From Daphnia carinata (taxonomy: Eukaryota > Arthropoda > Branchiopoda > Diplostraca > Daphniidae), in NCBI RefSeq assembly GCF_022539665.2, contig NC_081338.1, positions 1,240,001-1,304,000 of the forward strand: a stretch of 64,000 nucleotides of DNA, read 5' to 3'. Made by a program: the position numbers and the translations under genes. Below, in pieces: positions 1-64,000 of the stretch; position 1 is the stretch's first letter, and every line of letters starts with the position of its first letter. Under the pieces are notes generated by a model that did no database searches, was not told the DNA's origin, and saw nothing but the letters and a program-made list of their open reading frames with translations.

Positions 1-253
1 ATGCAAAAACAACAAGCGAGAAACAGAGAGCTCCAGAAAAAAACATCTCGGCGAGAATGACACTACTCGTCAAATGAGCCACGTCCAACATTTCAACGTC
101 AACTAAGTTAGAACGACAATCCCCTGTCCCTCGTAAGGCAGGGTTCATGTCTGAACGATCGTGAACTCAGCCGAAATCATGGCTATTGTAATTGCTGTGA
201 CAAGAACATTTTCTTGTGCTGCAATCCACAAGACTTGGAAGATATTGTTATGT

Positions 254-326
254 GCCGAAATAGCTCAGTTGGGAGAGCGTTAGACTGAAGATCTAAAGGT
301 CCCTGGTTCGATCCCGGGTTTCGGCA
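254..326 (+). tRNA. tRNA-Phe: tRNA-Phe(GAA), copy 1
   Basis: 73-nt cloverleaf with no intron. The 7-bp acceptor stem GCCGAAA/TTTCGGC, discriminator A, anticodon loop ACTGAAGAT with GAA, and T arm CCTGGTTCGATCCCGGG are all present. Internal A and B boxes are intact, so Pol III transcription is expected. No CCA is encoded. The next gene, tRNA-Glu, begins 4 nt downstream with no T-run between, which suggests a shared precursor. This copy has T at D-loop position 16. Confidence 0.97.
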
Positions 327-330
327 ACCA

Positions 331-402
331 TCCCATATGGTCTAGTGGCTAGGATACCTGGCTTTCACCCAGGAGGCTCGGGTTCGATTCCCGGTATGGG
401 AA
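331..402 (+). tRNA. tRNA-Glu: tRNA-Glu(TTC), copy 1
   Basis: 72-nt cloverleaf: acceptor TCCCATA/TATGGGA, discriminator A, anticodon loop GCTTTCACC with TTC, T arm CGGGTTCGATTCCCG. It begins 4 nt after tRNA-Phe. The first T4 run on this strand is at 436-439, which is the likely Pol III terminator for the pair. The 3' spacer is type A (ATTACCAATCAACGAG). Confidence 0.97.
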
Positions 403-637
403 CATTACCAATCAACGAGTAGTGTTTAGTGCCCGTTTTGCTTCGTGCAGATTTAAAAAGCGAAATTCTCTCTTTTGGCAGGTAGAGGTGTACCAAGTTC
501 GTGTATCTTCGATGTAATGCCATTGCCGAAACATTTGTGAGGAAAAGCATCAACTTTCAAGCTTGCCTATATCCTTCGCCATTGCCAACATTCAACTAAT
601 AAGTGAGAAATCTTCACTTAAACATATGTGAAAGTGA

Positions 638-710
638 TGGAGATGCAGGGTATCGATCCCCGTACTTCTCGCATGCTAAGCGAGCGCTCTACCATCTGAG
701 CTACATCCCC
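638..710 (-). tRNA. tRNA-Ala: tRNA-Ala(AGC), copy 1
   Basis: 73-nt cloverleaf on the - strand: acceptor GGGGATG/CATCTCC, discriminator A, anticodon loop TTAGCAT with AGC. The G3:U70 wobble pair, the alanine identity element, is present. The T loop is ATCGATA, the usual form of eukaryotic tRNA-Ala. tRNA-Pro ends 25 nt upstream on the same strand with no T4 between them. Only a T3 run follows closely; the first T4 on this strand is at 543-546. Confidence 0.97.
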
Positions 711-735
711 ATTTCAACAAGTGCTCCTTTAGAGT

Positions 736-807
736 GGGCTCATCCGGGAATTGAACCCGGGGCCTCTCGCACCCTAAGCGAGAATCATACCACTAGACCA
801 ATGAGCC
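736..807 (-). tRNA. tRNA-Pro: tRNA-Pro(AGG), copy 1
   Basis: 72-nt cloverleaf: acceptor GGCTCAT/ATGAGCC, discriminator C, anticodon loop TTAGGGT with AGG, T arm CCGGGTTCAATTCCCGG. It is the first gene of the - strand pair and is followed 25 nt later by tRNA-Ala. This copy is the T-loop TTCAATT form with D-loop AGTGG. Confidence 0.97.
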
Positions 808-1086
808 ACGTATCAAATTTCCGCGATCGCAAAATTAGAGCGACAGCAAGACAGAGCTGAAAATGCTTGATTTGTCCTGGCAAGTTTTTAAACTATGCGG
901 AAATGACAAAAGGTGGGCCTGCATCATACAGTATGAACAAAGCCTCTCTCGGCTGCCGGGAATGCGTTATTGAAGGGACGGCTATCACAAGAATGTCAGA
1001 TATTCTACGGCGGGAAACGACCGAAAACAACAAAGGAAGGATGCAAAAACAACAAGCGAGAAACAGAGAGCTCCAGAAAAAAAACA

Positions 1087-1121
1087 TCTCGGCGAGAATG
1101 ACACTACTCGTCAAATGAGCC
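1087..1121 (-). pseudogene. Degenerate 5' half of a tRNA-Pro (recurs in every unit)
   Basis: The + strand tract GCGAGAATGACACTACTCG followed by ATGAGCCACGT is a diverged copy of the 5' half of tRNA-Pro on the - strand (compare GCGAGAATCATACCACTAG and ATGAGCCACGT at 779-811). It has the acceptor 5' strand, D arm and part of the anticodon stem, but no T arm or B box. It occurs once per unit about 310 bp beyond the intact Pro gene (for example also at 40-80 and 2127-2162). It suggests that the ancestral unit once held a further tRNA-Pro or that a partial internal duplication occurred. Confidence 0.75.
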
Positions 1122-1294
1122 ACGTCCAACATTTCAACGTCAACTAAGTTAGAACGACAATCCCCTGTCCCTCGTAAGGCAGGGTTCATGTCTGAACGAT
1201 CGTGAACTCAGCCGAAATCATGGCTATTGTAATTGCTGTGACAAGAACATTTTCTTGTGCTGCAATCCACAAGACTTGGAAGATAGAGTTATGT

Positions 1295-1367
1295 GCCGAA
1301 ATAGCTCAGTTGGGAGAGCGTTAGACTGAAGATCTAAAGGTCCCTGGTTCGATCCCGGGTTTCGGCA
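1295..1367 (+). tRNA. tRNA-Phe: tRNA-Phe(GAA), copy 2
   Basis: Identical to copy 1 (T16); 5' flank GATAGAGTTATGT. Confidence 0.97.
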
Positions 1368-1371
1368 ACCA

Positions 1372-1443
1372 TCCCATATGGTCTAGTGGCTAGGATACCT
1401 GGCTTTCACCCAGGAGGCTCGGGTTCGATTCCCGGTATGGGAA
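1372..1443 (+). tRNA. tRNA-Glu: tRNA-Glu(TTC), copy 2
   Basis: Identical body to copy 1; type A 3' spacer. Confidence 0.97.
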
Positions 1444-1678
1444 CATTACCAATCAACGAGTAGTGTTTAGTGCCCGTTTTGCTTCGTGCAGATTTAAAAA
1501 GCGAAATTCTCTCTTTTGGCAGGTAGAGGTGTACCAAGTTCGTGTATCTTCGATGTAATGCCATTGCCGAAACATTTGTGAGGAAAAGCATCAACTTTCA
1601 AGCTTGCCTATATCCTTCGCCATTGCCAACATTCAACTAATAAGTGAGAAATCTTCACTTAAACATATGTGAAAGTGA

Positions 1679-1751
1679 TGGAGATGCAGGGTATCGATCC
1701 CCGTACTTCTCGCATGCTAAGCGAGCGCTCTACCATCTGAGCTACATCCCC
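1679..1751 (-). tRNA. tRNA-Ala: tRNA-Ala(AGC), copy 2
   Basis: Identical to copy 1, including G3:U70. Confidence 0.97.
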
Positions 1752-1776
1752 ATTTCAACAAGTGCTCCTTTAGAGC

Positions 1777-1848
1777 GGGCTCATCCGGGAATCGAACCCG
1801 GGACCTCTCGCACCCTAAGCGAGAATCATACGACTAGACCAATGAGCC
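1777..1848 (-). tRNA. tRNA-Pro: tRNA-Pro(AGG), copy 2
   Basis: Variant form: T loop TTCGATT, variable loop GGTCCC instead of GGCCCC, and D-loop AGTCG instead of AGTGG. Confidence 0.97.
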
Positions 1849-2335
1849 ACGTATCAAATTTCCGCGATCGCAAAATTAGAGCGACAGCAAGACAGAGCTG
1901 AAAATGCTTGATTTGTCCTGGCAAGTTTTTAAACTATGCGGAAATGACAAAAGGTGGGCCTGCATCATACAGTATGAACAAAGCCTCTCTCGGCTGCCGG
2001 GAATGCGTTATTGAAGGGACGGCTATCACAAGAATGTCAGATATTCTACGGCGGGAAACGACCGAAAACAACAAAGGAAGGATGCAAAAACAACAAGCGA
2101 GAAACAGAGAGCTCCAGAAAAAAAACATCTCGGCGAGAATGACACTACTCGTCAAATGAGCCACGTCCAACATTTCAACGTCAACTAAGTTAGAACGACA
2201 ATCCCCTGTCCCTCGTAAGGCAGGGTTCATGTCTGAACGATCGTGAACTCAGCCGAAATCATGGCTATTGTAATTGCTGTGACAAGAACATTTTCTTGTG
2301 CTGCAATCCACAAGACTTGGAAGATATAGTTATAT

Positions 2336-2408
2336 GCCGAAATAGCTCAGCTGGGAGAGCGTTAGACTGAAGATCTAAAGGTCCCTGGTTCGATCCCGGG
2401 TTTCGGCA
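2336..2408 (+). tRNA. tRNA-Phe: tRNA-Phe(GAA), copy 3
   Basis: C16 variant in the D loop; 5' flank GATATAGTTATAT. Confidence 0.97.
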
Positions 2409-2412
2409 ACCA

Positions 2413-2484
2413 TCCCATATGGTCTAGTGGCTAGGATACCTGGCTTTCACCCAGGAGGCTCGGGTTCGATTCCCGGTATGGGAA
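2413..2484 (+). tRNA. tRNA-Glu: tRNA-Glu(TTC), copy 3
   Basis: Type A 3' spacer; a 5-bp deletion lies ~60 bp downstream of the gene. Confidence 0.97.
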
Positions 2485-2714
2485 CATTACCAATCAACGA
2501 GTAGTGTTTAGTGCCCGTTTTGCTTCGTGCAGATTTAAAAAGCGCTCTCTTTTGGCAGGTAGAGGTGTACCAAGTTCGTGTATCTTCGATGTAATGCCAT
2601 TGCCGAAACATTTGTGAGGAAAAGCATCAACTTTCAAGCTTGCCTATATCCTTCGCCATTGCCAACATTCAACTAATAAGTGAGAAATCTTCACTTAAAC
2701 ATATGTGAAAGTGA

Positions 2715-2787
2715 TGGAGATGCAGGGTATCGATCCCCGTACTTCTCGCATGCTAAGCGAGCGCTCTACCATCTGAGCTACATCCCC
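2715..2787 (-). tRNA. tRNA-Ala: tRNA-Ala(AGC), copy 3
   Basis: Identical body; the 5' flank begins with a GTTGC variant of the inter-tRNA spacer. Confidence 0.97.
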
Positions 2788-2812
2788 GTTGCAACAAGTG
2801 CTCCTTTAGAGC

Positions 2813-2884
2813 GGGCTCATCCGGGAATTGAACCCGGGGCCTCTCGCACCCTAAGCGAGAATCATACCACTAGACCAATGAGCC
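2813..2884 (-). tRNA. tRNA-Pro: tRNA-Pro(AGG), copy 3
   Basis: TTCAATT form, same body as copy 1. Confidence 0.97.
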
Positions 2885-3371
2885 ACGTATCAAATTTCCG
2901 CGATCGCAAAATTAGAGCGACAGCAAGACAGAGCTGAAAATGCTTGATTTGTCCTGGCAAGTTTTTAAACTATGCGGAAATGACAAAAGGTGGGCCTGCA
3001 TCATACAGTATGAACAAAGCCTCTCTCGGCTGCCGGGAATGCGTTATTGAAGGGACGGCTATCACAAGAATGTCAGATATTCTACGGCGGGAAACGACCG
3101 AAAACAACAAAGGAAGGATGCAAAAACAACAAGCGAGAAACAGAGAGCTCCAGAAAAAAAACATCTCGGCGAGAATGACACTACTCGTCAAATGAGCCAC
3201 GTCCAACATTTCAACGTCAACTAAGTTAGAACGACAATCCCCTGTCCCTCGTAAGGCAGGGTTCATGTCTGAACGATCGTGAACTCAGCCGAAATCATGG
3301 CTATTGTAATTGCTGTGACAAGAACATTTTCTTGTGCTGCAATCCACAAGACTTGGAAGATAGAGTTATGT

Positions 3372-3444
3372 GCCGAAATAGCTCAGTTGGGAGAGCGTTA
3401 GACTGAAGATCTAAAGGTCCCTGGTTCGATCCCGGGTTTCGGCA
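3372..3444 (+). tRNA. tRNA-Phe: tRNA-Phe(GAA), copy 4
   Basis: T16 form; followed by a truncated tRNA-Glu and then the BEL/Pao insertion, so its dicistronic partner is broken. Confidence 0.97.
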
Positions 3445-3448
3445 ACCA

Positions 3449-3498
3449 TCCCATATGGTCTAGTGGCTAGGATACCTGGCTTTCACCCAGGAGGCTCG
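3449..3498 (+). pseudogene. Truncated tRNA-Glu
   Basis: Matches tRNA-Glu through the start of the T arm (GAGGCTCG), then jumps into the downstream spacer. A 29-bp deletion removed the T arm, the B box and the 3' acceptor strand, so it cannot form a tRNA. It lies ~105 bp from the BEL/Pao insertion in the same unit. Confidence 0.95.
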
Positions 3499-3606
3499 AA
3501 TCAACGAGTAGTGTTTAGTGCCCGTTTTGCTTCGTGCAGATTTAAAAAGCGAAATTCTCTCTTTTGGCAGGTAGAGGTGTACCAAGTTCGTGTATCTTCG
3601 ATGTTT

Positions 3607-4577
3607 TGAGACTTATCCCTTTGAGGGGCTTCTCAATGCCGGAGTCTGCCGGCTCAGCGTAAAGTAGTGGGCTTGAGGCCTTGGTTGCCTCAGCGTAATA
3701 GCCGCGGTACGTCCCGGCCGGCAGCCGGTGGGGGAGCCGGGCTGCCAATGACTTGACTAACTGGACCTCAATTTAAGCGACCGTACGGATCTCACCGTCA
3801 AATGATCTCAAAAATGATGCCGAGAGACGGCGCGGCCAATATGACGGACACGAATAACAGTAGCTAGATTACTTGTAATCCTTGGCGTTGAATGCCCCCG
3901 GGTCGAATGGATCTTCAAGTGAAGCGACGGCCTAGCAGGATCCGGTCCGGATGGAATTGCTGCGAGCAACTTCGATGTAGCCGTGGAGGAAAAAGAGCCG
4001 GGCCAAAGAAGAAGACAGACGGGCGACAGCAGCGTATCACGGCCGGGCAGATAATGACGGCCAGTTGCGACGGGCAGCAACACAAGTGATAACAGAGACA
4101 AAACTTGATAGTAGTTACCAGTAGAATGAAGAGCCGACTCCGGGGGCTTCGGCCTCGTGTGTATTTACTCAGCCGAAAACCGGCCTTTATATACCCAGCA
4201 TTTACAAAACACCGTTGACTAATATAAGCAATTAAACGTACATAAATTTAAACGTTGGAGTAGGTGTCACCGCTGTTCCGTCACCCGTTTTAGCCGCAGG
4301 ATCGTCCGCTCCTTCTCCACCTCGAATCCTCCTCCACCGACCCACGTCGGTTCCTCCTCCGTCAACATCTTTTTTACTCTGGGCTAAAACCGGCTCCAGT
4401 CGCGATGGTTTTTTATGTTGACTTATGAGAGCTCGACAGAGACCGCCTCATATAGCTGCAAAAGACGTCAAGTAGTTTCGATATTATACTAAGGACGTCC
4501 GGCCTTCTAAGCCAAGGATTCGCCGGGCGAATCGTTCTAACTCCCGTTTATATTCAGTCGTTTACCGTCTACCGTCA
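3607..4577 (-). repeat. BEL/Pao 3' LTR
   Basis: 971 bp, beginning TGAGACTTATCC and ending ACCGTCA on the + strand, giving the TG…CA ends expected of an LTR in either orientation. It shares long blocks with 11341-12179. A TATATA motif at ~4191-4197 on the + strand reads as a possible TATA box in the LTR. Confidence 0.85.
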
Positions 4578-4588
4578 TATCCTTTTCA
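4578..4588 (-). other. BEL/Pao polypurine tract
   Basis: The - strand reads GAAAAGGATA immediately before the 3' LTR start (TGACGG…). Its position and purine content fit a plus-strand primer. Confidence 0.6.
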
Positions 4589-4679
4589 ACGGCCGGGAAC
4601 TTCTTGGTTAGCTCCCGCCTAGAGTTGGACTTACCCCGGCTACCGACACTCTGGTACCGAGTGCCCGGCATCTTCGTTT

Positions 4680-5767
4680 CTATTCATCTGCCTCTTCACC
4701 GTCCCCTTGGACAGTGTTGGACGTCGGATTTTCCGACACTCCCCCCGTTGGACCTTCGTCCAACTCAGAGTCCGAACTGTCCAAGTCTTCTATGTCTTGG
4801 AACGGTGAAGTATTTTGATGGTCGTCGTCTATCGTCCCCGCGTGTAACTCTAGCGGGTAAAGGCACTTAATGTCCCGGTATATGGGTCTCGACCCTTTCC
4901 CTGAAAATTTATCGGCAATTAAAACTGCCACTCTCCTGCACTTGTTGTCTGAGCCTGGGTATAATTTGGCTACTCTTCCTACTTTCCACTTCGTTCTCTT
5001 GGAATTCTCATCGTGTATTAGCACTACTTGTCCGACCTCGACTTGTTTCATTCTGCCCGGCGTTGGGCAGTGGAACTTCTCGAGGTCCGCCACATATTCT
5101 TTATAGAAATTCCCCCACCAAGTTGCTAGTAGGTTTCTTCTCATTCTCTCTCGCTTGGTTAGAGGTATCCTGTCCGAATACTCTCTCTCCTCTTCGTCCA
5201 CCGGGTGTTTTTGATTCTGTCTGTATCCCGTGATCAGTTGCTTCGGGGTTAGAGGTTCATTATCGTCGTCAGAGACGTACGTTAATGGCCTCGTGTTTAT
5301 CGTGTCTTCGATCTCTGCTAGCACCGTTTGGAATAGGTCATACTCCAGGCACTCGTTTCCATATGTCTTGTATAATAATCTCTTCACTGTCTGGACCATC
5401 CTCTCCCAGAACCCGCCCCACCAAGGGGCCAGGCTCGGGGAGAATCTCCACTTAACATTCAGGTCCACCAGTGTGTTATACACTTTCTCATTTTGTACGC
5501 CGCTCTCAGATATTTCGCCGCTTGTGTGAATGATTTCGCGTTATCTGAATACATGGCTTTCGGCACCCCTCTTCTTGCAAAAAACCTTCTGAGTGCAAAG
5601 ATACAGGATGCCGTCTCCATGTCCGTGGTCATTTCCAAGTGCCCGGCTCTTGTTACCGCGCACGTGAACAAACAAATGTAGGCCTTCGCTTGTCCACCTC
5701 TCGCTGTCAGTTTTATCGGGAATGGTCCCGCAAAATCTATCCCCGTTATGTTAAACGGGTTTGCCAT
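4680..5767 (-). pseudogene. BEL/Pao integrase catalytic core and C-terminal domain
   Basis: Two overlapping frames (5459-5767 and 4680-5483). The first has the core start with its Asp (ITGIDFAGPFPI) and the second Asp (VPKAMYSDNAKSF). The second frame continues WRFSPSLAPWWGGFWERMVQ with the catalytic Glu, then the DUF5641-type C-terminal domain (GDLVLIHDEN-like: VGQVVLIHDENSKRTKWKVG). The coding region ends at 4680, 92 bp before the polypurine tract. One frameshift at ~5470 breaks the core. Confidence 0.85.
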
Positions 5768-5778
5768 TTGAAGTCGAT

Positions 5779-6309
5779 CTACCGGTAGGGGGCCGGGACT
5801 TCATTGAATGGCCTCGAATCTAATTTCTGACATTTCATACACCTCCTTAATTCCTTTTTTACTGTTTGCCTTAATCTTGGTATCCAAAACGTTCGCCGTA
5901 CCTCCACCATCGTCGTGCTTACTCCAGTGTGCAGTAACCGTTCATGCGTCTGCTCAATGAGTTTGCCCGTCAAATAGTGGTTCTCTGGCAATAGGATAAC
6001 TGCTTCTCTACCGTTGAGCCGTAACCAATTTTCTTGGCGGCCGCAACACCTGATCAGCCCGTTTCTTTCGTCCCAGGCCAATCCCAACTTCCTCAGCTTA
6101 TCACTTTTCCAAGGCTTCTTCTCTTTTATTGCTTCCTTTACGTCTTTGTACGCGTCATTTTGCATCTTCCGCCATAAGTCTAATTCTGCTTGCTCTACCT
6201 CTTCTACTGCGAGAATGTTAAACCGTTTCTTATCGATTCCACACGACACTTCTGCCAGCGGTGTCTCGGGACTCGAGAGTCCCCTGAACTTCTTTACTGC
6301 TCTTTTCAC
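5779..6309 (-). pseudogene. BEL/Pao integrase N-terminal (H2C2) region
   Basis: Contains HYLTGKLIEQTHERLLHTGV followed by WIPRLRQTVKKELRRCMKCQ, matching the H-H-C-C zinc-binding domain of retroelement integrases. It ends in VPAPYR, then the frame changes to the catalytic core at 5767. Confidence 0.82.
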
Positions 6310-6403
6310 TGTCGCCCAGATTCTGACAATCGTGCGCAGTGAGCTATAATTTTCGTACCATTCTTCCTCCTTCGGTATCGAAATATTGCATTGTGTTATC
6401 TCC

Positions 6404-6841
6404 TTAGGTTTTTCCTCTCTCCTTATTTCTACCGTATAATCCAGCTCTACTTGGGCTGGATTTTTCGGCCAATCTTTTTTTGTTCAGCCACTCTGGGCCT
6501 GACCACCAATCTTTCTTGTGGTTCAGCTGACTCACCGAAGCCCCTCTCGAAGCTATATCTGCCGGGTTCTGCACTCCCGGGCAGTGCCTTATCGACTCTA
6601 TATCGATTTTTCCCCTGATTTCTGTTACTCGGTTGTGAACGAACTGCTTCCACCGGCCTGATTCGCCTTTCATCCACCAGTAGGCTATCGCCGAGTCCGT
6701 CCACAACGTTTTCTCAAAGGACCGTCCAAGAACTTTTCGATGTAATCTCCCAGCCTGACCGCCAGCAAATTGCTGAGCAGCTCCAATCTGGGAGTCGACA
6801 CCGACTTTTTTGGATCCGGTGCTATCCGAGTTTTGCTGCAT
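6404..6841 (-). pseudogene. BEL/Pao RNase H C-terminal part
   Basis: Overlaps the RT segment in another frame and carries the RNase H end (LWTDSAIAYWWMKGE; IRHCPGVQNPADIASRG). The PADxxSRG motif just before integrase is typical of BEL/Pao. It is separated from the integrase frame by a break near 6320-6400. Confidence 0.8.
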
Positions 6842-8484
6842 AACAGCTTTGTCTCCTCTCCGGTCTCCAGATATGCGGCTACACTGTATGCGTCGTCACT
6901 GGCGTCGCAAAACAAGTGTAGCCTCGGTGAATGGATTTCTCCTGTCCACCGTCCCAGCTTTGTGTTCGTAAGGTCCGACAAACTTTTAATGAATGTCTCC
7001 CAGTGTGGCATTATGCTTGTCGACACTGGTTCGTCCCAGCCTGTCTTGTCTATCCAAACCTTTTGCATGATAATCTTCGCTACCACCGTTACCGGTGATA
7101 TTAACCCCATCGGGTCGAAGACTTTCAGCGCCAGGCTGAATAATTTCGTTTTCGTCGGCCTTTTATTCATTTCCTCGGCCTCTTCCACTATTTTCTCGGG
7201 TCTGAATCTAAATGAGTCCGTCTCCGGATCCCAAGTGACCCCTAGTGCCTTAACGATCTTCTCCGCATTATCTCCCATTGTCTTCTCGTTGCTCTGAAAT
7301 TGTAATATTTGCAACCGTTCTCTCAATTCCATGCTATTTGTCGTCCATTTTCTTAGCTCCATTTTTGCCGAGCCAAACAATTTCTGCGCCTGTGTTATCA
7401 GGTCGACTGCTTGGGGGATGCTGTCGGCTCCCCCCAACCAGTCGTCCACATATAACTGCGAGCCTAATTGCTTCACCAACTCTGGGTAGTCATCCTTATG
7501 CTCATCCAAGCATTTAAGAATGACCGCCCTTAGAATAAACGGGCTACTCGAGAGGCCAAATGGCACCCTCTTCCACCTGTATTCTATCCACTCCGAATTG
7601 TCTTCTCTCGGGTCTTTTATCCACAAAAACCGTACTATCTGTCCGTGTTCTTCTTGAATTCCTATCTGTAGGAATGCCTGCGTGATGTCCGCCATCCACG
7701 CTATCTTGCTCTGCCTGAACCTGAGCAACACTGCCAACAGCTCCGGGTTCAGGTTCGGCCCGGTCTCCAATAAATCGTTAAGGCTCGGCTTACTCTGTTG
7801 GTGGGCCGAACCATCAAACACCGGCCTGATCTTAGTTGTTGCCGCCTCCGTCTTTATTACCGGTCTGTGCGGCAAATACGTACATGCTCCCGTGTAATTT
7901 CTATCTGCTACTTCTATGTAGCCTTTCTCGAGGTACTGTTGAAAAACTTCATGGTAGGCTACTTTGTCCTCCCGTTTCATTTTTCTCAACAGCCCTGTCA
8001 ATCTGATCGAAGCTATATTTCTATTGGTCTCCATCGACCTCCTGTTATTTTTAAACGGGAACAGAATCTCATATCTGCCCGTTGGATCTTTCCTTATAGT
8101 GTCCTGATAGTTCTTCAGGAACCCCGGGTCCTCTAGCTCTTGGGACGTAACTCCCATGTGTTCCAAGGCCCAGAATTCCTTGAAGTCTACCACCGCTTTC
8201 TTACTGTCGGCCTGTGTAACTATGTTTGCCGACACCTCGCTTTGATTTCCTGCTATGGGCGCTCCAAAAATAATCCACCCAAGCTTGCTGGCACATGCCA
8301 CTGAGTCGTCTGGACCCTGTCTCGTCTGGTGTTTAAGAATTTGCCAATAATAGTCACATCCTATTATCATGTCAAACTCTGTTTTATGGTCCGGTTTGGA
8401 ATGCCTTTCATCCGCGACCTTCTCCCCCTGTTCCGTCAAGATCTCCACTAACTTTGACCGGACCTTTGGGGTTGCCTTCGCCAC
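6685..8484 (-). pseudogene. BEL/Pao reverse transcriptase and RNase H
   Basis: A 599-codon segment. The end of the protease (MIIGCDYYW) is followed by the reverse transcriptase (RPVFDGSAHQQ, ITQAFLQIGI, PFGLSSSPFILRAVI, catalytic QLYVDDWLGG) and then the Pao-type connection domain. RNase H starts at LHLFCDASDDAYSVAAYLET and continues at SVSTPRLELLSNLLAVRL. The frame then moves to 6404-6841. The enzyme would copy element RNA to DNA in the particle. Confidence 0.88.
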
Positions 8485-9806
8485 ATATTTATAGCCGTTG
8501 CCTTAATTTTTATTTTTCCCTGTCTCTCGGGGACCATCCATATGCTATAGGTCTTTAGCACCGATCTTTCCGCTTGGTTTGACCCAAACGTGTTCACCCT
8601 CACTTCTCCTTCTTCTTCTTCATTCGCTTTTAATCGTCTGATTAGACTCTGTCGGATGAACGTCTTTTCGCTCCCCGAGTCTATCAGACCCAACACTTTT
8701 ACTTTCCTGTTATTTCTTCCTTGTAATACCGCCGTGAATGTGGGTAGTCCGATCGAAGTTGCCTGCGCACAATTCACGTTGGTATCTATGGTTACCGACT
8801 TATTCATCGGTCTTTGCGGGGACTGTGATCTGACTGGCCCGTATTGTCTTTGTCTGGACAGGCATAGCGCTGGGCTATGATCTATACTCCCGCAGTTCCT
8901 GCAAGGGACTCTGGCTACGCAATGTTCCGTCCTGTGTGATCTGCCGAGGCATTTCAAGCAACGGTTTTCTCGCTCGCAGAGTGTTCGTCTGAACTGCGGG
9001 GTATTCACCATACACCTATGGTGTATGTGATTCTGCTGACAAAAACAACAGGGTGTCATCCTACTTCCCCTCTCTTGAGGCTCCCTTCTCGGGCTTTGCG
9101 GTTGGCTCACCGGATCCTCTTCCATCTCTCTAAGCCGTATCTCTCGATCCAGCTCCTTTAGAATTGCTTCTAATGTCGGTTGATCCTCGTCGAACCATTT
9201 GTCTCTCCACCATCGCGAGGTTAATGCTTTAGGCAAAGCCTTCAACACGTCCCCCGCGATGTATTCTCCATACCCGCCCATATCCACTTTGAGGTTCGTT
9301 AGGGCTGCTCTCGCGTTTGTCAACCCGTCGAAGATTCTTTTTAACTGATTGGTTGTTGCCGTGTCTCCCAATCTCACGGCCACTAGACTTTTCAGCTCGT
9401 TCACATAGTGTGCTTTTAACTTTTCTGAATCCCCGAATCTTTTTTCAAATTTTTGCATTGCCTCTTGGTATTGGTTTTCATCGAAGTGTATGTGTGATAT
9501 CAATTCTGCGGCCTTGCCTTTCAGGCTTATCCGCAGATATTGAAATTTCTCCGCCTCTGTTAATCTTGGATCGGCGTCGTACGCCGTCCACATTGCCTTC
9601 CATCCTTTCCACGCTGTGATCTCCCCGTTAAACGTCGGTAGAGGCAGCGCTGTTCTGAGTACCGGCGATTGGGTTTCGCTCTTTTTGTACTTCTCTCTCA
9701 ATTTCTTCATTTTTTCCCTTAGCTTGTCTTCCATCTCTCTGTCTCCAGCTTTATCGGCTGCTGTGGAGACTGCCGCAAGCTTCTCATTAATCGCCACTAA
9801 TGCCAA
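8448..9806 (-). pseudogene. BEL/Pao gag (DUF1759), zinc knuckles and protease start
   Basis: A 452-codon open segment. Residues ~45-250 resemble the DUF1759 retrotransposon gag core (LPTFNGEITAWKGW, then AYDADPRLTEAEKFQYLRISL). Cys/His clusters follow (CCFCQQNHIHHRC, RCLKCLGRSHRTEHC and CRNCGSIDHSPALC), which are nucleic-acid-binding knuckles. Then comes an aspartic-protease active site (GLIDSGSEKTFI). The frame breaks near 8470, where the protease continues in the next segment (FDMIIGCDYYWQIL). Confidence 0.85.
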
Positions 9807-10437
9807 CCACCGGGCCTCGGCCTTGTCTATAAACTTCTGTCTGCTCTCCGCATCCGCCTCGGCCCAAGCTATGCTGTCTTTCAGTTCTCTTTTTTATCAA
9901 AGCCCGATCTTCGAGCAAATCTTCCCGCGTGCCTATCGGAGATTCTGCCCTCGACGAAGCCCGTAACGGCTCTTGTCGTCTTATCGGGCTCTCTTCCAGG
10001 CTTGGCATGCTATCCTCGATTGTTTTCTCCACAATCGATTTTATCTCAGCTCTCACGCCCTCCACTATCTCTGGAATTTGCTCTTTCATTGAGAAGCTTT
10101 CTTTCGCTTGTTCAATCAATACCGCCGCAGAGTTCAGCGCTTGATTGCTTCTCCCGTCTATCTCTCCTACTAACTCCGTGATTGCGGCCACTTTTGACTT
10201 TAAGTCTTCTAGGTCCTCAATCTTTTTTTCCATCGCCTTCATTTTCATGCTCGTGTCTGTCATGAATCTTTCGATTGTTTTTTCCGCGACCTCGACCCTC
10301 TTGTGCAACATAGAGTGGTACGAGTCGCCGGACATACCTTTTCGAGCTTTTCCTCGATGATCGAGAGTCTCTCATCTAGGCTTTGCTCGTCTGGGTCTGT
10401 CACCGTATGTCTCGTCCTCCTGGCCGGGACTGACATT
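9787..10437 (-). pseudogene. BEL/Pao gag N-terminal coiled-coil region
   Basis: Begins at MSVPARRTRH (10437) and continues, after a frame change at ~10340, through a long heptad-rich segment (KAMEKKIEDLEDLKSKVAAI) and a Ser/Glu-rich linker. It overlaps the next frame at ~9800. This position, ahead of the DUF1759-like region and zinc knuckles, corresponds to the N-terminal part of BEL/Pao Gag, which assembles virus-like particles. Confidence 0.65.
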
Positions 10438-10570
10438 TTGCCTTTATAATATATTTTTTGATAGTGGTAGAGATAAACTGATAGTAGAGATATATATTTT
10501 TCCAAATATTTTATTTCAACTTTTAATAATTTATAACAATGTGAACAATATCAATCAAGCACCGGGGATT

Positions 10571-11253
10571 TTAGAATCTCGTCTTCAGAGGACGACGCGA
10601 TTCCTGTCTCGCCAGCCGCTTTGATAACTGCTTGCTCAATCTTTCTTCGGGTGAAGATTTTTTCCAACTGCGTGGTATCCCTGATGTGGACCTCGCTTTC
10701 TTCGCTTGGGGTGGCTCTTTAGAGGGGCCAGCGGCGAGGTCTCTGATTTCTTGGTTCAACCCCGTGGGGGTCGGTGGTGGGGCCGGTATCTGGAACGTGA
10801 GCGGGCGGCAACTCTTTGACTCCGCGCGCCCTTTCCAATATCAGCTCCCTTCTCTGTAAGAACGCGTCTCAGCTTGCTGTCTCCAGCAAGAATCTGGCGT
10901 GTTCCTCGGCCCGTTCTGCTGCCCTTTGTGCCGCTGCTATTACCGAGGAGTGCGACTCCTGGACTTTGGTGAGTGCATCTAGCTGCTCTCTCTCCTGCTC
11001 GTTCAAAAACTGGGCTGGAGATCCAAAGTCGGAGTAATCGGCGTGTGTAAGGGTTTGGCCGACTCTTTTTCTCCACCGGTCTCTTGGCACGCTGTTCAGG
11101 GAACGGCTCCGGGATACGAAGTCTCCTGAACACACCTTTCGGGATGGTCTGTTCTAACTCTTTCCAGAGTTCGTAAGAGCGGGCCTCCGTATCTAAGAGG
11201 TGCTGGAATCTTGCGTACAAGAACTGGTGCTGCTGATGGATGCTGTCCGACAC
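10571..11253 (-). pseudogene. BEL/Pao 5' leader ORF, frameshifted
   Basis: The first ATG of the element on this strand opens a reading frame (MSDSIHQQHQFLYARF…) that is continuous to ~11090, then moves to another frame containing an Ala/Glu-rich helix (residues like EQEREQLDALTKVQESH) down to 10869. It moves again to a Lys/Arg-rich tail ending at 10571. Length and charge pattern suggest a structural (gag-like) or leader protein. No named domain was recognised. Two frame changes make it non-functional as written. Confidence 0.55.
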
Positions 11254-11324
11254 TGTTATGGAATGTACGGGCAGATTTTTATATTATTTTTCTTTCCTTC
11301 TTTCTTTCTTTTTTTCTTTGTTTT

Positions 11325-11337
11325 GTTCGAAGGACCA
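11325..11337 (-). other. BEL/Pao primer-binding site
   Basis: The - strand reads TGGTCCTTCGAAC, starting 3 nt inside the 5' LTR end (TCTCA-AAT-TGG). The TGG start and the TTCGAAC match to a tRNA T-arm region are typical of a tRNA 3'-end primer site. I have not assigned the primer tRNA. Confidence 0.75.
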
Positions 11338-11340
11338 ATT

Positions 11341-12179
11341 TGAGACTTATCCCTTTGAGGGGCTTCTCAATGCCGGAGTCTGCCGGCTCAGCGTAAAGTA
11401 GTGGGCTTGAGGCCTTGGTTGCCTCAGCGTAATAGCCGCGGTACGTCCAGGCCGGCAGCCGGTGGGGGAGCGGGGCTGCCAATGACTTGACTAACTGGAC
11501 CTCAATTTAAGCGACCGTACGGATCTCACCGTCAAATGATCTCAAAAATGATGCCGAGAGACGGCGCGGCCAATATGACGGACACGAATAACAGTAGCTA
11601 GATTACTTGGATCCTTGGCGTTGAATGCCCCCGGGTCGAATGGATCTTCAAGTGAAGCGACGGCCTAAACAGGATCCGGTCCGGATGGAATTGCTGTAAA
11701 GCAACTTCGATGTAGCCGTGGAGGAAAAAGAGCCGGGCCAAAGAAGAAGACAGACGGGCGAATTATCACGGCCGGGCAGATAATGACGGCCAGTTCGGGC
11801 AGCAACACAAGTGATAACAGAGACAAAACTTGATAGTAGTTACCAGAAGAATCCCGCCGACTCCGGGGGCTTCGGTGAAACTCGTGTGTATTTACTCAGC
11901 CGAAAACCGGCCTTTATATACCCAGCATTTACAAAACACCGTTGACTAATATAATCAATTAAACGTACATAAACGTTGGAGTAGGTGTCACCGTTGTTCC
12001 GTCACCCGTTTTCAGCCGCAGGATCGTCCGCTGACGAATCTCCTCCACCGACCCACCGTCGGTTCCTCCTCCGTAACATGGGAAAACTACCAATCAATGG
12101 TTTTTTATGTATTTATGTTTATACTAAGGACGTCCGTTTTGCTTCGTGCAGATTTAAAAGCGTTTACCGTCTACCGTCA
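11341..12179 (-). repeat. BEL/Pao 5' LTR, corrupted
   Basis: Aligns with 3607-4577 but is 839 bp. It carries many small indels (for example TAAACAGG for TAGCAGG and GGATCC for GTAATCC) and lacks ~100 bp near its right end. From ~12078 onward, short blocks of LTR alternate with blocks of the tRNA unit. Confidence 0.75.
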
Positions 12180-12357
12180 TTCTCTCTTTTGGCAGGTAGA
12201 GGTTCGTACCAATCTTCGTGTTGGATCTTCGATGTAATGCCATTGCCGAAACATTTGTGAGGAAAAGCATCAACTTTCAAGCTTGCCTATATCCTTCGCC
12301 ATTGCCAACATTCAACTAATAAGTGAGAAATCTTCACTTAAACATATGTGAAAGTGA

Positions 12358-12430
12358 TGGAGATGCAGGGTATCGATCCCCGTACTTCTCGCATGCTAAG
12401 CGAGCGCTCTACCATCTGAGCTACATCCCC
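12358..12430 (-). tRNA. tRNA-Ala: tRNA-Ala(AGC), copy 4
   Basis: First Ala right of the BEL/Pao element; identical body. Confidence 0.97.
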
Positions 12431-12455
12431 ATTTCAACAAGTGCTCCTTTAGAGT

Positions 12456-12527
12456 GGGCTCATCCGGGAATTGAACCCGGGGCCTCTCGCACCCTAAGCG
12501 AGAATCATACCACTAGACCAATGAGCC
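12456..12527 (-). tRNA. tRNA-Pro: tRNA-Pro(AGG), copy 4
   Basis: TTCAATT form, same body as copy 1. Confidence 0.97.
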
Positions 12528-13014
12528 ACGTATCAAATTTCCGCGATCGCAAAATTAGAGCGACAGCAAGACAGAGCTGAAAATGCTTGATTTGTCCTGG
12601 CAAGTTTTTAAACTATGCGGAAATGACAAAAGGTGGGCCTGCATCATACAGTATGAACAAAGCCTCTCTCGGCTGCCGGGAATGCGTTATTGAAGGGACG
12701 GCTATCACAAGAATGTCAGATATTCTACGGCGGGAAACGACCGAAAACAACAAAGGAAGGATGCAAAAACAACAAGCGAGAAACAGAGAGCTCCAGAAAA
12801 AAAACATCTCGGCGAGAATGACACTACTCGTCAAATGAGCCACGTCCAACATTTCAACGTCAACTAAGTTAGAACGACAATCCCCTGTCCCTCGTAAGGC
12901 AGGGTTCATGTCTGAACGATCGTGAACTCAGCCGAAATCATGGCTATTGTAATTGCTGTGACAAGAACATTTTCTTGTGCTGCAATCCACAAGACTTGGA
13001 AGATATTGTTATAT

Positions 13015-13087
13015 GCCGAAATAGCTCAGCTGGGAGAGCGTTAGACTGAAGATCTAAAGGTCCCTGGTTCGATCCCGGGTTTCGGCA
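13015..13087 (+). tRNA. tRNA-Phe: tRNA-Phe(GAA), copy 5
   Basis: C16 form; first Phe right of the BEL/Pao insertion; 5' flank ends TTATAT. Confidence 0.97.
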
Positions 13088-13091
13088 ACCA

Positions 13092-13163
13092 TCCCATATG
13101 GTCTAGTGGCTAGGATACCTGGCTTTCACCCAGGAGGCTCGGGTTCGATTCCCGGTATGGGAA
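13092..13163 (+). tRNA. tRNA-Glu: tRNA-Glu(TTC), copy 4
   Basis: Intact; 3' spacer is type B (CAAAAATCCTCGA), which makes the unit 3 bp shorter. Confidence 0.97.
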
Positions 13164-13395
13164 CCAAAAATCCTCGATAGTGTTTAGTGCCCGTTTTGCT
13201 TCGTGCAGATTTAAAAAGCGAAATTCTCTCTTTTGGCAGGTAGAGGTGTACCAAGTTCGTGTATCTTCGATGTAATGCCATTGCCGAAACATTTGTGAGG
13301 AAAAGCATCAACTTTCAAGCTTGCCTATATCCTTCGCCATTGCCAACATTCAACTAATAAGTGAGAAATCTTCACTTAAACATATGTGAAAGTGA

Positions 13396-13468
13396 TGGAG
13401 ATGCAGGGTATCGATCCCCGTACTTCTCGCATGCTAAGCGAGCGCTCTACCATCTGAGCTACATCCCC
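13396..13468 (-). tRNA. tRNA-Ala: tRNA-Ala(AGC), copy 5
   Basis: Identical body; GTTGC spacer variant, as in copy 3. Confidence 0.97.
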
Positions 13469-13493
13469 GTTGCAACAAGTGCTCCTTTAGAGC

Positions 13494-13565
13494 GGGCTCA
13501 TCCGGGAATTGAACCCGGGGCCTCTCGCACCCTAAGCGAGAATCATACCACTAGACCAATGAGCC
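13494..13565 (-). tRNA. tRNA-Pro: tRNA-Pro(AGG), copy 5
   Basis: TTCAATT form. Confidence 0.97.
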
Positions 13566-14052
13566 ACGTATCAAATTTCCGCGATCGCAAAATTAGAGCG
13601 ACAGCAAGACAGAGCTGAAAATGCTTGATTTGTCCTGGCAAGTTTTTAAACTATGCGGAAATGACAAAAGGTGGGCCTGCATCATACAGTATGAACAAAG
13701 CCTCTCTCGGCTGCCGGGAATGCGTTATTGAAGGGACGGCTATCACAAGAATGTCAGATATTCTACGGCGGGAAACGACCGAAAACAACAAAGGAAGGAT
13801 GCAAAAACAACAAGCGAGAAACAGAGAGCTCCAGAAAAAAAACATCTCGGCGAGAATGACACTACTCGTCAAATGAGCCACGTCCAACATTTCAACGTCA
13901 ACTAAGTTAGAACGACAATCCCCTGTCCCTCGTAAGGCAGGGTTCATGTCTGAACGATCGTGAACTCAGCCGAAATCATGGCTATTGTAATTGCTGTGAC
14001 AAGAACATTTTCTTGTGCTGCAATCCACAAGACTTGGAAGATATTGTTATAT

Positions 14053-14125
14053 GCCGAAATAGCTCAGCTGGGAGAGCGTTAGACTGAAGATCTAAAGGTC
14101 CCTGGTTCGATCCCGGGTTTCGGCA
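14053..14125 (+). tRNA. tRNA-Phe: tRNA-Phe(GAA), copy 6
   Basis: C16 form; 5' flank ends TTATAT. Confidence 0.97.
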
Positions 14126-14129
14126 ACCA

Positions 14130-14201
14130 TCCCATATGGTCTAGTGGCTAGGATACCTGGCTTTCACCCAGGAGGCTCGGGTTCGATTCCCGGTATGGGA
14201 A
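14130..14201 (+). tRNA. tRNA-Glu: tRNA-Glu(TTC), copy 5
   Basis: Intact; type A 3' spacer. Confidence 0.97.
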
Positions 14202-14436
14202 CATTACCAATCAACGAGTAGTGTTTAGTGCCCGTTTTGCTTCGTGCAGATTTAAAAAGCGAAATTCTCTCTTTTGGCAGGTAGAGGTGTACCAAGTTCG
14301 TGTATCTTCGATGTAATGCCATTGCCGAAACATTTGTGAGGAAAAGCATCAACTTTCAAGCTTGCCTATATCCTTCGCCATTGCCAACATTCAACTAATA
14401 AGTGAGAAATCTTCACTTAAACATATGTGAAAGTGA

Positions 14437-14509
14437 TGGAGATGCAGGGTATCGATCCCCGTACTTCTCGCATGCTAAGCGAGCGCTCTACCATCTGAGC
14501 TACATCCCC
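14437..14509 (-). tRNA. tRNA-Ala: tRNA-Ala(AGC), copy 6
   Basis: Identical body. Confidence 0.97.
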
Positions 14510-14534
14510 ATTTCAACAAGTGCTCCTTTAGAGC

Positions 14535-14606
14535 GGGCTCATCCGGGAATCGAACCCGGGACCTCTCGCACCCTAAGCGAGAATCATACGACTAGACCAA
14601 TGAGCC
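14535..14606 (-). tRNA. tRNA-Pro: tRNA-Pro(AGG), copy 6
   Basis: TTCGATT variant, same as copy 2. Confidence 0.97.
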
Positions 14607-15093
14607 ACGTATCAAATTTCCGCGATCGCAAAATTAGAGCGACAGCAAGACAGAGCTGAAAATGCTTGATTTGTCCTGGCAAGTTTTTAAACTATGCGGA
14701 AATGACAAAAGGTGGGCCTGCATCATACAGTATGAACAAAGCCTCTCTCGGCTGCCGGGAATGCGTTATTGAAGGGACGGCTATCACAAGAATGTCAGAT
14801 ATTCTACGGCGGGAAACGACCGAAAACAACAAAGGAAGGATGCAAAAACAACAAGCGAGAAACAGAGAGCTCCAGAAAAAAAACATCTCGGCGAGAATGA
14901 CACTACTCGTCAAATGAGCCACGTCCAACATTTCAACGTCAACTAAGTTAGAACGACAATCCCCTGTCCCTCGTAAGGCAGGGTTCATGTCTGAACGATC
15001 GTGAACTCAGCCGAAATCATGGCTATTGTAATTGCTGTGACAAGAACATTTTCTTGTGCTGCAATCCACAAGACTTGGAAGATATTTACATGT

Positions 15094-15166
15094 GCCGAAA
15101 TAGCTCAGCTGGGAGAGCGTTAGACTGAAGATCTAAAGGTCCCTGGTTCGATCCCGGGTTTCGGCA
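15094..15166 (+). tRNA. tRNA-Phe: tRNA-Phe(GAA), copy 7
   Basis: C16 form; 5' flank ends TTACATGT. Confidence 0.97.
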
Positions 15167-15170
15167 ACCA

Positions 15171-15242
15171 TCCCATATGGTCTAGTGGCTAGGATACCTG
15201 GCTTTCACCCAGGAGGCTCGGGTTCGATTCCCGGTATGGGAA
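15171..15242 (+). tRNA. tRNA-Glu: tRNA-Glu(TTC), copy 6
   Basis: Intact; type B 3' spacer. Confidence 0.97.
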
Positions 15243-15474
15243 CCAAAAATCCTCGATAGTGTTTAGTGCCCGTTTTGCTTCGTGCAGATTTAAAAAGCGA
15301 AATTCTCTCTTTTGGCAGGTAGAGGTGTACCAAGTTCGTGTATCTTCGATGTAATGCCATTGCCGAAACATTTGTGAGGAAAAGCATCAACTTTCAAGCT
15401 TGCCTATATCCTTCGCCATTGCCAACATTCAACTAATAAGTGAGAAATCTTCACTTAAACATATGTGAAAGTGA

Positions 15475-15547
15475 TGGAGATGCAGGGTATCGATCCCCGT
15501 ACTTCTCGCATGCTAAGCGAGCGCTCTACCATCTGAGCTACATCCCC
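15475..15547 (-). tRNA. tRNA-Ala: tRNA-Ala(AGC), copy 7
   Basis: Identical body. Confidence 0.97.
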
Positions 15548-15572
15548 ATTTCAACAAGTGCTCCTTTAGAGT

Positions 15573-15644
15573 GGGCTCATCCGGGAATTGAACCCGGGGC
15601 CTCTCGCACCCTAAGCGAGAATCATACCACTAGACCAATGAGCC
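15573..15644 (-). tRNA. tRNA-Pro: tRNA-Pro(AGG), copy 7
   Basis: TTCAATT form. Confidence 0.97.
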
Positions 15645-16131
15645 ACGTATCAAATTTCCGCGATCGCAAAATTAGAGCGACAGCAAGACAGAGCTGAAAA
15701 TGCTTGATTTGTCCTGGCAAGTTTTTAAACTATGCGGAAATGACAAAAGGTGGGCCTGCATCATACAGTATGAACAAAGCCTCTCTCGGCTGCCGGGAAT
15801 GCGTTATTGAAGGGACGGCTATCACAAGAATGTCAGATATTCTACGGCGGGAAACGACCGAAAACAACAAAGGAAGGATGCAAAAACAACAAGCGAGAAA
15901 CAGAGAGCTCCAGAAAAAAAACATCTCGGCGAGAATGACACTACTCGTCAAATGAGCCACGTCCAACATTTCAACGTCAACTAAGTTAGAACGACAATCC
16001 CCTGTCCCTCGTAAGGCAGGGTTCATGTCTGAACGATCGTGAACTCAGCCGAAATCATGGCTATTGTAATTGCTGTGACAAGAACATTTTCTTGTGCTGC
16101 AATCCACAAGACTTGGAAGATATTGTTGTGT

Positions 16132-16204
16132 GCCGAAATAGCTCAGTTGGGAGAGCGTTAGACTGAAGATCTAAAGGTCCCTGGTTCGATCCCGGGTTTC
16201 GGCA
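16132..16204 (+). tRNA. tRNA-Phe: tRNA-Phe(GAA), copy 8
   Basis: T16 form; 5' flank ends TTGTGT. Confidence 0.97.
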
Positions 16205-16208
16205 ACCA

Positions 16209-16280
16209 TCCCATATGGTCTAGTGGCTAGGATACCTGGCTTTCACCCAGGAGGCTCGGGTTCGATTCCCGGTATGGGAA
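16209..16280 (+). tRNA. tRNA-Glu: tRNA-Glu(TTC), copy 7
   Basis: Intact; type A 3' spacer. Confidence 0.97.
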
Positions 16281-16515
16281 CATTACCAATCAACGAGTAG
16301 TGTTTAGTGCCCGTTTTGCTTCGTGCAGATTTAAAAAGCGAAATTCTCTCTTTTGGCAGGTAGAGGTGTACCAAGTTCGTGTATCTTCGATGTAATGCCA
16401 TTGCCGAAACATTTGTGAGGAAAAGCATCAACTTTCAAGCTTGCCTATATCCTTCGCCATTGCCAACATTCAACTAATAAGTGAGAAATCTTCACTTAAA
16501 CATATGTGAAAGTGA

Positions 16516-16588
16516 TGGAGATGCAGGGTATCGATCCCCGTACTTCTCGCATGCTAAGCGAGCGCTCTACCATCTGAGCTACATCCCC
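16516..16588 (-). tRNA. tRNA-Ala: tRNA-Ala(AGC), copy 8
   Basis: Identical body. Confidence 0.97.
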
Positions 16589-16613
16589 ATTTCAACAAGT
16601 GCTCCTTTAGAGC

Positions 16614-16685
16614 GGGCTCATCCGGGAATTGAACCCGGGGCCTCTCGCACCCTAAGCGAGAATCATACCACTAGACCAATGAGCC
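16614..16685 (-). tRNA. tRNA-Pro: tRNA-Pro(AGG), copy 8
   Basis: TTCAATT form. Confidence 0.97.
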
Positions 16686-17172
16686 ACGTATCAAATTTCC
16701 GCGATCGCAAAATTAGAGCGACAGCAAGACAGAGCTGAAAATGCTTGATTTGTCCTGGCAAGTTTTTAAACTATGCGGAAATGACAAAAGGTGGGCCTGC
16801 ATCATACAGTATGAACAAAGCCTCTCTCGGCTGCCGGGAATGCGTTATTGAAGGGACGGCTATCACAAGAATGTCAGATATTCTACGGCGGGAAACGACC
16901 GAAAACAACAAAGGAAGGATGCAAAAACAACAAGCGAGAAACAGAGAGCTCCAGAAAAAAAACATCTCGGCGAGAATGACACTACTCGTCAAATGAGCCA
17001 CGTCCAACATTTCAACGTCAACTAAGTTAGAACGACAATCCCCTGTCCCTCGTAAGGCAGGGTTCATGTCTGAACGATCGTGAACTCAGCCGAAATCATG
17101 GCTATTGTAATTGCTGTGACAAGAACATTTTCTTGTGCTGCAATCCACAAGACTTGGAAGATATTGTTGTGT

Positions 17173-17245
17173 GCCGAAATAGCTCAGTTGGGAGAGCGTT
17201 AGACTGAAGATCTAAAGGTCCCTGGTTCGATCCCGGGTTTCGGCA
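17173..17245 (+). tRNA. tRNA-Phe: tRNA-Phe(GAA), copy 9
   Basis: T16 form; the following tRNA-Glu is truncated by a ~138-bp deletion, so this Phe has lost its partner and the usual downstream T-run. Confidence 0.97.
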
Positions 17246-17249
17246 ACCA

Positions 17250-17284
17250 TCCCATATGGTCTAGTGGCTAGGATACCTGGCTTT
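17250..17284 (+). pseudogene. Truncated tRNA-Glu (5' half only)
   Basis: Stops inside the anticodon loop (…CTGGCTTT), joined directly to the distal spacer (ATCTTCGATG). The ~138-bp deletion explains the short 902-bp unit. No B box remains. Confidence 0.95.
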
Positions 17285-17417
17285 ATCTTCGATGTAATGC
17301 CATTGCCGAAACATTTGTGAGGAAAAGCATCAACTTTCAAGCTTGCCTATATCCTTCGCCATTGCCAACATTCAACTAATAAGTGAGAAATCTTCACTTA
17401 AACATATGTGAAAGTGA

Positions 17418-17490
17418 TGGAGATGCAGGGTATCGATCCCCGTACTTCTCGCATGCTAAGCGAGCGCTCTACCATCTGAGCTACATCCCC
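17418..17490 (-). tRNA. tRNA-Ala: tRNA-Ala(AGC), copy 9
   Basis: Identical body; lies in the short 902-bp unit, only ~130 bp from the truncated Glu. Confidence 0.97.
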
Positions 17491-17515
17491 ATTTCAACAA
17501 GTGCTCCTTTAGAGT

Positions 17516-17587
17516 GGGCTCATCCGGGAATTGAACCCGGGGCCTCTCGCACCCTAAGCGAGAATCATACCACTAGACCAATGAGCC
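17516..17587 (-). tRNA. tRNA-Pro: tRNA-Pro(AGG), copy 9
   Basis: TTCAATT form. Confidence 0.97.
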
Positions 17588-18074
17588 ACGTATCAAATTT
17601 CCGCGATCGCAAAATTAGAGCGACAGCAAGACAGAGCTGAAAATGCTTGATTTGTCCTGGCAAGTTTTTAAACTATGCGGAAATGACAAAAGGTGGGCCT
17701 GCATCATACAGTATGAACAAAGCCTCTCTCGGCTGCCGGGAATGCGTTATTGAAGGGACGGCTATCACAAGAATGTCAGATATTCTACGGCGGGAAACGA
17801 CCGAAAACAACAAAGGAAGGATGCAAAAACAACAAGCGAGAAACAGAGAGCTCCAGAAAAAAAACATCTCGGCGAGAATGACACTACTCGTCAAATGAGC
17901 CACGTCCAACATTTCAACGTCAACTAAGTTAGAACGACAATCCCCTGTCCCTCGTAAGGCAGGGTTCATGTCTGAACGATCGTGAACTCAGCCGAAATCA
18001 TGGCTATTGTAATTGCTGTGACAAGAACATTTTCTTGTGCTGCAATCCACAAGACTTGGAAGATATTTACATGT

Positions 18075-18147
18075 GCCGAAATAGCTCAGCTGGGAGAGCG
18101 TTAGACTGAAGATCTAAAGGTCCCTGGTTCGATCCCGGGTTTCGGCA
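18075..18147 (+). tRNA. tRNA-Phe: tRNA-Phe(GAA), copy 10
   Basis: C16 form; 5' flank ends TTACATGT, as in copy 7. Confidence 0.97.
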
Positions 18148-18151
18148 ACCA

Positions 18152-18223
18152 TCCCATATGGTCTAGTGGCTAGGATACCTGGCTTTCACCCAGGAGGCTC
18201 GGGTTCGATTCCCGGTATGGGAA
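18152..18223 (+). tRNA. tRNA-Glu: tRNA-Glu(TTC), copy 8
   Basis: Intact; type A 3' spacer. Confidence 0.97.
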
Positions 18224-18458
18224 CATTACCAATCAACGAGTAGTGTTTAGTGCCCGTTTTGCTTCGTGCAGATTTAAAAAGCGAAATTCTCTCTTTTGGC
18301 AGGTAGAGGTGTACCAAGTTCGTGTATCTTCGATGTAATGCCATTGCCGAAACATTTGTGAGGAAAAGCATCAACTTTCAAGCTTGCCTATATCCTTCGC
18401 CATTGCCAACATTCAACTAATAAGTGAGAAATCTTCACTTAAACATATGTGAAAGTGA

Positions 18459-18531
18459 TGGAGATGCAGGGTATCGATCCCCGTACTTCTCGCATGCTAA
18501 GCGAGCGCTCTACCATCTGAGCTACATCCCC
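18459..18531 (-). tRNA. tRNA-Ala: tRNA-Ala(AGC), copy 10
   Basis: Identical body. Confidence 0.97.
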
Positions 18532-18556
18532 ATTTCAACAAGTGCTCCTTTAGAGC

Positions 18557-18628
18557 GGGCTCATCCGGGAATTGAACCCGGGACCTCTCGCACCCTAAGC
18601 GAGAATCATACGACTAGACCAATGAGCC
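18557..18628 (-). tRNA. tRNA-Pro: tRNA-Pro(AGG), copy 10
   Basis: Recombinant form: T loop TTCAATT as in copy 1, but variable loop GGTCCC and D-loop AGTCG as in copy 2. Confidence 0.97.
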
Positions 18629-19115
18629 ACGTATCAAATTTCCGCGATCGCAAAATTAGAGCGACAGCAAGACAGAGCTGAAAATGCTTGATTTGTCCTG
18701 GCAAGTTTTTAAACTATGCGGAAATGACAAAAGGTGGGCCTGCATCATACAGTATGAACAAAGCCTCTCTCGGCTGCCGGGAATGCGTTATTGAAGGGAC
18801 GGCTATCACAAGAATGTCAGATATTCTACGGCGGGAAACGACCGAAAACAACAAAGGAAGGATGCAAAAACAACAAGCGAGAAACAGAGAGCTCCAGAAA
18901 AAAAACATCTCGGCGAGAATGACACTACTCGTCAAATGAGCCACGTCCAACATTTCAACGTCAACTAAGTTAGAACGACAATCCCCTGTCCCTCGTAAGG
19001 CAGGGTTCATGTCTGAACGATCGTGAACTCAGCCGAAATCATGGCTATTGTAATTGCTGTGACAAGAACATTTTCTTGTGCTGCAATCCACAAGACTTGG
19101 AAGATATTGTTGTGT

Positions 19116-19188
19116 GCCGAAATAGCTCAGTTGGGAGAGCGTTAGACTGAAGATCTAAAGGTCCCTGGTTCGATCCCGGGTTTCGGCA
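19116..19188 (+). tRNA. tRNA-Phe: tRNA-Phe(GAA), copy 11
   Basis: T16 form; 5' flank ends TTGTGT. Confidence 0.97.
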
Positions 19189-19192
19189 ACCA

Positions 19193-19264
19193 TCCCATAT
19201 GGTCTAGTGGCTAGGATACCTGGCTTTCACCCAGGAGGCTCGGGTTCGATTCCCGGTATGGGAA
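19193..19264 (+). tRNA. tRNA-Glu: tRNA-Glu(TTC), copy 9
   Basis: Intact; type A 3' spacer. Confidence 0.97.
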
Positions 19265-19499
19265 CATTACCAATCAACGAGTAGTGTTTAGTGCCCGTTT
19301 TGCTTCGTGCAGATTTAAAAAGCGAAATTCTCTCTTTTGGCAGGTAGAGGTGTACCAAGTTCGTGTATCTTCGATGTAATGCCATTGCCGAAACATTTGT
19401 GAGGAAAAGCATCAACTTTCAAGCTTGCCTATATCCTTCGCCATTGCCAACATTCAACTAATAAGTGAGAAATCTTCACTTAAACATATGTGAAAGTGA

Positions 19500-19572
19500 T
19501 GGAGATGCAGGGTATCGATCCCCGTACTTCTCGCATGCTAAGCGAGCGCTCTACCATCTGAGCTACATCCCC
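19500..19572 (-). tRNA. tRNA-Ala: tRNA-Ala(AGC), copy 11
   Basis: Identical body. Confidence 0.97.
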
Positions 19573-19597
19573 ATTTCAACAAGTGCTCCTTTAGAGC

Positions 19598-19669
19598 GGG
19601 CTCATCCGGGAATTGAACCCGGGACCTCTCGCACCCTAAGCGAGAATCATACCACTAGACCAATGAGCC
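19598..19669 (-). tRNA. tRNA-Pro: tRNA-Pro(AGG), copy 11
   Basis: Second recombinant form: T loop TTCAATT, variable loop GGTCCC, D-loop AGTGG. Confidence 0.97.
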
Positions 19670-20155
19670 ACGTATCAAATTTCCGCGATCGCAAAATTAG
19701 AGCGACAGCAAGACAGAGCTGAAAATGCTTGATTTGTCCTGGCAAGTTTTTAAACTATGCGGAAATGACAAAAGGTGGGCCTGCATCATACAGTATGAAC
19801 AAAGCCTCTCTCGGCTGCCGGGAATGCGTTATTGAAGGGACGGCTATCACAAGAATGTCAGATATTCTACGGCGGGAAACGACCGAAAACAACAAAGGAA
19901 GGATGCAAAAACAACAAGCGAGAAACAGAGAGCTCCAGAAAAAAACATCTCGGCGAGAATGACACTACTCGTCAAATGAGCCACGTCCAACATTTCAACG
20001 TCAACTAAGTTAGAACGACAATCCCCTGTCCCTCGTAAGGCAGGGTTCATGTCTGAACGATCGTGAACTCAGCCGAAATCATGGCTATTGTAATTGCTGT
20101 GACAAGAACATTTTCTTGTGCTGCAATCCACAAGACTTGGAAGATATTGTCATGT

Positions 20156-20228
20156 GCCGAAATAGCTCAGTTGGGAGAGCGTTAGACTGAAGATCTAAAG
20201 GTCCCTGGTTCGATCCCGGGTTTCGGCA
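20156..20228 (+). tRNA. tRNA-Phe: tRNA-Phe(GAA), copy 12
   Basis: T16 form with a unique 5' flank ending GTCATGT. Confidence 0.97.
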
Positions 20229-20232
20229 ACCA

Positions 20233-20304
20233 TCCCATATGGTCTAGTGGCTAGGATACCTGGCTTTCACCCAGGAGGCTCGGGTTCGATTCCCGGTATG
20301 GGAA
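20233..20304 (+). tRNA. tRNA-Glu: tRNA-Glu(TTC), copy 10
   Basis: Intact; type B 3' spacer. Confidence 0.97.
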
Positions 20305-20536
20305 CCAAAAATCCTCGATAGTGTTTAGTGCCCGTTTTGCTTCGTGCAGATTTAAAAAGCGAAATTCTCTCTTTTGGCAGGTAGAGGTGTACCAAGTTCG
20401 TGTATCTTCGATGTAATGCCATTGCCGAAACATTTGTGAGGAAAAGCATCAACTTTCAAGCTTGCCTATATCCTTCGCCATTGCCAACATTCAACTAATA
20501 AGTGAGAAATCTTCACTTAAACATATGTGAAAGTGA

Positions 20537-20609
20537 TGGAGATGCAGGGTATCGATCCCCGTACTTCTCGCATGCTAAGCGAGCGCTCTACCATCTGAGC
20601 TACATCCCC
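20537..20609 (-). tRNA. tRNA-Ala: tRNA-Ala(AGC), copy 12
   Basis: Identical body. Confidence 0.97.
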
Positions 20610-20634
20610 ATTTCAACAAGTGCTCCTTTAGAGC

Positions 20635-20706
20635 GGGCTCATCCGGGAATTGAACCCGGGGCCTCTCGCACCCTAAGCGAGAATCATACCACTAGACCAA
20701 TGAGCC
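20635..20706 (-). tRNA. tRNA-Pro: tRNA-Pro(AGG), copy 12
   Basis: TTCAATT form. Confidence 0.97.
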
Positions 20707-21193
20707 ACGTATCAAATTTCCGCGATCGCAAAATTAGAGCGACAGCAAGACAGAGCTGAAAATGCTTGATTTGTCCTGGCAAGTTTTTAAACTATGCGGA
20801 AATGACAAAAGGTGGGCCTGCATCATACAGTATGAACAAAGCCTCTCTCGGCTGCCGGGAATGCGTTATTGAAGGGACGGCTATCACAAGAATGTCAGAT
20901 ATTCTACGGCGGGAAACGACCGAAAACAACAAAGGAAGGATGCAAAAACAACAAGCGAGAAACAGAGAGCTCCAGAAAAAAAACATCTCGGCGAGAATGA
21001 CACTACTCGTCAAATGAGCCACGTCCAACATTTCAACGTCAACTAAGTTAGAACGACAATCCCCTGTCCCTCGTAAGGCAGGGTTCATGTCTGAACGATC
21101 GTGAACTCAGCCGAAATCATGGCTATTGTAATTGCTGTGACAAGAACATTTTCTTGTGCTGCAATCCACAAGACTTGGAAGATATTGTTATAT

Positions 21194-21266
21194 GCCGAAA
21201 TAGCTCAGCTGGGAGAGCGTTAGACTGAAGATCTAAAGGTCCCTGGTTCGATCCCGGGTTTCGGCA
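21194..21266 (+). tRNA. tRNA-Phe: tRNA-Phe(GAA), copy 13
   Basis: C16 form; 5' flank ends TTATAT. Confidence 0.97.
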
Positions 21267-21270
21267 ACCA

Positions 21271-21342
21271 TCCCATATGGTCTAGTGGCTAGGATACCTG
21301 GCTTTCACCCAGGAGGCTCGGGTTCGATTCCCGGTATGGGAA
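21271..21342 (+). tRNA. tRNA-Glu: tRNA-Glu(TTC), copy 11
   Basis: Intact; type A 3' spacer. Confidence 0.97.
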
Positions 21343-21577
21343 CATTACCAATCAACGAGTAGTGTTTAGTGCCCGTTTTGCTTCGTGCAGATTTAAAAAG
21401 CGAAATTCTCTCTTTTGGCAGGTAGAGGTGTACCAAGTTCGTGTATCTTCGATGTAATGCCATTGCCGAAACATTTGTGAGGAAAAGCATCAACTTTCAA
21501 GCTTGCCTATATCCTTCGCCATTGCCAACATTCAACTAATAAGTGAGAAATCTTCACTTAAACATATGTGAAAGTGA

Positions 21578-21650
21578 TGGAGATGCAGGGTATCGATCCC
21601 CGTACTTCTCGCATGCTAAGCGAGCGCTCTACCATCTGAGCTACATCCCC
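21578..21650 (-). tRNA. tRNA-Ala: tRNA-Ala(AGC), copy 13
   Basis: Identical body. Confidence 0.97.
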
Positions 21651-21675
21651 ATTTCAACAAGTGCTCCTTTAGAGC

Positions 21676-21747
21676 GGGCTCATCCGGGAATTGAACCCGG
21701 GGCCTCTCGCACCCTAAGCGAGAATCATACCACTAGACCAATGAGCC
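21676..21747 (-). tRNA. tRNA-Pro: tRNA-Pro(AGG), copy 13
   Basis: TTCAATT form; one substitution just outside the 5' end (CACATATC instead of CACGTATC on the + strand). Confidence 0.97.
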
Positions 21748-22234
21748 ACATATCAAATTTCCGCGATCGCAAAATTAGAGCGACAGCAAGACAGAGCTGA
21801 AAATGCTTGATTTGTCCTGGCAAGTTTTTAAACTATGCGGAAATGACAAAAGGTGGGCCTGCATCATACAGTATGAACAAAGCCTCTCTCGGCTGCCGGG
21901 AATGCGTTATTGAAGGGACGGCTATCACAAGAATGTCAGATATTCTACGGCGGGAAACGACCGAAAACAACAAAGGAAGGATGCAAAAACAACAAGCGAG
22001 AAACAGAGAGCTCCAGAAAAAAAACATCTCGGCGAGAATGACACTACTCGTCAAATGAGCCACGTCCAACATTTCAACGTCAACTAAGTTAGAACGACAA
22101 TCCCCTGTCCCTCGTAAGGCAGGGTTCATGTCTGAACGATCGTGAACTCAGCCGAAATCATGGCTATTGTAATTGCTGTGACAAGAACATTTTCTTGTGC
22201 TGCAATCCACAAGACTTGGAAGATATTGTTGTGT

Positions 22235-22307
22235 GCCGAAATAGCTCAGTTGGGAGAGCGTTAGACTGAAGATCTAAAGGTCCCTGGTTCGATCCCGGGT
22301 TTCGGCA
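22235..22307 (+). tRNA. tRNA-Phe: tRNA-Phe(GAA), copy 14
   Basis: T16 form; 5' flank ends TTGTGT. Confidence 0.97.
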
Positions 22308-22311
22308 ACCA

Positions 22312-22383
22312 TCCCATATGGTCTAGTGGCTAGGATACCTGGCTTTCACCCAGGAGGCTCGGGTTCGATTCCCGGTATGGGAA
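22312..22383 (+). tRNA. tRNA-Glu: tRNA-Glu(TTC), copy 12
   Basis: Intact; type A 3' spacer. Confidence 0.97.
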
Positions 22384-22618
22384 CATTACCAATCAACGAG
22401 TAGTGTTTAGTGCCCGTTTTGCTTCGTGCAGATTTAAAAAGCGAAATTCTCTCTTTTGGCAGGTAGAGGTGTACCAAGTTCGTGTATCTTCGATGTAATG
22501 CCATTGCCGAAACATTTGTGAGGAAAAGCATCAACTTTCAAGCTTGCCTATATCCTTCGCCATTGCCAACATTCAACTAATAAGTGAGAAATCTTCACTT
22601 AAACATATGTGAAAGTGA

Positions 22619-22691
22619 TGGAGATGCAGGGTATCGAGCCCCGTACTTCTCGCATGCTAAGCGAGCGCTCTACCATCTGAGCTACATCCCC
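22619..22691 (-). tRNA. tRNA-Ala: tRNA-Ala(AGC), copy 14, T-loop variant
   Basis: The only Ala copy with a body change: base 22638 is G instead of T, turning the T loop ATCGATA into CTCGATA at the first loop position, inside the B box. The stems are unaffected. Confidence 0.95.
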
Positions 22692-22716
22692 ATTTCAACA
22701 AGTGCTCCTTTAGAGT

Positions 22717-22788
22717 GGGCTCATCCGGGAATCGAACCCGGGACCTCTCGCACCCTAAGCGAGAATCATACGACTAGACCAATGAGCC
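22717..22788 (-). tRNA. tRNA-Pro: tRNA-Pro(AGG), copy 14
   Basis: TTCGATT variant, same as copy 2. Confidence 0.97.
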
Positions 22789-23276
22789 ACGTATCAAATT
22801 TCCGCGATCGCAAAATTAGAGCGACAGCAAGACAGAGCTGAAAATGCTTGATTTGTCCTGGCAAGTTTTTAAACTATGCGGAAATGACAAAAGGTGGGCC
22901 TGCATCATACAGTATGAACAAAGCCTCTCTCGGCTGCCGGGAATGCGTTATTGAAGGGACGGCTATCACAAGAATGTCAGATATTCTACGGCGGGAAACG
23001 ACCGAAAACAACAAAGGAAGGATGCAAAAACAACAAGCGAGAAACAGAGAGCTCCAGAAAAAAAAACATCTCGGCGAGAATGACACTACTCGTCAAATGA
23101 GCCACGTCCAACATTTCAACGTCAACTAAGTTAGAACGACAATCCCCTGTCCCTCGTAAGGCAGGGTTCATGTCTGAACGATCGTGAACTCAGCCGAAAT
23201 CATGGCTATTGTAATTGCTGTGACAAGAACATTTTCTTGTGCTGCAATCCACAAGACTTGGAAGATAGAGTTATGT

Positions 23277-23349
23277 GCCGAAATAGCTCAGTTGGGAGAG
23301 CGTTAGACTGAAGATCTAAAGGTCCCTGGTTCGATCCCGGGTTTCGGCA
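23277..23349 (+). tRNA. tRNA-Phe: tRNA-Phe(GAA), copy 15
   Basis: T16 form; 5' flank GATAGAGTTATGT, as in copies 2 and 4. Confidence 0.97.
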
Positions 23350-23353
23350 ACCA

Positions 23354-23425
23354 TCCCATATGGTCTAGTGGCTAGGATACCTGGCTTTCACCCAGGAGGC
23401 TCGGGTTCGATTCCCGGTATGGGAA
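23354..23425 (+). tRNA. tRNA-Glu: tRNA-Glu(TTC), copy 13
   Basis: Intact; type B 3' spacer. Confidence 0.97.
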
Positions 23426-23657
23426 CCAAAAATCCTCGATAGTGTTTAGTGCCCGTTTTGCTTCGTGCAGATTTAAAAAGCGAAATTCTCTCTTTTGGCA
23501 GGTAGAGGTGTACCAAGTTCGTGTATCTTCGATGTAATGCCATTGCCGAAACATTTGTGAGGAAAAGCATCAACTTTCAAGCTTGCCTATATCCTTCGCC
23601 ATTGCCAACATTCAACTAATAAGTGAGAAATCTTCACTTAAACATATGTGAAAGTGA

Positions 23658-23730
23658 TGGAGATGCAGGGTATCGATCCCCGTACTTCTCGCATGCTAAG
23701 CGAGCGCTCTACCATCTGAGCTACATCCCC
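23658..23730 (-). tRNA. tRNA-Ala: tRNA-Ala(AGC), copy 15
   Basis: Identical body; the spacer to tRNA-Pro is 28 nt instead of 25 because of a 3-nt insertion (GTGTCTTC in place of ATTTC). Confidence 0.97.
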
Positions 23731-23758
23731 GTGTCTTCAACAAGTGCTCCTTTAGAGC

Positions 23759-23830
23759 GGGCTCATCCGGGAATTGAACCCGGGGCCTCTCGCACCCTAA
23801 GCGAGAATCATACCACTAGACCAATGAGCC
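23759..23830 (-). tRNA. tRNA-Pro: tRNA-Pro(AGG), copy 15
   Basis: TTCAATT form. Confidence 0.97.
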
Positions 23831-24316
23831 ACGTATCAAATTTCCGCGATCGCAAAATTAGAGCGACAGCAAGACAGAGCTGAAAATGCTTGATTTGTCC
23901 TGGCAAGTTTTTAAACTATGCGGAAATGACAAAAGGTGGGCCTGCATCATACAGTATGAACAAAGCCTCTCTCGGCTGCCGGGAATGCGTTATTGAAGGG
24001 ACGGCTATCACAAGAATGTCAGATATTCTACGGCGGGAAACGACCGAAAACAACAAAGGAAGGATGCAAAAACAACAAGCGAGAAACAGAGAGCTCCAGA
24101 AAAAAACATCTCGGCGAGAATGACACTACTCGTCAAATGAGCCACGTCCAACATTTCAACGTCAACTAAGTTAGAACGACAATCCCCTGTCCCTCGTAAG
24201 GCAGGGTTCATGTCTGAACGATCGTGAACTCAGCCGAAATCATGGCTATTGTAATTGCTGTGACAAGAACATTTTCTTGTGCTGCAATCCACAAGACTTG
24301 GAAGATATTGTTGTGT

Positions 24317-24389
24317 GCCGAAATAGCTCAGTTGGGAGAGCGTTAGACTGAAGATCTAAAGGTCCCTGGTTCGATCCCGGGTTTCGGCA
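24317..24389 (+). tRNA. tRNA-Phe: tRNA-Phe(GAA), copy 16
   Basis: T16 form, complete; the assembly gap starts 2 nt after its discriminator base, where tRNA-Glu would be expected. Confidence 0.97.
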
Positions 24390-24391
24390 AC

Positions 24392-24491
24392 NNNNNNNNN
24401 NNNNNNNNNNNNNNNNNNNNNNNNNNNNNNNNNNNNNNNNNNNNNNNNNNNNNNNNNNNNNNNNNNNNNNNNNNNNNNNNNNNNNNNNNNN
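24392..24491. other. Assembly gap (100 N)
   Basis: Exactly 100 N, the conventional size for a gap of unknown length. It lies between the tRNA array and the zinc-finger gene, so physical linkage of the two is not proven by this sequence. The array probably continues into it, and the 3' end of the zinc-finger gene is missing because of it. Confidence 0.99.
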
Positions 24492-24619
24492 AGTCTGTCC
24501 CCCTGGCTACTCGGGTACGTGTACGCGACGTCGAAGAATGTACTTCCAACGTTTGATTGGAAAACCAAACTTCGGGCAACTGGCGGACTATTCGTAGGCC
24601 GGACAGTGGCAGGACGTAC
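24492..24619. other. Flank of gap, probably zinc-finger gene intron or next exon
   Basis: Begins right after the GT donor of exon 7 (24618-24619 on the - strand) and runs into the N gap. No convincing acceptor or further zinc finger is visible before the gap. Confidence 0.4.
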
Positions 24620-27600
24620 CTTTCTTAGATGAAGTACCAAATGGTTTTTAAGTAGCGACTGAGAGCTGAAGCTAAAACAATCGAAATGATAAAAATATGA
24701 ACAACGAAAGAAATTTAAACCATAATTACGTTTCGTTGCAAACTTGACATTGCAAAGGGTTACGATGCTGCAGTGAAACAGACGCTGTGTTTGTTAAGTC
24801 GATTGTGATGGCACCAGGAGTTTTGGTACTGGTAGTTGTTGTTGACGTGGGGGTACTTGTAGCTTTTAAACTTGCAATGGTTTCAGATGCGACTTGATTT
24901 TCCTTATTTTTTGCCGGTGTGACCGTTATATTGGGATTACTCAGCAGTGACGCAACAGATGGCGTTTGAAGGGCCTGTGAACTAGCTTTTATGATCACCG
25001 TGTTAATTCCACCTTCTACGCTTTGAATGACGGGTAGACCTGTCTGTTTCTTTTGAATAATTCGCACTTCACAGTCTCCACTGGGCTGCGAGGTAGAGGC
25101 AGCAACTTCTTCTTCCGCACGGGCTATTTTACGAGGAGGTTGGCATACTTCTGATATTCCTTCTTCGACTGTTAAAAGTCGTTTCTGCATAACAGGCTGA
25201 CTTGGTGCGCTTGAAGTTTGCTGCCTTGGATATGGTTGAGGTAGACGGATGGCTGACGAAGTCGCAACAAAAGCCGTAGATGTAGACGGTAAAGCGATCC
25301 CCACGGGTTGCGAACTGAGCGCCACATGAGATGTTGGACGTGTACTACCTGAGTTTAGATTATTGGACGTCTGTGGCCGGATACTATGTGGCCGGATACC
25401 AACATATCCAGGGCGTTGTTGAATTATTTGCTGAGCACGGATTGGGGTTCCTGATAAACTGGTTAGAGCATGGCGCAGCGCTTCTTGACCTGGATGCACC
25501 ACTGTTTGTTGACGGACGGTAGTCTGTGCTGTCGAAAAAGATGGTCGAGTAGACTGCGCAGATGGGATCTGCAACTGAACATGGTGGACGATAGGAGCAG
25601 AAGGTTGAGCAGGGTAATGTGGCAAAGGGCTATTAGTATGATGTAACGAAGTATTGTAAATGTCGTTACTGATGGGAAACTGACATTGCGGATGGCTGGA
25701 AGATGGTACTGACTGAACTTGATTATTCGTGGTCTGGTGAAGATAACTGGTAGTGGAAACTGCATGGATGTGTGCTGAGCCATGATTGGCAAAAGTCATT
25801 GCTGTACTGACACTTGCTCTACAGAAGTCATTAGGTTGGATAGCTCGGGTAGGCGTAGAGTAGCATTGCGATGGAAACCGTATTTCTTGTTGATTTGAAG
25901 GCCGGTTGATATACTGAACGGCTGTTGCGTACGAACTCTGTTGCTGACCTGTCATCCCCTGTGGTCGATACACTGGTTGTTGTTGATATTGTAGTACGTT
26001 GTATGCTTGTTGTTGTTTGTGCTGTTTATGTTGTTTTTGCTGGTGTTGTTTTTGCTGGTGTTGTTGCTTTGGTTGCTGCTGCTGTTGTTGTTGCTGCTGC
26101 TTTTGTTGTTGATATACCTGTGGATGATGACGACCTGTAAGCGTATTCATGATCCATCGTTAAATCGGTTTGTCAAGTTGAGTTCACAATGGCAAAAAGA
26201 ACATAAATAAAATAAAATAAAACAAAATAAAAAAGCAAATGGAAACCTTGTCCTAGTGGGTGATAAAACTGGTACGACTGTGTTGCGGTCGGCTGTTGTG
26301 GCAGAGGCAAAATCGACGATATAGGATTTGGAAGCATAGCTAGAGCGCATGAGTAAGAAATAACATTTTGTTAAATCTGCCAAATTATCTTTTTAGAAAA
26401 GGAATCTTTGTACTTCTAATCACTGCAGGTGGTAAAATTGATCGAGATATTTGCAAAACTTGCTGCTGCTGTTGCATCACAGCTGAAAAGCAAGACAAAA
26501 CAATTAACAGACCAATTGTTTTCTAGTAATTAAGTAATACTCACGGTTTACAGGAGAGGATCTTAAAGAGTCTGAACGAGTTACCAATGCAGTCTGGCCT
26601 GAGATATTTAACTCTGTCAGATTTCTTTCGGGTATGACAACCATAGCATGTTCTCTGTTATGACTCTTCGATGGCGAGACAGGGAATGAAGTTATCGTTG
26701 TTTCCTTCTCTGTGCAATCGACGGGCAAGCGAGATGGAGACAAAAGTGATTCAAAAGGAACTAAACGCAGTTGTCCCTTTGATTTTGGTAGCTCTATTTC
26801 CTTTGGCGATTCATTTCCCGGATTTAATGCATCATTTCCCTTTATTTCAACAGATTTATCTTCAGGTTTGTCTTTTAGAAGTTGTGACAATGCTAGGTTT
26901 TTCTCTGTGGTAAGATTTTGTAGAATTGTTTGTTCTATTGCAGGGGTATCTGCTGAAATGGCCTGAAAATCTGCTTGAAAACAGTTAAAAGCCAGTTGCA
27001 TAAAGGTATAAAGCTATAGATTAGTTAGGATACCTATTGGAGATTTAGAAGAGCTTGGTAGATTCACATCTGATGATTGAACAACTTCTGGTAAAGAATC
27101 CTTTTGCACACAAACCTCAGTTATAGAATCAACTGAGGATTGGTTCAAAAAACTGATTTCCTCTCCTAGTTTTTCAATGAATATTGGATCTAGGATATTT
27201 GAATCTACTTGGAGTTCCACTGCTATCATGCTTGCAGGTGACACTATTTTATTTAAAGCACCAATTTGTGTACTACTTGGTGAAGCCACAGGACTAGAAG
27301 ATTCACAACTTCCTGGCCAAGCATGCAAGTCTTCCTGTTCTGTTAGTTTGCTTTCAGAAGACTCTGGCTCCTTAGTATGAGATCCTGTATTCTTGGAGCA
27401 TCTTGACACAATGGAATTAGGTGATTTTCTGCCTATATTTCTGTTGGCAATAGGGGATAGATTGTGGATTTTCGACTTGATACTTGAAATTTGGATTTGT
27501 TGCAACTTTACAACCGGAAGTTTAGAAAATGTAAAATCGACAGCATGCTATAATAAAAAAAACAGTGAATTTATCTTGTTCTTTTTCTTGCAACATTGTT

Positions 27601-27702
27601 ATTGAAAATTACCTTGGCATGGTGATTTTCAAAATCATTCCAAGAGGTGAAAACCTTTTCCTTACACCTAACACAAGTAAACTGTTCTCTTGTTGGATAC
27701 AT
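24620..27702 (-). CDS. Gln-rich C2H2 zinc-finger protein, seven exons, 3' end lost in gap
   Basis: Exons I infer: 27613-27702, 27034-27547, 26545-26973, 26414-26482, 26247-26339, 24730-26134, 24620-24671. All junctions are GT…AG and phases agree, giving 884 codons so far. Exon 1 begins with ATG and has CVRC plus FENHHAK; the second His pair residue comes from exon 2 (HAV), so the first C2H2 finger is split. Exon 6 encodes a long poly-Gln run near its start and a Ser/Thr/Pro/Gln-rich region. It ends CQVCNE, and exon 7 supplies FSSQSLLKNHLVLHLRK, completing a classic C-x2-C-x12-H-x3-H finger. A stop read straight through at 24726 lies inside an intron and is not the true end. Likely a nuclear DNA-binding or transcriptional cofactor protein; I cannot name an orthologue. 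Introns are 58-112 bp. The start is the first ATG; an upstream non-coding exon is possible. Confidence 0.85.
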
Positions 27703-28689
27703 TACGTTTTCTTCTGCTTGATGATTTTGTTTATGATTTCAGCTGTTTCCAAAGTATATAAAATAACTACATACAATTTGATGTAGCAAACATTTCTGAA
27801 ACAAGGAGGTCTAATTAGTTCACCTTAACATTGATTACACTGTTTTATGGCTGTACAAGGACACTTTACACCGAAAGTTTTAAGACATACACTGTTGTTT
27901 CACAACTGTCAAAAGATTTTTAGTAGGTGAAAGACGTTTACGATTAAAATTGACATGTCAACCACCTTTTTCTTGCCTTTTTTCTCGTATTTTTGAATTT
28001 TTCTGATCAAATTTTAATCTGGTCAGCACACCATCTGGCGTTGAATATTGTTTGATGCTTAAGGCTTAACTTTCGATGATGTTGCCTAATTCTACTAACA
28101 ATCCAGCGGTACAGGCTCGAGACAAACTAAAAACTAAGTAAATCCTTACGGATTCTTACACAACTACACTTAATAGCTTCAGATATTTAAAGTAGCCATA
28201 GTGAGTACAAGCGCGCCCGTGGTAACAACCCAAGGTTTGCCCAGAAACTGCAAAAAACCGAAGGTAAACCGGCTGTAAACCAACGCCAAAGGCGATCTTC
28301 TTGTTCAAGGGGAAGTTAGGCTCCGGCAGATGGCCATTCTCTCATGTCCCTACCAATAACATCACACAGAAAGTAAGTGGTAGGGGGAACTTGATGAAAG
28401 AAAAGATGAAGAAAGCAAACTAAAGGGAAACCGCAGCTACAGCGCCATTCCGTATTAGTGGTGAATCCGCTAATCTACTTTATACCGAATGAACATCTGC
28501 AGAGTAGCATGGCCTTCTAGATAACAAGGAAGTCTGAATCACCTATCATTTGATACGGTTATTGCATGTGACAGTACAGTTTCCGAGCACATGACGCATT
28601 TGGCAGGCATGAGCTGTACCAATCAATGTGAATCTTTTCTTATCTCATCTCTTTTCCAGTCCCTGGCGGTAAGTTGGGGATAGAGTCTT
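27703..28689. other. Non-coding, upstream of zinc-finger gene
   Basis: Holds the presumed promoter and 5' UTR of the minus-strand zinc-finger gene. There are no long reading frames and no TE similarity that I recognise. Confidence 0.5.
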
Positions 28690-29335
28690 TTGGGCTAGTT
28701 GGCAAAAGGACTATAGGTTTTCCGACACTAGGACTTTTGACACTCGACACTTGGACGAGTGGTTCACGACGCTAGGACATCTGTCTAGCGACGCTTGAAC
28801 TACTGGTTCCCGATGTTTGACCACCGCAACGAAATGTTGCTAAACCAAGCAAGCGCTATACTATACAACAAGTAGACTCTTATGCCAGAGACGTTTAGAC
28901 TCTTTTTTTTTTGTTTTTACTGAATGAATAGATATGCATAATAATTTGTGGTTATTTAGTAGATATTTTAGTACGGTTTATCAGGTAATAAATTTAGATA
29001 TTGCTACTGTAGAAGAAAAGTATAATTATAATTACGTGAGTTGTCACTTGCAATTAAACTATTAGTTACTTTTTAGCATGACCTTCGATTATTACATATT
29101 TAATAATATTCTATTGGATTATTATACACTTCTAAAAAATTACGTAGTAGAAAAGATAGCTCGTAAAATTTATTTAACATTCAAATTTAAATTTAAATTC
29201 AACGAACTAACAGAAGAAAGGAATTTGAGTGAAAATGACCATATTGACTGAAAGGTCAAGAAATAGCAGCCCAAGCGTCGATGGGCAGATGTCCTATCGT
29301 CACCAGATGTCCAAGTGTCGGGAGCATGCAACCAA
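28690..29335. repeat. Small inverted-repeat element with CGACACTTGGAC motifs
   Basis: About 80 bp at 28739-28820 and 29250-29330 are inverted, diverged copies of each other (CGACACTTGGAC, GGACATCTG, CGACGCTTG in the same order after reverse complementing). The left end also holds extra head-to-tail variants (CGACACTAGGAC, CGACGCTAGGAC). The interior is AT-rich and non-coding. The architecture is that of a MITE-like or foldback element. Confidence 0.6.
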
Positions 29336-30303
29336 AAATCGAGGAGCAAAACAATTCATTTTCGGGAAATTTGATTTATTGAGTACCCGGCTAGGCATAA
29401 CAATACCACAGACCTTCTTTCCGCAATACTTAACTTTTTTGCGCTATTTTCGCGAAACATTTTTATGAACTGTATCAGTTTTATAATCCAACCCCCATTT
29501 TTATAATAATTTAACGCATAAGAACAAAGATTTTGAAAAAGGCGCGTATACCATGATTCATTAAATTAGTTACCATGGAGACAAGACTTCTCATCCCAAA
29601 GTCTCGTAGCTTCGTAGCCTAGTACAAATACAATTTTTAGTAGATTTGTAAAAATTGTTGGCTTTACCTGCCGGCAATTTGTCTCACCCCTTAGCGATTC
29701 GAGACACGAGCTCATTCATGTCTCGTTTCTATGGTAACGTCTACTGCATTTTTTCCGCATTTTCACATATCCTAACATAACCCACCTAAACTACTAAGTA
29801 ACTTAGCTATACGTTGATAGGGGGCATTTTTTTAAAGGGGGGTAGTCGGATTTTTTTGGAACATACTGTATGTTAGTTGACCATACGGTTGTGAATATAA
29901 CAGTATGTGGGTTCGGGGTAACTTTGCATACATTACATTCGTGATGATCATGTCCTTCTTTTGGTTACCACAAGGACCTACAGCATTACAAAGGAGTGGT
30001 CTGGTTAGGGGTGTGAAAAGAGGGCGGTTTCTTCTCGCCATTGTGTGAATGCACTCCAGCCGAAGTTGGAAGTGACGTAATGTTAACGATAGTAACCGGA
30101 GTATTGGTAACCGGCCCAAGGACTACCTTGGTTGTCATTTTAATGTCACGATGAACGGACTGTGATGGTGTTGGCAAACAGTACGGGTTGAAGTATCTGC
30201 ATCATAACATGTAAAGTCCCAGGAGAGAGCCCAATCGGCAGAACCAAAAAGCCGAAGCGATGGCCCCATCCACTCCCGATAAGATACTGAAATTTCGTAG
30301 AAA
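29336..30303. other. Non-coding or decayed Copia flank
   Basis: No intact gene. On the - strand near 29960-30000 one frame reads EGHDHHECNVC, reminiscent of a CCHC zinc knuckle, so the segment may be a displaced fragment of the neighbouring Copia element. Confidence 0.35.
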
Positions 30304-31700
30304 TTACGCGATCCTTGCCATGAAGGCGATATCCCGTTGCTGCCCCAAATGAAGGAGTATGGTCTTTACGTGACGCTCACCAGACATTTCAGTAACGCAT
30401 TCCATTTGGATGTACGCCAGGAGGTAGTTTAGGACATTGGAAAATGTTTCGGCACTTTTTCTACACGTCAGACCATCGTCAACGCAAATTTCCACGATTT
30501 GAAGTGTCATCTCTGCGACAAAAATATATACAGGAATCAGCAGTAGTTCTAACGTGTCCAAATTTCAAGAGAAAATGTTGAATTTTTCGTTCCCTGCTCC
30601 TGGTGAATGTTTTAAGCGTAAATAAATTTCTTTAGTTTGCAAACCACCTTCTCTTTGTCGGTCAGAACAAAACGTTCAGGCTCCTTGGCAATCCCTTAAA
30701 GGAATGTTGTTTTAATGTCGGGCTAGACATTTTTAGATCATTGGTTGATACATTGGATAGTTTGATGCGCAGGATTTGACTACAGGCGCATATGTTTCTT
30801 CATAGTTAATGCTCTATTTTCGTTTGTAGCTCTAAGCAACTAACTGGGCATCGTACCGTTGTGGAGTGTCCTTGTAAATATCCCTTATCTTCAATATCCG
30901 ACTTGGTATCCGACCATACCAGGTTTCGTTTTCGATTACCGAATTGTATTCATCAAGAATGGCCGGTTGCCACTTATATGCTTATCACTTAGCATCGCTT
31001 CCTTGAAATGTTGTGGCTCTAGCTGCTCCAATGCATCAATAGATCTCATGCTAACCCAAATTTTAGGTCTGTGATTACGTAGCGGAGCTCCTACTCCCCA
31101 ATGAGGAATGGAAGATGATGCATTTGTCTATACACGCATCCTGTACAAACAGAGCTTGGTGTACCTTGGTCTCGTGAAATTGTTAATCCTTCAACTAACC
31201 GTTGCGAGTCCATCTGTTACATTGTTATTACGTTTACATGTGCCATTCGTTGGTGCCAGATGTTCATTGGTATAGACCTTTGGGCTGAGAAAACGATTTC
31301 TTCGTACTGTGTTTCACCTATAAGGTTTAGGAGGTAGAGCGTTTTCTTACCCTTATCCAGTTAACTGCACTATCTCATTTCCAGAACATGAAACTTTGTC
31401 GTTACGAGGTGCACTACGGCTCCAAGGCCCGTAGCAGCGACAACTAAGATCACTTTAATGCCAAGCATAGATACGAATAAAATCTTTTTAAACCCTATTG
31501 TGTGAGTGACTTCATTTTCATGGAGTGAGAGAAACATTGCCATGCCCGTCGACATGAACGCAATTAATGCCTTTAACTGCAGAGGTTCGCATTTCTGCTG
31601 CTTCGTAGCTATGATAGAATGCCCCAGCTGTGAAGAATTTTGTATCTTGGGGTTCTGTTTGGCTATCTATTGTGCAGGCATGAGAACAGTGCTACCCTCC
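30304..31700 (-). pseudogene. Ty1/Copia pol remnant
   Basis: Reading the - strand from high to low coordinates and tolerating frame changes: a GAG-pre-integrase motif (IWHQRMAHVN…LVEGLTISRDQGTPSSVC, then TGCVYR) at ~31270-31110, with the integrase core largely deleted. Then an RT start (FKEAMLS, YNSVIENETW, YEETYAPVVKSC) at ~31030-30740, and a YVDD-like block (VEICVDDGLTCRKSAETF) with ALNYL-type continuation at ~30560-30400. Several stops and frameshifts are present; it is an old dead copy. No LTRs were found. Confidence 0.8.
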
Positions 31701-31899
31701 GTCACAAGTACCTAGAGGTTTCGACTAACGTACCCTAAAAAACGACAGACCTACCCCGACATACATAACCCTGCAGAAAATGAAAAAACATCTCCCGCCA
31801 AAGCTACCTTGACACATGTACGCAATAAGAAATTTAAAAATGCTCCCGTCGCATCTGCCCCATTATAAATATAGTAAATTACAGCCATCGTATGTATCC

Positions 31900-32172
31900 T
31901 TTTGTTTTATTGAGACAGACATACCTACCCGTTCGTTTAAAACTGATCGACACACCTACCCTTTCGATTAACACAGTCCGACATACCTATTACTTCGATG
32001 GAAATTGATCAACACACCAACCTCTTCAATTAAAACAGTCCGGCATATCTACCTCTCTTACCGGAAACCGGACGACACGCCTACCCCAGCGATTAATACA
32101 GACCGACATACCTTACCCTTTGTTGAAAGCTGATCGACACACCTACCCCTTCGTTTAGTTGAGCCCGACAAA
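31900..32172 (-). repeat. Left subterminal array of ~31-bp motif
   Basis: At least eight diverged head-to-tail copies of the complement of GGGGTAGGTATGTCGGACTG, visible as recurring CGACACACCTACCC and CCGACATACCTA with AATTAA or GATTAA linkers. Inverted relative to the arrays at 43 kb and 51 kb. Confidence 0.75.
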
Positions 32173-32179
32173 CCTAAGT

Positions 32180-32345
32180 AGCCGGTGAGGTAGGACTGAA
32201 ACGAAATAGGACTGGAGAAATAGGGCTGGGAGAAATAGGACTGACTTTTAAAACCTTTTAGGACAGTCCTATTTCTCCATGGGATCATTCCTATATCTCC
32301 TCGGCATCAGTCCTATTTCTCCTTAGAAATAGTCCTATTTCATTT
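32180..32345. repeat. Foldback tract of GGAGAAATAGGACT motifs
   Basis: Five GGAGAAATAGGACTG-like motifs on the + strand (32180-32250) are followed by four in inverted orientation (CAGTCCTATTTCTCC; 32270-32345), so the tract can fold on itself. It is related to but distinct from the termini of the 53.7-61.8 kb element (GGACC there, GGACT here). Confidence 0.75.
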
Positions 32346-34559
32346 ACCTTGTTCCAAGGGGAACGATGGGCCTCCAATCCGGTAGGCAATGTATTACGTA
32401 AGAGCGGCGGCTTATATCCATTTCTCTTTTTAAAAAACCGATGGTGTTAACTCATTAGATAAATGGTTCACAAAACTTTTTTTTCTTATCCTATTTTAAT
32501 TTAAATTACAGGAGAACATGAATTATATTGTATTTAATAGAGTTAGGCTTCCCCTCTTAGCTTACGAAAATTAAGCTATTAAAAAAAGTGTAAACTAGAA
32601 AAATGGGAGTTAGGAATATATATATTATTTAGCATAAGAAAAGAATAAAAACAAGCATTAGTTATGATAGAAGTTTAATCTCCAATAATTCATTTTCTTA
32701 AAAAAATAAACAAATCATACTTAAATTTAAAAATAAAAAACATTTAGCATAATTGGCTTAATTACTTTTGAGGGGAAAAAAGTTTATCTTAATTTCGACT
32801 TTATCTTTGTTTTTAAAATTCTGTTGGTGATCTGTTGTCGAAAAAACTTAAGTATTTTTCTAGATTTCTATTGTATTTTTCAAAAATAGTAATTATAAGA
32901 TGTACAGAATGATCCCGTGGAAAGAATACCCGACCGTGGTGGGGGAGACCAGAGTTCGATTGCAGCCACAGCCTTCTATTTTTCGCTTTGCCTAATCTAA
33001 GCTAGCGACGCGCGGGCCTCGGTTAGCTTGAATTTCCAAGCTTAAATCATACAAAATTTAAGCTAAATCGTTAGCTTGGAGGGGGGGGGGGGGTTGGAAC
33101 TGTAAAGCTTGGCCACAAATGGTGGAGAACAAGCAATACAAACAATAAAGATAGATAGGAGTAGTGGTCTACTTACATTGGGCTCATGGCAGAAGCGGCG
33201 ACTGGCGGCGGAATAAAACAACAAAGTTTTTTTTATTGAGCACGCACTTAATACAGAGTACTTATTCATTCCGACTCACAAAACTAACTGGTTCTACAGG
33301 TTTTTCGGGGGAACATTTTATAGGAAAGTGGAAGGTCGAATTATTTAACACTTCAGGAAAGGTAGGGAATTTTACCATGTAAATTTAACGCTAAGGTGTG
33401 AAAAGGGTATGGCCGGTTCTCGGAGGTTAAAGTCCTCCGTGGGAACCAGGGTCGGTGTTGGGAAAGCAGTGCCGACTGGCCATTCCTTACAGAGCGGTCG
33501 CAATCAAAGCTAACTCAAAGCTTGGGTAAGCTTAACGTTATGTACGGGTATTTGATCAGCTTTAACAATATTATGGTGCTATGAAAGGGGTTACAAAGGC
33601 AGACTGGAAAATATTCAATGAAGAATGTCCTTAGAAAATTCCTATCCAGGTTATCGTCTCCATACTATTATTCGTTTCCTTGAAATGACGAACGAAACTA
33701 CTTATGCCTTTTGGTTCGTTTGGGGATTGTGGACAGGGGAAATGATAGCCGACTTGTGCGAGAAACGCTGGATATGTTTTTCTTTCGAAGAACGACAATA
33801 ATTGTGTTGCCGTGACTGCCCTACAAATAATACTACAAATAATAACTTACAATTCTAACCTGTAGAACCCTCAGAAAAACGAGCCGAAAGACCAGCCCTT
33901 TCTTCTACACCCATACCTTTCTACCAACAATTCCGCTGTATTGTCTTCTGTTATTTACCAGTTCTCGTTACATCTGAAACTTTTTACTTATAATTATCAT
34001 TCCTTCACTTATCATCATTATCTATGATACTTATTACAACCTGTAACATTTTTTCTTATGAAATATTTATACATTCTGGCTGTAAAATATTACTTTACTG
34101 ATGGTGATATTTACTAATTCATCTAATATATTTTTGGTGAAAATTATTTTATTCATAAGAGTCATAATGAACAATTATACTTATGAAACGTTGTTCTGAT
34201 TTTAATATACATCACCAAGCACACGTTGTTATCATATTAACCGTGAGAATTCATTGAACAAAATCCTTAAAATTCGTTGAATGGGCGCCCAGCAAAATCT
34301 GCAAAAAGAGCCGACATGCTCTGCACATGTTCCACATCGGGTGTGCTCACACGAAATAAAAGCAGTATGTATGGTGTTGATTACGCATACCCCACAAGGA
34401 TTATGTGCAGCAGTGTAAGCAGCAGTGTCTATTAGATGGTTTTTCTGTAAGTTGAAATGGATAGTAAAATTTGCTTTAGTAATACAAGTTAGAATCATGG
34501 GTGACATCTGTTGAATGTATAATCCAACTTCGCCTTACTGGCCTACAATTTCAAACAGT
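32346..34559. other. AT-rich non-coding stretch
   Basis: No conserved reading frame or recognised repeat. There is a G-run at ~33081-33093 and a tract at ~32935-32975 with AGTTCGATTGC, loosely like a Pol III B box, but no cloverleaf can be drawn. Confidence 0.4.
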
Positions 34560-36063
34560 CAGGGTTGGACTATCGCGATAATAAAAAGTATCGCGATACT
34601 ACCGGTACCGGTACCGCGATATTTCTTTTTTAAAAGTATCGGTACCGGTATCGGATCATAAATTTTGACTTGCGATCCCGATACTTTTAATACGTGGTGC
34701 CATCTAGGATTAAAAAGTATGACTACTTTTTCTACCATCAGATGGTTCTACTGTAACCTAAAATCTTCTTATCGTCACAGTGCGTCTTTTACTGCAGCCT
34801 ATTTCGTGTGGTCACATTGTTACCGTCAATTCAGAATTTGTTCTTCTGCAAACAATTAGAATTTCAATTAGAAAGATTTTCTGTCAATTAGATATTTCCT
34901 AGATTTGGCATGCCTCCAAAAAAATCACAGTAAGTTTTTACAGATATTAGTTGACAGGATATATATCGTTTCATTTCGTGTTTTCAGGAACGTGAAACGG
35001 AATTTGCAAACGAGCGATTCTTCTGTTAAGAAAACTTGGAATTCCTCAAAGCACAAGGTTTCCATAAACAATATGAACAAAGATGCATTGCCTGCAGAAA
35101 GTAAGTTCAAATGTGTGTTCTACTGTCTTCAATAGAAATTACTATTGACCTTAGTATTGTAGGTTCACTATTGTTCGATCAGCTAATGTTTCTATCACGC
35201 CCTGCTCAACATTCCTCGATTCAGCTACCTGAATCAGCTGCCCAGTTAAATGTGTCTGATGATCGACCAGGTAAGAAAGTAAATTCTCTTCTTGTGTTAT
35301 GTAAACTTGTATGAAATTATTAACTTGAAGTTTTGCTAGCCTATTCGTAGGATATTTTTAATTTTATATTGATAAACTGGTGGGATGAAATTAATTTATG
35401 TTGTTGTATAATGTATGTAGAGATATACCGAGGAGAAAATGATACTTCCATATTAGGGATGACATCGAATCCGATTTTTCAGAGAGCGACGCCGAAAAGA
35501 GCATTGATCCTACATCATGCGCACTTGAAATTTCTGAGGAAGAGGAGTACCCCGAATTTTCCCCTGGAATTGAAGACGAACCTGACGACTTCATTCCAAT
35601 TACTGAGGCTTTATGTGAAAATGAAAGCACACATGACATTTATTCTCTTCCTACCCATCGCCGATGCGCTAGCCACACCTTAAATCTCATTGCAAGTAAA
35701 GACGTTTTAAGAAATTTTGAGAAAATGTTGTTTGTGAAAGTAAAAAATGATTTGCAATAAGAAGAAACAATAAAACAAATACAAAAAATATATACTATTA
35801 TTGCATTTATATTCTGTTAGTCAACTGATAAGACAAAGCGTAAGTAACAATAAAACTGAGATAGCGGAAATGTTGTTTAACGCCATCTATCGAAAAATTT
35901 TCTTAGTAACAAAATTCACTCCTAGATGGCGTGAAAGAAAGTAAAAGTATCGGTATCGGTAACGCGTGCGATACTTGAAAATAGTATCGCGATACATTTT
36001 TCGAAAATTGAAGTATCGGTACCGCGATACCGATACTTTTTTAAAGTATCGCTTCCAACCCTG
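34560..36063 (+). mobile_element. hAT-like element A, internally deleted
   Basis: Outer ends CAGGGTTGGA and TCCAACCCTG are inverted repeats of the hAT type. Both termini are rich in interlocking GGTACC and TATCGCGATA palindromes (ACCGGTACCGGTACCGCGAT). No matching 8-bp flanking duplication is visible. The interior holds remnants of transposase exons, but most of the catalytic region is missing (total 1.5 kb). Confidence 0.75.
34908..35740 (+). pseudogene. hAT transposase remnant
   Basis: ATG at 34908 opens MPPKKSQ then GTAAGT. Further likely exons lie at ~34988-35100 and ~35205-35275. A final exon at ~35455-35740 has an acidic stretch (SEEEEYPEFSPG) leading into LPTHRRCASHTLNLIASKDV, which matches the conserved hAT transposase motif around RCxxHxLNL. 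The RNase H-like catalytic blocks and the dimerisation region are absent, so no active enzyme is expected. Confidence 0.65.
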
Positions 36064-38340
36064 GTTAATGCTTTCCATCTGCTTATACTGCCCTCTAGTG
36101 GAGGCGTCCTGAAGCTAGATTTGGCTTGAAAATGTCGTTCTCTAAAGAAAATAACAATAGGCTAGGTTCGTATAGTGTGATCTATGGAGTGACCCACGAT
36201 AATCTTGAGAGACCAAGGTAAATATAATAAAGTTTAAAGATTATGACACGAGAGGCAGTTTTGGTTATGAATGTATCGCGATACTATTGACCAACATTCC
36301 AATTGAAAGTGTATCTACAGTTGACGATCTCAATAGCAATAAGGTTGGTGTTGAACAGGAAGAATGTCTAGCAGCTAACACCTCACACTTAACAGGTATG
36401 TGTTAGTCTTTACGTTTAAGGAAGACGGGCCAGCTTATTCCATCTATTTTCAGGGAAAAGGCTGGATTTGTCTGATAGAACAATGAAAACCAAACTTAAA
36501 AGGAGTTAGAAAAATTGAAGAAGAAGAAATTAAAAAAGAAAAATAACAAGAAGTGGTCCTGAATTGCCCAACTTGCACAAGCCACCGAGGCAGCATCAGT
36601 GTCATCAACCTCTGATCCCACAGAGTTTGTCAAAACAGGTATTCCTGAACCAAGACCAACAAGTACACCGCTAACACCAATTTTCAACAGCGAAGGCTGC
36701 CTAGTATTCAGCAAATTTGATTTAGGAGAACTATCTAATCCCTCACCCATTCTGAACAAGAACACTTTAGATTGAAAAGTAGCAACGATAAAAAAAAACT
36801 CAAAGCCAAAGTGAAAATCTTGGATGGCCAAGCTGAAGTTGGAATGTGAGAAGTATTGAAGAGAAACAGGCATGAAAAGGTGCTTTGCAAAGAGCTGAAG
36901 GTTTTCAGGTAACCTTTCAATTTGACATACATATTTGTAAGATCTTAAATAATTTTAACCTTTCTGTATTGCAATAGGTAAAAAACAATGTGGAATGGCT
37001 TGCTAAATCTATTATGAAACAAGATGAAATCAAATCAGATAGTAAAAAGAAGTTGGCTGAACGCATCGAAGAATAGGAAAAGAGAAAGGAATAACAACAG
37101 AAAACGAGAAAAGCCAACATTAAGAAAAAGAAAACTGAGAAGAAAGAACATAAACTGAATGAACGCCTCACACTTAACAGGTATGTGTTAACATTTACAT
37201 TTAAGGAAGACCGGCCAGTTTATTCCATTGATTTTCAGAGGAAAAGCTGGAATTGTCTGATAAGACAACGAAAATCCAATTTAAACGGAAGTTAGAGGGA
37301 ATGAAGAAGAAATTAAAAAGAAAAAGTAAGAAGAAGAGGTCCTGAATTGCCAAACATGCTCGAGCCACCAAGGCAGTATCTGTGTCATCAACCTCTGGTC
37401 TTTCAGAGTTTGTTCAAACAGAAATTCCTGAACCAAGACTAGCAAGTACACTGGCAACACCAATTTTTAACAGTGAAGGCTGCCTAGTTTCCAGCAAATT
37501 TGATTTTGGAGAACTATCTAATTCTTCACCCATTCTGAAAAAGACCACTTTTTATCCAGAAGTGGCAACGATTAAAATGAAAGAAAATAAAACTTAAACC
37601 AAAAATGAATATCTTGGTAGGCCAAGCTGAAGCTGAGAATGCAAGAAGCATTGAAGAGAAACAGGCATGAAATGGTGCTCTGCAAATAGCTGAAGGTTTT
37701 CAGGTAAACTTTCAATTTGACAAAAATATTTGTAAGATCTTCAAAACTTTTAACCTTTCTGTATTGCAATAGGTAAGAGACTATGTGGAATTGCTTGCCA
37801 AATCAATTAATGAACGAGATCAAATCAGAAAGTAACATAAATTGCGCTGAACGAATCGAAGAAAAGGAAAAGAGAAAGGAATAACAACAGAAAAAGAGAA
37901 AAGCCAACATTAAGAAAAATAAAACTGAAAAGAAAGAACATAAAGTGAATAAACTAAAGAAAAAAGGCAAATTTACCGTATTAAAGACTGATACTGACTC
38001 ATGGATGAGCTAAACTCTTGTTCTTTCATGTGCAGCCATGTCGTGATAGTTTTATAGAAAAATACACTGGCATGCCTTCCATGATCGTGGAAAATTTGAA
38101 GAAAAAATATCTTAGATTCATTTAAAAAGGTTTAGTGTCTTCACTAATAACAGACTCTCATTTTAAAAAAAAGTCCTTCATGGTAGAAAATTGATTTGTC
38201 ATTATTAGTAGCTTTGTTAACGTAAAGTGTAAAGCTTCCTTATATCTCAATGTATTATGTGATGTGTAATTAGGTAATCAATAGCTGCTTGAAAATGTGA
38301 AAAAGGTGAAAACAGGACACGAAGAACGAACAGAATCATT
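36064..38340 (+). mobile_element. Unclassified Lys-rich TE family (family K), copy 1, with internal tandem duplication
   Basis: Starts with TGCTTATACTGCCCTCTAGT and an open exon (MSFSKENNNRLGSYSVIYGV, 36132 on) ending at GTAAAT. Downstream GT…AG-like introns separate Ser-rich and Lys-rich coiled-coil pieces (KLKRKNKK-type). The segment from CCTCACACTTAACAG at 36381 is repeated from 37166 (785-bp period, diverged). Related copies lie at 54280-54850 (-) and 63240-64000 (+). A DNA transposon is suggested by the exon structure; the family was not recognised. Confidence 0.6.
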
Positions 38341-39214
38341 TATAGCAGTAGGTTATGATTTTAATGTATTTATTGGGCTCTTTGTAATTGTTAAAAGAAT
38401 TGAAAATGTATAAGGAATAAATGGTATTAGAATCAATATTGAATTACATAATCTTTGTTTTGGTCCTTGCCTCAGACGATAATTTAAGTTTGTAATATTA
38501 TTCCTATAAACATTATTTATCAAATGTTAATGATAATAAACTGGTCTTCGTGGTAACATATATTTTTGTTCCCAGCAACCACAAAAGCCCCGCGGAACTC
38601 ATTCAGTTTCCGTATTCCCAACGAATCAGTGGTCTTTACCTATGGCATAAGTATCGACAAAAAGAAGCTATATGGGAGATGGACTAGGGGTTGGGGGAAT
38701 AATGAAAGAGGGTGGACAGAACAAGGCTAAGTGCGAAAAACATTTATTTTTTGTATTACATTTAAAAAAGCGATGGTAGTTCAATAAACAAAAATTGTGA
38801 AAAATGAACTTTATTAAAAGGGATATTAGCAATATATAAATACTAATATAATCCGAAATTAGATTGCAACCGAATAAATAATCAAAGATTAACTAGCGTA
38901 CAAACGCTAACATTGTTTGATCTCTGCAAACCTTAAAGAAAATCACGGTTTCAGCAACCTTTGTACACTCCAAATTCCACGGAATAGGAGGTGGGAAATA
39001 CAATTTTCGAAACAAACATAAAGTTTGTAAGAAAATGGAAATTGAGCGGAGAAAAAGGCCCAGTCCAATGGAGAAAAAGGCCCACTTTTGAATTTGGAAA
39101 AAAGTGGGCCTTTTTCGTATGGGCCTTTTTCGTCTGGGCCTTTTTCGCGGGCCTTTTTCGTCTGGGCCTTTTTCGTCTGGGCCTTTTTCGTCTGGGCCTT
39201 TTTCTCCGACCTCC
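38340..39214. repeat. Interspersed repeat L, copy 1, ending in GGGCCTTTTT foldback
   Basis: About 870 bp, homologous in direct orientation to 40090-40945 (shared blocks include GCAACCACAAAAGCCCCGCG and GATATTAGCAATATATAAAT). The right end, 39053-39213, consists of AGAAAAAGGCCCA motifs followed by about seven tandem GGGCCTTTTTCGTCT motifs in inverted orientation. Its right edge cuts into hAT element B. Confidence 0.75.
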
Positions 39215-39876
39215 GAATCGAGGAATGTTGAGCAGGGCGTGATAGAAACATTAGCTGATCGAACAATAGTGAACCTACAATACTAAGGTCAATAGTAATT
39301 TCTATTGAAGACAGTAGAACACACATTTGAACTTACTTTCTGCAGGCAATGCATCTTTGTTCATATTGTTTATGGAAACCTTGTGCTTTGAGGAATTCCA
39401 AGTTTTCTTAACAGAAGAATCGCTCGTTTGCAAATTCCGTTTCACGTTCCTGAAAACACGAAATGAAACGATATATATCCTGTCAACTAATATCTGTAAA
39501 AACTTACTGTGATTTTTTTGGAGGCATGCCAAATCTAGGAAATATCTAATTGACAGAAAATCTTTCTAATTGAAATTCTAATTGTTTGCAGAAGAACAAA
39601 TTCTGAATTGACGGTAACAATGTGACCACACGAAATAGGCTGCAGTAAAAGACGCACTGTGACGATAAGAAGATTTTAGGTTACAGTGAGCCATCTGATG
39701 GTAGAAAAAGTAGTCAAACTTTTTAATCCTAGATGGCGCCACGTATTAAAAGTATCGGGATCGCAAGTCAAAATTTATGATCCGATACCGGTACCGATAC
39801 TTTTAAAAAAGAAATATCGCGGTACCGGTACCGGTAGTATCGCGATACTTTTTATTATCGCGATAGTCCAACCCTG
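39215..39876 (-). mobile_element. hAT-like element B, truncated
   Basis: Reverse-complement copy of the 5' ~665 bp of element A (34560 to ~35225), closely similar, with the terminal CAGGGTTGGA at 39876. It is cut at GAATCGAGG, where repeat L adjoins; the rest of the element is missing from this side. Confidence 0.8.
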
Positions 39877-40089
39877 GCATTAACAATAACAAAGTACCAA
39901 AATTTTGTTGATTTTGTAATAAAAAAATTTACATTTTTTAAAATTTCAATAGACAATCGTAAGAGTTTTTTTTTACTACGTTTGTTTTTTGTACTACCCT
40001 TTATACGATTATTTAGATACTTATTCTGCTTATACTGCCCTCGCTTTGCTGAAAAGATAACAGTCAGCAGCTACCGCCTGGCATAGTTA
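39877..40089. other. Short AT-rich spacer
   Basis: Contains CTGCTTATACTGCCCTCGC, a piece of the family K 5' end; otherwise nothing recognised. Confidence 0.4.
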
Positions 40090-40945
40090 TAGCAGTTGAT
40101 TATGATTTCAATATATTTATTTGGCTCTTTGTAATTGTGAAAAGAATTGAAAGTGTGATAAGGTAATAAATGGTACGAGAATCAATATTGAATTATAATA
40201 TACTTTTTTTTGTCCTTGCCTCAAACGATAGTTGAAGTTTATAATATTATTCCTATAAAAATTATTCATCAAATGTTAATAATAATAAACTAGTCTTCGT
40301 GTTAACATATCTTTGTTCCCAGCAACCACAAAAGCCCCGCGGAACTCATTCAGTTTCCGTATTCACAACGAATCAGTGGTCTTTACCTATGGCATAAGTA
40401 TCGACAAAGGGAAGTTATAAGGGAGATGGACTGGGGTTTTGGGAAATGATCAAAAAAGGTGCACAGAACAAGGCTAAGTGCGAAAAACATTTATTTCTTA
40501 TATTATATTTGAAGAAGCGATAGTAGTTCAATAAACAAAAATTGTGAAAAATGAACTTTATTTAACGGGATATTAGCAATATATAAATACTAACATAATC
40601 CGAAATCAGATTGCTACCGAATAAATAATCAAAGATTAACTAGCGTACATACGCTAACATTGTTTGACCTCGGCAAACCTTATAGAAGGTAACGGTTTCA
40701 GCAACAGCGGTTTCATCAACGGTACATTCCAACTTCCACGGAATAGAAAGTTGGAAATACATTTTGGAAACAAATATAAAGTTTGTAGGAACATGGAAAT
40801 TGAGCGGAGAAAAAGGCCCAGTTTAATGGAGAAAAAGGCCCACTTTTAAATTTGGAAAAAAGTGGGCCTTTTTCGTGTGGGCCTTTTTCGTATGGGCCTT
40901 TTTTGCGGGCCTTTTTCGTCTGGGCCTTTTTCTCCGCCAATCCAT
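40090..40945. repeat. Interspersed repeat L, copy 2
   Basis: Second copy of the repeat at 38340-39214, with the same terminal tract (40807-40936) but fewer GGGCCTTTTTCGTCT motifs. No coding potential. Confidence 0.75.
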
Positions 40946-42649
40946 AATTTACTCATAATTCAATTATACATCAAATACTTCATTCCTATTTTTACTTTTA
41001 CAATTTTTCCATAACGGTTTTTTCAATGTTTACCCATGCTGGTATTTGAGTTGATGGTACTAAAATTTCATATGATAATATAAGTATGCGATGTCACGAG
41101 AAACAATTATAGTTTTTCTGTAATGCTATCGATTATCGGTGTTAGTCTTGAATATTACCATACTGATATATCACAAGAGGATATCGATGTTCGTATGCCA
41201 AATGACATATTTCTTGGAATTCACATAAAGCCTTTCATTCAAATTCGAACATTAACACGATAGTTTATCAGTTTTCGATGACCGGGGTAACTTGGGACGG
41301 ACATGGGGTAACTCAGGACAGAGCTAATATCATGCTACTGGCTGGTCCTACAATTTTGTAAAAAAAAGTTTCCAAGTACGTTGTCTCATTACAAACCAGC
41401 CAGTATATAGTTTGGCATGGTTCGTTTAATCAATCTGCGAGAATTTTATAAAATTGCCAGAGACTAGAAAATTGACAAGATGAAACGACAAAAAGTGAGG
41501 TCACCGTCAAAAAAACTTTTTTTTTTTTTTTACTGAAATACGAATGATGAAAATACAAAATATAAAATCACAGCTGAGTTCTAATATTGTTTGGACAAAC
41601 TTTCACATAGTGGCAAGAAAGGAATTTACATATTCGGCCACGGAAAAGCTTTATCCCGTCCCATTTTACCCCAGAATTTGTTGTCCCAACCTGCTCCATG
41701 GGTGGTGTCTTTGAAAATGTGTGATTTTCAGCAAACCGTTTCAGAATTCTTTTTTAAACCAAAGAAATGTGTGAAAATTAACAGTGGATTTCACTCTATT
41801 TTTTGCAAAATTTTACATCAAATGACGTAGCCGTAAATAAATATTTTAATAGAGCGCAACATAATTTTACGAACCCTTAAAAATTTCTTATGGCCGTATC
41901 TCAATAACGGATGCTACCTTTACCACAAAAACTCATCCCCAAATGCCCATGTAGTTAACAAATATGATGTGTAAATTTCATAATTTTTTAATTAACCGTT
42001 TTTGTAAAACATAGCTACTCCCAACTAACCCGTGTCCCGATTAGCCCTGGTCTCCCCTACCAAGAAGAAAGGCGTAATGCAAATCGCCTTTACAGATGGA
42101 AAACATTTTGACAACAGATTCAGAAAGGAATAAAAGTAGTGTTGGCAATGCCAGGAAAAGAAAACAAACATTCGGCAACAGGAGGAATCCCAATCACCTC
42201 CCCCACCTTCTTTGCCTCTTCCGCCTCGTATGGGTTATTACTAAGTTAAAATCACATAATATACAAAATAAAACAATCTTTTCTATCAATATTCCCAGTT
42301 CCGCTTAGAGTTTTAGACTTCAGCTTATTTTATGGAAACGGCATAATATGGCACGTATAGAAACAGAAAAATTAGGTCATTAATATTTTTTGTTTCGAAG
42401 CAATGAATTGCAGTATGGAGACGGTGGCCAGAATACAAACTAGACAGGAAAATTCTTCATTGAATATTTTGTAATCTACTTCATAGTATAATAAAAATAT
42501 TAAAGCTGATCAAACAATGCAAACAGTAGGGTAAGCGGAATCATCTCGTTTCCTCATCTTATCTTCTTACGAACAAAAAGAGATTCAAACGGTTGCTGCT
42601 TATCAGAGGTAGACTGAACCAGTCTAAATACATTTTTAAAAAGTCCTAT
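40946..42649. other. AT-rich non-coding stretch
   Basis: Only short unrelated reading frames; no recognised TE or RNA gene. Confidence 0.4.
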
Positions 42650-43368
42650 AACTAAGGGGTAAGTGCGTCGGGCTCTATTTAAACGAAGGGGTAGGTAAGT
42701 CGGATATTTAATACGAATGGGTAGTGTAATGAGTCAATATACACTTTCATGAATAGCCTACTTGACGGTAGCCTATGCTATCCTTGACGTAGGTGCGACG
42801 CGTAGTGTACACACTACGTCACCACCTATCGAATAGGAGCCGCTCTGAGTATGTTTAGCGCAGCGCCTCCATGACACGGAGTTGGGTATGGCGCGTGGTA
42901 TACAGCCATCGCGCCATAACCTTGTCACGCCCCCGCCGTCTAAGCGTGATGCTAATTATCACCATGACGTGCGCTGCTGTAGCCCCTTACTGGTATATAA
43001 ACCCGTGTTTCTTAATCATTAATCGGAGTTGCCTTTGCTCTGTCACAGTGTGCACTTGTACTGGGGTATAATAAACGGTTATGAGAACCTTACAGTAGGA
43101 ATGTCGGACTGCTTTAACCGCATGAGTAGGTGCGCCAGGGTGCATTAACGAAGGGGTAGATGTGTCGATCAATTTCCAGCGAAGGAGTAGAAATATCGGA
43201 CTGAATTAATCGAAAGGGTAGGTATGTCGGACTGTATTAATTAAAGGGGTAGGTGTGTCGGACTGTATTAATCAAAGGGGTAGATATGTCAAACTGTATT
43301 AATCGGAGAGGTAGATATGTCGGTGTTCAGCGAAGGGGTAGGCTTGTCAGTCTCAGTTAAACAAATGG
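42650..43368 (+). repeat. Right subterminal array of ~31-bp motif
   Basis: Head-to-tail copies with recurring GGGGTAGGT, GTGTCGGACTGTATTAATC and similar (dense at 42650-42725 and 43120-43368), inverted relative to 31900-32172. The middle (42740-43100) is a unique insert containing a small hairpin (CGTAGTGT/ACACTACG). Confidence 0.75.
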
Positions 43369-43372
43369 GTAG

Positions 43373-43728
43373 TGTTACAAGTGTCATAACCCATACCTAT
43401 TGTCATGTATCCCCTTCTCGTGTCCCGATTAGATCTCCCCTCAATAGATGGCCAACCGGAGAGTAGGCGACGGGTTGTCTGCTCGCAGTTTCGCAAAGCA
43501 GTCTGTGATCTCGCCGTCTACTGTGTGGTTGAAAGAAGGAGCTTTGCGCTATCGCTGGCTTCCCTTCGCGTACTTGTGTGTAATTGTGTCGAACTTGTGA
43601 AAGTGTTAACCTGACAAATACACTTCGTCTCGCCTGAGCTTTGGAATTACCCTTCTATCCTAAAGTCTACGCGGCTACCTGTCTCGCTGTCCCGGTTTTG
43701 GGGTCCAGCGTCGGCTACATCCGTATCA
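43373..43728 (+). repeat. Gypsy 5' LTR
   Basis: TGTTACAAGTGTCATAACCC … GTATCA. Differs from the 3' LTR at three positions (CCCCTTCTC/CCCCATCTC, TAAAGTC/TAACGTC, ATCCG/ATCAG). Confidence 0.96.
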
Positions 43729-43730
43729 AT

Positions 43731-43746
43731 TGGTGTCAGAAGAGGG
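43731..43746 (+). other. Gypsy primer-binding site
   Basis: TGGTGTCAGAAGAGGG begins 2 nt after the 5' LTR, as expected for priming by a tRNA 3' end. Confidence 0.85.
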
Positions 43747-43749
43747 ATA

Positions 43750-44435
43750 TTAGTAGGCAATCGAACGACTTTTACAAAGTCGCCCACATCGGACCCGCCT
43801 GCCGCCCACGTGAGAAGGATATTTTTGCGTACTTGATCGCCGCCATTGTGGATTGCCCTTGCTGACGCCGAAGGGGAGTGGATCCCATCCCGCCGCGACG
43901 CCTTTGTTGGAGAGTAGAGGAACGGTACAGGTAAGTATTTCAACCCCTGTCACCTATAGCCACGGGCTATTAAATAAACAATTCCAGTGTATGATTTTTC
44001 TGACTGTGTGTAGTTAGAATTGTATTTCTTTTTTTTCGGCGTGCCATTGGCCCGCCCCGCTTTGTGCTGTGCGTTCCGTCTCCTTTTTTTTTCTTCCTTT
44101 TTGAGACGGCCCACACGTTTTGGTCGAGAGACATTTTTTTTTGTTTTTCTCTCTTTTTCTTTTTTTGAGCGACCATATCGGCGGTACGTATCACGTTTTG
44201 AGAAGTTCCTCTTGGTTGCTCTCCTCCTTTTTTTTTTTGCGGGGGCAAGAAAAGAACTTCGGTGCGAAGCCGTGACGTAAGGCCTTTCTTTTTTTTTTTT
44301 TTTTTTTGCTTACGGCCTGTTGCTCGCTTTTGACGGCATCGTTTTTTTTTGTGTGTTCCTCTCATGTACAGAGGATATTTTTTTTTTTATATTTTACTTT
44401 TTTTTGTTTTTTTTTGTTTTGTTGAGCCTTGCTCG

Positions 44436-44474
<39 letters not shown>

Positions 44475-44694
44475 AGCGCAACAGTTTTTTTTTGTTGATG
44501 GTCTAACGATCTTTTGGTCTTGAAGTGATACCTGTTGAATAAGTGCTCTTTGTTGGCACTTGTTTTGTTTTTGTTTTTTTTTCCCTCTTGGAGTTTGGAG
44601 TCGTTTTTTTTTTTTTTACTTTGATTTTTGTGGCATTTAGTCCCTTCTCATTGGTTTTTTTTCTTCTTTCTCATTTCGATTACGGTGGTTCTGC
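43750..44694 (+). other. Gypsy 5' leader, T-homopolymer rich
   Basis: About 950 bp of untranslated leader with many T runs of 8-30 nt (for example ~44440-44473). Short antisense Lys-rich frames here are by-products of the T runs. Confidence 0.7.
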
Positions 44695-45918
44695 ATGTCA
44701 GATTTGAATCCCGACATCCCAGATCCCTTTTTTGGCTTCGAACCACAGTACTATCTGCGGAATCAGAGGGGGAAAGCTCGTCAAACAACAGCAAGGGCAC
44801 GTATTGTTCGTCCAGTACCGCGTTCACCTGCGACGAAAACGAGCTGTTCGAAGTTGGAGTTTGTGCTGGCGGAAGGAGCATCTCCATCAACAGACATGGC
44901 AGACAATAACGAGCTGATCGTGGCGTTGAATAGGTTTGCTGAGGTAGCAGCGGATGACGGTGCGGCGAGGCAAAATCAGGTTGCCCAACTCGTCGAAATG
45001 ATTAACGCGCAACAACAACAGAACAATGTAGCTATCCAAGCACTTGCTGCCGCTTTGCCAGCTCCCCAGGCAGTCCGTCCGTCGACGATTGCTGTCAATT
45101 CTATACCACGCTTCTCGGGTGCTGTGGGTGAGGATGCGCAAGGGTTTATTGACCATGTGGAACGCGTTGGTGGGTTAGAGAGTTGGACAGAGGAGAATAG
45201 ACTTTTGGTTGCTGTGACACGTCTCGAGGGCACTGCCTCCCAATGGCACGTGCAAACGGGACACCATCACGCTACCTGGGCGCTTTGGTCAGCCGCACTG
45301 GTGACAAACTTTGCTCGAGCGCTTTCGTTTTTGGAGTGGAGTTCGCTCGTAGAGTCTAGGGTACAAAAACCAGGGGAATCTTGCCTTGAATACGCGTTGG
45401 ACAAGCGACGGTTGTGCCTACGTTGTCCCGTCACGTTACCGGAAGCTGACGTTATCAAGATGTTGCTGAGAGGTCTCGCGAACCCTATTCACGTCGCAGC
45501 CTTAACTTCTCCCTTACCGGTAGACTTTATGGCCTTCTTGACGCGACTTAGAGACTTAGAGCAACTTGGGTTAACGCCCCCAGTGCCCAGCGTGCCAACG
45601 TCTACATGTGCGCCGCTTTTACAATCAACGCCCCCTGTTTTAACATCTCCGCCGTCAACTGTCCCTGGGCCAGCAACACCGGATTTGTCCACACTCTTTC
45701 AAAGTCTGGGAGACCGCCTGGTCAACCAAATTTCATCGTCGCTGTCACGACTCAACGTTAATCCCGGACCTAGTGCTCCGCGGATGGGTGGTGGAGGGTT
45801 TACCCCAAGGGGACCAGCACAAAGGTTGTGCTATTCGTGCAACCGACATGGTCATATTGCTAGGGACTGTCCGGCAAAAAACGACGGGGTAGCTCGGCGA
45901 GGACAATGGCGTCCTTAA
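44695..45918 (+). CDS. gag: Gypsy Gag polyprotein
   Basis: 407 codons, intact. The N-terminal part has no known domain; a second in-frame ATG at 44896 (MADNNELIVALNRFAEV) looks like the usual Gag start, so the first 67 residues may not be translated. The capsid-like core includes IPRFSGAVGEDAQGFIDHVE and the W…FARALSFLEW segment (retrotransposon gag family). A Pro-rich linker precedes one CCHC knuckle (CYSCNRHGHIARDC). Gag forms the particle and binds element RNA. It overlaps pol by 13 nt in the -1 frame. A slippery heptamer A-AAA-AAC lies at 45876-45882, just after the knuckle. Confidence 0.92.
   Translation: MSDLNPDIPDPFFGFEPQYYLRNQRGKARQTTARARIVRPVPRSPATKTSCSKLEFVLAEGASPSTDMADNNELIVALNRFAEVAADDGAARQNQVAQLVEMINAQQQQNNVAIQALAAALPAPQAVRPSTIAVNSIPRFSGAVGEDAQGFIDHVERVGGLESWTEENRLLVAVTRLEGTASQWHVQTGHHHATWALWSAALVTNFARALSFLEWSSLVESRVQKPGESCLEYALDKRRLCLRCPVTLPEADVIKMLLRGLANPIHVAALTSPLPVDFMAFLTRLRDLEQLGLTPPVPSVPTSTCAPLLQSTPPVLTSPPSTVPGPATPDLSTLFQSLGDRLVNQISSSLSRLNVNPGPSAPRMGGGGFTPRGPAQRLCYSCNRHGHIARDCPAKNDGVARRGQWRP
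45876..45882 (+). promoter_or_regulatory. Candidate -1 ribosomal frameshift site
   Basis: AAAAAAC is in the Gag frame as A-AAA-AAC (X-XXY-YYZ), a known -1 slippery sequence. From 45882 the -1 frame is open without a stop into pol (ATG at 45906). Whether a stimulatory RNA structure follows is not clear by eye. Confidence 0.7.
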
Positions 45919-47519
45919 AAGGATTTTTTTTGTCAGAAAGTCGTCCAGCTCTGCCGCTTATCAAGGTCTGGGTAGAAAAAATTGGGGAAGTCACGGCACT
46001 CGTCGATTCGGGCGCTAGCGTAAGTGCAGTACGGCTGAGCGTCGTACGGAAATTTATGGATCCTCATCGCAAGGCCTCGAAATCTAAACTGAGGGGCGTC
46101 GACAACCAGCTTGTGCGGGTAGAGGGAGCCCTACCGTTGAACGTTAAGTGGAAGCGCAATTTTGTTAAACTTAAGTCCGTCACCGTACTTAGAACAGCTT
46201 CATTTGCGCTAATTTTAGGGGTGGACTGGATAGTGGAAAGTAAGACTAGCATTGTAGTAAGGGAAGGGAGAATTGAATTAGTCGGGGAAGGGTTAGTTGA
46301 GAGGGAAAATGAGAGTTTAGTGGCGCAGGAAAATAGGGATTTAGATTTTGTAAGAGGGGAGAGTAGCGTAACGGGAAAAGGTGTAAGGGGGGAGGAAAAT
46401 AGGGATTTAGATTTAGTAAGGGGGGGGAGTGCCGTAACGGGGAAAGGTGTAAGGGGGGAGGAAATAGGGTTAATTGAGGGAAATTTGAGTAAGGAGTGTA
46501 AGGAAATCAAAGAGGGCGAAGGGAAGAGGACAGAAAAAGTTTGGACGAAGGAGAAAAAGAGAGTGCGATGGGCGGAAGAAGTGGACATAATTAACGAGGA
46601 AAGCAGCAGTAGCGAAACATTTTTCGGGGAACAAGGGGGTACTGAAGAAGAGTTTGACGTAAGCGACGGTCTGATAGAATCTTTCGCGGAGGAATCGCCA
46701 TCCAAACGACGGGGTTGGATGCCAGTAAAAACGGACGGGCTCCAAGTAGTTCCACCCAACTCGCTCGTTTTCATAAGGGGAAGGTTGTCGACGGACATAT
46801 CGGGGACAGCGTGTGTCAAAACCAATTGTTGTTCGAAGCCGGAGAAGGAGTGGGTGATACCGGCTAGTGTAGTAACCGTAAATAAAGGACTAACGGAGAT
46901 ACCCCTGGTAAACTATGCCCCTGTAGAATTGAAACTGAGGCGACGGCATTTCTTTTGTGCCATTGAAATGAACGACGACGCCGTGTTGTCTACTCTGGCA
47001 GGCGAGGCCTCTGAGATCTGTGCCACCGTTCTCCCAGCACGTGATGAAGCCAAATTCACCACACAAGTTAACGTTGGGGAGGGGCTAGATTCTGACCAAC
47101 GAGGAAAACTTTTGAGTATGCTTGAACGTCGACGAAAATGCTTCCCGACGTCGAAAAGGGAAATTGGGCAGACCACCGAAGTTGAGCATCATATTGACAC
47201 AGGGGATGCGTGTCCGGTGAAATCTGCGCCATACAGGGTTTCAGCGTTCGAACGGCAAATTATTGCGGGAAAGGTTGAAGAAATGTTAGAAGACGGTGTT
47301 GTCGAGGATTCTTTTAGTCCGTGGAGTTCGCCCGTCGTTTTAGTTCGGAAAGCAAAATCTGGAGACTATCGTTTTTGTATTGATTTTAGACGTTTAAATG
47401 CGGTAACGAAACGTGATGTGTATCCGTTACCTCGCATCGATGATGTTTTGGACAGGCTAGCCGGGGCACATTTTTTTCTTGTTTGGATTTGGCCAGTGGA
47501 TATTGGCAGGTGCCTGTAG
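45906..47519 (+). CDS. pol: Gypsy Pol, N-terminal part (protease, RT start)
   Basis: Protease with ALVDSGASVSAV and LILGVDWI. A long charged insertion at residues ~120-250 contains two imperfect repeats of about 25 residues (RDLDFVRGESS / RDLDLVRGGSA). The RT start follows with HHIDTGDACPVKSAPYR, WSSPVVLVRKAKSGDYRFCIDFRRLN and YPLPRIDDVLDRL. The reading frame leaves the RT at ~47480 next to a T7 run and ends at 47519; the continuation is in the overlapping frame from 47483. One indel, real or a homopolymer error, separates the halves. Confidence 0.9.
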   Translation: MASLKGFFLSESRPALPLIKVWVEKIGEVTALVDSGASVSAVRLSVVRKFMDPHRKASKSKLRGVDNQLVRVEGALPLNVKWKRNFVKLKSVTVLRTASFALILGVDWIVESKTSIVVREGRIELVGEGLVERENESLVAQENRDLDFVRGESSVTGKGVRGEENRDLDLVRGGSAVTGKGVRGEEIGLIEGNLSKECKEIKEGEGKRTEKVWTKEKKRVRWAEEVDIINEESSSSETFFGEQGGTEEEFDVSDGLIESFAEESPSKRRGWMPVKTDGLQVVPPNSLVFIRGRLSTDISGTACVKTNCCSKPEKEWVIPASVVTVNKGLTEIPLVNYAPVELKLRRRHFFCAIEMNDDAVLSTLAGEASEICATVLPARDEAKFTTQVNVGEGLDSDQRGKLLSMLERRRKCFPTSKREIGQTTEVEHHIDTGDACPVKSAPYRVSAFERQIIAGKVEEMLEDGVVEDSFSPWSSPVVLVRKAKSGDYRFCIDFRRLNAVTKRDVYPLPRIDDVLDRLAGAHFFLVWIWPVDIGRCL

Positions 47520-50020
47520 CGTTGGAAGATCGGGAGAAGACAGCGTTTGTCACTCCAGACGGTCTCTATCAGTTCACACGTCTGCCGTTTGGGTTGAGCA
47601 ATGCTCCGGCGACGTTTCAACGTTTAATGGATAGGGTCTTGGCTGGCTTGAAATGGCATATGTGTCTAGTTTACTTGGATGACATCTTGGTTTTTGGTCG
47701 TTCTTTTGACGAGCACTTGGCACGCCTAGAGTTGGTGTTAGCCGCTCTAGAGCGAGCAAATTTGACTCTGAACATTGACAAATGCGTTTTCGGCGCCACC
47801 AAGGTGTCCCACCTAGGACACGTAATCGATGCGGAAGGCATTCACCCGGAAGGCGAGAAAGTGCGCGCTTTAACTTCCATGCCTGTTACGAATCTAAAAT
47901 CATTACGAGGGTTTCTTGGACTTGCGTCGTACTATCGGCGTTTTGTCCCTGATTTTGCGTCATTGGCCCACCCTTTGCACGCTCTCCTCAAAAAGAATGC
48001 TGTTTGGCGGTGGACGGAACGTCACGAAGGCGCAAAGAGCAGTATTGTTGAGCGTCTTACGACTGCTCCTGTTCTGGCTCATTTCGATGACGCTCTGGAA
48101 ATCACCATTCAGACCGACGCAAGTCAAACTGGTCTTGGAGCAGTGTTGACGCAAGATGCTGGTGAAGGCCATCGACCTGTGACTTTCATCAGCAGAAGGC
48201 TGTCGGACACCGAAACAAGATATCACGCCAATGAACTGGAATGTTTGGCGGTGGTGTGGGCACTCAAAAAGTTGCGCACGTATGTTTATGGGAGACATTT
48301 TTTTGTTAAGACGGACAGTTCAGCCGTCAAGTGGATGATGGGGAAAAGAGACTTAAAGGGGAAGTTTGCGAGATGGGTGCTTGATTTACAAGAGTTTACC
48401 TTCACGATTGAGCACGTGAAAGGTACTGATAATATTGTTGCCGACACACTGTCCAGGAACCCTGCCGACGGCATTGTTTCCCGGCCAGATGATTGTCTAG
48501 CAGTCACTGTAAAGGAACCCGAAGTGGGTTATGCCTCAAAAGAGCTCGCCCTCTTGCAACAGCAAGACGGCCAGCTGCGGAAAATATTCGTAGCACTAGA
48601 CACCCTTTCTCCCTGTACAATTTCCCAAAATTTTGTCTTCCGTAGTAAGATTCTGTATAAAAAAAAAAAACACTCTGGTAGGAAGTTGCTACTCGTTATC
48701 CCGTCTATCCTTCGTAGAAAAATCTTGGAAGCTTGTCATGATTCTCCTTCATCTGGACATCAGGGTGTGGAGAGAACTCTTTCTAAAATTGAAAGTCGAT
48801 TTTGGTGGCCACGGCTGGGTAGGAGCGTAAAAATTTTTGTGCAATCTTGTTCTTTCTGCCAAAGACACAAACACGCAATTGGTCAGGTGGTTGGCCGACT
48901 ACAGCCCATCGAACCACCGTCTTCTCCGTTCCAGCTTATCGGAATCGATCACTTGGGCCCGTTTAAAGTCACTGCTTCTGGCCATCGTCACATAATTGTC
49001 TCGATAGACTATTTGTCGAAGTGGGTAGAGGTGGCTGCTGTTCCTGACACGTCGACGAGATTTGTTACGTCGTTCCTCGAGACAAACATTATCTTTCGCC
49101 ATGGTACACCACAACGTATTATCAGCGACCAGGGATCAGCCTTTACGTCTCAGATGTTCGCTGAATGGGTAACTCGCTGGAATATAAAACACATTTTGGC
49201 CACTGCAGAGCATCCGGAGACTAATGGATTAGTGGAAAGAGTTAATCGTACGCTAACACTTGCATTGTGCGCCTTTGTCAACCCCGAACATACGGATTGG
49301 GACTTACATTTAGCAGCCGCAACGTATGCTATCAATACTGCCCGACAAGCCACAACCGAGGTGACGCCGTTTGAACTAGTGAATGGTCGTCCACCAGTCC
49401 TAGCCATAGAAAATCTTTTTCCTTGGCCAAAGAACGAAGAAGAACCACATGCCACTTTTTTGTCATGCGTGTCGGAATGGAGGTCGTCAGCTCGTTTGCG
49501 CATCGTGGAAAAACAAAGAAAAAGTAAGGAAAGAACGGATCGAAGGCGGAAGCCGGAACCCGAGTTTCTCCACGGGGACCTTGTCCTAGTTCGTCGGAAG
49601 CCAAGAAAGAAAAATTCCACCAAGAAATTTCTTCCTAAATTTGTGGGGCCATTCCAGGTAGTACGGAAGCTGTCGCAAACAACCTATCTAGTCGAAGACC
49701 TGCCCGCGCAACGGAGAAAATCAACGTATAGGCGTTTTAACGTCCACGTCTGCCAGATTCGTCGCTTCAATGGTCGTTCGGATGTGGAGTGGGACGCTTC
49801 GGAAGATGTGGTAGTCGACGAGTCTTCATCTTCTTCATCTTCATCTTCATCTTCATCTTCATCTTCATCTTCTTCATCTTCATCTTCATCGTCGTCTTCT
49901 TCGAGCGACTCATCTTCGTCCGAGTCGGACGAGCCTCCACAAGGAGACATGCCAACAACAACCACAAGAGCTGGGAGACGGACAAGAAGACCTGCATGGA
50001 TGAACGACTACAACACATAA
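47483..50020 (+). CDS. pol: Gypsy Pol, C-terminal part (RT, RNase H, integrase)
   Basis: 845 codons open. RT: DLASGYWQVPV, FTRLPFGLSNAPATFQRLMD, catalytic VYLDDILVFG. RNase H: IQTDASQTGLGAVLTQ, then ETRYHANELECLAVVWALKK and KTDSSAVKWM. Integrase: H-H-C-C domain (HDSPSSGHQGVERTL … CSFCQRHK), then a core with GIDHLGPF, ISDQGSAFTS and HPETNGLVERVNRTL (D-D-E). A GPF-type C-terminal domain follows (KFVGPFQVVRKL). The tail has a run of about 30 Ser residues encoded by TCT/TCA triplets and an Arg-rich end. No chromodomain. Its ATG is internal to RT, not a genuine start. Confidence 0.93.
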   Translation: MDLASGYWQVPVALEDREKTAFVTPDGLYQFTRLPFGLSNAPATFQRLMDRVLAGLKWHMCLVYLDDILVFGRSFDEHLARLELVLAALERANLTLNIDKCVFGATKVSHLGHVIDAEGIHPEGEKVRALTSMPVTNLKSLRGFLGLASYYRRFVPDFASLAHPLHALLKKNAVWRWTERHEGAKSSIVERLTTAPVLAHFDDALEITIQTDASQTGLGAVLTQDAGEGHRPVTFISRRLSDTETRYHANELECLAVVWALKKLRTYVYGRHFFVKTDSSAVKWMMGKRDLKGKFARWVLDLQEFTFTIEHVKGTDNIVADTLSRNPADGIVSRPDDCLAVTVKEPEVGYASKELALLQQQDGQLRKIFVALDTLSPCTISQNFVFRSKILYKKKKHSGRKLLLVIPSILRRKILEACHDSPSSGHQGVERTLSKIESRFWWPRLGRSVKIFVQSCSFCQRHKHAIGQVVGRLQPIEPPSSPFQLIGIDHLGPFKVTASGHRHIIVSIDYLSKWVEVAAVPDTSTRFVTSFLETNIIFRHGTPQRIISDQGSAFTSQMFAEWVTRWNIKHILATAEHPETNGLVERVNRTLTLALCAFVNPEHTDWDLHLAAATYAINTARQATTEVTPFELVNGRPPVLAIENLFPWPKNEEEPHATFLSCVSEWRSSARLRIVEKQRKSKERTDRRRKPEPEFLHGDLVLVRRKPRKKNSTKKFLPKFVGPFQVVRKLSQTTYLVEDLPAQRRKSTYRRFNVHVCQIRRFNGRSDVEWDASEDVVVDESSSSSSSSSSSSSSSSSSSSSSSSSSSSDSSSSESDEPPQGDMPTTTTRAGRRTRRPAWMNDYNT
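49826..49915 (+). repeat. TCTTCA/TCATCT microsatellite coding poly-Ser
   Basis: A (TCWTCW)n tract inside pol encoding the Ser run at the integrase C-terminus. Confidence 0.85.
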
Positions 50021-50511
50021 AACGTACACGCTCTTCTTTCTCTATCGCGGGGTTTTTTTTGGGGGGGGGGGAATTGTTGGGATTGTCATGGTATTTGTTT
50101 TTTGTTTTGTTTTTTTTCTCGGGGGGGTGATGTCATTTGATTTTTTTTTTTTGTTTTGTTTTGATAAATCGTCGTGTGTTTTCTCTTTCTTCTTCTCATT
50201 CTTCTTTTTGCTGCGGGTGTTATTTGTTAATTGTTTTTTTTTTTTGCTTTGATAAATCACCATCGTTTGGGTGGGTGTGAAGAGCCGTGAGCCTCAGGGA
50301 GGAATTTTTTTTTTCTTCTCCTTTTCTCATTCTCTCGTATTTTTTTTTTCTTTTTTTTTTTTTTTTGACCAGTAGTTGGTAGTCTTTTCCCTTTTTTTCT
50401 CTTTTTTGTTTGTTGTCAATCCTCGTTCATCTTCTTTTCTTTGGAGGCAATTTCGAAGTTCCAGGAAACCTTCAGTGTTTTATTTGTATTATTCATATGG
50501 AACTTCGAGTC
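50021..50511 (+). other. Gypsy 3' untranslated region, T/G homopolymer rich
   Basis: Many T runs and G runs between pol and the 3' LTR; no env-like frame. Confidence 0.7.
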
Positions 50512-50524
50512 AGGAAGGGCCGAA
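50512..50524 (+). other. Gypsy polypurine tract
   Basis: AGGAAGGGCCGAA directly before the 3' LTR (TGTTAC). Confidence 0.6.
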
Positions 50525-50880
50525 TGTTACAAGTGTCATAACCCATACCTATTGTCATGTATCCCCATCTCGTGTCCCGATTAGATCTCCCCTCAATAGA
50601 TGGCCAACCGGAGAGTAGGCGACGGGTTGTCTGCTCGCAGTTTCGCAAAGCAGTCTGTGATCTCGCCGTCTACTGTGTGGTTGAAAGAAGGAGCTTTGCG
50701 CTATCGCTGGCTTCCCTTCGCGTACTTGTGTGTAATTGTGTCGAACTTGTGAAAGTGTTAACCTGACAAATACACTTCGTCTCGCCTGAGCTTTGGAATT
50801 ACCCTTCTATCCTAACGTCTACGCGGCTACCTGTCTCGCTGTCCCGGTTTTGGGGTCCAGCGTCGGCTACATCAGTATCA
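50525..50880 (+). repeat. Gypsy 3' LTR
   Basis: 356 bp, same length as the 5' LTR; followed by the GTAG target duplication. Confidence 0.96.
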
Positions 50881-51090
50881 GTAGATAAGACGGCTTTTTA
50901 AAAATAAATTTTAAACGGGGTAGTTGCGACGGAAGCATTATTCAGTTTTTCCATGGGTAGATGCGTCGGGGTAGGCCTAACAGGAGATGATTTCCGTTTT
51001 CTGTAAGGGTAGGTCTGTCGGGGGTAGGTCTGCTGTTTTGGGGGGAGGTCTGTCGAAACCTCTAGGTACTTATGACGGGGGGTACCACTA

Positions 51091-52639
51091 TCTCTATCCC
51101 GTCTTGTTCTTCCAGGGAAACAAAGAGACCAAGTTTCCAGAGTGGTAATTGGCTTCCATTAAAGTTAATGATGTGGTTCTCGTCCCTTGAACATGAGCAG
51201 TTCATTTGGTTTTTCTTTCAACGTGGCAGATTCGAAGGATCTTGGACCATTGCCTGTTGAGATAATTGGACTGGGATATTCCAGTTAGGAAAGAACACAA
51301 TGCACTCATGAGATCGTGAATTACCGTGGAATTTACATAAGTCAACGTATTTCCCTTTCTTCTGTCTTTTAGATAGACAGAACGAAGGATGTTCAGTTTG
51401 TGGGAATGTAAAAAATAGGAGTGAAAAAATTAGCAGGTCTTTCAAGTGACGTCTGAACAGCAACTTGTCTGAGTGGCAAACAACTGGGTTCTGATATCCC
51501 AGTGGGTTTGCCAACCAGATTCACATCTATTTTGTTTTTCTATCCTGAATCATATGACTACTACGTTTGTTTTTATATATTTAACAATGACTTCCCACCT
51601 ACTGCATGTGTTAACATCAAACGTTTGGTTTTTGGAAGCTTGGAGTAAAAGGCGTCCGTAACCGGTATCGGTGGAATGGTGCCGGTTTGGTACGAACATT
51701 CTTACTCATCGATTTTGAGAAACCCTAGGTTCGTCGCGCTGTTGTAGTTGCATATGGTGGTGTTGAAAGCAGCCGAGGGGGAGAAGAAACGAAACACAAG
51801 TGGGATTATCACAAAAGCTCTAGGCGTATAAAGATGTAAAAAGGACCGAGAAACTAACTTCCATGTGTTATTATAGTTTTTTATAGTGCACATAAGCTAA
51901 TGACGCAGGGTACTATTTTCCCTATAGACGCAGAGAAAAATAACGGGGGAATATGAGAAAGATGGAACCAAAAAAAGAAGGGCGTGGTACTCTACGCATT
52001 CTATTCTATTTCTGACATTGAGACGTTTCATAAAAGATAAAAAAGGAACATAGCGAAAGTGGCATATGCGTCAAGGCTAAGTGGTATAATTTCTAACTGC
52101 AGGTTCTACTGCAAGTCCAGGTTGATTGAAAGTCAGGTGGGAGTCCTAGGACATCCCGCAGTTGGAGACCGCGGTGGTATTCGGGGTAGTGAGATACAAC
52201 GGGGAGGTTGAACTTAGGATCGTCGGGGTTGTTAATAAACTTTGGCAGGGGGTTTCGGGTTATGATCTTATGATGAGCATTGTCAATCCGTAATACTTAT
52301 TCCGCAACGTAAGAACTGTCCTCTGATAGGCCAAAGGTCTGGGGAGTGGAGAGTCATGTTACTTATATAGCACCGGTTTTCTTAGACTAGGGGGTCTATT
52401 ACTTGTTTTGGGTGATTTGGTTTGATTTGGCCTCTCCTTGACGTTGAACCGTCAGTGACTGAATATAGATATATTCCATTCACTCAGATCTAGGTGCTAT
52501 TCTCTTCGGAAATTCTACCGCCTCCTAGATGGTTGTTTGTTCAGCTACAGAGGGGGTCTCCTTGTTGCTCACCGAGCATGATGTCACCGATTCTCAATAT
52601 GGCTTGAAGCGAATTGATATGAATTGGCGATCGGGATTT
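51091..52639. other. Mostly unrecognised; possible decayed retroelement
   Basis: No intact gene. On the - strand at ~51290-51400 a frame reads KYVDLCKFHGNSRSHECIVF, resembling the Cys/His region of some retroelement gag proteins. Its position does not fit the neighbouring Gypsy remnant, so it may be from another element. Confidence 0.35.
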
Positions 52640-53652
52640 CGCATAGGAAACTTGTATTTTCTTGAACTCGGCTGGAGCAATGTTTAAAGGAATACTTGAG
52701 ATTAGCCAACATGATTCATCATCACCCGATTCTATCGATTTCGCCCTTACGCGTTTGCAACCATTGCAACGGTCAGTAGTCGCTGACCAAAGGCTCGTCT
52801 TGGGAATGGCGGAAGCGTTTTATTCAAAAAACCAACGCCACCACTTCCTTTCCGATCGAAGAGTATTGTACTTCGATCCTGTCCAGACATCGGTTGGCGT
52901 AAGCCATGGGTTGGTCGTTTCCTTCATACATCTGAGACAAAACAACGCCTATCCTATAGTCACTTGCGCCGGTGTAAGTCAAAAACTCTTTCTTGGAGTC
53001 TAGATAGACAAAAATAGGCTTCGACGGCAGGCCTTCCCTGAGAAGTTCAAAAATATTTTTTTCTGCTGGGCTCCACCCTACCATATTCCTGTAACTTTTG
53101 CTTTTGTCGGATTAATAGTTAGTGGGCTATGGTGGAGAAGTCATTGATGAACCGACGGTAATACGATGTCAGCCTCAAGAAAGACAGGAATTCCTTGGTA
53201 GTCTTGTGTTTATATGGTTCGCTACGGCATCGATTTTGTCTGGATCCGGTTTAACTCTATCCGCGGAAATGGTATGGCCTAGGTGCTGTGTCGCCTTTAC
53301 CAGGAATTTACATTTCGAGAGTCTTAACCTAAGATATGCTCCTTTTAACAATGCGATTAACTTATTTTAAGTCTTCGCGTATTTTTCGCTTGTTTTTGAA
53401 AAGATTATTATATCGTCGAGATAATCTAAGCAGGTCTTGCCGATTTGTTCTTGGAAGACGAAGTTCATCATCCCTGAGGCCAAAAGCAAAACGATTCCAC
53501 TGGAACAAGACGTTTCCCACGACAAGGGCTGTCATCTCCTTTGACGTTTTGTCTATATCATCCATATTTTCCATTAACCGGGGCAAAACGTGATGGGCGT
53601 CTGATGTTGTTTGCTTATAGTTACCCGATGATTTTTTTGAAGATTCTTTTTG
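52640..53652 (-). pseudogene. Decayed Gypsy pol (RT and RNase H), downstream part
   Basis: On the - strand, with frame changes: TSDAHHVLPRLMENMDDIDK (RT), LFQWNRFAFGLRDDEL, then YLDDIIIFSKTSEKYAKT with the catalytic YLDD at 53412-53423. LGHTISADRVKPDPDKIDAV, WSPAEKNIFELLREGL and RNase H (VLSQMYEGNDQPMAYANRCL) follow. The upstream part of the same pol lies at 61799-62050, across the inserted 8.1-kb element. Confidence 0.85.
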
Positions 53653-53666
53653 CCGGGGTGTGGGAT

Positions 53667-53850
53667 TGCCGGAGAAATAGGACCTGGAGAAATAGGACCC
53701 GGAGATTTAGGACCCCAAAATAGGACCTATAGAAATAGGACCCGGAGAATTAGGACCCAATCTTCTAACATATTTTGAAGGGTCCTATTTCTCCATCATA
53801 AGGGTCCTATTTCTTCTTAGAATTGGTCCTAATTCTCCTTAGGAAATAGC
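53667..53850 (+). repeat. Left terminus of the 8.1-kb element
   Basis: Six GGAGAAATAGGACC-type motifs head to tail (one as GGAGATTTAGGACC), a 25-bp linker (AATCTTCTAACATATTTTG), then four motifs in the opposite orientation. It can fold on itself, and matches the right terminus in inverted orientation including the linker. Confidence 0.85.
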
Positions 53851-54279
53851 CCTAATGCCCGCTGTTATGAAGTCAGAACCGGACGGCACATGTAGTTTTC
53901 CGCACTCTAAACCACGTTATCAATTGCTCGTGTAATCAGTCCATCATAACTTTTTTGTTTGAATTCATATTTGTATTTTTTTTGCACGATTACACGCATT
54001 ATCTATTGCTTTACACAGCTCATGTATAAAAGTTATATTTATTTTTACACAGTGTTTGATTTTTTGCCCTTGACCTTTCGTTAATGGCGTTTCCAGTCCT
54101 AGTATCGCCCTCCCCCCTGGCTGATATCCTTATTCCATGCGAATTCCCGGAGACGAGGGGCATGCCTTCCCCTAAGTACTCCCTAATACACTGATAAATA
54201 AGAAAAAAATTATATATATATAATTTAAGACAAGCCCATTTTTTAATTAAAAAAATATTTGCCGCAAAACCATAAATAG

Positions 54280-54850
54280 AGACCTACGTGGCAAGAACGA
54301 AAATAATGAGTTCCGCTCGGATCATGGAAAGGCATGCCAGTGTATTGTTATACAAAACTATCATGGCACGGCCTGTAAATAATGGAACACGAGGCAGCTC
54401 ATCCATGTCAATATCGGCAATTCATACGATAAGTTTGTTTTTTTCGCTAGTTTATTCAGTTTATGCTTTCCTTTCATTTTTCGTTTTCTTAATGTTGATT
54501 TATCCCTTTTCTGTTGTTGTTCCTTTCTCTTTTCTTGTTCTTTGATGCGTTCAACCAACTCCTTTCTCGTTTGTGATGTTGATTTTATTCTCTTTCCTAA
54601 TTGGTTTATGAAGCTCGCAATCAATTCCACATTTTTTTTTAACCTATTGCGCTTAGTATTCTTTTATCTGTTGTAATACAGAAAAGTAAAATTAGTTGAA
54701 GGTCTATTTTTTTTGTCGAAATCAAAGTTTACCTTGGCATCTGTTATTTTTCCTTTGTTTGTTTAGTTTCTTCTTCTCCAACTTATCTAACTTCCGTTTA
54801 AGTTGAGTTTTCATTTTATCAGAGTCCTGCTTTTCCCCTGAAATTGGATG
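54280..54850 (-). mobile_element. Family K fragment
   Basis: The - strand encodes KMKTQLKRKLDKLEKKKLNK, a splice-like GTAAAC, then VELIASFINQLGKRIKS and KEQQQKRDKSTLRKRKMKGK. These correspond segment by segment to the Lys-rich coiled-coil pieces at 37250-37950. Confidence 0.65.
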
Positions 54851-54914
54851 GCATATGCTGGCTTGCCTTCCTTAAACAAAAAGATTATAGAACATACATA
54901 CCCTACTAGCCTTT

Positions 54915-55165
54915 GTCCGTCCCAGGGACATCCCATCTACGTCCTGGCTGGCCGATCGGGACGTCCCATTCTGACGGCAGATGTACGTCACCAGGATGTC
55001 CTAATGTTCGGTTTTAGGGACGTCCACTGGAGGACGTCCTACGGACGTAATTATTTGGAAGTCCTGGTAACGTCCTTATTTGGGAGTACTACGGACGTCC
55101 TTAGTTGGACGTCTGCAGGATGGCAAATCCGTACGTTCACTGAACGTACGTATTGGAACATCCGC
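54915..55165. repeat. Cluster of GGACGTCC palindromes
   Basis: More than ten occurrences of ACGTCC or GGACGT, several as full GGACGTCC palindromes, spaced 10-30 bp (for example ACGTCCACTGGAGGACGTCC). It resembles the terminal motif arrays of the other elements in the window and adjoins the truncated end of the ABAT-like fragment. Confidence 0.7.
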
Positions 55166-55344
55166 GGAATGTCCGGATCGCGGCAGCGAAAGGACGCAAG
55201 AAAATTTGTTTAAATTAAAATAAAACCATAAATTTTTGGTAATTGATTTACATATCATTTATTTTTACAAAATACAAATAATTAAACAAGAAATTCAAAA
55301 AAAACTTTTCGATTTGACTTCGGTAGCAACAGACGAACTAAATC

Positions 55345-56267
55345 CAGGTAAGCCTATTATTTACATTTGTTGTACCGATCAAAAAGCTCTTCAACTTCCG
55401 CCAAACAGCGACGATCTTCTTCCTCATTTTCACGCACAAATTCTTCCAACGGATACTAAAATTACAAGAAATATGAGATCAGGTAATAGTTTGAGCCTAA
55501 TTGAAATTTTAAAACTAACCTTGTGGCGAGGGAAGGTTCCAATTGGCCAGTCCTTTGTAGGAATGTCCAGTTTATGGACTGGCTTGGTATGAGTCGTGAT
55601 TAACGTACCAAACGTTCTGTCGTGGAAAGCGCCTTTTGTAACAGAGTAAAGGCTTTAATTTAATATTGATTCAACATTGTAACGTGTTTCTAAATACCTT
55701 TGAAAGACATAAGAGTCAGGTCAGAAACACCAGGCAATTGGTTCATTACGCAACTCGTCTTCTCCTCTGGGGTATATGACTTATCTCCCCTCTGTTTCCG
55801 GCGATACCAAACGAAAATTGCCTTGCACGCATTTTCGTTTGAGCACGATCCACACGCCATCGTCGTTACCTTTAAATATATTTTTTATTATTTGCAATAG
55901 GTCGGAACAATCAAGGAGCTACAACTTACCTCTGTATGGCCTTTGGGAGCAATACGTAACAGAGAATTCTGGACTCGCTGAGGATAATTTTCACCAGGAA
56001 ATACACCGAGGGCAGGTCGGTTTATGAATCTTTGAGAAATATAAATTAAAATTTTGATGTTGCCCAGACAGGTAAATAATCAATTCAATTACGTTCTGAT
56101 GTTTTCTTTATCTTGACATCTAATAATTCAGGGTGGTTGTAACCCAATGGAACTGAAGAGGTTTGAGTGTAAACATCAAGCAGAATATTGCCATCGACAT
56201 CGTATAAATAGTTTCGTATGCTCTTCGAATAATCGGCGAACAACTGCACTGCGTCCGAGATCTGCAA
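55345..56267 (-). pseudogene. ABAT: ABAT-like (4-aminobutyrate aminotransferase) gene fragment, five exons
   Basis: Five consecutive exons with short introns are readable on the - strand. E1 ~56105-56267 has [20 protein letters not shown] and [21 protein letters not shown]2 ~55926-56033 has FINRPALGVFPGENYPQRVQ; E3 ~55710-55870 has MACGSCSNENACKAIFVWYR; E4 ~55522-55630 has [21 protein letters not shown]5 ~55345-55460 has [20 protein letters not shown]. This is the N-terminal ~40% of a mitochondrial PLP-dependent GABA transaminase, without the lysine that binds PLP. The normally conserved HGRT is HDRT. The upstream first exon and all downstream exons are missing, so it is non-functional for catalysis. 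Confidence 0.85.
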
Positions 56268-56559
56268 AGATAAATTTGGTAATTTAAAGTCTTACGACGT
56301 TAACACAAAGTATGGCAAATAGTATAAAGAAAAATGGCAACTGACTTGAATTTTTTTCACTTTCTTTTCACACTGCTATGCGGCCGTTGCTCAGGCTGCT
56401 GTTGTTGCTGATGGAGAAAGTCGAATAACTCTGTTGTTTTACTTTGCGGGCCTTTCAACTGCTTCCAAAACTAAGAAAGAAAAAAAACTCAGGTTTGATG
56501 AATGAAAATTACGAACAAGAAAAACGAACAATACCATATAATATAGCATGCAACAAGAA

Positions 56560-57178
56560 TGAACAACATGGAACGAATCCGGGTTTTACCATCTTTATTC
56601 CTGCTGGATGTTAGGGTTTGCCACCTAAGACGATAATAAATTAAGGTAGTTAATAGTTGAAAATGCGTCTAACTGAAATGATAATTAAACAATGGCTCTC
56701 AGATACTATCTAGTAGGAAGATTATAAAAGTTTTTCAACATTCCAAAAAGTTATAATTATCGAGTACTTTAAATTTTAGATAAATACGAAAGAAATTCAC
56801 CTGTGGCAATAAGGCACTTGTCGTAGGTGATGGTAAGGCCGTCATCTAACTCAGCTTTGCGACCAGCAATGTCCAGTTTAACTACATGATGTCATCGCAC
56901 AACTGAAACACCACCATTTTCTTTGGCAACTAATTCCACTGGACTGCAGTAGAATTCATCCTGATCGAAGAACAAACTGGATCCAAAAATAGGTCACATT
57001 CATTAAAATAACGCAAAACAAAATTATAACTTTAGACAATCACCTTCACTTTTTTCCGTTCCACTGCTTAAACTTCAGTTTGTTTGACACTTCGGGATCG
57101 TCACTGAACCATAATTCTTACGCGATAGTGGTGGCCTCATGTAAGGCAAGTGGTTTTCTTCACCAATGACTAAGACCT
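56560..57178 (-). pseudogene. AIFM1: AIFM1-like (apoptosis-inducing factor 1) gene fragment
   Basis: The - strand carries pieces in correct order: VLVIGEENHLPYMRPPLSR (57178 down) followed, after a frame change, by KLKFKQWNGKK before a GT donor at ~57043. FFDQDEFYCSPVELVAKENG lies at ~56985-56905. VVKLDIAGRKAELDDGLTIT and YDKCLIATG run to ~56810, and a short Gly-start exon lies near 56630. They match the FAD/NADH oxidoreductase domain of mitochondrial AIF. Frameshifts and a stop interrupt it. It lies directly upstream of the ABAT-like fragment on the same strand. Confidence 0.8.
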
Positions 57179-57530
57179 AGAACAAATGAGTCAATTAAAA
57201 ATGGCGAGGTATTTTATGGCATGCTTATAAAAGTCCGATTCGATGAGTTGTAGCATTGAACGTGAACGGAAGAACGAAAAGCCTTTAAACCATAAAAATA
57301 AAATTAATTTAGATTCAATTACACATATTTTACCATTCATAGCTGGGTGTGTAGTTGGTTTTCTCCTCAACAACAGAATTGGTTGTCTTGCTTATGTAAA
57401 TTGAAATCCGTTAAAGCTCAGTACTTGCATCTTGAGATTAATGTCTTGACGTAACTAACAGCTGTAATGCTGTTATTTCATCTGAACGATAAGAACAATT
57501 ATTACATAAATTTCACGAACAAAAAATCTG

Positions 57531-57725
57531 TGGTGGAATCTATTGCAACGAAATATTTCGGTGCAATAACGGCGTTTTCCCCTATTGCACCGAAATCTTT
57601 CGTTGCAATAAGGGCTTTTTTCACTATTGCACCGAAATATGTCGTTGCAATAAGTGGCTTTATTCCCTATTGCACCGAAAGATTTCGTTGCAATAATTTC
57701 ATTTTTCCTTATTGCACCGAAATAT
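57531..57725 (+). repeat. Left terminal inverted repeat of the 3.2-kb element
   Basis: Four to five copies of a near-palindrome TTGCACCGAAATCTTTCGTT-GCAATA separated by 12-20-bp linkers. Each motif is itself an inverted repeat around CGAAA/TTTCG. Confidence 0.92.
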
Positions 57726-58049
57726 AAAAATTGTTATCCTACTAATATACTATAGTAAAACTGATTATTGTTAATTTAGATGTATATTATAACTCATATT
57801 AAACATACTAAAATATACCTTGAATCTGGCAATTACACACAGCTACTACCTGACTGGAAAGTCTTCTGCTATCTAGGAAAAATCAGTACAGTCTCGTGGT
57901 CCAGACAGACAGGTGTGTAAATTGTTCGCGTGTGCAACTACCCAAATTTTAATATTTACTTGTGACAGTGTTATCTTTCGTTTTTAATGTGGATAAAGCT
58001 GTGAAGGTAAGTCACATTTCCGTATTTTTTTATGCATAAAATTATTTTA

Positions 58050-58820
58050 CGTTTTTTGTTTCGGCTGGCCATGTTTTCCCGCCGTACTATGCCTTCGTTG
58101 GGCTATTTTCTTTTATTTTTTCTTTCTGTGGCTCATTTTTGCACGCCAGACTATGCATTCGTTGCGTTTTTTTCTGTTTTTTTTTCTGCGGCCCATTTTT
58201 GCCCGCCGGAATATGCCTTCGTTGCATTTATTTTGTTTTTGGTTTCGGCGGCCCATTTTCGCCCGCCGGGCTATATTTTCGTTGCATTTTTCTTTCTGTT
58301 TTTTGTTTCGGCGGCCCATTTTCGCCCGCCGGGCTATATTTTCGTTGCATTTTTCTTTCTGTTTTTTGTTTCGGCGGCCCATTTTTGCCCGCCGGACTAT
58401 GTTTTCGTTGCATTTTTTTCGGTTTTTTTTGGCGGACCATTTTTGCCCGCCGGAATATGTTTTCGTTGCAATTTTTTTCGGTTTTTTTTGGCGGACCATT
58501 TTTGCCCGCCGGAATATGTTTTCGTTGCAATTTTTTTCGGTTTTTTTTGGCGGACCATTTTTGCCCGCCGGAATATGTTTTCGTTGTTTTTTTTTTAATT
58601 TTTTTTTCGGCGGCCCATTTCTGCCGGCCGGAATATGTTTTTTTTTTTTTTTTTTTCATTGTTTTTTTCGGCGGCCCATTTCTGCCGGCATGCATATGCG
58701 TTTGTTGGGTATCTTTTTTGTTTGTTTTTTCTTTTCGACTGTCCATTTTTGCCAGCCAGACTTTGTTTACGTTAGTGTGTTTTTGTTTTTCGTTTTTCGG
58801 CTGTCTCTTTTTTTCTGATT
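58050..58820. repeat. T-rich ~57-63-bp minisatellite
   Basis: About 12 copies with recurring GCGGCCCATTTTTGCCCGCC-GGAATATGTTTTCGTTGC and T-rich spacers. Three + strand frames and two - strand frames are open across it only because the unit length is near a multiple of 3. It lies between the PHD gene's 3' end and the left terminus. CCCGCCGG cores are conserved while spacers vary. Confidence 0.9.
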
Positions 58821-58868
58821 CGCGCTCAATTTAACAACATAAATTTAAATAGATTTGTTTATTGTTTA

Positions 58869-60039
58869 TCATTTAGTATTTATACATAATTTGCAAATAT
58901 AATCCTTAGATTTGGGTACATCCTTTAAACCGTCGCATTTCCAGTGAACCCATTCTAGACAACAAGAACATATAACAGTGCCCACCTCCCCAATAATTTT
59001 TGTACAACTATGACAGTAAAATTTTGATTTCTTCTTCTCGATCAGCCTCTTCTTCTCCGCAACTACGAAATAAATAATGTTCCATATTAATAAATTATGA
59101 ATTTTAAATTTAAGATTAGTAATAGGAAAAATATTTACCTAAACTTGTTACTCCTAGCCATGCATCCTCGTCGAAATACATCTTGAATCGCCCCAAATCC
59201 CCTATTTCCTCCTCTAGGATTGCGGTTGACAAGTCCTGTGGAAATGTCAAAATCATCTCTTCGGTGACAAGAGATGATTCCTTTAACACTTTGTTGGCCG
59301 CATCGCTCCCAGCTGCCAGCAACGTAGTCAACACAACTAAAAGAAAAAAGTTTTTTCAGTACAAATTATAACAGCAGTCGTAATATCTAACTTACATCTA
59401 GCTTGGTCGACTGCTTTCTTTTTGGTAAATGGCTTTGCTGACCATTTAAAGAAATCAAGGGCCTTAGATTTAGCTTGACGTCCAGGCCCTCGCTTTCTTT
59501 GTGGTAGCCTAGTTGCTGGTTGTTCGGGTGGATCCGTAGAGGGACCTGCTTTTGGAGATATTTCTTGACAAGCAGGCATGGAACTAGTTGGAGATTCAGG
59601 GACACCGTTTCCTTCTTGCACGTCTCCTAATTCTTGCAGTTCGTCGTCATCTTCCTTTTCCTCTGCTGCTGATGTTTTTTTCTTCTTTGCTGGTGGCTGT
59701 TCCTTAGGCTTGTCCTCCTTTTTTCTTTTGTTGGTTTCCGATACGTTAGCGTTCTCTGGTTGGTTCTCGGCATCTAAAGATGTTATATTATTAGAAATCC
59801 ATAGCGATTGGTTTTAAAATCTAAACAAATATACCTTCGAATAATTGAATTTTTGCATTATTTTTCCATCGGCGAACTAGGTGTTGTAGAAGTGTAATGG
59901 CGCTGTCCATGGCAGGAATCGGTAGTTCTTGTACTACGTCTGCTACTTCAGTCAAAACGGCATGCAGGTTACAAATACTCAGATAATCTTTGAAAAACTT
60001 CTCTTCAAGAGGCCGCTTCCGTACTCCGTAATCCATCAT
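58869..60039 (-). CDS. PHD-finger protein, four exons, within transposable element
   Basis: Exons 59835-60039, 59396-59773, 59139-59336 and 58869-59062. Every intron is GT…AG, all junctions are phase 1, and the frame is open to a stop at 58869-58871, giving 324 aa. Residues 1-68: no known domain (KRPLEEKFFKDYLSICNLHA). Residues ~69-195: acidic and basic low-complexity region with Lys clusters suggesting nuclear localisation (KKEDKPKEQPPAKKKK) and RKRGPGRQAKSKALDFFKW. Residues ~196-260: DLSTAILEEEIGDLGRFKMY. C-terminus: a PHD finger, CHSCTKII…VICCSCLEWVHWKCDGL…YICKLC, with the Cys4-His-Cys3 spacing expected. PHD fingers bind histone H3 tails, so a chromatin-targeting role is plausible. The start is the first of two adjacent ATGs. 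Confidence 0.82.
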
Positions 60040-60235
60040 CCAGAGTTAATCTTTTAATCCTTAATGCTCATATAATATACAACTTCTCTTCATCATGCCG
60101 CTTCCGTATTCCATAATCTCTTGCCCACGGATAATCTTTTAAGCCTTAAAATATAGAATGCTTGCACAACTTTTCTTTATAATGCCGATTCCGAAAGCCA
60201 TTATCTGTAATCCATATATAATCTTAGAAAAGTAT
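59996..60235 (-). repeat. ~86-bp tandem repeat spanning the PHD gene start codon
   Basis: Three diverged copies start at 59996, 60081 and 60168 (AACTTCTCTTCA…GCCGCTTCCGTA). The innermost contains the ATGATG start and first codons of the PHD protein; the outer two are upstream, presumably in the promoter or 5' UTR. Confidence 0.75.
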
Positions 60236-60524
60236 TCCCAAAAAAACAACACTTTATTGCCACCATTAATCATTAGTCATCATTAAATGTCCTTGCATCA
60301 TACCACTATTAATGCAGATGCCCAGCAAGCATTATACTGTTGTCGGAGAAAAAAAGAAATCATAAGAATGTTGTCGGTTGATATTCTAAATGTATTTGGT
60401 ATTTAGTTAAAAAAAGTAACTAAACTAAAAAATACAATAAAAACTTAAAATAATATAACTTAATTAAATATACAATAAAATGTATAACTGACGTACATTA
60501 CATATAAATTGTGTGTAGAAAATC
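60236..60524. other. AT-rich spacer in the 3.2-kb element
   Basis: Presumed promoter side of the PHD gene; no other feature seen. Confidence 0.4.
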
Positions 60525-60716
60525 TTTCGGTGCAATAGGGAAAAATGAAATTATTGCAACGAAATCTTTCGGTGCAATAGGGAATAAAGCCACTTATTGC
60601 AACGACATATTTCGGTGCAATAGTGAAAAAAGCCCTTATTGCAACGAAAGATTTCGGTGCAATAGGGGAAAACGCCGTTATTGCACCGAAATATTTCGTT
60701 GCAATAGATTCCACCA
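60525..60716 (-). repeat. Right terminal inverted repeat of the 3.2-kb element
   Basis: Reverse complement of 57531-57720 with about one mismatch until the innermost motif. Confidence 0.92.
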
Positions 60717-60900
60717 AAATCGGTGAACATCTAGATTACCAGAAGGATGATAGTTATAAGGCAGCTAACAAGTTGGTTCCCAAATGGTTCATGGTAAATC
60801 ATGCTCTAGTTTCATGATTCTCCTTGATAGTAACCACCTAAGAAACATTTCGGATTAGTAATCTGTGTCAAATTTCCAACTGCAATTAATAAAATTATGT

Positions 60901-61182
60901 CTATACTTTAAATACCTTTCCTTCCAAGTAAATTTTTTTCTTCTGTGGTGCTAATGCCAACATGAATTTGAAATGTACCAAAACTGCCAAACCTAGGAAA
61001 TAAAAATTTTTTAATTTTACTGAAACTAGCCACTTACCTGTCAAACAAACACCGCTTACAATAAGCAACTTCAACGATTCATAGAATTGTAGGATGTTGA
61101 CACTTCGAGCTTGCAACAGTCGTCTGCTTGTAGTAACCGTTGCCATATATATCGTAAAAAACAATATTTTGCGCAAGGGCAA
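60901..61182 (-). CDS. Two-exon short ORF, possible captured mitochondrial-leader fragment
   Basis: Starts MATVTTSRRLLQARSVNILQ; GT donor after …VCLTG (~61041), AG acceptor near 60996, then LAVLVHFKFMLALAPQKKK to a stop at 60901-60903. The Arg-rich, acid-free start resembles a mitochondrial presequence. It lies on the same strand as the AIFM1-like and ABAT-like pieces, upstream of them once the nested element is removed. It may be the first exon of a captured gene or chance. Confidence 0.35.
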   Translation of the reverse strand: MPLRKILFFTIYMATVTTSRRLLQARSVNILQFYESLKLLIVSGVCLTGKWLVSVKLKNFYFLGLAVLVHFKFMLALAPQKKKIYLEGKVFKV

Positions 61183-61619
61183 ACAGTGTTTTATTATGAA
61201 ATTAACGTTTATTAAATTATTTTTTTGTAATAATTTTCTTAGTTATCTGTGTATTAAGAGGTACTTATGCGCCCTCCCAAGAATCTTTATTGAGGCACGA
61301 AGAAAAAAAAAGTGAATAGTGACACTAGTAAAGGGCGGGTGATGGTAGGCCTGAAAACACCGGTAAGAAAATGTAAAATGCAAAAATTCAAATACTGTGT
61401 AAACAAAATTACTTTTCTATTAAATGAGCTCTAAAAAGCAATAGAAAAAGCATATAATCCTGCAAAAATATTATGAATGTAAATTTTTTAAAAAAAGTTA
61501 TAATGCAGTGAAGAGGCGTCATATTGATAACGGTGTTTGAAGTGCAGAAACCGATACAACCCGTTCGGGTTTTTTTTTCATCATATAGGAAAAATAATGC
61601 CCATTGTACATTGATTTTT
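61183..61619. other. AT-rich spacer in the 8.1-kb element
   Basis: No coding or repeat feature recognised. Confidence 0.4.
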
Positions 61620-61798
61620 TATGATGGAGAAATAGGACCTCAAGGCTGGAGAAATAGGACCCTCAATATGGAGAAATAGGACCCTTCAAAAAATGTTCGA
61701 AGATTGGGTCCTATTCCTCCAGGTGCTATTTCTCCAGGTCCTATTTGTAGGTCCTAAATCTCCGGGTCCTATTTCTCCAGGTCCTATTTCTCCGGCTA
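61620..61798 (-). repeat. Right terminus of the 8.1-kb element
   Basis: Inverted counterpart of 53667-53850: three GGAGAAATAGGACC motifs, the linker (CAAAAAATGTTCGAAGATT), then six GGTCCTATTTCTCC-type motifs ending CCGGCTA. Confidence 0.85.
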
Positions 61799-62050
61799 CC
61801 GGGGTGTGGCATCTGGCGGATGGACCCCTCTCACTGTGTATCTATTACATGCTTAACCAATCTAGTGTTGCTTAGGTCAATGGTGTTGAACGCACAGATA
61901 TGTTGATTTACAAGAGCAAAGTCTTCTAGACGTCATCTGCGAAATCTGGGAAGAGGCATCGAAAATTGCGTGTTGGGGATCGTAGAGTGTGTCGAGTAGA
62001 TTCATAGTTTTAAACCGTGAGTACGTGGTTTAAAGGTCACGCTTCCTATC
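61799..62050 (-). pseudogene. Decayed Gypsy pol, upstream part
   Basis: The - strand reads DFALVNQHICAFNTIDLSNT, then LVKHVIDTQ and GSIRQMPHP. This is the conserved segment between protease and RT (HxIDTG…PIRQ), truncated exactly where the 8.1-kb element begins. Joined across the insertion it leads into the RT at 53652. Confidence 0.8.
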
Positions 62051-62439
62051 ATAGATAAAGGCCACGAGTTCGTTGTGTACTATGCTTTTGTAATGGAGCA
62101 AAATATACACCTTCCATATATTTTCTTTCTTCGCACCTTTATTACTTAGCAGGTGTAGAACTATTAGTTGCACTAAAACAAGCGCAACATGGGTGACCTA
62201 GATGAACACCTGCCAGCTGATGCATCCACACGTCATCAGTATCACGCAATTAAAAAACACATCTTTGCTTGGTGGAACGCGCGACGCACACACACGCACA
62301 GCAACACGCCACTTTACCAAAACGCGGAGTTCCCTGAAAACCCGGAAACTGAGAAAATTCAGTCAGGGAACCGTCTTCGGTTGCAGCAGTTGTCTTCTAA
62401 TTCATCTTATTGCCTTTTATTGATTAGTATTCTTGTGTT
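62051..62439. other. Unassigned
   Basis: A 136-codon frame from 62189 has no recognisable domain and runs into the tandem duplication; I do not treat it as a gene. Confidence 0.4.
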
Positions 62440-62776
62440 GTCACACTTACATATCTTAGTGGTGCACAGACCATCTAGTTATTATCTATATTGGAATTTA
62501 AATATCGGTTTGTGTCTCGCCGAAGCGTTAACAAATTGTGTTATGTCTCAGTTTCGTCTCGTGTCTCTTCCTCCTATTCCGCTCCTGCTACCCGGGTAAG
62601 ATCATATTTTGTCACACTGTATTTAGTGGTGCACAGACCATCTAGTTATTATCTATATTGGATTTAAATATCGGTTTGTGTCTCGCCGAAGCGTTAACAA
62701 ATTGTGTTATGTCTCAGTTTCGTCTCGTGTCTCTTCCTCCTATTCCGCTCCTGCTACCCGGGTAAGATCATATTAC
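62440..62776. repeat. 167-bp tandem duplication
   Basis: The segment from GTCACACT…TTAGTGGTGCACAGACC to CTACCCGGGTAAGATCATAT is present twice (starts ~62440 and ~62611, period 167 bp) and almost identical, indicating recent duplication. Confidence 0.92.
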
Positions 62777-62839
62777 GATTATCTCCTTTCACTTTCTGTT
62801 TCCTAATATTTTTTGACGTGCTGGGGCTGGGAGGGAAAG

Positions 62840-63150
62840 CCGGGTAAATGCAACGAAAAGGTCAATGGGCCACTGCAGCAGGCGTTTTGGCGGGCAGATA
62901 GTGGGTCGACGGGCAAAGAGGTGGTCGGCGGTCAACATCAGCGGGTCTCTTGGCGGGAGAAGCAAAAAGTGGGGTGGACGGACAACTATAGTGGTCGTTT
63001 TCATGGGCGGAGACTGTGACAAAAGGACAAGCAAATGCAAAAAAAAGGTAGATGTGCTCTTACAGCAGGCATTTTTGCAGGCAGAGTGTAAGTTGACGGG
63101 CAGAGAATGTGGGGGGAGGGAGGGAAAGAGGCAATGTAAAGATTAACAGA
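62840..63150. repeat. Imperfect ~190-bp tandem repeat, purine rich
   Basis: Two diverged units share AAATGCAA…AAAAGGT, CAGCAGGC, GGCAGA and GACGGGCA in order (from ~62848 and ~63033). Confidence 0.65.
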
Positions 63151-63239
63151 CATCTACAGCGGGCGTTATCTCCACAAGAGAAATAACATGGGCTGCTGAC
63201 GCAGAAATTTTGGGTACCCTTTCTACGATTTTTTGGATC

Positions 63240-64000
63240 CTTACTCTGCTTATACTGCCATCTAGTGGAGATTTTGATCACTACTGAAGGTGTAAGTAGC
63301 TTTCCGCTAACCGCCATTGTTCGTGGCAGTTTGTGGCGTCCTGAAGGTAGATTTGGCTTGAAAATGTCGTTCCCTAAAGAAAATAAGAATAGGATAGGTT
63401 TGTACAGTTTGATTTATGGAGTGATCTGTTATAATGTTGAAGGACCAAAGTAAATAATAATTGAATTTAAACGTTACGATATGACAGGCAGCTTTGGTAA
63501 ATGGAAAAAAGGGAAACAAGAACTTGAAACTGTCGTCTAACCAAAATTTGAAGAAAATTGAAACAAAAAATCAAAAGCCTGATAAAAAGCGAGGACCCAT
63601 TGACATCGTCGCTCGTAAAAAGCAACTCTTCTCAAGATCTTTTCATTTCTAGCATATTTACCAATATTCCAACTTGGGGTGTTTCTTCAGTTCAAGATCT
63701 CAATAGTAACAAAGTTGGTGTTGACCACAATAGTTCTACCCAAAAAATTTACACCAGGAACCATGCTTCCAATCCTGAAAGAACTGCAACATTATCTAGC
63801 AGCTAAGCTATCATAATTCACAGGTATGTGTTAATCTTTATATTTAAGGAAGACCAGCTAGCCAGCTTATATCATCTATTTTCAGGGAGAAAATGAAACC
63901 CTAACTCGAACAGAACTTAGATAAATTGAAGAAGAGAAACTAAAAAGGAAAAATAAAAAGATGATGTCCAAAATTGCAAAACTTGTGCAAACCACCAAGG
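63240..64000 (+). mobile_element. Family K, copy 3, running off the window
   Basis: Begins CTGCTTATACTGCCATCTAGTG, then MSFPKENKNRIGLYSLIYGV with a GTAAAT donor. Downstream lie an exon with TNIPTWGVSSVQDLNSNKVG and a splice-like AGGTATGTGTTAATC…TTTTCAG, followed by EEEKLKRKNKKMMSKIAKLV-type Lys-rich sequence. Colinear with 36080-36600. Confidence 0.65.

What the first reader, a model, noticed from the sequence alone, without database searches (positions are those of the whole stretch)
57531..60716. A young 3.2-kb inverted-repeat element whose only apparent gene is an intact PHD-finger protein
The termini are ~190 bp, almost identical, and made of near-palindromic motifs. The spliced PHD gene has four exons with consistent phases and no break. 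I see no DDE/D transposase, helicase or recombinase. Either the element is a non-autonomous passenger that keeps a host-derived or accessory chromatin reader, or the PHD protein is part of an unrecognised mobility system. From established knowledge, some Mutator-like groups and other DNA transposons encode PHD domains, so a derived member of such a group is the main alternative.
Basis: partly seen in the sequence, partly recalled or inferred. Interest (0 to 1): 0.88.

Follow-up and report, generated by a model that had tools for sequence, protein, structure and literature searches.

The report
Gutted Mutator transposon keeping transposase tail
This piece of water-flea DNA is a jumping gene that lost its cutting enzyme's core and kept only the enzyme's tail end, a zinc-finger domain of the kind that reads chromatin; it is a new example of a well-known kind of element.

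Summary
The element is real. It spans 57532-60715 (3184 bp), has 195-nt inverted repeats 99% alike, and is flanked by a 9-bp target duplication with one change, AAAATCTGT/AAAATCGGT. All five paralogous sites that I fetched are empty; two carry exactly one AAAATCTGT. A sister copy on another contig is 99.56% identical. The genome is very probably Daphnia carinata.

The PHD "gene" is not an accessory or captured host gene. It is roughly the C-terminal third of a Mutator-like (MULE, ZSWIM-type) transposase. A 9.4-kb relative, C8:2227236-2236653, with matching termini and a perfect 9-bp duplication, carries the same exons downstream of FAR1-like, MULE and SWIM-like segments on one strand. A D. magna protein joins the MULE domain to part of this tail, and a pea-aphid protein has MULE, a SWIM motif and PHD in one chain. 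The window copy is an internal-deletion derivative: the junction at 59971-59973 joins the 5' leader to the post-SWIM exons.

The two sister copies show no sign of purifying selection since the deletion (three CDS substitutions, all nonsynonymous; one frameshift in the sister). The PHD protein is most likely a passenger. The architecture matches published Rehavkus features, but clade placement was not testable. Verdict: ordinary derivative, new member of a known kind.

The parts
57523..57531 (.). left target-site duplication AAAATCTGT
   Evidence: empty paralogous sites L059 and L060 carry a single AAAATCTGT
57532..57725 (+). left terminal inverted repeat (3' side of the gene), ~4.4 units of 42 bp with near-palindromic cores
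58051..58773 (.). 59-bp minisatellite, 11.8 copies, between the gene's 3' end and the TIR
   Evidence: related array in 10 of 15 end-bounded copies, window included
58869..59062 (-). exon 4: PHD finger and stop codon
59139..59336 (-). exon 3 of the C-terminal transposase fragment
59396..59773 (-). exon 2: basic, NLS-like linker (KKKK, RKRGPGR; NLS likeness by eye)
59835..60039 (-). exon 1: residues 1-22 from the 5' leader, then post-SWIM transposase sequence
59971..59973 (.). internal-deletion junction (C8 2235875 side joined to C8 2228787 side)
59996..60236 (-). 5' leader: three diverged ~85-bp repeats, homologous to the leader upstream of the transposase exons in C8:2227236-2236653
   Evidence: (family D5)
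60522..60715 (-). right terminal inverted repeat (5' side of the gene)
60716..60724 (.). right target-site duplication AAAATCGGT (one change from the left copy)

Best explanation
The element is a young non-autonomous internal-deletion derivative of a Mutator-like (MULE, ZSWIM-type) DNA transposon. The parent carries one transposase gene in the order FAR1-like segment, RNase-H-fold DDE core, SWIM-like finger, helical and basic linker, C-terminal PHD finger. A deletion joined the 5' leader to the exons just after the SWIM finger, removing the presumed DNA-binding and catalytic parts but leaving both TIRs, so the copy was moved in trans by transposase from elsewhere (cut and paste, 9-bp duplication). 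The remaining 324-aa frame is the transposase's own tail, opened by an ATG in the leader that the C8 copy lacks. It is probably a passenger without a role in mobility. Shown: homology, gene order, junction, target duplications, empty sites, near-identical sister copy. Inferred: mobilisation in trans, and lack of function of the tail protein.
For: Window 60716-59974 aligns with C8 2236654-2235875, then 59970-58844 aligns with C8 2228787-2227540; the C8 stretch between is missing from the window. C8:2227236-2236653 has matching termini and a perfect 9-bp duplication and carries, on the minus strand, a FAR1-like segment (PF03101 E 0.029, below cut-off), PF21056 (E 1.2e-19) and MULE PF10551 (E 5.2e-5 in one exon, below cut-off; 8.3e-12 and above cut-off in the exon-by-exon translation), then a SWIM-like CxC..CxH motif (by eye) and the tail exons. 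D. magna P0004 joins MULE to residues matching window 69-194 in one protein; D. pulex P0001, named SWIM-type by UniRef, joins that motif region to the tail; pea-aphid P0006 has MULE and PHD (PF00628 E 4.6e-5) and aligns to C8 transposase residues 260-877. Perfect 9-bp duplications in 6 of 15 end-bounded copies, 8 of 9 bases in 2 of 15. Five of five fetched paralogous sites are empty. Sister copy L009: 12 substitutions and two 1-bp indels.
Against: No intact transposase of this family was seen in the assembly: none of the loci listed (66 matches, all 62 candidates scored) covers the query whole, and the two copies read in frame (C8, C3:5492 kb) are broken. The source of the recent transposition is therefore not in hand. 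In 7 of 15 end-bounded copies no 9-bp duplication was seen. The C8 gene has no transcript evidence here, so its being one gene rests on homologous gene models. The C8 copy lacks the minisatellite.
Confidence: 0.95

Rival explanations
1. The PHD protein is a natural regulator: a transposase tail that pairs with full-length transposase or occupies marked chromatin and damps transposition, like a KP-type truncated transposase.
For: Intact 324-aa frame in the window copy, with a basic linker and a PHD; KP-type truncated P-element proteins are reported as possible repressors (PMC12393704, passages).
Against: That paper says such repressors keep the DNA-binding domain; here the FAR1-like N-terminus lies in the deleted interval. 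The sister copy is frameshifted, and all three CDS substitutions between the two copies are nonsynonymous. The full tail is kept in 3 of 15 end-bounded copies, two of which share one deletion event; two further copies without both ends in hand, L020 and L026, also keep nearly all of it.
Confidence: 0.1
2. The parent has two genes, a MULE transposase and a separate PHD gene (MURB-like), and the derivative keeps the second gene.
For: In the C8 copy the tail exons lie about 5 kb from the catalytic exons; MULEs with two ORFs are listed in PMC6446971 Table 1 (passages).
Against: Helical and SWIM-like segments sit directly upstream of the tail on the same strand in C8, L020 and L026; D. magna P0004 and pea-aphid P0006 are single predicted proteins spanning the join. 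The window's first 22 residues come from the leader, not from a second gene's start.
Confidence: 0.04
3. A host PHD gene was captured by an unrelated inverted-repeat element.
For: Host-gene capture is common in MULE-type elements (established knowledge); the surrounding repeat itself carries two host gene fragments.
Against: The relatives that could be placed are in this transposon family or in SWIM/MULE proteins of other arthropods; the genomic copies at L043, L046 and L049 were not checked for TIRs.
Confidence: 0.01

Closest known systems
Rehavkus elements (MULE outgroup; PMC6446971, Table 1 and section 8, passages seen)
   Same: 9-bp target duplication, TIR length within 26-400 bp, PHD finger in the transposase, minisatellite before the 3' TIR, arthropod host
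   Different: Table 1 lists PHD as the zinc finger for Rehavkus, while this family also has a SWIM-like motif; hosts there are insects and annelids, here a crustacean; no Rehavkus sequence was available, so no tree
Phantom and other arthropod MULEs (PMC6446971; PMC13359780)
   Same: MULE RNase-H-fold domain; SWIM in some Phantom members; 8-10 bp duplications; minisatellite after the transposase ORF in aphid Phantom members
   Different: no PHD finger is listed for Phantom in Table 1; clade placement not tested here
Pea-aphid XP_016657816.1 'ZSWIM1-like' (P0006) and Daphnia proteins P0001-P0004, P0008, P0009
   Same: direct homologues; P0006 has the same domain order from the MULE core to the PHD
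   Different: all but P0001 carry catalytic-domain sequence, which the window element has lost
KP and other internally deleted P elements (PMC12393704, passages seen)
   Same: internal deletion leaves both termini and a truncated transposase frame
   Different: KP-type repressors keep the DNA-binding domain; this copy keeps the C-terminal end instead

Membership tests
Mutator-like element (MULE) | target-site duplication of about 9 bp | tested here: met
   6 of 15 end-bounded copies perfect 9 bp, 2 of 15 with 8/9 (window is one), 7 of 15 none, of which L013 shares 7 bp out of register; empty sites
Mutator-like element (MULE) | MULE/RNase-H-fold DDE transposase in full-length relatives | tested here: met
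   PF21056 and PF10551 in C8:2227236-2236653; absent from the window copy itself
Mutator-like element (MULE) | long TIRs with G/C at the tips | tested here: met
   195-nt TIR starting GGTGGAATC; G/C-rich first three bases noted for arthropod MULEs in PMC13359780 (passage)
Rehavkus | PHD finger in the transposase | tested here: met
   C4HC3 at the C-terminus; aphid homologue PF00628 E 4.6e-5, 23.8 bits against a cut-off of 24; window sequence itself below the Pfam cut-off
Rehavkus | minisatellite before the 3' TIR | tested here: met
   58051-58773, 11.8 x 59 bp; related array in 10 of 15 copies, window included; not in the long C8 copy
Rehavkus | transposase branches with Rehavkus in a DDE phylogeny | not testable with these tools
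   no Rehavkus reference sequence held
Rehavkus | PHD as the listed zinc finger (no SWIM listed) | tested here: inconclusive
   a SWIM-like CxC..CxH motif is present in C8, read by eye; whether Rehavkus has SWIM could not be checked
KP-type repressor derivative | DNA-binding domain retained | tested here: not met
   FAR1-like segment lies inside the deleted interval; that this segment binds DNA is inferred from its family

The most novel reading that the evidence does not exclude
The transposase tail made by this derivative is a trans-acting modulator that uses its PHD finger (closest PHD fingers by sequence: YNG1, ING, TAF3) to sit on H3K4-methylated chromatin and bias or damp where the parent MULE inserts.
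Probability: 0.08. Interest if true: 0.6.

Novelty: new member of a known kind. Interest (0 to 1): 0.27.

Why it matters
It shows that a 'PHD-only' inverted-repeat element needs no new mobility system: it is a transposase remnant. It adds a crustacean MULE family whose transposase runs from a FAR1-like segment through SWIM to PHD, with long repeated TIRs and a minisatellite, near the poorly sampled Rehavkus/MULE boundary. Why some transposases end in a chromatin-reader domain is an open and testable question.

Tried and rejected
Host-gene capture, a separate accessory PHD gene and an unrecognised mobility system were considered and rejected (see rivals). The Pfam PHD model alone was too weak to name the domain. 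AlphaFold of exon 4 with six sequences gave mean pLDDT 73 and pTM 0.46; in the Foldseek search the top 11 rows of 50 shown are PHD or PHD-containing entries, but 0 of 111 matches reached E 0.001, the best being 0.085, with TM-scores under 0.5 and rmsd of 8-9 A, so it is only weakly supportive. The profile search against PDB sequences (TAF3 PHD, E 1.6e-5) includes the aphid protein in its alignment, which may drive the score. The last homologue search by profile, which scored only the 7997 candidates sharing most words, added two Daphnia proteins and no annelid or further insect member. The Pfam MULE search of the genome gave 19 matches, two of them in this family's C3:5492-kb copy; the others were not assigned. 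No clade tree was built for want of Rehavkus references. Literature searches showed no report of this Daphnia family among the rows listed (15 of 173, 10 of 75); supplements were not read, so this is not proof of absence.

Full report
Observation. The window holds a 3184-bp element at 57532-60715 with 195-nt terminal inverted repeats that are 99% complementary. Each TIR is about 4.4 units of 42 bp with near-palindromic cores. The flanks are AAAATCTGT and AAAATCGGT, a 9-bp duplication with one change. The gene runs on the minus strand in four exons with GT-AG introns and an open 324-aa frame. Its last exon fits the C4HC3 spacing of a PHD finger. Pfam's PHD model is below cut-off, but the PDB sequence search ranks YNG1, ING and TAF3 PHD fingers first, at E 0.005-0.03 for the top five. 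Of the 24 ORFs of at least 50 aa that overlap the element, I scanned 10 with Pfam, and 0 of 10 have a family at E 0.01.

Host. The window is C8:1240001-1304000 of a 108-Mb assembly. A Daphnia carinata protein (P0009, LOC130693083) lies on a contig of 13,273,426 bases, exactly the length of this genome's C3. It matches the reading frame of the C3:5492-kb copy. The genome is therefore very probably D. carinata.

Mobility. The TIR query gave 102 matching stretches, counting both arms and internal repeats; only 40 of 65 candidates were scored. I fetched 29 stretches around the matches. Fifteen elements, window included, had both ends recognisable; I paired the ends by eye. Of these, 6 of 15 have a perfect 9-bp duplication (L009, L012, L015, L016, L024 and the 9.4-kb C8 element), 2 of 15 have 8 of 9 bases (window and L027) and 7 of 15 have none (L010, L011, L013, L014, L021, L033, L035; L013 shares 7 bp out of register). 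The window copy sits inside another repeat: its right and left flanks gave 41 and 60 matches, with 40 candidates scored each. In five of five fetched paralogues the flanks run straight through; two carry a single exact AAAATCTGT and three a one-base-shorter variant. A second copy, C3:732137-735318, has its own perfect duplication TCTGTCATT and is 99.56% identical.

What the PHD gene is. A DNA search with the gene region found full-length matches only in the window and L009; the three longest older copies, at C3:6040559, C1:7669261 and C8:2227540-2228787 (83-87% identical), begin at query position 71, while query 1-67 matches other places. That break is the junction: window 60716-59974 aligns with C8 2236654-2235875 and window 59970-58844 with C8 2228787-2227540. 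Between those two blocks the C8 copy holds a FAR1-like segment (E 0.029, below cut-off), ZSWIM1-3 RNase-H (PF21056, E 1.2e-19) and MULE segments, then helical and SWIM-like segments, then the tail exons. It also holds a hAT dimerisation fragment, which looks like a nested insertion. The same order of helical, SWIM-like and tail segments, with decay, is seen at L020 and L026, and transposase segments lie beside family TIRs at L030, L036 and L058. So the window element is an internal-deletion derivative and its protein is about the C-terminal third of the transposase, with 22 leader-derived residues in front. The start ATG is not present in the C8 leader. Content of the 15 end-bounded copies: full tail in 3 (window, L009, C8), partial tail in L021, catalytic segments in C8 and a little in L021, minisatellite in 10, none of the tested segments in L010, L014, L033 and L035.

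Independent support for one gene. D. magna P0004 (749 aa) carries MULE domains and ends with a stretch 63% identical to window residues 69-194. D. magna P0002 and D. sinensis P0003 join MULE to parts of the same tail, and D. pulex P0001, which has no Pfam family but is named SWIM-type by UniRef, joins that region to the tail. Pea-aphid P0006 has MULE (E 1.1e-11), a SWIM-like motif by eye and PHD (PF00628, E 4.6e-5, 23.8 bits against a cut-off of 24) in one protein and aligns to C8 transposase residues 260-877 at 22% identity.

Selection. Against six older copies the tail shows dN/dS of 0.09-0.33, with dS 0.24-0.35; uncorrected intron divergence is 0.16-0.24 in five and 0.07 in the sixth, L021. 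Codons were read in the window's frame; five of the six older copies hold stops or frameshifts, the exception in the stretch compared being L044. That pattern is the past constraint of a transposase. Between the two sister copies there are 12 substitutions and two 1-bp indels; in the CDS there are three substitutions, all nonsynonymous, and a 1-bp deletion in L009 that breaks the frame, which could also be a homopolymer assembly error. The numbers are small, but nothing suggests that the truncated protein has been maintained.

Mechanism. The TIRs are intact, so the element should be mobilised in trans. No intact transposase of the family was seen: none of the loci covers the query whole, and the two copies read in frame are broken, so the source may be lost, unassembled or missed. 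A KP-like repressor role is possible but unlikely: PMC12393704 (passages) says such repressors need the DNA-binding domain, which this copy has presumably lost. Two aromatic residues (Y before the first cysteine, W two residues before the histidine) sit where H3K4me3 readers of the ING type have cage residues; this is recalled, not tested.

Comparison. PMC6446971 (abstract, sections 5 and 7, and passages) lists Rehavkus with 9-bp duplication, 26-400 bp TIRs, a PHD finger and a minisatellite before the 3' TIR; this family fits all four, but also has a SWIM-like motif. PMC13359780 (abstract and passages) surveys arthropod MULEs; its main text as held has no occurrence of PHD, SWIM, Branchiopoda or Crustacea. 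Clade membership was not tested for lack of reference sequences.

Verdict. Real, young and mobile, but an ordinary non-autonomous MULE derivative; the novelty is that of a new family member in a crustacean.

Noticed in passing
window 53668-61796: The MULE derivative is nested in a second inverted-repeat structure (147-nt arms, 90% complementary, built of 15/22-bp GGTCCTATTTCTCC-type units) that carries broken fragments of two host genes, GABA aminotransferase (PDB match E 4.6e-33) and apoptosis-inducing factor 1 (E 5.6e-10, one in-frame stop). The DNA next to the insertion recurs at tens of places in the genome, so it looks like an amplified gene-capturing element.
   Followed up: partly
window 47444-50020: Long open frame with reverse transcriptase, RNase H, integrase zinc-binding and integrase core domains: it looks like a Gypsy-type LTR-retrotransposon pol.
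   Followed up: no
L044 (G000:C6, about 5096.3-5096.9 kb): Another deletion seems to join the FAR1-like N-terminal part directly to the PHD-side tail, apparently out of frame.
   Followed up: partly
L010 (G000:C10:5711979-5712292): A 313-bp remnant, almost all TIR, 99.6-100% identical to the window termini but without a recognisable target duplication.
   Followed up: no
L058/L023 (G000:C3:5491825 to about 5498096): Another copy that keeps the catalytic exons but in which no PHD tail was found; it overlaps the annotated D. carinata gene LOC130693083.
   Followed up: partly
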